Source of the DNA: Candidatus Nitrosotalea bavarica
GTDB lineage: Archaea > Thermoproteota > Nitrososphaeria > Nitrososphaerales > Nitrosopumilaceae
NCBI RefSeq assembly: GCF_900167955.1
Contig: NZ_FUYK01000004.1
Coordinates: 1-35,974, forward strand
Length of the DNA: 35,974 nucleotides
Reading direction: 5' to 3'
Shown: positions 1 to 35,974 of the stretch, piece by piece
How positions within the stretch are numbered: position 1 is the stretch's first letter
Layout: every line of letters starts with the position of its first letter
Made by a program: the position numbers and the translations under genes
The notes under the pieces: generated by a model
What the model saw: only the letters and a program-made list of their open reading frames with translations
Databases searched by the model: none
What the model was told of the DNA's origin: nothing

Positions 1-2
1 GC

Positions 3-554
3 GCACTATTTGGTCTATTGGCTCTAGTTGCTATCTTAGGTGTAGTACCAGCATTTGGTCAAGCAGCAAATGAAATTGATATGACGCCAGGAGCAGGCGC
101 TGCCGCAACTGCGGCTTGTGTTGCAGCAAATAATTGCTTTGCTCCAAACCCAATGAATGTTGCACCAGGAACAACGGTAACTTGGAAAAATACTGATACT
201 GTAAGTCACTATGTGACAAGCGGTAAACCATCCGACAATACAACCGGAACTGTGTTTGATAGCGGTAATTTAATCAAACCAGGCAGTACATACCAATTTA
301 CTTTTGCAAATGCAGGCACATTCAATTACTTTTGCACTGTCCATCCATGGATGACAGGTCAAGTAATAGTAGGTGGAGCAGCAGCTAGCGCAGCAGCCCC
401 AGGAAATCAAACTGGAATACCACTAGGTCCTCCATATACAGCAGGTAATGCAACCGTACCAGAATTTGGTCCAGTAGCATCAATAATTCTTGCAATTGCT
501 GTATTGAGCGTTGTAGTGTTTGCTGCAAAGACTAGAGTAATTCCTAGATTCTAA
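3..554 (+). CDS. Cupredoxin (plastocyanin-like) with PEFG-CTERM tail, 5' partial
   Basis: This is a secreted type-1 copper protein, probably an electron carrier at the outer face of the membrane. Numbering from the TTG at 18, the copper ligands are H64 (in VSHYVTSG), C106, H109 and M112 (in YFCTVHPWM), the usual order for the plastocyanin fold. An Ala/Gly-rich stretch precedes the domain. The protein ends with PEFG followed by a hydrophobic segment and basic residues, the thaumarchaeal PEFG-CTERM sorting/anchor signal. The reading frame is open back to base 3 and the first residues are the hydrophobic core of a signal peptide, so the true start lies before the window. Ammonia oxidisers are known to use many such blue copper proteins for electron transfer; which partner this one serves cannot be seen here. 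Confidence 0.9.
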   Translation, partial: ALFGLLALVAILGVVPAFGQAANEIDMTPGAGAAATAACVAANNCFAPNPMNVAPGTTVTWKNTDTVSHYVTSGKPSDNTTGTVFDSGNLIKPGSTYQFTFANAGTFNYFCTVHPWMTGQVIVGGAAASAAAPGNQTGIPLGPPYTAGNATVPEFGPVASIILAIAVLSVVVFAAKTRVIPRF

Positions 555-565
555 AATCAACTTCC

Positions 566-584
566 TTTTTCTTATTTTATTTTT
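566..584 (+). terminator. T-rich terminator after the cupredoxin gene
   Basis: Runs of five, four and four or more T residues follow the cupredoxin stop codon within 30 bases and lie directly before the stop of the opposing gene. Archaeal RNA polymerase terminates at such oligo-T stretches without needing a hairpin. Only the sequence pattern supports this. Confidence 0.45.
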
Positions 585-1703
585 CTAAGAGCCTAGTTCA
601 GGCTTTACTGTAGATAATGATATGGCATGATCATCTATCAAGACTCCTACTCCAACTGCGACATCCTTTACCTTGATTACAATTTTTGTCAAGTCATCAT
701 CAGAAAGAGTATATTGTCTTGCAAGAGCATTTTTTACTTTCTTTTCAGTATCTGATATTTGATTTAGTCCTGATGGCATGGATATGTCAAGAGTCTTATT
801 TATCATGTTAGCCGGAATTTTTCCGCTCTGATCTTGTATTATGTAGAATGAAATTTTATCAACAATTACTTCATGAGGAAGCATATCCAAAGCATTTGCA
901 GTGTAAAATGCTTGAACATCTAAAATATTGATATCATTTGAGGTAGAACTTGTTACCATTCCGCTGTTCAACATTGAATCTAATGGAACGTCAATGATGG
1001 TAAATCCCTCAATGAAGTTTTCGTTATAATCTCCAAGCGAATTTCTGATATCTTTGCAAGTTATGCTCTTTGCTGTTTCAGAATCCATTTTCATCAACAG
1101 GGCATTTGAACTTGAGCCATTGGTAGGTACAGAATTCCAGAGAACCTGAGTCTGGAATTTTTGCTTGTTAAACAAACTAATGTCTGTATCATAGTGACCA
1201 GGTCTAAGTGGTCCCTCTCCAGCGTATATGGAACCGCATTCAAACTTGGTTGTATATGTAACACTTCTTGAAGAACTTGTCTGCACAGCATTATTGATGG
1301 GTAAATCCGTAAATGTTACAACACCTGATGAATTGTTTACCTGCACCGTCTTTTGAATCTGGTCTACACTAAATCCTTGCATTGTACCCGTTTGAATTAT
1401 GATGTAATTTCCATTTTTTATTCCTGATAAAGTGATTACGCCATCCTTGTCTTTTTCAGTATCATCTGGACCATTATCTACAATTGTATAATTTCCTGTA
1501 CCTGTAAAGGGATTAGGTGATATTACGAATTGACTTGCTCCGATCAACTTGTTATCATTTGAAAGAGAGATTATTGTAAGAGATGAATTTTGTGCAAATA
1601 CAGAATTCGTAGAGTGGTAAATTCCAGAGTTTGATACGAGATACAAAACCAATACAAAAGATGATATCGCAAAAATATATGTTATTTTCGAGAGCCTTTT
1701 CAT
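585..1703 (-). CDS. Secreted protein with prealbumin-like (SpaA-type) N-terminal region, unknown function
   Basis: The 372-residue product starts at an ATG with a basic tip and a hydrophobic segment (about residues 8-25), then FAQ near residue 38, which looks like a signal-peptidase site. Residues about 45-135 (ISPNPFTGTGNYTIVDNG, then a GVITLSGIKNGNYIIIQT-like stretch) resemble the beta-sandwich repeats of SpaA/collagen-binding surface proteins. The following region contains KFECGSIYAGEGPLRPGHY, a CG...GPL.PG.Y pattern that I associate with secreted proteins of unknown function. There is no PEFG tail, so it is either membrane-held by its N-terminus or released. It converges on the cupredoxin gene. 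No enzyme motif is visible and I do not recognise a specific function. Confidence 0.8.
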   Translation of the reverse strand: MKRLSKITYIFAISSFVLVLYLVSNSGIYHSTNSVFAQNSSLTIISLSNDNKLIGASQFVISPNPFTGTGNYTIVDNGPDDTEKDKDGVITLSGIKNGNYIIIQTGTMQGFSVDQIQKTVQVNNSSGVVTFTDLPINNAVQTSSSRSVTYTTKFECGSIYAGEGPLRPGHYDTDISLFNKQKFQTQVLWNSVPTNGSSSNALLMKMDSETAKSITCKDIRNSLGDYNENFIEGFTIIDVPLDSMLNSGMVTSSTSNDINILDVQAFYTANALDMLPHEVIVDKISFYIIQDQSGKIPANMINKTLDISMPSGLNQISDTEKKVKNALARQYTLSDDDLTKIVIKVKDVAVGVGVLIDDHAISLSTVKPELGS

Positions 1704-1794
1704 TTCATAATTTTATTGTATCTTGTTAATAATTTTATGTTAGATACAGGTCTTACTCAAGAATTAAATAGGTTGTAGAGTACTTTTTCAATTA

Positions 1795-3384
1795 ATGCAA
1801 CTTTATGTCAAGACTGTATTACCGTTGATTTTTGGCTTGATAGTTTTTTCATCAGCAGTTCCATTTATTCCACAAAAAGCATATGGTGATGGTTTTACCC
1901 AGGAAAATGTACAGGCAAGCATTGGAAACAGAGTGATTACGACATTTATCAAACTCAGTCCTCCAATTATTACTTCGAATAGTCAAGTTGACAAGTCTAT
2001 ATTTTTTAGATTTTTTGATGCAAATACAAATACGACAATAAATAATGTATCATTTTACATCAACGCAACAAAGGGAAATCAAAATTTGATGTATGATCTT
2101 TTTTACACCCACACAGGATTTCTTACAATACATTTCTTACCCGGAGGTGAAGTGGGCAAATGGACAGTACAAGGCGATCAAGATCCGGTATTGGGCGGAT
2201 GGACATCACAAAGTGATGACATAAACATTATAGCACCAATACTAACAGAGGGAGGCCTTTATCATCTTAATTTGTCTATTTTAGCTCTTGATTATGCTAA
2301 TACTCTAGTTAATGGAACAAATCCACCAAAATTTGATTCGTATCTTAGTGTTGGTGATGTATCAAACCAGGATGTTACTTATCAAAATAATCCGTATAAC
2401 ACAACACTGATTTCTTACTATGACAAGACATCTGATTTTAATTTTGATGAATCCACAAAACAATTTTCTTGGAAGATGCCATTTGATTGGGATGTTAGTA
2501 GATTCCAAGATAGACCAATATTCATACATGAAGAATTAAGAGTTCCAAAGTCACTTTCTGCCTTCTCAGATACACCATCATATGCTGCAAGTGCAGAAGG
2601 GTTTGGTCTTTCTGGCAGAAGAGTCATAGTGGATCCGTATACAATTGGTGATTACATGATAGTTCATTTATTCTTAAACAAGCTTGATTTGATAAACATG
2701 TCAAAGACTATTCCGTCTGGAGATAATAGTATTGAATTCAAAGTGGCTCCAGAAAACCCCAATGTACAAACATCTGCTTCAATGTTGACAGACTTTGGAG
2801 GGTGGCACGTAAAGCTTGGATGGAATCCTACAGATCTGACTGCAAATTCACAAAATAACTTGAATATCAGTTTCTATGATTCATTTACAGAACAACAGGT
2901 TACAGGAGATGTGGACTATGATATTCAGGTACTTGACAAAGATCAAAGCGTACTATGGTCAAAGACTGATGCCATTGCTTCACAAGGTTCTGATACTCAA
3001 ACTGTAAGCTTGCCTGGTAACGGAATCTATAGTATTACTATTAAAGTAAAATCAATTACAACCAATGGTTTTCCAGATAATTCCAGAATAGGTATGGCTA
3101 GAGGAAACATAGTGATACCTTCTACTGTATCAGAACAACAGGATACATTGACGCAATCTAGCCAATCAACTAATGTAACATTATCCAATAATACAACCGC
3201 ATCAATGCAACAAATACCAAATATGACAACCACATCAACATCAGCTAATGCAACAACAAGTAATGTAACATCAAGCAATAATGCAACCGTACCAGAGTTT
3301 GGTCCAGTAGCATCAATAGTTCTTGCAATTGCTGTATTGAGCGTTGTAGTGTTTACTGTAAAGACTAGAATTCTAAGACACTAA
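1795..3384 (+). CDS. Large secreted PEFG-CTERM surface protein, unknown function
   Basis: The 529-residue protein has an N-terminal signal peptide (hydrophobic about residues 7-25, then AYG), a long beta-rich ectodomain, a Ser/Thr/Asn-rich linker packed with N-x-S/T sequons (about residues 440-500) and a PEFG-CTERM tail (PEFG, hydrophobic helix, basic end). The layout is that of an S-layer-associated or other surface protein processed by an archaeosortase-like enzyme and probably N-glycosylated. The ectodomain has no catalytic motif I recognise. The DNA of the tail is almost identical to that of the cupredoxin gene 2.8 kb upstream. The start ATG gives a well-formed signal peptide. Confidence 0.88.
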   Translation: MQLYVKTVLPLIFGLIVFSSAVPFIPQKAYGDGFTQENVQASIGNRVITTFIKLSPPIITSNSQVDKSIFFRFFDANTNTTINNVSFYINATKGNQNLMYDLFYTHTGFLTIHFLPGGEVGKWTVQGDQDPVLGGWTSQSDDINIIAPILTEGGLYHLNLSILALDYANTLVNGTNPPKFDSYLSVGDVSNQDVTYQNNPYNTTLISYYDKTSDFNFDESTKQFSWKMPFDWDVSRFQDRPIFIHEELRVPKSLSAFSDTPSYAASAEGFGLSGRRVIVDPYTIGDYMIVHLFLNKLDLINMSKTIPSGDNSIEFKVAPENPNVQTSASMLTDFGGWHVKLGWNPTDLTANSQNNLNISFYDSFTEQQVTGDVDYDIQVLDKDQSVLWSKTDAIASQGSDTQTVSLPGNGIYSITIKVKSITTNGFPDNSRIGMARGNIVIPSTVSEQQDTLTQSSQSTNVTLSNNTTASMQQIPNMTTTSTSANATTSNVTSSNNATVPEFGPVASIVLAIAVLSVVVFTVKTRILRH

Positions 3385-3385
3385 A

Positions 3386-3408
3386 CTTTTCTATTTGTTA
3401 TTTATCTG
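3386..3408 (+). terminator. T-rich region after PEFG-CTERM gene
   Basis: The stop codon of the surface protein is followed by several short T runs in a 20-base stretch before the promoter region of the next gene. This fits an archaeal oligo-T terminator, but the runs are short. Confidence 0.3.
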
Positions 3409-3460
3409 ATAATTCTGTATAGTATCAAAGAATAAATTCAATACTAATTCTTTGAAAAAC

Positions 3461-3637
3461 ATGCCTATCATAACAGTGTCAATGTATCCGGGCAGAACTG
3501 TTCAACAAAAAGAGGAATTTGCAAAAGCCATAACAAAATCAGCGGTGAAAATTCTAAAAACAAAAGAGAATCACGTTATTGTGGTTTTTGAAGATAATCC
3601 AAAAGAAAATTGGTATATGGCAGGAAATCCCCTCTAA
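3461..3637 (+). CDS. 4-oxalocrotonate tautomerase-like protein
   Basis: This is a 58-residue member of the tautomerase superfamily. The start was chosen at the ATG at 3461, three codons inside the longest frame, because family members expose Pro as the catalytic N-terminal base once Met is removed, and here the sequence reads M-P-I-I-T-V. Other family features are visible: a GRT.QQKEEFAKAI helix and the final VVFEDNPKENW strand segment. A TATA-like AATAAATT lies centred about 27 nt before this ATG, which also supports it. The substrate is unknown; small tautomerases often isomerise 2-hydroxydienoates or other enols. It is followed by the nitrilase-family gene on the same strand, 34 nt apart. 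Confidence 0.85.
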   Translation: MPIITVSMYPGRTVQQKEEFAKAITKSAVKILKTKENHVIVVFEDNPKENWYMAGNPL

Positions 3638-3671
3638 ACACATTTTTATTTTATATTAATCAAACAAGCTT

Positions 3672-4481
3672 ATGGCAAAGATAGCTGTAGTTCAAATGCG
3701 AGCTGAAACAGACAAGAAAACTAATTTAAAAAAAATTCTAAGATACATTTCACAAGCTGCACGCAAAGGTGCAGTTCTATGCGCATTTCCTGAATTTATG
3801 ATGTGTTATACTCCATCTTCTCAATCTCCCTTAGAACTTGCAAGTATTGCTGAAAAGATTGACGGTGAATTTGTCTTATCCATATCTAAAGTGGCAAAAC
3901 AAAACTCAATTCAAGTTGTTGGTACTCTATATGAAAAAAGTCCAAAACCAAATAGAGTGTATGACACATCTTTTCTTGTAGATAAAAATGGCAAAGTGAT
4001 TTCAACATATAGAAAAATTCACCTCTATGATGCACTTGGCTTTAAAGAATCCATAAAACTTTATCCTGGTTCCTCAATTACAAAACCAGTAAAAACTAGT
4101 GTAGGTAAAATGGGTATGATGATTTGCTATGATCTTAGATTTCCCGAAATGTCTAGAATCTTGGCCTCATCAGGTTCTGAAGTTCTAGTAGTACCTTCTG
4201 CATGGGTTAAAGGAAAAATGAAAGAAGAACATTGGTTGGCTATAAACAAGACAAGAGCAATTGAGAATGGTTGCTATGTAATTTCTCCAGATCAGGTGGG
4301 AAACATTTACTGTGGAAGAAGTATTGTAGTTGATCCTTACGGGAAGATACTACTTGATATGAAAAAAAGAGAAGGAATTGGAATTGTTGATATTTCATTA
4401 GATGAAGTCAAGCAAGTAAGACAAAGACTTCCACTATTACGAAATAGACGTACTGACATTTACAAAGATCTCAAGATTTAG
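3672..4481 (+). CDS. Carbon-nitrogen hydrolase (nitrilase superfamily, Nit/omega-amidase-like)
   Basis: The 269-residue length is typical of the family. The catalytic triad is intact: E41 (in FPEFMM), K115 (in YRKIHLYD) and C152 (in MMICYDLRFPE). The enzyme cleaves a carbon-nitrogen bond of an amide or nitrile through a Cys acyl-enzyme in the cytoplasm. The YRKIHLYD and CYDLRFPE signatures are closest to the Nit1/Nit2 branch, whose members act on 2-oxo-acid amides or deaminated glutathione; that assignment is inference. The last 11 bases overlap the end of the opposing zinc-finger gene. A TATA-like stretch sits about 26 nt before the ATG. Confidence 0.9.
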   Translation: MAKIAVVQMRAETDKKTNLKKILRYISQAARKGAVLCAFPEFMMCYTPSSQSPLELASIAEKIDGEFVLSISKVAKQNSIQVVGTLYEKSPKPNRVYDTSFLVDKNGKVISTYRKIHLYDALGFKESIKLYPGSSITKPVKTSVGKMGMMICYDLRFPEMSRILASSGSEVLVVPSAWVKGKMKEEHWLAINKTRAIENGCYVISPDQVGNIYCGRSIVVDPYGKILLDMKKREGIGIVDISLDEVKQVRQRLPLLRNRRTDIYKDLKI

Positions 4482-4941
4482 AAATTCTACTTTCACATCG
4501 CATGTTAGAGCATTGTCTTGCCCATTTTTGTTTTCTAGAATATCTTAGTAAAATAATTGGCCAAAAACAAATTTTACAAGGCATCTTTGTTGCACAAATC
4601 ATTCCCCTTTGTACTAGTGGAGCAGATGCTCTACAACCATTATAATAATTTGAACATCCAATGAATCGTTTCTTTGTCTTGCGAGATCTGATGATGAGAA
4701 GTTTTCCTATATGACAATCAGGACATTCCACAAGACCGTTAACAGGTGTATTTGTACCTAGAATGACATATTTTCTCTTCTTCTCTGACCATGAAAGATA
4801 TCCATTCTTGTCATAGTATTGTCTTACCTCACTCTGGATCTTGCCTACCTTTTTCTTTGAAATTTTAACTAAATTTCTTGAATCTGATCGTTTTTTGACT
4901 ACTGTCATCTGAGTAATTTGGTCCTTCAATGATGATATCAT
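4471..4941 (-). CDS. Protein with two C4 zinc fingers of topoisomerase IA type
   Basis: The 156-residue protein is basic at its N-terminus and carries two cysteine clusters. The first, C73/C76/C96/C103, has the form CPDC...GCSNYYNGC, which is the C4 zinc finger found at the C-terminus of type IA DNA topoisomerases (C-P-x-C, ..., F.GCS.Y..C). The second cluster, C116, C122/C125, C144 and C149, is a more diverged copy. There is no topoisomerase catalytic domain. It is therefore likely a small nucleic-acid-binding protein; its target is unknown. The start ATG at 4941 is the longest option. Its gene converges with the nitrilase-family gene and overlaps it by 11 bases. Confidence 0.8.
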   Translation of the reverse strand: MISSLKDQITQMTVVKKRSDSRNLVKISKKKVGKIQSEVRQYYDKNGYLSWSEKKRKYVILGTNTPVNGLVECPDCHIGKLLIIRSRKTKKRFIGCSNYYNGCRASAPLVQRGMICATKMPCKICFWPIILLRYSRKQKWARQCSNMRCESRISKS

Positions 4942-4974
4942 ACTGTTTATCGAATTAAAGAAACTACTGAAGAA

Positions 4975-4984
4975 TTTTTATATG
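4975..4984 (+). promoter_or_regulatory. TATA box of thiolase gene (leaderless)
   Basis: TTTTTATATG is centred about 25 nt before the GTG start of the thiolase, the distance expected when transcription begins at the start codon in archaea. Confidence 0.5.
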
Positions 4985-5004
4985 GAATCTAGTCAGCGAG
5001 ATTT

Positions 5005-6159
5005 GTGGAAAAAGTCTGTCTTATTGGTGCCGGCAGCACAAAATATGGTAAATTAGAAGACAGCATTATAGATATTGCACTTCAGGCATCAGTTGATGCC
5101 ATAGAAAGTGCAGGGATAGAACCAAAGGAGATTCAAGCTGGATACATTTCTAATGTATTTGGTATTGCAGACAAGCAAGTTCACTTGGGTCCTGTTATAA
5201 TGAGTAATCTTGGAATTCCAGAAGTTCCTTCACTTTCAATTGAATCTGCATGTGGAAGTGGTTCTGTTTCATTTAGAGAAGCATATGCAAATGTTGCTGC
5301 GGGATTTTATGATGCAGTATTAGCAACAGGTGTGGAAAAAGTAACTCATACTGGTACTGAATGGACTACAACTTACTTTTCATATTGCTCTGATTTCTTT
5401 TATGAGGGAGGAGCTGGTGCTTCATTTCCTGGATTATTTGCATCTATGGCAAGAGCATATCTTGCTGAATTCAAAGCTACAGAAGAAGATCTTGCAATGG
5501 TCGCAGTAAAAAATCATGATAATGGTTTACTTAATCCAAAAGCACATCTAAGAAAAAAAATTACAATAGATGATGTAATGAAATCAGCTGTAGTTGCAAG
5601 TCCGTTAAAGTTGTATGACTGTTGCCCATTTTCAGATGGTGCAAGTGCTGTTATCATATGTAGTGAAAAGTTTGCAAAGGCTCATACTAAAAATTATGTT
5701 GAAGTTATTGGATCAGGAAGGGGTGGATCACCTGCTGCACTCCAAGGAAGAGATCACATCACTACTATACCAAGCACCGTAATTGCAGCACAGGCTGCAT
5801 ACAAAATGGCTGGTATAACAGCAAAAGATATAGATTTTGCAGAAGTTCATGATTGTTTTACAATTGCTGAACTAGTTGACACTGAAGACTTGGGATTCTT
5901 TGAAAAAGGAAAAGCTGCACAAGCAGTTAGGGAAGGAAGAACCAAACTTAACGCCGATATTTCTATCAATCCATCTGGAGGTCTAAAATCAAAAGGTCAT
6001 CCAATAGGTGCAACTGGAATAGGTCAAGTGGTAGAAGTTTTCGATCAATTAACAGGAAAAGCAGGAGAAAGAACAGTCAAAGACGCCAAAATCGGATTAA
6101 CCCATAACTTTGGTGCTACAGGCGCCAGCTGTGCCGTACATATATTCAAAAGTGTATAA
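5005..6159 (+). CDS. Thiolase (acetyl-CoA C-acetyltransferase family, SCP-x-like)
   Basis: The 384-residue protein has the thiolase active-site residues: nucleophile C83 (SACGSGS), H282 (EVHDCF), H332 (KGHPIGATG) and C376 (GATGASC). It would condense or cleave acyl-CoA, for example two acetyl-CoA with acetoacetyl-CoA. In Thaumarchaeota this activity is needed to end the 3-hydroxypropionate/4-hydroxybutyrate CO2 fixation cycle and to begin the mevalonate route. The gene overlaps a DUF35 zinc-ribbon/OB protein; in archaea thiolase, HMG-CoA synthase and DUF35 proteins are known to form a complex, so this pair is likely a functional unit. Start is GTG, supported by a TATA box 25 nt upstream. Which of the organism's thiolases this is cannot be decided from the window. 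Confidence 0.9.
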   Translation: MEKVCLIGAGSTKYGKLEDSIIDIALQASVDAIESAGIEPKEIQAGYISNVFGIADKQVHLGPVIMSNLGIPEVPSLSIESACGSGSVSFREAYANVAAGFYDAVLATGVEKVTHTGTEWTTTYFSYCSDFFYEGGAGASFPGLFASMARAYLAEFKATEEDLAMVAVKNHDNGLLNPKAHLRKKITIDDVMKSAVVASPLKLYDCCPFSDGASAVIICSEKFAKAHTKNYVEVIGSGRGGSPAALQGRDHITTIPSTVIAAQAAYKMAGITAKDIDFAEVHDCFTIAELVDTEDLGFFEKGKAAQAVREGRTKLNADISINPSGGLKSKGHPIGATGIGQVVEVFDQLTGKAGERTVKDAKIGLTHNFGATGASCAVHIFKSV

Positions 6160-6526
6160 ATTGCTCACAAAAGAAGAATTCGCCAACAATGCTAAACTGG
6201 GAAAAGTTCTCACTAGAAAATGTACTAAATGTGGTCATCTTCATCTAGTTACAACTTATTATTGTCAAAATTGTGGAAACAAAGGATTTGAGAATACCAT
6301 AATTGATGGTAAAGGCTACATTGTTACCTATACAATAATCACTGTTCCGCCAGATGGATACGAAGAATATGTTCCATATGCATGGGTAGTTATGAAATTA
6401 GACGAGTCTGAATTGAGGATTTCAGGTTTTATGGCAGACATAAAGTCACCAGCAGAACTTCCTCTTGGAACAAGAACAAGAATAACCGGTTACGATCAAC
6501 GTGGAATCATAATCGAGAAACAATAA
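6152..6526 (+). CDS. DUF35 OB-fold protein with rubredoxin-like zinc ribbon (thiolase partner)
   Basis: From the GTG at 6152 the product is 124 residues. It has a zinc ribbon, C24/C27 and C38/C41 (RKCTKCGH...YYCQNCG), followed by an OB-fold segment typical of acyl-CoA-associated DUF35 proteins. These proteins bind the CoA moiety and bridge thiolase and HMG-CoA synthase in archaea. The longest frame starts 42 bases earlier inside the thiolase gene, but those residues read like thiolase shadow sequence; GTG at 6152 overlaps the thiolase stop by eight bases, which suggests translational coupling. TTG at 6161 is a further possibility. No HMG-CoA synthase gene is adjacent. Confidence 0.85.
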   Translation: MYKLLTKEEFANNAKLGKVLTRKCTKCGHLHLVTTYYCQNCGNKGFENTIIDGKGYIVTYTIITVPPDGYEEYVPYAWVVMKLDESELRISGFMADIKSPAELPLGTRTRITGYDQRGIIIEKQ

Positions 6527-6567
6527 ACTAAATTTATTAAACTGATTAAAAAAATTCAAAAAATCTC

Positions 6568-6575
6568 TTTTATAA
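6568..6575 (+). promoter_or_regulatory. TATA box of small zinc-ribbon gene (leaderless)
   Basis: TTTATAAT is centred about 27 nt before the ATG of the small zinc-ribbon gene at 6599, which argues that this short frame is a real transcription unit. Confidence 0.5.
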
Positions 6576-6598
6576 TATTTGATCTGACATAACTTGAA

Positions 6599-6760
6599 AT
6601 GTCAGTAGATGTTGTTTGTGGAAAATGTGGAGCTAAAATTGCAAACATGCGCATGCTAAAATCAATAAAAGATGTAATGAGACCGTATAACAGTAAATGT
6701 CCATCATGTGGACAGAGTTTATCTCCATCTGAATTTAGTGTGGATGTACAGAAAAACTGA
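6599..6760 (+). CDS. Small zinc-ribbon protein, 53 residues
   Basis: An ATG frame encodes 53 residues with two CxxC knuckles: C7/C10 (VVCGKCGAK) and C34/C37 (SKCPSCGQS), separated by a basic, Met-rich helix-like linker. This is the pattern of a free-standing zinc ribbon. A well-placed TATA box precedes it, and it fills the gap between DUF35 and the nrdJ-linked regulator, 68 bases before the latter. It may bind nucleic acid or act as a small protein partner; nothing in the sequence says which. The short length means automated gene finders may miss it. Coding character rests on the paired cysteines and promoter spacing. Confidence 0.7.
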   Translation: MSVDVVCGKCGAKIANMRMLKSIKDVMRPYNSKCPSCGQSLSPSEFSVDVQKN

Positions 6761-6801
6761 TCTAAAAAGCTTCCGTAGAGATCAAACCAGTCAAAAATCT
6801 T

Positions 6802-6826
6802 AATTACCGATGCCAATTAGGTAATT
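6802..6826. promoter_or_regulatory. Inverted repeat over promoter of the NrdD-like regulator
   Basis: Perfect 7-bp arms AATTACC (6802-6808) and GGTAATT (6820-6826) flank an 11-base spacer and end two bases before the ATG at 6829. The left arm overlaps the TTAATTA element that would be the TATA box about 26 nt before the start codon, and the right arm covers the expected transcription start. This is the position of a repressor operator, and the downstream gene encodes a winged-helix protein, so autoregulation is a reasonable inference. Confidence 0.45.
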
Positions 6827-6828
6827 CC

Positions 6829-8925
6829 ATGGAGCTAAGTGAAGACTTTGGAGATCCAAAACGTGGTGGAATATTACAATCAGCATCAAAGCGTGTAAGA
6901 ATGATCTTCTCTGTTATGGCAAGTCCAAACAGAATTGATATTTTACGTATCTTAAACTCAAAAGGACCTCTTACTTATTCTGAACTAAAATCTCTAGCTG
7001 GCTTTAAATCAAAAAAGGAAAGTGGCAAGTTTGCATATCATTTAAGAAAATTACTAAGACAATCTCTTGTAGCTCTAAACAAGTCTGAAAGAAGATACAC
7101 AATTACTAATTTAGGAAAACTAGTCCTAAGTCTTGCAAGACAGATCGAAGAGCGATCTATCATCGAGAGCGGTAAAATGTATGTACGAACTTCACATGAA
7201 TCAATAGAAGAGTTCAACTCCCATAAGATTATCCAATCCCTCGTTCGCGAAGGCAGCCTTCCACTTGAGCTTGCCCAAAAGATAACTGAGGAAGTAGAAA
7301 ATAGAATATACAAATTCCAGACATCTTACCTTACATCCTCACTCATACGTGAGATGGTCAACTCTGTACTCTTGGAACAAGGCCACGAAGATTATAGGCA
7401 CAAACTTGCAAGATTTGGATTACCTGGCTATGATATTCATGAGTTGTTGACCAACGTAGATGGTATACATAATGGAGTAGAGGGTCTATTGTTTAAAACG
7501 GGACAAACAGTATTTGGCGAATATCTTGTATTAAACACATTACCAAAGGACGTTGCTGACTCTCATCTCTCAGGAGATCTTCATATCACAAATGCCGGAT
7601 TATGGTCGCTTCTTCCAGATACCATATTTGTAAACATTAAGGAACTTATAGAAGATGGTGTTGATCTGAGAGGAAAATTCTTGGGTGTTACAAGAACATC
7701 ACCACCAAATTCACTGGATGATCTTTTCACATCTATGTCTCTATTGACAAGTCTTCTCATAAAAGAAGCATCACAAGAAGTAGTAATGGATGGATTAGTT
7801 GCTGTATTACAAAAATATTCCAAGAATTTGTCTGAAATTGAAGAAAAACTTGCAAGCTGCTTTGCAAAAATATCTACAGGACCCAAATATGGAAAGAACG
7901 GAACACTCACTTCATTTAGAATTTCTATTGGAACAGAACCAAAATTAGTTAATACTATTCTTCAAGCCTACAAGAAATATGTAAAGTCAACACCAATTCC
8001 TTCAATAGGATTGATAGTTGATTATGAAAAAGCCAAGATAAGTGACTATTCAGAAATTCTGGCAGATATAATTGCATTAGGAGGACACATTATGTTTGCT
8101 AAAGGCTTGGTATCTAACAAAGGCTTGGCACGAATAGATGCAAAGAACGTCGGAACAACCTCTATCAATTTAGAATCTCTATCAATCAATATGCCAAGAT
8201 TGGCCTTTGAATCTAACAAAGATGAAACCTATTTCAGAGCAAGACTTGCACTATTGATGAAACCCGCACTTGCAGCCATGTCTTTAAGAAAGAAGGAAAT
8301 ATCTGATCTAACAAGACGTGGTCTTAATCCAATTCTTGCAAACAATACTCAGTATATGCAAAAGGGATCAGTAACTCTAGTTGTTAATCTAATAGGACTC
8401 AAAGAGGCAGTTTATGGTATTTTAGGATTCGAAAACAACAAGGCTGGACAGGAAATCCTGGCTAAAGTGATAAACACTGCTATGGAAGTAGCCACAAAGA
8501 AAGGAAAGGAAATGGGAGATAATGTTATTGTAACTATGACTGAAAGTGATGCAGCAAGCCGTTTCTCATCTCTTGATGGTGAAAAATATGGTAAGACATC
8601 AATTAATCAACATGTAATGGGCGAGTCCTATTCAGAAGGAATTGTACTTGATGCCTCTGAGATAGCAGAGATGAACCCTAAGAATGAAAAGATTGTAGAA
8701 TCAAACTATTTCTCAAAGATACTCAACGGTGGATTACTAGTTCAATTAAAGATCCCAGATACAATGGATTCTTCGGGAATTAAGAAGGCAATTGAAAAAG
8801 CAGGAGATCTGTTAGGATCTTTCAGACCAATAAGAAAAGTACCTATATGTAGTAACTGCGGTCTCAAAGAAGAAAAGATCGCAGAAAAATGTTCAGTATG
8901 CAAGTCACCTTACATACTTGCATAA
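6829..8925 (+). CDS. Winged-helix / ATP-cone / NrdD-like protein lacking catalytic residues; putative RNR regulator
   Basis: The 698-residue protein has three parts. Residues about 22-105 form an ArsR-like winged helix (MASPNRIDILRILNS, then a recognition-helix stretch ending HLRKLL). Residues about 117-200 match the ATP-cone nucleotide-binding fold (IEEFNSHKI, later IREMVNSVLLEQG). Residues about 205-660 follow class III anaerobic ribonucleotide reductase (HLSGDLHI at 246-253, then SDAASRFSSLDGEKYG and YSEGIVLD). The C-terminus keeps the NrdD zinc site (C674/C677, C688/C691) but stops before the RxxGYLG glycyl-radical loop, and the only other Cys in the chain is in LASCFAKIS, so the thiyl and redox cysteines are missing. 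It therefore cannot reduce ribonucleotides. Together with the DNA-binding domain and its place upstream of nrdJ, this suggests a (d)NTP-sensing transcription regulator; that role is inference. Confidence 0.85.
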   Translation: MELSEDFGDPKRGGILQSASKRVRMIFSVMASPNRIDILRILNSKGPLTYSELKSLAGFKSKKESGKFAYHLRKLLRQSLVALNKSERRYTITNLGKLVLSLARQIEERSIIESGKMYVRTSHESIEEFNSHKIIQSLVREGSLPLELAQKITEEVENRIYKFQTSYLTSSLIREMVNSVLLEQGHEDYRHKLARFGLPGYDIHELLTNVDGIHNGVEGLLFKTGQTVFGEYLVLNTLPKDVADSHLSGDLHITNAGLWSLLPDTIFVNIKELIEDGVDLRGKFLGVTRTSPPNSLDDLFTSMSLLTSLLIKEASQEVVMDGLVAVLQKYSKNLSEIEEKLASCFAKISTGPKYGKNGTLTSFRISIGTEPKLVNTILQAYKKYVKSTPIPSIGLIVDYEKAKISDYSEILADIIALGGHIMFAKGLVSNKGLARIDAKNVGTTSINLESLSINMPRLAFESNKDETYFRARLALLMKPALAAMSLRKKEISDLTRRGLNPILANNTQYMQKGSVTLVVNLIGLKEAVYGILGFENNKAGQEILAKVINTAMEVATKKGKEMGDNVIVTMTESDAASRFSSLDGEKYGKTSINQHVMGESYSEGIVLDASEIAEMNPKNEKIVESNYFSKILNGGLLVQLKIPDTMDSSGIKKAIEKAGDLLGSFRPIRKVPICSNCGLKEEKIAEKCSVCKSPYILA

Positions 8926-9214
8926 CTCTCACCTTAGGAAAGATTGATAATCCAATTAAAATTTTTTAATCAAACTAAACTTTTATTTGAATTTTTAATG
9001 CATAATTCTTTAAACTATTATTTATGATCCAAGGTCTAGACTAGAAATTTGATCTTAGGCATGGATTAAATTTTTATGTATAGTTCTTCAAATGATCTCA
9101 TACTATGAAAATCGTAATGGTGTCAACAAAATTGATCCAAAGTTTAGCTTTAGAAAATTATTTTTTGCCGCAGTGTTTATTTAACTCCCATTTGATAGGG
9201 GTACGGGGAGTAAG
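8926..9214. promoter_or_regulatory. Upstream region of nrdJ with a duplicated two-part motif
   Basis: This 289-base gap contains no credible gene. Two blocks occur twice in the same order. Block 1 is AATTTTTAATGCATAATTCT (from 8990) and its variant AATTTTTATGTATAGTTCTT (from 9070). Block 2 is GATCCAAGGTCTAGAC (from 9026) and GATCCAAAGTTTAGCT (from 9134), each followed by AGAAA and T-rich DNA. Spacing between the blocks is 36 bases in the first copy and about 64 in the second. Such a diverged duplication in front of nrdJ suggests binding sites for a regulator, possibly the adjacent winged-helix protein. Confidence 0.4.
9205..9210 (+). promoter_or_regulatory. Shine-Dalgarno-like site deciding the TTG start of nrdJ
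   Basis: GGGGAG lies four bases before the TTG at 9215. Few genes in this window have such a strong purine-rich site; it supports TTG as start and indicates a leadered transcript, unlike many neighbours. Confidence 0.5.
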
Positions 9215-11872
9215 TTGACAGATTTTTCACAAATAGAGAATACGATCCTTCAAGTAAAGAAGCGCGACGGTCGAGTATCAAATTTCCAAAGAGATAAAAT
9301 TTCAGGCGCGATATACAAAGCACTCGTAGCTTGCGGAAGATCAGATCATGGATTGGCAGACAAGCTTGCAAATCATGTTCTCACAAAACTTGTCAATCGT
9401 GGATTTTCTGGTTCAGAAGCACCAAGCGTAGAAGATGTTCAGGATATGGTAGAGTCTACTCTAATTGAAGAAGGACTAGGAGAGATCGCAAAGGCGTACA
9501 TCCTGTATAGACACGAACGAAGAAGAGTTAGAGAAGAAAAAATGAAGGTTCTAGAATCAAAGGCTCTTGATAATGTAGCAAAAAAATTCGATCTTAATTG
9601 CTTACGAGTTTTAGCATCGAGATATTTACTTAGAAATAACAAAGGTCAGATAACTGAAAGTCCAGGTGAAATGTTTGAAAGAGTTGCAATTCTTGTAGGT
9701 ATTGCTGATATCATAAGAGATTCATCTGTATTTCAAATTGAAGGTGGTTATACTCATAGTGTAGAAGAGGCAGCAAAGTATCTAGAGAAACTTGATGACT
9801 TTGACTATAAATTCAAAGTAGGAAAATACTATCTAAACAAGTATCACTTTAGATCATTGATAAATCACTATATTGATTTAGAAAAACATGGCCAGATGAA
9901 AGTAAGCTTCCGTGAACTATTGACTATGTTGGCTGCAAATAAGTTTGAACAATATGCCGAAAGAATCCAGGAATATACTGATCTAATGATTGCTCAGGAC
10001 TTTCTACCAAATTCACCAACTATGATGAATGCTGGTGCAAGATTGGGACAACTTTCTGCATGTTTTGTCCTAGCAATGGAAGATGACATGGAAAGGATAA
10101 TGAAATCATCTTCTGATGCAGCATTGATTTTTAAGTCAGGTGGAGGAGTTGGTATCAATTATTCTGATTTAAGACAAGAAGGAGATATGGTGGCATCAAC
10201 ATCTGGAGTAGCCTCAGGTCCTGTCTCCTTTATGAGTATAATCAATACTGTTACTGAAGTAGTAAAACAAGGCGGAAAAAGAAGAGGTGCAAACATGGGA
10301 ATCATTGAAGCATGGCACCCAGATGTTGAGAAATTCATCACCGCAAAAACAAAACCAGGAGTTTTAGAAAACTTTAATGTAAGTGTAGGAATTTGGGAAG
10401 ACTTTTGGGAAGCACTAGTTAATTCAGAGGATGGAAAATTCGTTCTTCGAAGTCCAAAAGAAAGAACTCCTGTAAGAGAAATAAATGCACATAATCTAAT
10501 TGACTTGATTGCACTTTCTGCATGGAAAAGTGGTGAACCGGGACTGATCTTCTTTGATATTATAAACAAATACAATGTATTTGCAAAAGCAAGAGGTGGA
10601 CCAATCAGAGCTACAAACCCATGTGGAGAACAAAGTCTCTATCCGTATGAATCATGTAATCTTGGTTCAATCAATCTATCTAACTATGTCAAGAGAAAAG
10701 CAGACGGTCAATACGAATTTGATTGGCAAAGATATGAAGAAACAATAAGGAAAACAACAAGATTCCTTGATAATGTAATTGATGTTAACACATATCCAAT
10801 TCCAGAAATTGATAAGGCATCTAAAGATTCACGAAGAATCGGACTCGGAGTAATGGGAGTTGCTGATCTCTTATTCAAATTAAGAATTCCATACAATTCT
10901 CAAGAAGGATATGAATTCCAGGAGAAACTTGCTGAAGCATTAACATATTATTCAATGGAAGAAAGTATCGCACTTGCAAAGACACGAGGACCATTCCCAC
11001 TGTGTTCAAAAACAGAATATCCAGAAGCTAAGATTCCTATTGCCGGATATTATGAGAAACCAAAGAGTGCGCGTACTTACGATTGGGATGCTTTGATTGC
11101 CAAGATTCAGAAACATGGCATTAGAAATGTTCTAACAACTACAGTTGCTCCTACTGGTACGCTATCAATGATAGCTGATTGCTCAAATGGAATGGAACCA
11201 ATGTTTGCCTTGGTCTTTGAAAAGAGAGTAACAGTAGGCAGATTCTTCTATACAAACAAAATATTTGAAGCAGTACTCAAAGAGCATGGACTATACAACG
11301 ATCAGATTCTAGAGAAGATTGCAAATAACTACGGTTCTGTCAAAGGAATTGCTGAGATTCCAGAATGGATCCAGAAGATATTTGTCACAGCAATGGACAT
11401 TCACTGGGCAGACCATCTAATGGCTCAGGGAGTGTGGCAAAAATGGATAGGTAATGCAATTGCAAAGACAATCAATATGCCAAGTGATGTCTCATCTGAT
11501 GATGTAAAAGCTGCATATCTATTAGCACATGATCTTGGTTTGAAAGGAATTACTGTATTTAGAGATGGTTCAAGACATGAACAAGTGTTACACATGACTG
11601 GAAAGGATGTTCAAAAGAATTTCCAAGTGACTCCAAGTCCATTTGTTACAGATTATATCTCAAAGAATGTCACAAACGCATATCTAAAAGCTGAGATAGA
11701 AAGAGCACTTCAGATAAAAATTCCAGATAATGTAGTGTCTGCTCAAATACCAGCACTTACACCAGAACAAATGGAAGAGAGACTCTGTCCTACATGTAAA
11801 AACAACTTGGTATTTGCAGAAGGATGTAGTGTATGTATTGAATGTGGATACAGCGGTTGTACATCCGGCTAG
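9215..11872 (+). CDS. nrdJ: Adenosylcobalamin-dependent (class II) ribonucleotide reductase
   Basis: This 885-residue enzyme converts ribonucleotides to deoxyribonucleotides using a B12-generated thiyl radical. An ATP-cone occupies residues about 10-105 (VKKRDGRVSNFQRDKI...YILYRHERRR). Catalytic residues are present: thiyl C470 (NPCGEQ), and redox pair C283 (LSACFVL) and C481 (ESCNLGSIN). The 11-residue gap between C470 and C481 matches the family. Nucleotide/phosphate loops (SGGGVGINY, TTVAPTGTLSMIAD) are also intact. The C-terminus has cysteines (LCPTCKNN...CIECGYSGCTSG) forming a zinc site and re-reducing pair. TTG start is supported by the GGGGAG site. The dead NrdD-like gene upstream probably regulates it, and the cobalamin genes near 34-36 kb supply its cofactor pathway. 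Confidence 0.96.
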   Translation: MTDFSQIENTILQVKKRDGRVSNFQRDKISGAIYKALVACGRSDHGLADKLANHVLTKLVNRGFSGSEAPSVEDVQDMVESTLIEEGLGEIAKAYILYRHERRRVREEKMKVLESKALDNVAKKFDLNCLRVLASRYLLRNNKGQITESPGEMFERVAILVGIADIIRDSSVFQIEGGYTHSVEEAAKYLEKLDDFDYKFKVGKYYLNKYHFRSLINHYIDLEKHGQMKVSFRELLTMLAANKFEQYAERIQEYTDLMIAQDFLPNSPTMMNAGARLGQLSACFVLAMEDDMERIMKSSSDAALIFKSGGGVGINYSDLRQEGDMVASTSGVASGPVSFMSIINTVTEVVKQGGKRRGANMGIIEAWHPDVEKFITAKTKPGVLENFNVSVGIWEDFWEALVNSEDGKFVLRSPKERTPVREINAHNLIDLIALSAWKSGEPGLIFFDIINKYNVFAKARGGPIRATNPCGEQSLYPYESCNLGSINLSNYVKRKADGQYEFDWQRYEETIRKTTRFLDNVIDVNTYPIPEIDKASKDSRRIGLGVMGVADLLFKLRIPYNSQEGYEFQEKLAEALTYYSMEESIALAKTRGPFPLCSKTEYPEAKIPIAGYYEKPKSARTYDWDALIAKIQKHGIRNVLTTTVAPTGTLSMIADCSNGMEPMFALVFEKRVTVGRFFYTNKIFEAVLKEHGLYNDQILEKIANNYGSVKGIAEIPEWIQKIFVTAMDIHWADHLMAQGVWQKWIGNAIAKTINMPSDVSSDDVKAAYLLAHDLGLKGITVFRDGSRHEQVLHMTGKDVQKNFQVTPSPFVTDYISKNVTNAYLKAEIERALQIKIPDNVVSAQIPALTPEQMEERLCPTCKNNLVFAEGCSVCIECGYSGCTSG

Positions 11873-11911
11873 ATGTTCTTGTCTAAATCAAAACTCTTTT
11901 AGTATCTTTAA

Positions 11912-13045
11912 TTGCTGAAAGTATTATTGAATAAGAAAATCATTGGTGTTGGTATTGGAGCTGCAATAGCTATTGCAGCAGTTTTTTTAATAATAATGCC
12001 ACAATTGCAACCTCAAACTATACCTCAGACTCAAACTGCAAATATTCCTCATAACATAAAACTAGGCCTTGTTATCATACCTCCTACCCAAAAATCAACT
12101 CTTCAAGAAGTCAAGGATGCATATGCCCAAGCAGCATCAACAGGAATAGGGAGAAGCAATGTCTATCTTTCATGGCCTCTTATGGAGCCTTCACAAGGAA
12201 CTTACAACTGGGGTTATTCAGATATCTTGATGGGGTTGAATCGTGAACAACACCTCAATGTTACACTTTACTTTTCAGTAATAAACAATCAAGACTTGGG
12301 ACCATTTCCAGATTGGATGGGAAAACCACAACTTGATCAAAAACTTCAAGATCAAACAGTAACCACTCTTGATGCAATACTTTCAAGATATTACATAGTA
12401 GATTATGTGATATTTGGTGGAAATGTTGATAGTTACTTTAGAGATCATCCAAATGAGATTCCGCAATACGTAGATTTCTTCAATGGTGTATATGCTAAAT
12501 TAAAAGTAAAACATCCCGACGTCAAATTTGGAAACTGGTTCTCATTAAACGATATAGTAAATCATTATCAACCAGATATTGTAGGGAAGCTAAACCAAGG
12601 TGATTTTGTAGCATATTCTTATGCTCCAGTTGATGCATTATATGATGAAAGTAACAGTACAGAAAAGGAAGGGGCTAATTTACAAAAGATGATTGATTAC
12701 GCAAATGGAAAGAAAATAGCTTTAATGGAAGTTGGTTGGAGTACTGATAAATCAATTAATGGTACAAAAGAAGATCAACAAAACTTTGTAAAGACTGTAT
12801 TTGATTTTTACAAGAAAAATCAATCTGATTTTGAGTTTCTAACTTGGTATCGACAGTATGATAGACCTGTTGATACCTGTTATAATTCACTAAACAAAGC
12901 TACTAATTCTATCTTTAACAATGATGAGGTCTTGAATAATACAGCTGCATATCTATGTGGTACTGGTTTGATTGATGTAGATAAAAATCCAAAACCTGCA
13001 TGGGATGAATTTACCAAACAAATACAATCTATTCCTAACTCTTAA
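11912..13045 (+). CDS. Membrane-anchored glycosidase-like (clan GH-A fold) protein
   Basis: The 377-residue protein has an N-terminal signal anchor (hydrophobic about residues 10-29), then an (alpha/beta)8 barrel of GH-A type. Visible signatures are WPLMEPSQGTYNW (residues 88-100), typical of GH42/GH53-like enzymes, and ALMEVGWST with E273 in the nucleophile position. The usual acid/base Asn-Glu at the end of strand 4 is not seen: the corresponding segment reads IFGGNVDSYF (residues 167-176), where family members commonly have GNEVD-like residues. Catalytic competence is therefore uncertain. A further Cys pair near the C-terminus (DTCYN, YLCGTG) may form a disulfide outside the cell. Start is TTG. 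The following gene, also a secreted protein, begins 26 bases later and may be cotranscribed. Confidence 0.8.
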   Translation: MLKVLLNKKIIGVGIGAAIAIAAVFLIIMPQLQPQTIPQTQTANIPHNIKLGLVIIPPTQKSTLQEVKDAYAQAASTGIGRSNVYLSWPLMEPSQGTYNWGYSDILMGLNREQHLNVTLYFSVINNQDLGPFPDWMGKPQLDQKLQDQTVTTLDAILSRYYIVDYVIFGGNVDSYFRDHPNEIPQYVDFFNGVYAKLKVKHPDVKFGNWFSLNDIVNHYQPDIVGKLNQGDFVAYSYAPVDALYDESNSTEKEGANLQKMIDYANGKKIALMEVGWSTDKSINGTKEDQQNFVKTVFDFYKKNQSDFEFLTWYRQYDRPVDTCYNSLNKATNSIFNNDEVLNNTAAYLCGTGLIDVDKNPKPAWDEFTKQIQSIPNS

Positions 13046-13071
13046 TTACAGAATTAGCCAATTTTCATTAA

Positions 13072-14217
13072 TTGAAGTATACAGGGCTTTTTAGTTTTTT
13101 ACTATTAATTACAAGTATCACTCCTGTGTTTGCATTATACGAACCTCCAACTAGAGAGGAAAAGGACAATTTTGATCAGTTACTTGCCCAATTTGAGGCA
13201 ATTAATGCAACAAAAAAAGATGTATCCGATGTAATTCAGACACTTCAAAAACCACTGATAAGTACTTTCTTGTGTAATTCACAGGATGTCAATAACCAAG
13301 TAATAACAACAATCAAAACAAAATTGGCAAAGTTTGATGAAAGTATAGTTCACCAAGACTTGGTTACAGGAGGATCCTACACATGGCATTGTTCAGAAAA
13401 TATTCAAGGTGAAAAAATTGTACTAGACTGTAACAACGAATTGCGAATTAACCCACATGTTATTTCTAATGATACACAAATAGATCCCAAATTACATAGT
13501 GTTGAAAATCTAGTCATATTATATCATGAATTACTTCATGGGCAGCTTATGATTGATGCAATAAAGAGTTCACCTATATGGCAACAAGAGACTTGTAACA
13601 TAAAGCCCGGAGAAAATATTGATTATTCATATGCTGATCCTGATCATAAAATAATAAACTATTTGCAAACACAATTTGCATCTGATTTAATTGATAAAGA
13701 GGGAGGAAAAATGATTACAAAAGAAATCAATCCAGATGCAACAAAAAATGGAACATTTACGATTAAGGTATTAAGCTTCCAAGACTATCCTTTGTTTGGA
13801 AATGGCACAAAAATTACCTTTAGGACAAGTAATATATTTGAAAATTCATTTTTTCAGGTAAAAGATGATGTCTTTCTTAGTGGACATTTAAAAGATGATA
13901 CAAAATCTGGACTTGCATGGTTTTACCTTTTTAATAACGAAAAAACACAAAATATGACATATGAACCTGTTCCTGCTTGGACAAAACGAGTTGCAGGTTT
14001 GTGGTCAAGTGGAAATACTGATGACAAGGGTTTTTCTTCAATGATTGATTATCTAGTACAGAACAACATAGTTAGTTCCAATAATGGAAAAAACACTATA
14101 TCTACAATACCTCACTGGCTTGAGAAGAATGCTTATCTGTGGTTTTCAGATAAAATTGATGACAATACATTTGTTCGTTCTATTCAATATCTCATTTCAA
14201 CTGGAATAATCTCTTAA
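13072..14217 (+). CDS. Secreted HEXXH metallopeptidase-like protein with two C-terminal ~36-residue repeats
   Basis: The 381-residue product starts at TTG with a signal peptide (hydrophobic about residues 5-21, cut near ALYEP). It contains HELLH at 152-156 within VENLVILYHELLHGQLM, the zinc-binding helix of gluzincin/metzincin peptidases; H192 (DPDHKI) is a possible third ligand. Two tandem modules end the protein, residues about 300-336 (VPAW...AGLWSSGNTDDKGF...) and 346-381 (IPHW...AYLWFSDKIDDNTF...IQYLISTGII). This W-x-x-x-x-A-x-x-W...D-x-x-F...I-x-Y-L module is common in secreted thaumarchaeal proteins. The peptidase role is inferred from one motif; substrate unknown. It probably acts at the cell surface. 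Confidence 0.78.
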   Translation: MKYTGLFSFLLLITSITPVFALYEPPTREEKDNFDQLLAQFEAINATKKDVSDVIQTLQKPLISTFLCNSQDVNNQVITTIKTKLAKFDESIVHQDLVTGGSYTWHCSENIQGEKIVLDCNNELRINPHVISNDTQIDPKLHSVENLVILYHELLHGQLMIDAIKSSPIWQQETCNIKPGENIDYSYADPDHKIINYLQTQFASDLIDKEGGKMITKEINPDATKNGTFTIKVLSFQDYPLFGNGTKITFRTSNIFENSFFQVKDDVFLSGHLKDDTKSGLAWFYLFNNEKTQNMTYEPVPAWTKRVAGLWSSGNTDDKGFSSMIDYLVQNNIVSSNNGKNTISTIPHWLEKNAYLWFSDKIDDNTFVRSIQYLISTGIIS

Positions 14218-14231
14218 TAAGAAAATTAGAT

Positions 14232-14304
14232 GCGGTCGCCGGGATTTGAACCCGGGTAACGGGCTTGGAAGGCCAGTGTACTAACCAAACTATACTACGA
14301 CCGC
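14232..14304 (-). tRNA. tRNA-Gly (anticodon UCC)
   Basis: The minus strand folds into a 73-nt cloverleaf. The acceptor stem GCGGTCG pairs perfectly with CGACCGC. The D arm GTAT...GTAC, a seven-base anticodon loop CTTCCAA with anticodon TCC, and a T arm CCGGG-TTCAAAT-CCCGG are all recognisable. No CCA is encoded and there is no intron. The anticodon stem CTGGC/GCCCG has one T-C mismatch at the second pair. The gene lies between the HEXXH gene and nep1, on the same strand as nep1. Confidence 0.95.
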
Positions 14305-14324
14305 TCACTGTGCCAATCTTAGAC

Positions 14325-14993
14325 CTACATAATAATTCTTTTTTCGTATTCATAGAGTATACGTGAAATTATGATATGAGCTTCAAGTGGATTTTTGTCT
14401 ACTAATACTGTTTTGTTAAAATAATCTTTGTTTTTATCAAAAAATTGTCCTTTTGAAAATCCTCCAACAACAAGACAAGTATTATCGTTTATTTCCTCTG
14501 CTACTTTTTGGTAAGAGCTTTTGACTCCTTTACTTGAAAGTGCAATTGTTTGCTTTGGATTAATTTTTTTAATTAGATTTCCAAAATTCATTTCCTTTAT
14601 CTCTAGCAATGTATTGTTATTTTCTTCAATTCTTCCAGTAGCGTATAATTTTTCAACAAGTCCTATGAATCTGTGATATGACTTTGGTAGTCTGACATTT
14701 TGACCGACAGAAATAACCTTATCATCAATTGTATGGACAAAAACATCTAGTTTGTTTTCGAAATAAAGAGGAATACTACAAGCTTCAAGCAAAGAAAAAT
14801 GAACAAGATCCGGCCTTCCTCTTTTTATCTCGTTTTTGATTCCTTTCATCGCTGCAAAATGCCATGATATGTCAAGTAAAATTTCAGATGGTTTTTTGTT
14901 AAATCTTCTAGCCGATGCTATAACTGAATTATGCCTCTGTAGTTCTTTAGGTACTAATTCTAATGCAGATTCTGCTATTACCAGAGAGAGCAA
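14325..14993 (-). CDS. nep1: Ribosomal RNA small subunit pseudouridine N1-methyltransferase Nep1 (Emg1)
   Basis: The 222-residue SPOUT-fold protein methylates N1 of a pseudouridine in 16S rRNA helix 35 and assists 30S assembly, using S-adenosylmethionine. Family signatures are LVIAESALELVP at the N-terminus, LLDISWHF, KRGRPDLVHFSLLEA, and the C-terminal knot region CLVVGGFSKGQF...VDKNPLEAHIIISRILYEYE. Length agrees with archaeal Nep1. The TTG start places the conserved LVIAES strand at once and a TATA-like TTTAATAAT is centred about 25 nt upstream. The gene is divergent from rnp4, with 34 bases between starts, and forms part of a ribosome/RNA-processing neighbourhood. Confidence 0.93.
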   Translation of the reverse strand: MLSLVIAESALELVPKELQRHNSVIASARRFNKKPSEILLDISWHFAAMKGIKNEIKRGRPDLVHFSLLEACSIPLYFENKLDVFVHTIDDKVISVGQNVRLPKSYHRFIGLVEKLYATGRIEENNNTLLEIKEMNFGNLIKKINPKQTIALSSKGVKSSYQKVAEEINDNTCLVVGGFSKGQFFDKNKDYFNKTVLVDKNPLEAHIIISRILYEYEKRIIM

Positions 14994-15027
14994 GATTGTA
15001 TTTTAAGGGTAGGAATTATTAAACAAC

Positions 15028-15348
15028 ATGAAACCTGCAATTAAAGACCTTTTAATAGAAAGGATGCAAATTCTGATTAAAAATGCCATATCTTATGCAA
15101 GGTCTAATCCAGAGTTAGCAGAAAGACAAGCAGCACTTGCCAAGAGACTTTGTACAAAATATCGTATTAGAATGCCCTATGAGTTGAGGATGCATTTTTG
15201 TAAAAAATGTAAGAAGTTTATTGTACCGGGATTTACAGCAAGGGTGAGAATAGGAAGGAGTAATCTCAAATCAATACGTATTACCTGTGGTTTTTGTAAC
15301 CACACATACAGAAAGATAATTAAAAAACAAATTCCAATAGGTCAATGA
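15028..15348 (+). CDS. rnp4: RNase P protein component 4 (Rpp21/Rpr2)
   Basis: The 106-residue protein is a subunit of archaeal RNase P, which removes 5' leaders from pre-tRNA. It has the family layout: an N-terminal helical part (residues 1-50, ERMQILIKNAISYAR...AKRLCTKYRIRMP) that contacts Rpp29, and a zinc ribbon with C58/C61 (HFCKKCKKF) and C87/C90 (ITCGFCNH). The basic ARVRIGRSNLKSIRI strand between them is typical. It starts at ATG and is followed by rps19e after 31 bases, which has its own promoter. Confidence 0.93.
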   Translation: MKPAIKDLLIERMQILIKNAISYARSNPELAERQAALAKRLCTKYRIRMPYELRMHFCKKCKKFIVPGFTARVRIGRSNLKSIRITCGFCNHTYRKIIKKQIPIGQ

Positions 15349-15356
15349 TTTATAAG
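15349..15356 (+). promoter_or_regulatory. TATA box of rps19e (leaderless)
   Basis: TTTATAAG is centred 27 nt before the ATG at 15380, the classical distance for a leaderless archaeal transcript. It starts at the last base of the rnp4 stop region, so rps19e can be transcribed separately. Confidence 0.6.
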
Positions 15357-15379
15357 ACGAACTTTGAATTTTGGTTTTT

Positions 15380-15832
15380 ATGGCAAAGGCATATGATGTA
15401 CCAGCAGATATGTTGATTGGTAAATTATCTGATACTTTAAAGACTGAGGATATTGTACAACCAAGTTGGATCCCATTTGTTAAAACTGGTGCACATGCAG
15501 TAAAGCCTCCTCAACAAAGTGATTGGTATTACACAAGATGTGCATCTCTTCTAAGAAAAATTTACTTGCACGGTCCTATTGGAGTAAACGATCTAAGATC
15601 AATGTATGGAAGTGCAAAGCCTATTGGTTATGGAGGAGCACATCACAAAGATGCTGGTGGTTCAATAATTAGAACAGCCATACATAGTTTAGAAAAATTA
15701 GGTTATTTAGATAAAGTTGAAGGAAAAGGCAGAACAATATCTCACGCGGGTATGAAAAAACTTGATCGTCTATCAACTGAGATCTTGAATGAATTAATTG
15801 CAAAGAATCCAAATCTGAAGAAATATTCCTAG
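15380..15832 (+). CDS. rps19e: 30S ribosomal protein S19e
   Basis: The 150-residue ribosomal protein of the archaeal/eukaryotic small subunit is recognised by MAKAYDVPADMLI, WIPFVKTGAHAVKPPQQSDWYY, RCASLLRKIYLHGPIGV and the winged-helix end GGSIIRTAIHSLEKLGYL. The start was moved three codons in from the longest frame to the ATG at 15380, because S19e proteins start with this segment and a TATA box sits 27 nt upstream of it. It is followed by the PDCD5 gene after seven bases, a conserved archaeal pairing. Confidence 0.97.
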   Translation: MAKAYDVPADMLIGKLSDTLKTEDIVQPSWIPFVKTGAHAVKPPQQSDWYYTRCASLLRKIYLHGPIGVNDLRSMYGSAKPIGYGGAHHKDAGGSIIRTAIHSLEKLGYLDKVEGKGRTISHAGMKKLDRLSTEILNELIAKNPNLKKYS

Positions 15833-15839
15833 TTGTATT

Positions 15840-16118
15840 ATGAGCTCTCATAACCCAAATGATGAACGAAATCCAAGCGATGCAGAAGTTTCTGTCTTGA
15901 AGGATAATGCACTAAAAACTCTCCTAACTGCTGAAGCAAGAATGAGACTAAATAACGTTAGAATGGTTAAACCGGACCTTGCAGCAATGGTTGAAAATTA
16001 TCTCTTAGGACTCGCATCTCAGGGAAGGCTGAATTCACAAATCTCCGACGATCAGTTAAAGCAAATTTTACTGTCTATTCAACAACCCAAGCGAGATTTT
16101 AAGATTAATCGCAAGTAG
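15840..16118 (+). CDS. DNA-binding protein, PDCD5 (TFAR19) family
   Basis: This 92-residue helical-bundle protein contains the family core LLTAEARMRLNNVRMVKPDLAAMVENYLLGLASQG and a basic C-terminal tail. Archaeal members bind DNA or chaperone complexes; their cell role is not well settled. The acidic N-terminal part (NPNDERNPSDAEV) is shorter than in eukaryotes. It follows rps19e by seven bases and is very likely cotranscribed with it. Confidence 0.93.
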   Translation: MSSHNPNDERNPSDAEVSVLKDNALKTLLTAEARMRLNNVRMVKPDLAAMVENYLLGLASQGRLNSQISDDQLKQILLSIQQPKRDFKINRK

Positions 16119-16161
16119 TTCTAGGGAAAATATATTAGGGGTAAATAGAACGGTTACAAAT

Positions 16162-17211
16162 ATGAAAGCAGTTGTTTATGACAAGTATGCACCAAATGAT
16201 GATTACAAATCAATTCTAAGTGTAAAAGAAGTACCTGATCCAAAACCAAAGTCAAACGAAGTTGTTTTCCGTGTAAAGGCAGCTGCCTTAAATTATAATG
16301 ATATTTGGGGAATGCGTGGACAACCAGTTCCGGTTCCGTTACCACACATTTCTGGTTCTGATGCTTCAGGTGAAGTTACTGCAGTAGGAGAAGATGTTAC
16401 AAACTTCAAAGTTGGTGACCGAGTTGTTTCACATTCAAACATGTCATGCAGAGTTTGTGAAGCATGTACTGATGGCAGAGAATATGATTGTCTAAAGAGA
16501 AGCATTTGGGGGTTCCAGACAGGGCCATTGTGGGGTGGATTCTCTGAATTTACTCACTTACCTGAAGTCAATGTTGCAAAAATTCCAGAAGGTGTAAGCT
16601 ATGATGAAGCTGCCGCTGCATCAATGACATTACTTACTTCATGGCATATGTTAGTAGGAAGAGCAAAAATTCATCCTGGCCAAACAGTCCTTATCATGGG
16701 AGGAGGATCTGGTGTGGGAAGCTTTGGAATTCAGATTGCAAAACTGTATAATTGTAACGTTATCGCTACAGGAAGTCCAGATAAACTAGACAAACTAAAA
16801 GAACTTGGTGCAGATTTTGCTGTTGACCACAGAAAACCAGATTGGAGTAAAGAAGTAAGACAAATTGCAAAACCACTAGGTGGTATAGATATCTCATTTG
16901 ATCATATAGGTCAAACTCACTGGAATGATCAGCTCACTTTACTAAAGTATGGTGGAACCTTGGTAACATGTGGCGCAACTACTGGATATGATGCAAAAAC
17001 AGACTTGAGACATATATTCTTCAAAGGAACTAACATCTTAGGTTCTACACAGGGAACAAAAGCAGAATTAGAACAAGGATTGTACTGGATGGGTAAAAAG
17101 AAAATTAAAGCTGTAATAGATTCAGAATATAGCTTTGAAAATGCCGCAGAAGCACACACAAAAATGCTTACTGGAAAAGGATTAGTCGGCAAAATCCTAC
17201 TCAAACCATAA
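16162..17211 (+). CDS. MDR-family reductase, crotonyl/acryloyl-CoA reductase-like
   Basis: The 349-residue medium-chain dehydrogenase has the GroES-like fold with structural zinc cysteines C96, C99, C102 and C110, and a Rossmann loop GGGSGVGSFGIQIAK near residues 180-195. The catalytic zinc Cys of alcohol dehydrogenases is absent: the segment reads NYNDIWGMRG. NYNDIW, HISGSDASGEV and IWGFQT...GGFSEFTH are close to crotonyl-CoA reductase/carboxylase and to acryloyl-CoA reductase rather than to alcohol dehydrogenases. In a 3-hydroxypropionate/4-hydroxybutyrate autotroph an NADPH-dependent acryloyl-CoA reductase is needed, so this is a candidate; quinone oxidoreductase is the alternative. A CitE-like gene follows 13 bases later on the same strand. 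Confidence 0.85.
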   Translation: MKAVVYDKYAPNDDYKSILSVKEVPDPKPKSNEVVFRVKAAALNYNDIWGMRGQPVPVPLPHISGSDASGEVTAVGEDVTNFKVGDRVVSHSNMSCRVCEACTDGREYDCLKRSIWGFQTGPLWGGFSEFTHLPEVNVAKIPEGVSYDEAAAASMTLLTSWHMLVGRAKIHPGQTVLIMGGGSGVGSFGIQIAKLYNCNVIATGSPDKLDKLKELGADFAVDHRKPDWSKEVRQIAKPLGGIDISFDHIGQTHWNDQLTLLKYGGTLVTCGATTGYDAKTDLRHIFFKGTNILGSTQGTKAELEQGLYWMGKKKIKAVIDSEYSFENAAEAHTKMLTGKGLVGKILLKP

Positions 17212-17224
17212 ATAAATTTTATTT

Positions 17225-18082
17225 ATGGCAAGACTCCTTCGTAGTCTCTTATTTGTTCCAGGTAATAATAGCCGCTTTTTAGAAAAAGCAAAATCATTAC
17301 GTGCTGACATTATTTGTTTTGATCTAGAAGATTCAGTACCTTTTGACGAAAAAAAATTGGCAAGAAATTTGATAAAAAACGCACTACAAAATAGATCAGA
17401 GTATAATTCCGAAATCTACGTAAGAACAAATTCTCCAATATCTGGACTGATACCTGATGACCTAAAAGAAATTATTCAAAAAGGTATTGATGGTATTGTG
17501 ATTCCAAAAGTAGACACTGCAAGTGATATAAAAAAAATTGAAAAAACTATGATTGGATTAGAAAAGAAACGTAAACTAAAACCTATTGAGATCATTGCAT
17601 CAATAGAATCTACTAAAGGTGTTGTAAACTCTTATGCTATAGCCTCATCCAGTAAAAGAGTCTCTGCATTGGTCTTTGGAGTGTTTGATTTGTTAAATGA
17701 TCTGGGTGTTGAGTACACAACGAATCCAGAAGGAGCTGTATATTCAAGAACAAAAATTCCAGTAGATGCAAAGGCTGCGGGAAAATATGCAATTGATGCA
17801 ATCTGGCAAGACATTGATGATGCTGTAGGATTGGAACATGATTCCATCGCTGCCAAAAACTTGGGATATGGGGGCAAAAGCATTATTCATCCAAATCAAA
17901 TTGATATTGTTCATAAAGTATTCTATCCCACTTCCTCAGAAATAGAATGGGCAAAAAAAGTTATCAACGCATATGATTTAGCCAAAAAAAATAAAAAAGG
18001 GGCTACAACAGTTGACAGAAAAATGATTGATGAAGTACATTACAAGAGAGCAGCAACTCTACTAAATTCAATAAAAAAATAA
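17225..18082 (+). CDS. HpcH/HpaI-family aldolase/lyase, CitE-like (citryl- or malyl-CoA lyase-like)
   Basis: The 285-residue TIM-barrel protein has the CitE signatures: RSLLFVPGNN at the N-terminus, CFDLEDSVP (residues 31-39), the Mg-binding Glu in ASIESTKGV and Asp in FGVFDLLNDLG, and GGKSIIHPNQI near the C-terminus. Members cleave or form C-C bonds in CoA thioesters such as malyl-CoA, citramalyl-CoA or citryl-CoA. No citrate lyase alpha or gamma subunit is nearby, so a stand-alone acyl-CoA lyase is more likely than citrate lyase. The gene follows the acyl-CoA-reductase-like gene closely, which suggests joint CoA-ester metabolism. Exact substrate unknown. Confidence 0.88.
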   Translation: MARLLRSLLFVPGNNSRFLEKAKSLRADIICFDLEDSVPFDEKKLARNLIKNALQNRSEYNSEIYVRTNSPISGLIPDDLKEIIQKGIDGIVIPKVDTASDIKKIEKTMIGLEKKRKLKPIEIIASIESTKGVVNSYAIASSSKRVSALVFGVFDLLNDLGVEYTTNPEGAVYSRTKIPVDAKAAGKYAIDAIWQDIDDAVGLEHDSIAAKNLGYGGKSIIHPNQIDIVHKVFYPTSSEIEWAKKVINAYDLAKKNKKGATTVDRKMIDEVHYKRAATLLNSIKK

Positions 18083-18180
18083 TCAATATGTCAAGAAAGT
18101 TGAATATATGACCTGGCTACAGATATATCTATTATTTGATAAACATAAATCATCTAGATGCAAATAAGAATTCATTAATC

Positions 18181-18771
18181 ATGTTTACTGGAGTAATTGA
18201 AGGCTTGGGCAATATTGTACGATTTGATAAAAAAACAAGTAACCGTAGTGCTGCAAAAATGAAAATAAAACTAGGTAAAATTGCAAAAGGACTCAAAATC
18301 GGAGATAGTGTTGCAATAAATGGTGTATGTCTTACTGCAATAAATATTTCAAAAGATGTTGCAGAATTTGAAATGGTTGGTGAAACAATACAAAAAACTA
18401 ATCTTGGAATCCTGCAAAGTGGTAATAAAGTCAATATTGAAAGAAGTCTTAAAGTTGGTGAGCGACTTGAGGGACACTTTGTATTGGGTCATGTTGATGG
18501 TGTGGGCATAATTTCTAAAATGGATAAACAACCAAATCAAATAAAAATATGGACAAAAGTTCCAAAAGAATTATCAAAATACATAATCAAAAAAGGTTCT
18601 GTTACAGTTGATGGTATTAGTCTAACAGTTGTTGATGTACTCAAAGATCAATTTTCAGTTTCAATAATACCACATACCCTGAAAATAACTAATCTAAGTT
18701 ACAAAAAAGTTGGAGATAAAGTTAATATTGAAACTGATATACTTGGAAAATATATTTTATCTGCTGGCTAG
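18181..18771 (+). CDS. ribE: Riboflavin synthase, bacterial type (two lumazine-binding repeats)
   Basis: The 196-residue enzyme dismutates two 6,7-dimethyl-8-ribityllumazine molecules into riboflavin. It has two homologous beta-barrel halves: residues 1-97 starting MFTGVIEGLG with GDSVAINGVCLT, and 98-196 with EGHFVLGHVDGVG and GSVTVDGISLTVV. The start was moved 15 codons in from the longest frame to the ATG giving the invariant MFTG. This is the bacterial/eukaryotic fold; most Euryarchaeota and Crenarchaeota instead use an unrelated archaeal riboflavin synthase related to RibH. The next gene, ribB, starts 72 bases on and has its own TATA box, so ribE may be a separate unit from the rest of the cluster. 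Confidence 0.95.
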   Translation: MFTGVIEGLGNIVRFDKKTSNRSAAKMKIKLGKIAKGLKIGDSVAINGVCLTAINISKDVAEFEMVGETIQKTNLGILQSGNKVNIERSLKVGERLEGHFVLGHVDGVGIISKMDKQPNQIKIWTKVPKELSKYIIKKGSVTVDGISLTVVDVLKDQFSVSIIPHTLKITNLSYKKVGDKVNIETDILGKYILSAG

Positions 18772-18786
18772 TTACTTACCACTATT

Positions 18787-18800
18787 TTGGTAATTACCAA
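18787..18800. promoter_or_regulatory. Perfect 14-bp palindrome upstream of the ribB promoter
   Basis: TTGGTAATTACCAA reads the same on both strands. It lies 13 bases before the TATA box of ribB, in the only sizeable gap of the riboflavin cluster, where a dimeric regulator could bind. Archaeal riboflavin genes are known to be controlled by RbkR (a riboflavin-kinase/HTH protein) in several lineages; whether this is such a site is inference. Confidence 0.45.
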
Positions 18801-18813
18801 TTTTCTAGTAAAG

Positions 18814-18820
18814 TTTATAA
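18814..18820 (+). promoter_or_regulatory. TATA box of ribB operon (leaderless)
   Basis: TTTATAA is centred 27 nt before the ATG of ribB at 18844. It would drive the five tightly packed genes ribB to arfC. Confidence 0.55.
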
Positions 18821-18843
18821 CAATAATGAAAAGCTGATCATGT

Positions 18844-19524
18844 ATGTCCTTAGAAGAATCTATTTCATCGCTTAGACGCGGTGATTTTATTTTACTACAT
18901 GATGGGGGTAAACGTGAAAATGAAGTAGATATGGTAATTGCAGCAGAATTTGTAACTCCTGAACATATAGCACGTATGCGTAATGATGCGGGAGGACTAA
19001 TTTGTATGTCCATAAATCATGAATTTGCAACTAGTTTAGGTCTTGATTATATGCATGAAATTTTATCTACTTCTCAAAAGTTTGATTCAGAATCAAAGAA
19101 GATGATTATTGGTACTGCTCCATATGGAGATAGACCGTCTTTCTCAATCTCGATTAATCATAAAAATACATTCACTGGAATAACTGACAAAGATAGAGCA
19201 TTAACAATTTCTGAAATGGCAAAATTATGCAACAGTGAAAATGATAAGAAAAAAGAAATTTTCAATTCTACCTTTAAGACACCTGGTCATGTTCCAATGC
19301 TTATTGCTTCAGAAGGGTTATTATCAAATAGACTTGGACATACTGAGATGTCAATTTATTTAATGAAACTTGCAGGACTAACACCAGTTACAGTAATCTG
19401 TGAAATGTTGGATTCTCAAACATATACTGCGTTATCTACCGAAAAAGCTAAACAATATGCTATAGCTAACACCATGCCATATTTTGATGGAACTGAGCTT
19501 GTTAAATTTGCAAAGGAGCATTGA
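18844..19524 (+). CDS. ribB: 3,4-dihydroxy-2-butanone 4-phosphate synthase
   Basis: The 226-residue enzyme makes the four-carbon unit of riboflavin (and formate) from ribulose 5-phosphate, with Mg2+. Visible family features are LRRGDFILLHDGGKRENEVDM with the acidic metal/substrate loop, NDAGGLICMSI, FTGITDKDRALTI, and NRLGHTEMSIYLMKLAGLTPVTVICEML with the catalytic His and Glu. Length suits a stand-alone RibB with no GTP cyclohydrolase II fusion, in line with the use of GTP cyclohydrolase III downstream. ATG start is fixed by a TATA box 27 nt upstream. Its stop overlaps the first possible ribH start. Confidence 0.95.
   Translation: MSLEESISSLRRGDFILLHDGGKRENEVDMVIAAEFVTPEHIARMRNDAGGLICMSINHEFATSLGLDYMHEILSTSQKFDSESKKMIIGTAPYGDRPSFSISINHKNTFTGITDKDRALTISEMAKLCNSENDKKKEIFNSTFKTPGHVPMLIASEGLLSNRLGHTEMSIYLMKLAGLTPVTVICEMLDSQTYTALSTEKAKQYAIANTMPYFDGTELVKFAKEH
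19515..19518 (+). promoter_or_regulatory. Shine-Dalgarno-like site deciding the ribH start
   Basis: GGAG at the very end of ribB stands eight bases before TTG at 19527 but only two before the earlier TTG at 19521. The spacing therefore favours 19527 as the translation start of ribH. Confidence 0.45.
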
Positions 19525-19526
19525 TT

Positions 19527-19961
19527 TTGAATATTGCTATTGTTGTATCCGAGTTTAATAGTGAAGTAACTTCAAAAATGCTGGAATTGGCTACCGAAAA
19601 GGCAAAAATATTGAAGATGAACGTAAAATATACCTGTAAAGTACCTGGTGTATTTGATATGCCTCTTATAATTGACAAATTATTGCAAAAAAAAGATGTT
19701 GATGCTGTCATAACTCTAGGTGCAGTAATCAAAGGACAGACCAAACATGATGAACTAATTTCAAATGTTACTGCAAAAGCACTAGTAGAACTTTCAATAA
19801 AATATCAAAAACCTGTAACATTGGGAATAACAGGACCCGGAATGAGTGATAGACAGGCACATCAGAGAATACGACCCGTATCTGAGAGAGCTGTAGAGGC
19901 TGCAAAGAAATTATCTGAAGAACTTGAGAAAATTAAAAATGATTCAACTAACCATAATTAA
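19527..19961 (+). CDS. ribH: 6,7-dimethyl-8-ribityllumazine synthase
   Basis: The 144-residue enzyme joins 5-amino-6-ribitylaminouracil with dihydroxybutanone phosphate. Signatures are NIAIVVSEFNSEVTSKMLE (start of the fold and substrate loop), VPGVFDMPLII, and AVITLGAVIKGQTKHDELIS carrying the catalytic His. Family members assemble into pentamers or 60-mers. The start is TTG at 19527, chosen for the upstream GGAG; the longer frame adds two residues. It overlaps the next gene, gch3, by 23 bases. The enzyme product is the substrate of RibE encoded upstream. Confidence 0.94.
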   Translation: MNIAIVVSEFNSEVTSKMLELATEKAKILKMNVKYTCKVPGVFDMPLIIDKLLQKKDVDAVITLGAVIKGQTKHDELISNVTAKALVELSIKYQKPVTLGITGPGMSDRQAHQRIRPVSERAVEAAKKLSEELEKIKNDSTNHN

Positions 19962-20691
19962 GATCACTGGATACGGACCATGGACTCTAACCTTGGGCAG
20001 TGATAGAGAACATAGACTTCAGATGCTCCAAGCATCATTATACAAAGAAATACAAAATTTGTTTTCAGAAAGAAACTGTCTTGCATTTCCTAACCGATTT
20101 GATGAAATCTTTGTAATAACTAACAGTCTTTCAATTGATGATCATATAGAAATTCAAAAACAACTTGTAAAGTCGTTTGAGTTGGGGTTGTCAATGTCTA
20201 TAGGACAAGGTAATACTCCATTTGAAGCAAGTTCTAATGCTGACCAGGCAAGACGTACTAATATAATGTTAAGTAAGGATCATAATATTTTTGGATTCCC
20301 ACTAGGAAAAGACGAAAATTCAATCCGGATTATACACATGGATGTAGATGGTTCTACTTCAGTCTCTGCAAAAAAGTCACCCTATGAAGTATCATTACTT
20401 ATTATCAAATTATATTCAGAAATGTCAGAATTTTTCCTACAAAGAAATTCTCTTACATTTTTCATGGGAGGAGATAATTTTATGATAATAAGTTCAAGTG
20501 TGAATAAAGATGAAATAATAAAGTTTCTTGAAATTGTGAAACAAAAATATGATATTTCATTTAACTGTGGAATTGGAACAGCAAAGACTGGAAGAGATGC
20601 AGCCAAATTAGCTACTCAATCATTAGATAAGATTCGTGAACTGAGAGATTCAGGAAAAAGAGAGACCCGAATTCTAGAGATAACATGCTGA
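19939..20691 (+). CDS. gch3: GTP cyclohydrolase III (IIa), archaeal riboflavin/F420 type
   Basis: From the ATG at 19939 the protein has 250 residues and begins MIQLTIIKITGYGPWTLTLG, the hallmark N-terminus of archaeal GTP cyclohydrolase III (ArfA). The fold is two palm-like half-domains; the second carries the metal site HMDVDGST and FFMGGDNF. It hydrolyses GTP to the formylamino-pyrimidine (FAPy) nucleotide, retaining the formyl group, unlike bacterial RibA. That chemistry requires a separate deformylase. The longest frame starts five codons earlier at TTG, but family members start at MIQLT-like residues. The gene overlaps ribH by 23 bases and the amidohydrolase by seven, so it is translationally coupled. 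Confidence 0.94.
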   Translation: MIQLTIIKITGYGPWTLTLGSDREHRLQMLQASLYKEIQNLFSERNCLAFPNRFDEIFVITNSLSIDDHIEIQKQLVKSFELGLSMSIGQGNTPFEASSNADQARRTNIMLSKDHNIFGFPLGKDENSIRIIHMDVDGSTSVSAKKSPYEVSLLIIKLYSEMSEFFLQRNSLTFFMGGDNFMIISSSVNKDEIIKFLEIVKQKYDISFNCGIGTAKTGRDAAKLATQSLDKIRELRDSGKRETRILEITC

Positions 20692-21875
20692 TAAAAAATG
20701 TCAGTCTTCTTTATGGTAGAGAACTAGAGTATATTCAAAATGCTCATGTAAGAATCACTGGAAAATACATTGGACCAATAGGGACAAAACTCTCACCTCA
20801 TAAAGATGAGCAGGTACTTGACTGCGAAGGTCTACTAATGATGCCTGGGCTAATTAACTCGCATACTCATATTGGGGATTCTATAGCAAAAGACATAGGC
20901 ATAGACTCTGACGTTGAGGAAAAGATACATCCAGTTAGTGGGTTCAAACAAAAAATTCTCAAGAATTCTAATAAATCACATCTGGCAAGTTTTATAAAAA
21001 ATTCATGCATTTCAATGATTAGAAAAGGCATAACAACATTCATTGATTTTCGAGAAGGTGGTATTGAGGGAATTAATCTATTAAAAAATACCATATCAGA
21101 TATTCCAATAAGGCCTATCATCTTGGGAAGAATTGAATATTATCAAGATTCAAAATCTATCAAGAATAATACATCTATACCAGAAGCAAGAAAACTAGAT
21201 CTAAAAAATCTTCTAACTAACTGTGATGGACTTGGAATCAGTGGTCCAAATGAATTTAGTAATTCTGCATTAAGATATTTTGCAACAACAAGAAAGATTC
21301 GTGCTATACATTCAGCCGAGACTGAAGAAAGTAAAAAAATATCTCAAAAGATATGTGAAAAAACTGAGACTCAAAGAGCCCTCCTTTCAAAACCAAACTT
21401 TTTGGTTCATATGACTTATGCCTCAAAAAAAGATCTTGCAATTGTATCTAAAAACAAGATAAACATTGTCATATGTCCAAGAGCAAATGGTTCTCTTGCA
21501 GAAGGTATTCCTGATGTAAATCTAATGCTTGATACTGGTTGTAATGTAGCAATTGGAACTGATAATGTTATGATAAACTCACCTGATATGTTCAGAGAGA
21601 TGGATTATCTCTGGAAAGTCTCAATGGGTATTAAGAAAAAACGACTAATGCCAAAAAATATACTTCAAATGGCCACGACAAACGCTTCAAATCTTTTAGG
21701 TAGTAAAATAGGAATTATTCAAAATAATAAAATAGCAGACTGTATATTTATTGAAAAACATTCAATTGATTTAGAACCAATGCATAATCCTCATGCCTCA
21801 ATAGTTCAACGTGCTTCGGAAAATACAATAAAAGCAGTAATGTATGAAGGAAAATTAGTTCATGGTAAAATCTAG
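20685..21875 (+). CDS. Amidohydrolase (cytosine/guanine deaminase-like) in riboflavin operon
   Basis: The 396-residue protein is a metal-dependent amidohydrolase. Its active-site set is H60-x-H62 (INSHTHIGD), H209 and E212 (AIHSAET), H242 (LVHMTYAS) and D293 (AIGTDN), with CPRANGSLAEG before the Asp. The H-x-x-E pair and CP.(S/A)N motif are typical of the purine/pyrimidine/triazine deaminase branch. The gene is locked between gch3 (seven-base overlap) and arfC (14-base overlap). In the archaeal pathway the intermediates between these enzymes must lose a formyl group and later an amino group; the deaminase has, to my knowledge, not been assigned in archaea. This protein is a strong positional candidate for deamination, or alternatively deformylation. 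Confidence 0.9.
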   Translation: MLIKNVSLLYGRELEYIQNAHVRITGKYIGPIGTKLSPHKDEQVLDCEGLLMMPGLINSHTHIGDSIAKDIGIDSDVEEKIHPVSGFKQKILKNSNKSHLASFIKNSCISMIRKGITTFIDFREGGIEGINLLKNTISDIPIRPIILGRIEYYQDSKSIKNNTSIPEARKLDLKNLLTNCDGLGISGPNEFSNSALRYFATTRKIRAIHSAETEESKKISQKICEKTETQRALLSKPNFLVHMTYASKKDLAIVSKNKINIVICPRANGSLAEGIPDVNLMLDTGCNVAIGTDNVMINSPDMFREMDYLWKVSMGIKKKRLMPKNILQMATTNASNLLGSKIGIIQNNKIADCIFIEKHSIDLEPMHNPHASIVQRASENTIKAVMYEGKLVHGKI

Positions 21876-22506
21876 ACCTTACGTAATAATTAGTGCTGCT
21901 ATGAGTATAGATGGAAAATTAGCTACTCGTACGGGAAGATCTAATCTTTCATCCAAAAAAGATTTGATACGAGTTCATAAACTCAGAAAGACAGTTGATG
22001 CAATACTTGTGGGGAAAAATACGATAAGTATTGATGATCCTTTACTTACTGTCAGATATGTAAAAGGAAAAAACCCAATTCGTATAATTCTTGATTCAAA
22101 GGGAAGTTTATCTCCTAAATCTAGAGTGATAGAAACCGCAAAAAAAATTTCTACTATACTCGTGATATCGGAAAATGCTCCAAGAAAGGTTGAGAGATTC
22201 ATTGCAAAAGGAGTTGAAATAATAAGATGTGGAAAAAATAAAATTGATTTAAAGAAATTATTAGAAATACTAGGAAAAAAAGGAATCAAAAGAATTCTTG
22301 TTGAAGGAGGAGGTACAACAAACTGGTATTTTTTCAAGGAAAAACTAGTGGATGAAATCATACTAACAGTTACACCATATGTTCTTGGAGGTAGTACGGC
22401 AATTTCTCTAGTTGAAGGTGACGGTTTTGGAGAAATACCTGATTCCTTTAAATTAAAAAAGATTGAGAAAATACAAAATGAAATAGTTTTACATTATACT
22501 TGTTAG
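21862..22506 (+). CDS. arfC: 2,5-diamino-6-ribosylamino-pyrimidinone 5'-phosphate reductase (RibD C-domain type)
   Basis: The 214-residue NAD(P)H enzyme reduces the ribosyl side chain to ribityl in riboflavin (and F420) biosynthesis. Signatures are RPYVIISAAMSIDGKLAT at the N-terminus, ILVGKNTISIDDPLLTVR, and ILVEGGGTTNWYFF near residue 150. It is the reductase domain only: the N-terminal zinc deaminase domain of bacterial RibD is absent, so deamination must come from another protein. The gene overlaps the amidohydrolase by 14 bases and, at its 3' end, the opposing TFE gene by four bases. It is the last gene of the ribB operon. Confidence 0.94.
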   Translation: MVKSRPYVIISAAMSIDGKLATRTGRSNLSSKKDLIRVHKLRKTVDAILVGKNTISIDDPLLTVRYVKGKNPIRIILDSKGSLSPKSRVIETAKKISTILVISENAPRKVERFIAKGVEIIRCGKNKIDLKKLLEILGKKGIKRILVEGGGTTNWYFFKEKLVDEIILTVTPYVLGGSTAISLVEGDGFGEIPDSFKLKKIEKIQNEIVLHYTC

Positions 22507-23012
22507 TGCTTTAGATCATCACGTAGTTGGTCAATTTTGACTTGTAATGCTTTCTTGAGTTTTTCATTTCTTGAAAGATTGACTAATTTTCCACAAGTTG
22601 GGCATTTGAATGAGAGATCAAGAGCTTTTTCAAAGGTTAGTTTTTGACAGTCTTCATTTCCACAATGATAAAAGTCTGCAGAGTTTTCATAATCTACTCT
22701 ATGTTGTAATCTTTCTACAATTTTTTTCTTTTGATTCTCAATGAAATTATCTACCTCATCTCTTCTTGCTCTCCATCTATAGACAAACCACCCTTTCTTT
22801 TCGTCCTTTACTCTTATTCCTGTTATCAAGGCTTTACCAAAAAGATCATACAAAACCTTCCTAACTATGTTGATTCTAAGTCCAGTTGAACTTGCAATTT
22901 CTTCATCAGTGGCATCCTCTGTGTTAAGCAAAGAACGTGCAACTTTGAGATACTCATCTCCACCAATTAATGCAGCAATTTTTACAAAAGGATCCTCATG
23001 TTCAACAGACAT
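22503..23012 (-). CDS. tfe: Transcription factor TFE alpha subunit (TFIIE-alpha homologue)
   Basis: The 169-residue general transcription factor assists promoter opening by archaeal RNA polymerase. It has an N-terminal winged helix (residues about 8-85, YLKVARSLLN...DEEIASSTGLRINIVRKVLYDLF, wing GWFVYRW), a helical linker and a C-terminal zinc ribbon with C117, C122, C137 and C140 (HCGNEDC...FKCPTCG). Length and order match archaeal TFE. The ATG start has a TATA-like TTAAATAT centred 27 nt upstream. The gene converges on arfC with a four-base overlap. Confidence 0.96.
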   Translation of the reverse strand: MSVEHEDPFVKIAALIGGDEYLKVARSLLNTEDATDEEIASSTGLRINIVRKVLYDLFGKALITGIRVKDEKKGWFVYRWRARRDEVDNFIENQKKKIVERLQHRVDYENSADFYHCGNEDCQKLTFEKALDLSFKCPTCGKLVNLSRNEKLKKALQVKIDQLRDDLKH

Positions 23013-23035
23013 TGTACATTTCCTTCCTGATATCC

Positions 23036-23043
23036 ATATTTAA
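23036..23043 (-). promoter_or_regulatory. TATA box of tfe (leaderless)
   Basis: On the minus strand TTAAATAT is centred about 27 nt before the tfe ATG at 23012, giving a leaderless transcript. Confidence 0.5.
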
Positions 23044-23139
23044 TCAATGGTTTTAAACCTGTTTTTTATTTAATATGTAGTTATCAAATTGATAATCAAT
23101 CCGTGACACTTTTACTTGGAAGAATTTACTGTAAATGTG

Positions 23140-24012
23140 ATGAAATCTAGAGTACTCATTCTATTTTCTATCTTAGGAGTTATTTTAATTACTTTTAGTT
23201 CTGTGATGTATCTTCAGGGAATTACTGAAAATAATATAAAATCAGAATTAATCAAGCAGGCAGAGATAGAAAAATTGAGTCAAATTAAAGATATATCTTC
23301 TCACGTATCATCTGACCTTGATAGTGTAATAGCACGACTCACTGGATTAGAAGATTCCAAGGAATTTCAAAGTGGAAAACTTGATAATATGACAGAAAAA
23401 CTAGTTTCAGAAAAATATTTAGAGATTAATAATATCGTAGACCGGATTTTTGTAACGGATGCTAAAAACATTGTAAGGATTAACGCAGTACCTCCAGGAG
23501 AAAATAGATTTCTTGGTTATGATGTAACAAATAGAACTTATGTACAAAATGCTATCTCAAGTGACGATCTGTCTCTATCTGATTATTCTATAGGGTTAGA
23601 TGGAAAAAGCAGACTATACATTAGTAATAAGATAACTACCCATGAATCTGGTAAATTTGAAGGAATTGTATGGGCTACAGTTCCAATTAATTCATTTTTC
23701 TCTAGGTATTACAATATTGATAATTCAAGTTTACCATTTATGATGGTGATGGATAAAAATGGAACATATATGATATCTCCATTTCCAAATCTTGTGGGAA
23801 AAAGTTTTTTCTCATCTGACGTACAAAGTTTTTTTCATAATAATTCTGAAGTAAACAGATACACTAGAGAATTACTTGCTGGTAAATCCGGAATTACATC
23901 ATTTGATTTTGGGCTAGGACCTAGAACAGTAGTCTATGATCCTGTATTTGTTAATGGAATACCTCAATATTATTTGATTCTAGTAACACCTAATGAATCT
24001 GTATATTCATAA
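23140..24012 (+). pseudogene. Sensor half of a disrupted membrane histidine kinase (Cache-like sensor), ends at in-frame TAA
   Basis: From the ATG at 23140 (TTG 23116 is an earlier option) the product has a transmembrane helix (about residues 4-24, LILFSILGVILITFSSVMYL), then an extracellular Cache-like ligand domain (IVDRIFVTDAKNIVRI, FLGYDVTNRTYVQNA, YISNKITTHESGKFEGIVWATVPI). A TAA at 24010-24012 stops it shortly before a second transmembrane helix would begin. The frame after that TAA stays open and reads IDDILNLQRNEIVFGFIV, the expected continuation into helix 2 and the kinase. One base change (for example CAA to TAA) would explain the stop. If translated alone it would be a membrane sensor without output. 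Confidence 0.75.
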
Positions 24013-24825
24013 ATTGATGATATTCTAAATCTTCAAAGAAATGAAATTGTATTTGGTTTTATTGTTAGTATGATATTTGTTTCAGTTCTAATTTATTTAA
24101 TATTAAAAAGAGACGCAAAGTTATTTCAAAACGAACTAGTAATTCAAACACAACATGATGAACTTATAAAAAATGAAAGATTATCTACTATAGGAGAATT
24201 GGCTTCTAGGCTTGCACATGATATTAGAAATCCACTTTCTATCATTATGAACACATCTATGTTAATTAAACAAAAAAATCCTAATTTGGATGAGAAAACC
24301 CTTGGTTTCTTAGATAAACAGATTGATTCTGTAAAAAGAATTTCTAGTCAACTAGACGATGTGCTGGATTTTGTAAGAATTAGTCCTCTTGATCTAGAAT
24401 ATCATTCGATTCTTGGAATAATCCAATCGGCTATTAATAAAATAGAAGTACCAAAAACAATTGAAATTGTATTACCTACGAGTGATTTTAAAGTATATTG
24501 TGATGAAAATAAAATTGAAGTTGTACTTGTAAATTTGATAACTAATGCAATCCATGCAATAAAAGAAAATGGCAAAATAGTGATAAGAGTTATGGAAGAA
24601 GAGAATAGTCAAGTGATAGAAGTAGAAGATAATGGGGAAGGGATTCCACGAACAATTTTATCAAGAATATTTGATCCACTATTTACAACAAAGAGTTCTG
24701 GAACAGGGCTTGGTCTATCAAGTTGCAAAAATATTATTGAGAACCACAAGGGTACAATAACTGTATAATCATCTGAAGGTGTTAAAACTATATTTACAAT
24801 TAGACTTCCTAAAAATTTAAAATAA
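24013..24825 (+). pseudogene. Kinase half of the disrupted histidine kinase (HisKA-HATPase), second in-frame TAA near its end
   Basis: In the same frame as the sensor half, this part encodes transmembrane helix 2 and a full transmitter. The first possible ATG is at 24070, giving 232 residues: H50 in the H box LAHDIRNPL, N158 region NLITNAIHAI (N box), DNGEG at 186-190 (G1), IFDPLFTTKSSGTGLGLS (F and G2 boxes). A TAA at 24766-24768 cuts it after GTITV, but the frame continues SSEGVKTIFTIRLPKN to a final TAA at 24823-24825, which is the normal last strand of the ATPase fold. The gene thus carries two nonsense codons with no frameshift. A split but working pair (separate kinase with its own start) is possible; loss of function is more likely. 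No response regulator is adjacent. Confidence 0.75.
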
Positions 24826-24830
24826 AATAT

Positions 24831-25370
24831 TTAATCAACTGAATTAGTAGTTTTAGTAATTACGTTTTTCCCTTTTTTTGTTGGTACTATTTCTCGTTCT
24901 CCGTCAGAATACTTTTTCTCAAGATACTGTCCTTGTAAAATTCTATCTAGCAAGATTGCAAGAGCTGAAATCTCTGAATGTGGTTGATTTCCAATTGCCA
25001 CATTGTAATCAGACATATCATATGCCTCTCTTGGAACTTTTTCGGCTCCCACAATTATCAAAATTTTTTCTTCTTTTCGTATATCATCCTGTACAGCATT
25101 AATATTTTCACCATACATTGTCAAATGAACTATTTTAAATGATTCCTTCTTTTTTAATCTGACAACATCCTTCCAATTCTCAATGATCTCTACTTTGAAA
25201 TCACTGCCCCACATTTTATTTACTTTGGATATAGTTTCTTTAATATCTGGATTTGCATCATACATGTATATTTTTGAAGCTCCAAATGCTCTTGATACTA
25301 GGGTAACATGTGTTGTTACTCTATCATCTCTGACAAGACGTGTTCCTATGCGTAAAACTTCGATCTTCAT
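24831..25370 (-). CDS. trm56: tRNA (cytidine(56)-2'-O)-methyltransferase Trm56
   Basis: The 179-residue SPOUT methyltransferase modifies C56 in the T loop of archaeal tRNAs with S-adenosylmethionine. Signatures are [28 protein letters not shown] at the N-terminus, [11 protein letters not shown], and the knot region [41 protein letters not shown]. Length and motifs match the archaeal family. Its ATG overlaps the hflX stop by four bases (ATGA type), so it is translated from the phoU-like/hflX transcript. Confidence 0.95.
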
Positions 25371-26515
25371 CTTTGGAATTTTCTTTGCTTCTGTGGTTTT
25401 GATATTTCAGTTTTTCTTCCTGTTATAGGTATTGCATCTATTGCCTCGAATACTAGCGTCTTTAATTGATTAATATTGTATCTAGTTGTGGAAGACACTG
25501 GTAACCATTTTTTATAATCATCCATACCTAATTCTTTAGCTCTCTCTGCAACTTCTTCTTTTGAAATCAAGTCTAACTTATTTAGGACAAAAATCATTTT
25601 ATCTTTACTTACTCCAATTTCATCTAAAGTAGAAATACAGCTCTTGAATTTTTTTCTTAGTTCTAAAATGTCGTCACTAATATCAATTACAACTATTACA
25701 ACATCTGTATACACAAGTTCTTCAAGAGTTGACTTGAATGCTGCTACCATGTATGATGGAAGCTTGCTTATGAAACCTACAGTATCCGAAATTAAAACTT
25801 CAGAGTTTTTGAGAGTGATCTTTCGTGTAGTTGTAGATAGAGTAGTGAAAAGTTTTGGACTTTCTTCTTTTTCTTCTCCTGTTAATATGTTGAAAAGTGT
25901 AGTTTTTCCTGCTGATGTATACCCTGCAAGTGAGATCGTTTTGAATCCAAATCTTTCTCTTGCTTGTCTATGAAGAGCACGTTGAGTTGATGCCTTTACT
26001 AATTTTGTTTTTACACCATTCATTCTATTTTTGATGTCATTAAAGTAGACATCAACTTCGAACTTTCCTATTCCCATGAATCCTGGCTGTTCTCCCATCT
26101 TTGCCAGTCTAACTTTTTCTCTAGCTCTTGACATCTCATATCTTAACTGCGCCATTTTTACTTGTAATGTTGATTCTGAACTCTTTGCTCTACGTTCAAA
26201 GATCTGAAGAATTAGAGCTTCCCTATCCAGAATGTTCATTTTGAGAGTAGAGGCTAAATTATAATTTTGACTTGGTTTGAGAATTTCATCAAAGATTATT
26301 ACATCAGGTTTTACTGTACTCAACATTTCCTTGAGTTCCTCTACCTTTCCTTCTCCAAGACCATACTTTGACTTGTTTAGAAATCTATGTTGTATGACCT
26401 TGCGAACCTCATATCCTGCAGCATCACAAAGACCTAGTGCTTCTTTTAGTGCATCTTCTCTATCATATGTTATGAGAATAGCAGAATCTTTCAATGTTAT
26501 ATTGCCGTCTTTCAC
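25367..26515 (-). CDS. hflX: GTPase HflX
   Basis: The 382-residue GTPase binds ribosomes and in bacteria can split stalled or hibernating ones. The N-terminal HflX domain (residues about 10-180) ends in the helical coil [16 protein letters not shown] and the glycine-rich PGFMGIG. The G domain has G1 GYTSAGKT (198-205), G2 in TTLSTTTR, G3 DTVGF and G4 NKLD. It starts at GTG four bases after the PhoU-like gene and overlaps trm56 by four bases, a compact three-gene operon. Length agrees with archaeal members that lack a long C-terminal domain. Confidence 0.95.
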
Positions 26516-26519
26516 TATC

Positions 26520-27563
26520 TTATTGCTTTCGAAGTGTCTTTTCTATAGTTACATCAAGTACAATTTCTGCTATGTCACTTGCATACTCTGATATCCTTCG
26601 AATGTTTTCACTCATTCTTCTTACTCTGTAGATCTCTTCAGCATCTCTCAATGTTTTCATACTGTCTTGTACCTTTTTTTCATATTTTGAAATTTCAGCT
26701 GTTTTTTGTATTGTTCGTTCTGCATGATTAGATTCCTTTTTGAATAGTGATAAGCAAGCATCATCCAATACCGCTAAGGTAAAAGCATTCATTTCATGTA
26801 TGGGTTCAAGTACAGATTTCTTGATTGGTTTTTTGTATTCAAGTAAATCTTTTGCTATTTCTGTTGCGTGATCTCCTACACGTTCTATGTTTTTTACTAT
26901 TAGTCTATATCCCAAGCAATGATAGGGACTCTCTATTCCCATCTCATTTAACATATGTTCATTTTGTATGGCTATCTTGAGTTGTCTCATAATGTAAAAA
27001 CTAAATCTATCTACTTCATCGTCGCTGTTTATGACCTCTTTTGCTAGCTCAAAATTTGCTTCTTCTTGTGCAAGAAGAGCATCATTTTGCATTGATTTTG
27101 CTATTATCAACATCCTTTTTAGGGCACCATCAACCGAAAGTTCGAATAAATTAATGAGTACTTGAATAGTAATACCCTCAATTGAATCCGCGGTAATCTC
27201 AGTTCCCATTAAAATGCCTTTTACTGCATCTTTGATGGAATTTCTCTGAGATGGCTTTAATCTTCCTAGTTTTGATTTTACATTTATGATAGTAAATCCA
27301 AGAAGATAAAGTGAAATTAATTTCCTAACTATTGTAGAATCTTCATCCTCAGGTTTGATCTCAATTGTTGCTTCTTCTGTACCTGCAGGTTTGTTATGAT
27401 GTTTTAATGGTACAATTTGTAAATTGGAAACTCCTTGTCTAACTACAGCAACCTGGTCTCCTTGTTTAAGACCCATGTCCATTACCCATTGTTTTGGAAG
27501 TGAAACAATGTATGATGATTTACCTGTAAACTGTATTTTTCGCATCTCTTCATTTGATCCCAT
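26520..27563 (-). CDS. PhoU-domain regulator with N-terminal AbrB-like DNA-binding domain
   Basis: The 347-residue protein begins with a swapped-hairpin AbrB/SpoVT domain (residues about 7-55, [29 protein letters not shown]), followed by two PhoU helical repeats (about 130-225 and 230-340, with [13 protein letters not shown], and [17 protein letters not shown] at the end). Archaeal proteins of this architecture are thought to be phosphate-responsive transcription regulators, with PhoU parts binding metal clusters. No pst transporter genes are in the window. It is the first gene of the run with hflX and trm56. A TATA-like CTATATAG is centred 26 nt before the ATG. Confidence 0.9.
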
Positions 27564-27584
27564 ATTGTATACATGATAATTATT

Positions 27585-27592
27585 CTATATAG
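27585..27592 (-). promoter_or_regulatory. TATA-like palindrome for the PhoU-like gene (leaderless)
   Basis: CTATATAG is centred 26 nt before the minus-strand ATG at 27563. An identical copy lies 21 bases away at 27606-27613 in the same divergent gap. Confidence 0.5.
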
Positions 27593-27605
27593 TTGTTAGG
27601 GATTA

Positions 27606-27613
27606 CTATATAG
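27606..27613 (+). promoter_or_regulatory. Second CTATATAG, candidate TATA box for the PUA gene
   Basis: This copy is identical to the one serving the PhoU-like gene. Its centre is 46 nt before the PUA gene ATG, so a leader of about 20 nt would result. Because both copies are palindromic, orientation rests on distance only. Confidence 0.35.
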
Positions 27614-27655
27614 GTCATTTTCATGTTGCGAAAATAATTAACACAGGTAAATGAA

Positions 27656-28132
27656 ATGAATTGCATGGATTCAGTCCTTAAAATCAAGTATACGTTAGAT
27701 GCACTTTTTGGCCAAGGAGTATCAAAATATCTTCCAAAGGATGCAATGATTACATATTCAAAGAATACAGGACGAATAAAACATGTACACCAAAATGATA
27801 ACTTACTTTGTACGTTAAGAACAGATGGTGGTCTTGCTATTACACCATTTTTTGCTCAGATGCTCATAAAGAGTAAAAAGTTCAAGGAAAACTGTCTTGG
27901 AATTGATGATGACTCTAAAGCCTTTGTTCAAGAAGGTAGCTCTGTATTTTGTAAGCATGTAACATGGTGTGGAAAGAACGTAATGATAGGTGGAGATGTA
28001 GCAGTTCTTCACAATAATAAAGTAATAGCGGTAGGTAAAGCCGTACTATCTACAAGAATGATACTGTCATTTAAAAAAGGAGTCGCGGTAAAGATCAGAG
28101 ATAGTTTAAAAAGTACAAACAGTGGAGTATGA
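27656..28132 (+). CDS. PUA-domain RNA-binding protein
   Basis: The 158-residue protein has an N-terminal domain of about 75 residues and a C-terminal PUA domain (residues about 80-152: AFVQEGSSVFCKHV, GGDVAVLHNNKVIAVGKAVLS, GVAVKIRD), the RNA-binding fold shared by archaeosine and pseudouridine synthases. No catalytic domain is present. It lies seven bases before the alpha-NAC gene, a pairing that suggests a role in translation or ribosome function. It is divergent from the PhoU-like gene. Exact RNA target unknown. Confidence 0.88.
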   Translation: MNCMDSVLKIKYTLDALFGQGVSKYLPKDAMITYSKNTGRIKHVHQNDNLLCTLRTDGGLAITPFFAQMLIKSKKFKENCLGIDDDSKAFVQEGSSVFCKHVTWCGKNVMIGGDVAVLHNNKVIAVGKAVLSTRMILSFKKGVAVKIRDSLKSTNSGV

Positions 28133-28139
28133 ATATACC

Positions 28140-28481
28140 ATGATGCGTGGCGGAAACCGCGAGATGCGGAGAATGTTGGACAAAATGGGTCTTGAGATGA
28201 AAGACGTACAGAATGTACAAGAGGTCATAATTAAGACAGATACAAAAGAAATTATAATTACAAAGCCATCCGTTACCGAAATGAAGGCAAAAGATAATTC
28301 AATTTTCCAAATAATTGCCGAAAGCTATGAGGAAAGAGAACTTGAAGTACCTATCTTTAGTCAAGAAGATATACTGCTTGTAGCACAACAGGCTAATGTA
28401 TCTCCAGAAGAGGCAACAAATGCCTTAACTGAAGCAAAAGGAGATCTTGCACGAGCAATACTTCTATTGACAACTAAATGA
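28140..28481 (+). CDS. nac: Nascent polypeptide-associated complex protein (alpha-NAC)
   Basis: The 113-residue ribosome-associated chaperone shields nascent chains. It starts MMRGGNREMRRMLDKMGLEMKD, has the NAC beta-barrel (VQEVIIKTDTKEIIITKPSV) and ends in a UBA domain (residues about 75-113, EDILLVAQQANVSPEEATNAL...DLARAILLL). The start was set at the ATG at 28140; the longest frame begins six codons earlier at a GTG that overlaps the PUA gene. Archaeal NAC acts as a homodimer. Confidence 0.94.
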   Translation: MMRGGNREMRRMLDKMGLEMKDVQNVQEVIIKTDTKEIIITKPSVTEMKAKDNSIFQIIAESYEERELEVPIFSQEDILLVAQQANVSPEEATNALTEAKGDLARAILLLTTK

Positions 28482-28573
28482 AATTCATTGATCAAAAACA
28501 ACACACAAACAGTCCTTAAATTTTCTAGAATGTATTCTTAATCATACCATATCAACCACAAAATAATATAGCA

Positions 28574-29196
28574 GTGGCAACGGTATCAGGAAAATCATAT
28601 TTTAAATTTGTAAATGTTTTAAGACATCTTAAACTAAATTATGATTAGGTATTACCTGAAGAAATAACTTGTTTAGACAGAAGACTAATTCTTACTACAA
28701 TGTCTGAATCATTACAAATTCCAACCAATCTGGTTTTTTTAGATGATGAGTTCAATTATCATCCTACTATTGTAAAAGCAAAAATAGTAAAAAATTACAA
28801 TCTGGACTTAACGAGAGTTCTCTAGTAATCGGAATTGATCCAGGTGGTAGAATAGGACTATCCGTTTTTTACTATGAAAAAGAAATTGAGAGTTCATTTT
28901 ATACGTCTGTTGACGATCTGGTATCACACATTATCAAAATTTTGGTAGAAATTAACGCTCAAAGAAAAGTTGTCAAAGTAGGAAATGGTACCATGAGAAT
29001 TGCTCGGCATATTGTAAATTCACTTAATCTTCAATTCTGTTCACACTTTGAACTAGAATTTGTGGATGAACGTAAAACATCATTGAAAATAAAAAATTTC
29101 AACAAGAGGGGAGAGCGTGACAAGATATCCGCCAAATGTATTACACAAAGAGAAGGTTACAGGTATCTTGTTCTTCCTCCTTCAAGAATGGGCTAA
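28574..29196 (+). pseudogene. Decayed RNase H-fold (RuvC-like) protein gene
   Basis: From a GTG at 28574 the frame reads a protein-like KSYFKFVNVLRHLKLNYD, hits TAG at 28646-28648, and goes on VLPEEITCLDRRLILTTMSE and LVFLDDEFNYHPTIVKAKIVK. At the A-run near 28790 the coding frame shifts by one base and continues GLNESSLVIGIDPGGRIGLSVFY, an RNase H-fold first strand with its Asp, then ELEFVDERKTSLKIKNFNKRG and ends at 29194-29196. The pieces together look like one thaumarchaeal protein of about 207 residues. A further frame-compatible stretch (QEWAKNNEIRKKFTDVSF...) runs to 29263 in the first frame and might be a lost C-terminus. One nonsense codon and at least one frameshift mean the gene is broken, unless the sequence has errors. 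Only the part from 28942 could be translated from an ATT-like start. Confidence 0.65.
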
Positions 29197-29410
29197 AAAT
29201 AACGAAATTCGCAAAAAATTTACCGATGTTTCATTTAAGGATGATCTTTTGATCAAGATGTAAAAGAACGATAGATATTTATAGCGTTTTTCATTTTTTT
29301 CTTGAAAACTATATGGCTCCAAATAAGGCCCAAAATAATTATTTCATAAAAGATGTCTTAAAATTATAAAAATTATTGATCCATGCTTAAATATTTACTA
29401 TTACTATAAT

Positions 29411-29881
29411 ATGTCGAAACATATGACATGCAAAGGAATATGCACAAGATACAAAGCACAGAAGCCGGTAGGAACTGGTCGTTACGCATCAGGACAGAAA
29501 AGATGCCAAATTTGTGAAATTTTCATAAAATGGGAGGGTCTTTGGTGTCCTTGCTGTGGATATAGACTGAGAACTAAACCACGAAATCTAAAATACAAAG
29601 CAAAATTACGAGCTAGAGTCGAGGCTGATCAACTAGAAGCTGTTGCTATAAAGGCTGCAGAAGTAGAGGAGATAGAGCTAGAGCCAATGGTAGTAAAGCC
29701 AGCAAAAAAGGCTAAGACTGCAAAGGCTAAGACTGCAAAGGCTAAGACTGCAAAGGCTAAGACTGCAAAAGCTGCAGAAGTAGAGAAAATAGAACTAGAG
29801 CCAATGGTAGTAAAGCCAGCAAAAAATGCTAAGACTGCAAAAGTTACAAAGAAAGTATCTTTAGCGCCGGTAGCAATATAG
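29411..29881 (+). CDS. Zinc-binding protein with repetitive Lys/Ala-rich tail
   Basis: The 156-residue protein has an N-terminal zinc module with C7, C11, C32, C35, C46, C48 and C49 (MTCKGICTRY, RCQICEIFIKW, WCPCCGYRLR) and a basic region. From residue about 82 it is made of repeats: an acidic unit AAEVEEIELEPMVVKPAK and a basic unit AKTAK repeated four times in tandem, then both units again. The tail resembles the Lys/Ala-rich ends of histone H1 or bacterial HU-like proteins. A nucleic-acid- or chromatin-binding role is plausible but unproven. The zinc module looks like a thaumarchaeal-specific family that I know only as uncharacterised. Confidence 0.85.
   Translation: MSKHMTCKGICTRYKAQKPVGTGRYASGQKRCQICEIFIKWEGLWCPCCGYRLRTKPRNLKYKAKLRARVEADQLEAVAIKAAEVEEIELEPMVVKPAKKAKTAKAKTAKAKTAKAKTAKAAEVEKIELEPMVVKPAKNAKTAKVTKKVSLAPVAI
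29654..29842 (+). repeat. Tandem and long direct repeats inside the zinc-protein gene
   Basis: A 15-bp unit GCTAAGACTGCAAAG occurs four times in tandem at 29711-29770 and again at 29828-29842. A 72-bp segment at 29654-29725 recurs, slightly diverged, at 29771-29842. All units are multiples of three, so copy-number changes keep the reading frame. Confidence 0.9.
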
Positions 29882-29904
29882 ACGTAGTAAGCTGAAGTAA
29901 ACTG

Positions 29905-30243
29905 TTGATCTCACAAGTCGGCTATACAAAAAAAACCGTCAAAGTGAATCATCGAAACTTTTTTGTACAGATTCTTCCATATGATAATGGAAATTTTATT
30001 TCTATTTCTGAAGGAAAGGAAAGGATAGGTACACTTGTTGTTTCTATTAGTTCAGGTGGAAGAATAAGTACAGCTGCTGTTATACCATCAAAATCTGAAA
30101 CAATTTTTCTTAAGATGGTATCAGAGCGAGTAGCTTCGACAATAAACGGGATCTGTATTTTTTCATTAAATATTGAAAAAGATTTAGATCTTGATAGTAT
30201 GAAAGTTCTAATGAATGAACTAATGGAGATTATAAAACAATGA
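29905..30243 (+). CDS. Conserved small protein coupled to UbiD; possibly proteasome-assembly-chaperone-like
   Basis: The 112-residue protein starts at TTG (a GTG 13 codons further is possible) and has an alternating beta-strand then helix pattern: FFVQILPYDNGNFISIS, GTLVVSIS, STAAVIP, then the helix ETIFLKMVSERVASTI, a strand GICIFSLNI and a final amphipathic helix. This order resembles the small proteasome assembly chaperones of the PAC3/PAC4 type, but no residue proves it. Its stop overlaps the UbiD start by four bases (ATGA), so the two are translationally coupled. It follows the zinc protein by 23 bases. Function unknown. Confidence 0.75.
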   Translation: MISQVGYTKKTVKVNHRNFFVQILPYDNGNFISISEGKERIGTLVVSISSGGRISTAAVIPSKSETIFLKMVSERVASTINGICIFSLNIEKDLDLDSMKVLMNELMEIIKQ

Positions 30244-31574
30244 CCTCTGATATGCGAAGCTATCTGGATATCCTTTCTAAAAAGGGTGAATTGGTTGTAA
30301 TAAAAAAGAAGGTTTCTACAAAATTTGAGATTGCAGCAGTAACTGCCAAGATGGATGGCTCAAAAGCACTATTGTTTGAAAATATCAGAGATAGTAAATT
30401 CCGTGTAGTTTCAAATTTAGTTGGCACACGAAAGAGATTTGCTTATGCAGTTGGCTCTACTGAAGACAAGATACACGAAAAAGTAATTTCTGCTATAAAG
30501 CATGCATCAAAACCAAAAATAAACAAAAAAGCCAAATTCCTGGAAAATCGGTCAAGGGATCTTTTTACCTTACCAATAGTGACTCATTTTGAAAAAGAAC
30601 CTGGACCTTTCATTACTTCCTCAATAATTTATACTAAAAATCAAGAAATGGGTACGCAAAACTCGTCATTTAATAGATTATTGCGAATGGATAACAAACA
30701 TTTCTCAATTAGAATGGTAGAAGGAAGACATCTTCATAGAACGTTTGTTTATGCAAAAGAACACGGAGAAGATCTTAAAGTTGCTATATCGATAGGTGTT
30801 CATCCAGCTATTTCTATTGCAGGGGCATATCAAGCTGACTGGGGAAAAGATGAGCTTAATATTGCAAATGAGTTATTGAACAAAAAACTTGCACTTTCCA
30901 TATCTCCTTATTCTAGAATGTATGTACCATCAGAATCAGAAATAATAATCGAAGGAAGAATTCTCAAGGACAAGACACACAAAGAATGGATGGTTGAAAT
31001 GCTTCGTACTTATGATTTCAAAAGAGCCCAACCAGTTTTTGAGCTTGATAGAATATACTATAGAAATAATCCAATCTACCACGATGTGTTAGCTGGTTTT
31101 GCCGAGCATCAATTACTAATGGGGATGCCTATTGAAGCTAAAATAAATAAGGAACTAAAGCAAGTCCTACCACAAACCAAGAATGTTGTACTAACAGAGG
31201 GCGGTTGTAAATGGTTACATGCCGTAGTTCAAATTTCAAAAAAACATGATTCAGATCCAAAGAAAGCTATTGCTGCTGCATTTTCTGCTCACAGATCCCT
31301 TAAGAATGTAGTAGTGGTAGACGATGACATTGAACCATCTGATCCAGTTGCTGTTGAATATGCAATGGCTACGAGATTTCAAGCAGATAAGGATCTAATA
31401 ATAGTACCAAAAGTAAGAGGCTCTAGTCTAGACCCATCAAGTGATCAGAAAAATCTGCTTACTACTAAGATGGGGATTGATGCTACTAAATCTTTTTCAA
31501 AAAGGGCTGAGGGATTTGAAATTGCTAAAATTCCTGGCGCAGACAAAATATTATTAAAAAATTACTTGAAATAA
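30240..31574 (+). CDS. UbiD-family prenyl-FMN-dependent decarboxylase
   Basis: The 444-residue protein has UbiD features throughout: N-terminal MRSYLDILSKKGELVVIKKKV, ALLFENIRDSKFRVVSNLVGTRKRF, the central RMVEGRHLHRTFVY and GVHPAISIAGAYQADWGKDELNIA (cofactor and acid residues), and C-terminal VVVDDDIEPSDPVAVEYAMATRFQADKDLIIV. It would decarboxylate an unsaturated acid with prenylated FMN. In archaea one UbiD homologue is anhydromevalonate phosphate decarboxylase of the modified mevalonate pathway; this gene could be that enzyme, or a decarboxylase for quinone synthesis. No UbiX flavin prenyltransferase is in the window. It converges on ctaB. Confidence 0.9.
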   Translation: MTSDMRSYLDILSKKGELVVIKKKVSTKFEIAAVTAKMDGSKALLFENIRDSKFRVVSNLVGTRKRFAYAVGSTEDKIHEKVISAIKHASKPKINKKAKFLENRSRDLFTLPIVTHFEKEPGPFITSSIIYTKNQEMGTQNSSFNRLLRMDNKHFSIRMVEGRHLHRTFVYAKEHGEDLKVAISIGVHPAISIAGAYQADWGKDELNIANELLNKKLALSISPYSRMYVPSESEIIIEGRILKDKTHKEWMVEMLRTYDFKRAQPVFELDRIYYRNNPIYHDVLAGFAEHQLLMGMPIEAKINKELKQVLPQTKNVVLTEGGCKWLHAVVQISKKHDSDPKKAIAAAFSAHRSLKNVVVVDDDIEPSDPVAVEYAMATRFQADKDLIIVPKVRGSSLDPSSDQKNLLTTKMGIDATKSFSKRAEGFEIAKIPGADKILLKNYLK

Positions 31575-31589
31575 AAATACGTCTTAAAA

Positions 31590-32507
31590 CTAAAGTGCAG
31601 AATCAATCATCAATGCAATAAACAGTATTGCAAGATATGGACTTGAAAACTTGAACAATGTCCATGATGCTTTTTCAGAAGGTTTTACAAGTAACCATAT
31701 ACTTAGTGCAACCATTATTGCACCCGAAACAATTGCTGTGTAAAGATACACTTCATGAAATAGATGTTTTCCAGACGTACCTATCATGAAGAATGGAATA
31801 ATGCTAAAAAGAACCATCATGAGAGTTGTTCCAGCAATTACTCGAACTGATGTCTTTTCAGATTCTACGGCAGTCAACATTGGAACATTGACTTTGTTGT
31901 AATCATCCTTGACATGAAGTGTGAGGCTCCATATGTGCATAGGAATCCAAACAAAAACTAATCCTGCCATTACTAATCCTAAATCCCATAGGCCTGTAGT
32001 TGTAACTGCTACGTATCCAATCATTGCAGGTGCTCCTCCTGAAAAACCTCCCAAAACAATGTTTGTTCTACTTCTCCTTTTGAGTAACTTGCTGTAAATC
32101 AGAATGTTATCTGCAAGTCCAAAGGCCATGAAAATACCTGCCCACATGTTTATGGCAAATGAACTAACTAATGATATTACTGTAAGAATTAATCCAAAAT
32201 ATAGTGCCTTTTCAGCAGGGAAAATTCTCCTACTTGGAATAGGTCTGTCCTTTGTACGTTCCATTATTGCATCGATGTCTCTGTCATTATAGTTCGTCAG
32301 TGTATTTGCAGCAGCAGAGCCAGCTATTACGCTACCTACGAGAAGACTCCAAGTTAATGCTGATATTGGAATATGATATAGATTGGATGCAGTAAAGGCT
32401 GCTCCTATCGCTGTGAAAACAAGGAGATACCATATCTTTGGCTTGGTAACTTCATAGTATACCTTAATTCTTGAACTTGCTTTTGTTGTTAGCACACTCT
32501 TACCCAC
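31590..32507 (-). CDS. ctaB: Protoheme IX farnesyltransferase (heme O synthase)
   Basis: The 305-residue integral membrane prenyltransferase of the UbiA family adds farnesyl to heme b for heme-copper oxidases. It shows the first Asp-rich motif N72-x-x-D75-x-x-x-D79 in TNYNDRDIDAIMERTKDRPIP, the second motif HVKDDYNKVNVPML, and about eight or nine hydrophobic helices. IWSLTLHVKDDY and the motif wording point to heme O synthase rather than menaquinone or geranylgeranylglyceryl transferases. The GTG start is the frame maximum. It is the last gene of the minus-strand series asd, lrp, ctaB. Confidence 0.92.
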   Translation of the reverse strand: MGKSVLTTKASSRIKVYYEVTKPKIWYLLVFTAIGAAFTASNLYHIPISALTWSLLVGSVIAGSAAANTLTNYNDRDIDAIMERTKDRPIPSRRIFPAEKALYFGLILTVISLVSSFAINMWAGIFMAFGLADNILIYSKLLKRRSRTNIVLGGFSGGAPAMIGYVAVTTTGLWDLGLVMAGLVFVWIPMHIWSLTLHVKDDYNKVNVPMLTAVESEKTSVRVIAGTTLMMVLFSIIPFFMIGTSGKHLFHEVYLYTAIVSGAIMVALSIWLLVKPSEKASWTLFKFSSPYLAILFIALMIDSAL

Positions 32508-32552
32508 ATTTGGAACTTATTACTTATTTATAGGTTGAAAAGTACACTTTGA

Positions 32553-33011
32553 CTATTTTGCTGGTTTGTAAGGCATTGGCTTTGTAGTCCTTTTCATTTC
32601 AATAAAACTCTCTGAACGCTGAACTCCCTGAATTCTTCCTAGTCTTTCAGATATTAATCGATGCATTTCATCGAGGTTTTTAGCATACATGGTTACAATG
32701 ATGTCAAATCTTCCTGTTACCTCTGAAATTTCTCTTACTTCTGGGATCTTCATTAGTTCTTGAATTACATTGTCTCTCATCTTTGAATCCATGTTTATTC
32801 CAGTGAGTGCTTTTACGGTATATCCTAGTTCTCTATCGTTTACTACTATTGTAAAACGCTCAATGAGTTTTCTCTTAATTAATCTCTTAATTCTGCTATA
32901 TACTACAGAAGAATTTACGTTAATCTTCTTTGAAATTCGTGGAACTGATATGTTTGCATCTTGTGATAATTCTGATAAGATTATCATGTCTAAATCATCA
33001 ACTTTTGTCAT
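32553..33011 (-). CDS. Lrp/AsnC-family transcription regulator
   Basis: The 152-residue regulator has an N-terminal helix-turn-helix (residues about 4-55, LDMIILSELSQDANISVPRIS...SVVYSRIKRLIKRKLIERF) and a C-terminal RAM ligand-binding domain (about 65-140, ALTGINMDS, VREISEVTGRFDIIVTMYAKN). Such proteins form dimers or octamers and sense amino acids or other metabolites. It lies between asd and ctaB, 68 bases after asd; regulation of amino-acid genes is likely, but the effector is unknown. Confidence 0.93.
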   Translation of the reverse strand: MTKVDDLDMIILSELSQDANISVPRISKKINVNSSVVYSRIKRLIKRKLIERFTIVVNDRELGYTVKALTGINMDSKMRDNVIQELMKIPEVREISEVTGRFDIIVTMYAKNLDEMHRLISERLGRIQGVQRSESFIEMKRTTKPMPYKPAK

Positions 33012-33079
33012 TCAAAACACCATTTATTGTGAATAATTGGATCTTATTAAAGTTGTTAGTATAAAATTTCTATAATTTA

Positions 33080-34156
33080 CTAGATGTAACCTTTTTTGTA
33101 TAACATTTCTGCTAACAATACTGCACCCTTTGCAGAACCCATTTTTTCATTATGTGAGAACAGTACATACTTGATACCATTATCAAATACAGTGTCTTCT
33201 CTTAATCTTCCAACAACTGTAGTCATTCCTTGGTTTATTTCTCTATCTAGTCTTGGTTGTGGTCTTGTGGGATCTTCATTAACCATGAGATATTCTTTTG
33301 GAGCAGAGGGTAAACCTGTAACACTTACATTGTTTGAAAAGTCTTGCATTGCTTTTTTGACATTTTCTGGATCAACATGAGTAGCAGTCTCAACAAAAAC
33401 AGTTTCAGTATGCCCATCTAATACTGGAACTCTGGTACATGTACAGCTGACTTTCATTTTTGCTGGATCGATCTTTCCATCTACTAACTTTCCAAGTATC
33501 TTTCCCGTTTCTAGTCTTACTTTGTCTTCTTCTTTTGGTATGTATGGAATTATGTTATCAGTAATATCTAGTGCAGAAACACCAGGCGATCTGCCAGCTC
33601 CTGACATTGCCTGCATTGAAGTCATGATTATTTTTTGAGCACCAAACTTGTCTAAAAGCGGTCTCATTGTAATTGCTAGTCCTGTTGTAGTACAATTTGG
33701 TAATGGTGCAACAAATCCTTTCCAACCCCGGTTCTTTCTTTGAACATCTAGTAATGCAATATGATCATCATTTATTCCGGGAATCAAAATAGGTACATCT
33801 GCTTCATATCTGTACGCTGCAGATGTACTGATCACTGGGGTAGTTTTTGCAAATTTTGTTTCTATGTCTTTTGCAGCTTCACTTTCTACTGAACTAAAAA
33901 TTAAATCGAGATTATCTGGATTGATATCATCTACTGAATCTACTATCATATTTTTTACATATTCTGGAACGGGTTCTCTCAAGTGCCACTTCAAGATGCC
34001 ACTATTTGGGTCTCTGATTGCATCTACAAACTTTTTCTTGGCAGATCGTTCTGATGCGGCTATCTGTTTTACCTCAAACCATGGATGCTTATCTAAAGCA
34101 AGAACGAATTCCTGTCCTACTGCGCCAGTAACTCCTATGATGGCTACGCGTTTCAT
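33080..34156 (-). CDS. asd: Aspartate-semialdehyde dehydrogenase (archaeal/fungal type)
   Basis: The 358-residue NADPH enzyme reduces aspartyl phosphate to aspartate semialdehyde, for Thr, Met and Lys. It has the Rossmann start RVAIIGVTGAVGQEF, the catalytic C155 (PLPNCTTTGLA) and H249 (RVPVLDGHTE). The start was moved six codons in to ATG at 34156, giving MKRVAI, because a TATA-like AATATTAAT is centred 26 nt upstream of it. In Sulfolobales a paralogue of this family acts as malonyl-CoA/succinyl-CoA reductase; the present sequence looks like the biosynthetic enzyme, but the close kinship should be kept in mind. It diverges from cobD. Confidence 0.9.
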   Translation of the reverse strand: MKRVAIIGVTGAVGQEFVLALDKHPWFEVKQIAASERSAKKKFVDAIRDPNSGILKWHLREPVPEYVKNMIVDSVDDINPDNLDLIFSSVESEAAKDIETKFAKTTPVISTSAAYRYEADVPILIPGINDDHIALLDVQRKNRGWKGFVAPLPNCTTTGLAITMRPLLDKFGAQKIIMTSMQAMSGAGRSPGVSALDITDNIIPYIPKEEDKVRLETGKILGKLVDGKIDPAKMKVSCTCTRVPVLDGHTETVFVETATHVDPENVKKAMQDFSNNVSVTGLPSAPKEYLMVNEDPTRPQPRLDREINQGMTTVVGRLREDTVFDNGIKYVLFSHNEKMGSAKGAVLLAEMLYKKGYI

Positions 34157-34177
34157 AATGAAAATAGTCCTCATACA

Positions 34178-34186
34178 ATTAATATT
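34178..34186 (-). promoter_or_regulatory. TATA box of asd (leaderless)
   Basis: Minus-strand AATATTAAT is centred 26 nt before the ATG at 34156, supporting the shorter start of asd. Confidence 0.45.
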
Positions 34187-34232
34187 CTTTTAGAAGTACG
34201 AACAAAACACAACTAAATACCGTTATGGATAT

Positions 34233-35318
34233 TTGGAAAATGTGCGGTTTAAAGTAGAAAAGGTCATAGCAAATCACAAAGTAGTTGCTCATGGAGGAAT
34301 ATTTTCAAGCGGTATTGGAAATGATTCAAATTTACTAGATTTTAGTTCAAATGTTAACCCTCTTGGATTTCCATCTAAAGTAAGAGATGCTTTCAAAAAT
34401 CTTTCACAAATTTCTGTTTATCCCGATCCTAATTCAAATGAATTGAGAACTTATCTTCAAAAATATACTGCAATTCCAAAAAACCAAATTATAGTTGGAA
34501 ATGGGGCGACAGAAATAATCTATAACTATTGTAATGCATTTTTAAGAAAACAAAAAGTACTAATCCCAATACCCACATTTGGTGAATATGAGTCTGCTGC
34601 AAAATTAAATGGTGCAATACTTTACTATTTTAAAACAATGAATTTGAATGAAAATTTATCCGAATTTCAAGACATGATTCCAAAGAAAAATTGTATATTC
34701 TTATGTAATCCAAATAATCCCACCGGAATTCTCATAAAAAGAAAAAATATGTTAAAGATCTTAGAATCTGCACATGATAAATCTACAATGATTTTTCTTG
34801 ATGAATGTTTTATTGAGTTAGTTCCTGCTGGAAATGAGAGTGTCATTTCCTATTTGAAAGAATTTGATAATCTCTTTATTCTTAGATCTTTAACAAAGTC
34901 ATTTGGATTAGCGGGATTAAGAATTGGATATGGACTTGGCAACAAAAAAATGATTGAAATCCTACAAAAAATTAAGATACCTTGGAACGTTAGTGGGATT
35001 GCACAAAAATCATCAATCAAAGCATTATCTGATAAATTACATTTACCAAAAACACTAAATCTTGTAAGAAATGAATCAAAATTTCTCATAAACTCTATAT
35101 CAAAAATAAAGGGTTTTACTTGCTACAATTCAGATACAAACTTTATTCTAATAAAATCAAAGATAAAATCAAATCAAGTACAAGATAAATTACTGAAGAA
35201 AAATATTCTCATAAGAAATTGTAAGACATTTCGTGGACTAGATAACAACTTTATACGAATTGCAGTTCGAACCCATAAAGAAAATATCAAACTTCTTGAG
35301 GCATTAAGAGAATTATGA
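34233..35318 (+). CDS. cobD: PLP aminotransferase-fold protein, L-threonine-O-3-phosphate decarboxylase (CobD-like)
   Basis: The 361-residue fold-type I PLP enzyme has AHGGIFSSG and LLDFSSNVNPLGFP near residues 19-48, VGNGATEII, CNPNNPTG (158-165), D190 (FLDECF), the PLP lysine K222 (RSLTKSFGL) and R230 (AGLRIGY). The HGG and DFS-N-NPLG signatures distinguish CobD from histidinol-phosphate aminotransferase, its close relative. It would form aminopropanol phosphate for the cobalamin nucleotide loop. The cobQ gene overlaps its stop by four bases, strongly supporting this. TTG 34233 is the longest start; GTG 34242 has a better-placed TATA-like element. Confidence 0.88.
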   Translation: MENVRFKVEKVIANHKVVAHGGIFSSGIGNDSNLLDFSSNVNPLGFPSKVRDAFKNLSQISVYPDPNSNELRTYLQKYTAIPKNQIIVGNGATEIIYNYCNAFLRKQKVLIPIPTFGEYESAAKLNGAILYYFKTMNLNENLSEFQDMIPKKNCIFLCNPNNPTGILIKRKNMLKILESAHDKSTMIFLDECFIELVPAGNESVISYLKEFDNLFILRSLTKSFGLAGLRIGYGLGNKKMIEILQKIKIPWNVSGIAQKSSIKALSDKLHLPKTLNLVRNESKFLINSISKIKGFTCYNSDTNFILIKSKIKSNQVQDKLLKKNILIRNCKTFRGLDNNFIRIAVRTHKENIKLLEALREL

Positions 35319-35974
35319 CCGCAAAAACTTTGATGATACAAGGTACATCCTCTGGAGCAGGAAAAACAACTCTGGTAACAGCTCTTTGTAGAATTCTCTC
35401 TGATAAAGGATACAAGGTAGCTCCATTCAAGTCCCAAAATATGTCATCATATTCTTATGTCGAAAAAGAGTTTGAAATCTCAAGGGCACAAGCTATTCAA
35501 GCAATTGCAGCAAGAACCAAAATAATTCCTATAATGAATCCAATTTTGCTAAAACCCCTTGGAAATTACACAAGTCAAGTTTTTGTCAATGGTGTGTTCT
35601 ATCGCAAAATGCATGCCAAAAATTATTACGAAAAATTTGCACTCTCAACAGGTCTTAAAGAATCAAAAAATGCACTGGATCAATTGTTAAAAACAAATGA
35701 TATTGTAATACTAGAAGGAGCAGGATCTCCAGCTGAGATAAACTTGCAAAGATATGATATTGCTAACATGAGAATGGCAGAGTATTGTAAATCTCCGGTA
35801 ATTCTGGTAACTGACATCGATAAGGGCGGAAGTTTTGCTAGTATAATTGGAACATTATCACTTCTTGATAAAAAGTACCAAAAATTCATCAAAGGATTTG
35901 TCATAAACAAATTCAGGGGAGATGTAACTATACTACGTCCAAGTTATTCTGTATTGCAAAAGAAAACTTTGAGA
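35315..35974 (+). CDS. cobQ: Cobyric acid synthase CobQ, 3' partial
   Basis: An ATG overlapping the cobD stop (ATGA) opens a frame of 220 codons that runs to the window end without a stop. It reads an ATP-binding loop GTSSGAGKTT (residues 10-19), then KVAPFKSQNMSSYSYVEK, RAQAIQAIAA, NPILLKPLGNYTSQVFVNG, and VILEGAGSPAEINLQRYDIANM, all typical of the dethiobiotin-synthetase-like N-domain of CobQ. The enzyme amidates adenosylcobyrinic a,c-diamide at four positions with ATP and glutamine. The glutaminase domain would be beyond the window. Together with cobD it supplies B12, the cofactor of the class II reductase encoded here. Confidence 0.92.
   Translation, partial: MTAKTLMIQGTSSGAGKTTLVTALCRILSDKGYKVAPFKSQNMSSYSYVEKEFEISRAQAIQAIAARTKIIPIMNPILLKPLGNYTSQVFVNGVFYRKMHAKNYYEKFALSTGLKESKNALDQLLKTNDIVILEGAGSPAEINLQRYDIANMRMAEYCKSPVILVTDIDKGGSFASIIGTLSLLDKKYQKFIKGFVINKFRGDVTILRPSYSVLQKKTLR

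Follow-up and report, generated by a model that had tools for sequence, protein, structure and literature searches.

A candidate transcription regulator of ribonucleotide reductase genes in Nitrososphaerales, probably derived from a catalytically dead class III reductase

The window, i.e. the whole analyzed stretch of 35,974 nucleotides from Candidatus Nitrosotalea bavarica, contains a gene whose product is likely a DNA-binding transcription regulator of ribonucleotide reductase (RNR) genes, derived from a dead catalytic subunit of class III RNR (NrdD) and accompanied by a candidate operator (Table 1). We will call this protein the regulator, and Nitrososphaerales the order. Its role in RNR regulation had been proposed in an earlier, sequence-only reading of the window, and the proposal is now supported, at the level of sequence comparison, by near-universal linkage to RNR genes in the order together with a conserved palindromic operator candidate.

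Table 1. Features of the regulator-nrdJ region, with coordinates in the window
Feature	Coordinates	Strand	Basis or remark
Regulator gene: winged helix, ATP-cone, catalytically dead NrdD-like body, zinc site	6829..8925	+	698 aa ORF; Pfam, AlphaFold2 model, fold search
Winged helix-turn-helix domain, residues about 21-105	6889..7143	+	77% identical on average in pairwise comparisons within the order
Codons 58-75, GFKSKKESGKFAYHLRKL, probable recognition segment	7000..7053	+	99.5% identical in 24 sequences of 17 families
ATP-cone domain, residues about 117-200	7177..7428	+	Pfam and alignment
NrdD-like barrel body without redox or thiyl cysteines	7429..8838	+	Pfam, alignment, fold search
Zinc site C674-x2-C677...C688-x2-C691	8848..8901	+	Protein ends 7 residues later; no glycyl radical loop
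nrdJ, adenosylcobalamin-dependent (B12) ribonucleotide reductase, presumed target	9215..11872	+	Sole PF02867 gene found in the genome
Candidate operator GTCAACAAAATTGAT in the nrdJ promoter region	9122..9136	.	Core conserved in relatives
Weaker candidate at the regulator's own promoter, GTCAAAAATCTTAATTAC	6790..6807	.	Block GTCA.AA.TCTTAtTTAC conserved in 110 relatives

The architecture of the protein agreed with what had been described from the letters alone, namely a winged helix, an ATP-cone, an NrdD-like body and a zinc site. All four Pfam matches exceeded their gathering scores: DUF7347 (40.8 bits, cut-off 27.6, E 2.7e-10) and HTH_20 (32.6 bits, cut-off 27, E 7.6e-8) for the winged helix at residues 26-100, PF03477 (39.8 bits, cut-off 25.8, E 6.6e-10) for the ATP-cone at residues 117-189, and the NRDD family over the body (86 bits, E 3.1e-24). 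Among NCBIfam models, the NrdD equivalog TIGR02487 reached just 76.8 bits against a cut-off of 326, and the NrdR model TIGR00244 gave no match in a scan of the protein, which has the winged helix in place of the zinc ribbon. An AlphaFold2 model built with 24 relatives as input (pLDDT 79.7) displayed the helices and wing strands expected of a winged helix, and when this model was used as a query, the 36 best fold matches in the PDB were class III RNRs (9d3x with E 3.8e-21, also 4coj and 1hk8). Both the NrdD-type ten-stranded barrel and the four-cysteine zinc site were present. There are five cysteines in total, those of the zinc site (674, 677, 688 and 691) and Cys344, the single one that had been noticed outside it. 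Likewise, nrdJ starts at the previously given distance of 289 bp downstream of the regulator gene. Just 5' of the latter, a 53-aa zinc-ribbon ORF is located on the same strand (6599-6760, MSVDVVCGKCGAK...SKCPSCGQ...); its 3' half is conserved in Nitrosopumilaceae, its matches to DZR/zinc-ribbon models are weak, and it is possibly co-transcribed with the regulator.

To locate the catalytic residues, the regulator family was aligned with five true NrdDs from neighbouring archaeal loci. The redox cysteine (RP[FY]C) and the active-site CC pair were found in all five of these, and an RVTGYY-type radical loop in four, the fifth sequence being cut short. In members of the order, the redox-cysteine position is mostly occupied by T and the CC pair by R, V or N followed by S, and the protein ends right after the zinc site, so that the radical glycine loop is absent. 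This confirmed the absence of both the glycyl-radical loop and the thiyl/redox cysteines that had been reported for the window. In distant members from other classes, the loop is often recognizable, with its glycine replaced by N, A, T, S, P or L; two of them (L193 and L194) retain the glycine but have D and Y-N where the cysteines belong. Altogether, neither the two catalytic cysteines nor an intact radical site, for which homologues were to be inspected according to the sequence-only reading, occurred in any of the 45 aligned regulators. An active NrdD was rejected on account of these missing residues. The idea of a working, if unusual, anaerobic RNR that merely happens to bear a winged helix would account for the NRDD match above its gathering score, the class III fold and the retained zinc site, but it would have to do so without cysteines and radical loop in every member of the order and with a body scoring far under the NrdD equivalog cut-off; given also the state of the distant loops, where even the two glycine keepers lack the cysteines, we regard it as having practically no chance of being correct. 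It follows that NRDD-family matches in genomes of ammonia-oxidizing archaea and their relatives should not be taken as evidence of an anaerobic RNR. The four zinc cysteines were present in all 16 aligned members of the order and are lost in genus g29; in one regulator of this genus (L210 of genome G167), the zinc-site tail is entirely missing, so that the site is apparently dispensable there.

The DNA-binding head has remained under strong constraint. Across 24 sequences from 17 families, mean pairwise identity was 77% in the winged helix and 68% in the ATP-cone, as compared to about 33% and 40% in the two halves of the body. Within the head, residues 58-75 form an ultra-conserved segment, which is probably the recognition segment. 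Constraint this extreme points to a fixed DNA target.

In every one of the 30 loci of the order that had enough flanking sequence, the gene next downstream of the regulator, in the same orientation, encodes an RNR (gaps of 38-511 bp). The same holds for 27 of 30 regulator loci from further genomes, where the three exceptions comprised a contig end (L247), a broken frame (L249) and one case that was not resolved (L235). Region L207, which had been taken at an incorrect coordinate, was left out. The downstream NrdJs were diverse: they belonged to several subfamilies, and some were only ~30% identical to the product of nrdJ in the window and matched other NrdJ models best. As the linkage survives replacement of the neighbour, it points to control of the RNR locus and not to partnership between proteins. 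Nevertheless, one could argue that the protein acts on RNR directly, by binding NrdJ or its nucleotides, and that its DNA-binding head serves autoregulation only, since the gene keeps its place before RNR whichever type of RNR protein is encoded there, and a large nucleotide-binding body has been retained. We find this very unlikely: the head is the most conserved part of the protein, the palindrome described below also occurs ahead of RNR (in 16 of 27 held-out regions), and a conserved protein interface is hard to expect because the RNR partner can be as little as ~30% identical.

The expected conservation of the gene-RNR linkage therefore proved essentially universal in the order, but in other classes of Thermoproteota the regulator is often not beside RNR. 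Outside the order, it adjoined RNR in six of about 33 loci (NrdD in five, NrdJ in one), and the linkage was rejected as a phylum-wide rule. In ten loci from these other classes (L173, L174, L177, L179, L180, L183, L187, L190, L191 and L205), the regulator is convergent with pyrB, encoding aspartate carbamoyltransferase, and pyrI lies near the pair in most of them. The gene for dCTP deaminase adjoins the regulator in L186 and L206, and NAC genes are found near it in some loci outside the order.

A palindrome, GTcAAaNNNNtTTgAC, was detected upstream of both regulator and RNR genes by a de novo motif search, in which palindromic expectation-maximization was applied to 52 upstream regions (29 of regulators, 23 of RNRs); its log-likelihood was 98, as compared to 22-26 for shuffled sequences. 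Because the pattern had been spotted by eye before this search, a held-out test was performed on 30 genomes. In these genomes, which were outside the training set but from the same order and families and hence not fully independent, a score of 11.2 bits or more was attained upstream of 13 out of 29 regulator genes and 16 out of 27 RNR genes, but in just one of the 139 promoters of other genes that served as controls (Fisher 1.0e-10 and 2.7e-14, respectively). The presence of a conserved palindrome upstream of both genes lends computational support to the predicted DNA binding.

The possible regulon was probed by genome-wide pattern searches. In G411 (1.8 Mb), GTYAAN6TTRAC occurs twice in the entire genome, once immediately 5' of the regulator (17512) and once in the gap that separates it from RNR (19669). 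Five other genomes contained it 1-10 times, and the regulator promoter was among the matches in three of them. In family f10, where the site takes the form GTTAAATACTTTTGAC, eight of the nine exact matches to GTYAAANNNNTTTRAC in 13 genomes were situated at the regulator promoter. Such a locus-specific palindrome, positioned before the regulator's own gene, is the usual sign of an autoregulated local regulator. In several families (L044, L035 and L041), no more than about 33 bp separate the site from the start codon of the regulator; an archaeal TATA box or transcription start is expected in this region, so that occupation of the site would block initiation; autorepression is thus the simplest reading. 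The RNR sites are located farther upstream than those at regulator promoters, and the sign of the putative effect there is a separate matter. Eleven nrdJ genes that were unlinked or came from genomes in which no regulator was found, all with enough upstream DNA and with start codons called mechanically, mostly had control-like scores (10.2 bits at most). Several genomes of the order carry a second, unlinked nrdJ (L282-L292) without a strong copy of the palindrome, which may for that reason escape the regulator's control.

In other Thermoproteota classes, no shared operator was found, and the palindrome search returned a TATA-like TTTAAA for the regulator. Another palindrome, ttTgAgGatCcTcAaa, precedes unlinked nrdD genes of these classes (L251-L280) and may be an artefact of the close relatedness of the sequences. 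The missing shared operator, together with the frequent convergence with pyrB or proximity to dCTP deaminase outside the order, could mean that the palindrome belongs to another transcription factor and that the regulator binds elsewhere or controls a broader set of genes, for example those of pyrimidine synthesis. However, many families of the order have the palindrome ahead of the regulator gene, and in several genomes it is nearly confined to the regulator locus when the whole genome is searched; we consider a different cognate factor unlikely.

In Nitrosopumilaceae, the family to which the window belongs, the nrdJ site has the 15-bp form GTCAAN5TTGAN. Its GTCAA-N5-TTGA core is kept in about 100 of 108 nrdJ upstream regions of the family, while the spacer is variable. 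This 14-base core is by no means confined to the nrdJ site, with 43 matches in G000, and its genome-wide uniqueness in this family was accordingly rejected. A clear copy of the palindrome was not found in Nitrosopumilaceae before the regulator itself; the conserved block at its promoter is not clearly palindromic and may include the TATA box. The DNA element to which the sequence-only reading had drawn attention, an inverted repeat at 6802-6826, had to be abandoned as an operator, as it is not conserved among 110 relatives.

As for nucleotide sensing, ATP-cones contact nucleotides through a V-x-K-R motif and through arginines of the C-terminal helix (PMC9110341, PMC11226230); the K-R pair makes nucleotide contacts in the ATP-cones of both NrdR and PcNrdD, and the helix arginines contact phosphate in PcNrdD (PMC11226230). 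The regulator retains V119 and the helix arginines, with the canonical K-R pair changed to T-S, and because of this change we can only infer that ATP/dATP is sensed. The resulting VRTS form is shared with one of the neighbouring true NrdDs (L185), and this, together with helix arginines kept as in PcNrdD, makes nucleotide control plausible, also by analogy to NrdR (PMC9110341).

We propose a model in which an NrdD acquired a winged helix at its N-terminus and ceased to carry out radical chemistry. The resulting protein would dock as a dimer, with two winged helices, onto the palindrome (in Nitrosopumilaceae, its 15-bp form), both ahead of RNR and, for many families of the order, at the promoter of the regulator. 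The ATP/dATP or dNTP state would be read by the ATP-cone, with a possible contribution of the former specificity and substrate sites in the body, and would in turn set DNA binding, with high dATP most likely leading to repression of RNR.

Among 209 genomes of the order that were of good quality, 204 contained the regulator. Members of the order in the phylum sample contained no true NrdD and no bacterial-type NrdR above the respective cut-offs. The scope assumed previously, Thaumarchaeota, thus held for the order but turned out to be too narrow, the family being older and spread to other classes of Thermoproteota. Relatives in these classes are ~550-860 aa long; they have the same head, and their bodies are likewise dead, with the radical loop surviving in vestigial form. 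Many of them reside in one genome with a true NrdD encoded elsewhere, and some adjoin a true NrdD. In an unrooted maximum-likelihood tree, one branch with 100/99 support separated all 18 true NrdDs from all 45 regulators, which is consistent with a single origin of the regulator family. A distribution complementary to that of NrdR across the phylum was considered and rejected: the order is devoid of NrdR, yet genomes of family f18 (e.g. G333 and G285) contain both the regulator and an NrdR above cut-off, so that there is no simple mutual exclusion. By coordinates, no more than about 1 kb separates the NrdR of f18 genomes from a true nrdD. Phage records contained no match to the regulator, and the sole match in plasmid records was a Methanomethylovorans gene annotated as nrdD. 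Two further occurrences are probably of technical origin. The draft genome G013 contains two regulator-nrdJ pairs (L055 and L056), 98% and 69% identical to the regulator of the window, and is probably a mixed bin; a 70% identical archaeal copy in a record named Phycisphaerales bacterium MAG (L142) is a probable contamination. On balance, we lean towards the broader view that the regulator family is ancestral to several Thermoproteota classes, reads the dNTP pool through the ATP-cone and perhaps the old body sites, so that possibly all four dNTPs are weighed, and represses RNR, having arisen separately from NrdR.

Our literature searches found no description of this protein. With it, ammonia-oxidizing archaea, which are among the most abundant organisms on Earth, gain a candidate RNR regulator and a named operator, and this bears on how archaea without NrdR adjust their dNTP supply. 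If the proposed function is true, this would be, as far as we could find, the first case of a catalytic subunit of RNR giving rise to a transcription regulator, and it would illustrate how in nature an allosteric enzyme can lose its catalysis and serve purely for sensing. Another dead RNR protein that has taken on a new role is UL45 of cytomegalovirus, an inactive homologue of the cellular large subunit which inhibits host signalling; no DNA-binding role is described for it there (PMC5469499). NrdR, the bacterial and rarely archaeal RNR repressor, acts at RNR promoters on palindromic DNA elements and is frequently autoregulated (PMC9110341). The regulator resembles it in the combination of a DNA-binding head with an ATP-cone, in palindromes upstream of RNR genes and in candidate autoregulation, judged here from sequence. 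The two differ in that NrdR is about 150 aa long, with a zinc ribbon as its head and no RNR body, whereas the regulator combines a winged helix with a complete, dead NrdD; if the model is correct, the regulator would be an archaeal answer to NrdR that was reached independently, as had been suspected. With NrdD itself (TIGR02487, PF13597), the regulator shares the ATP-cone, barrel body, zinc site, fold and domain order, but it has an added winged helix, lacks the thiyl/redox cysteines and the radical glycine, and is parted from NrdDs by the well-supported branch mentioned above; its ancestry lies among NrdD-type proteins, yet by catalytic criteria it is no NrdD. Finally, PurR of Bacillus subtilis consists of a winged helix on an inactive phosphoribosyltransferase, and thus also joins a DNA-binding domain to a dead enzyme domain of the pathway it controls. 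The enzyme family and the pathway are different, and the likeness is one of design.
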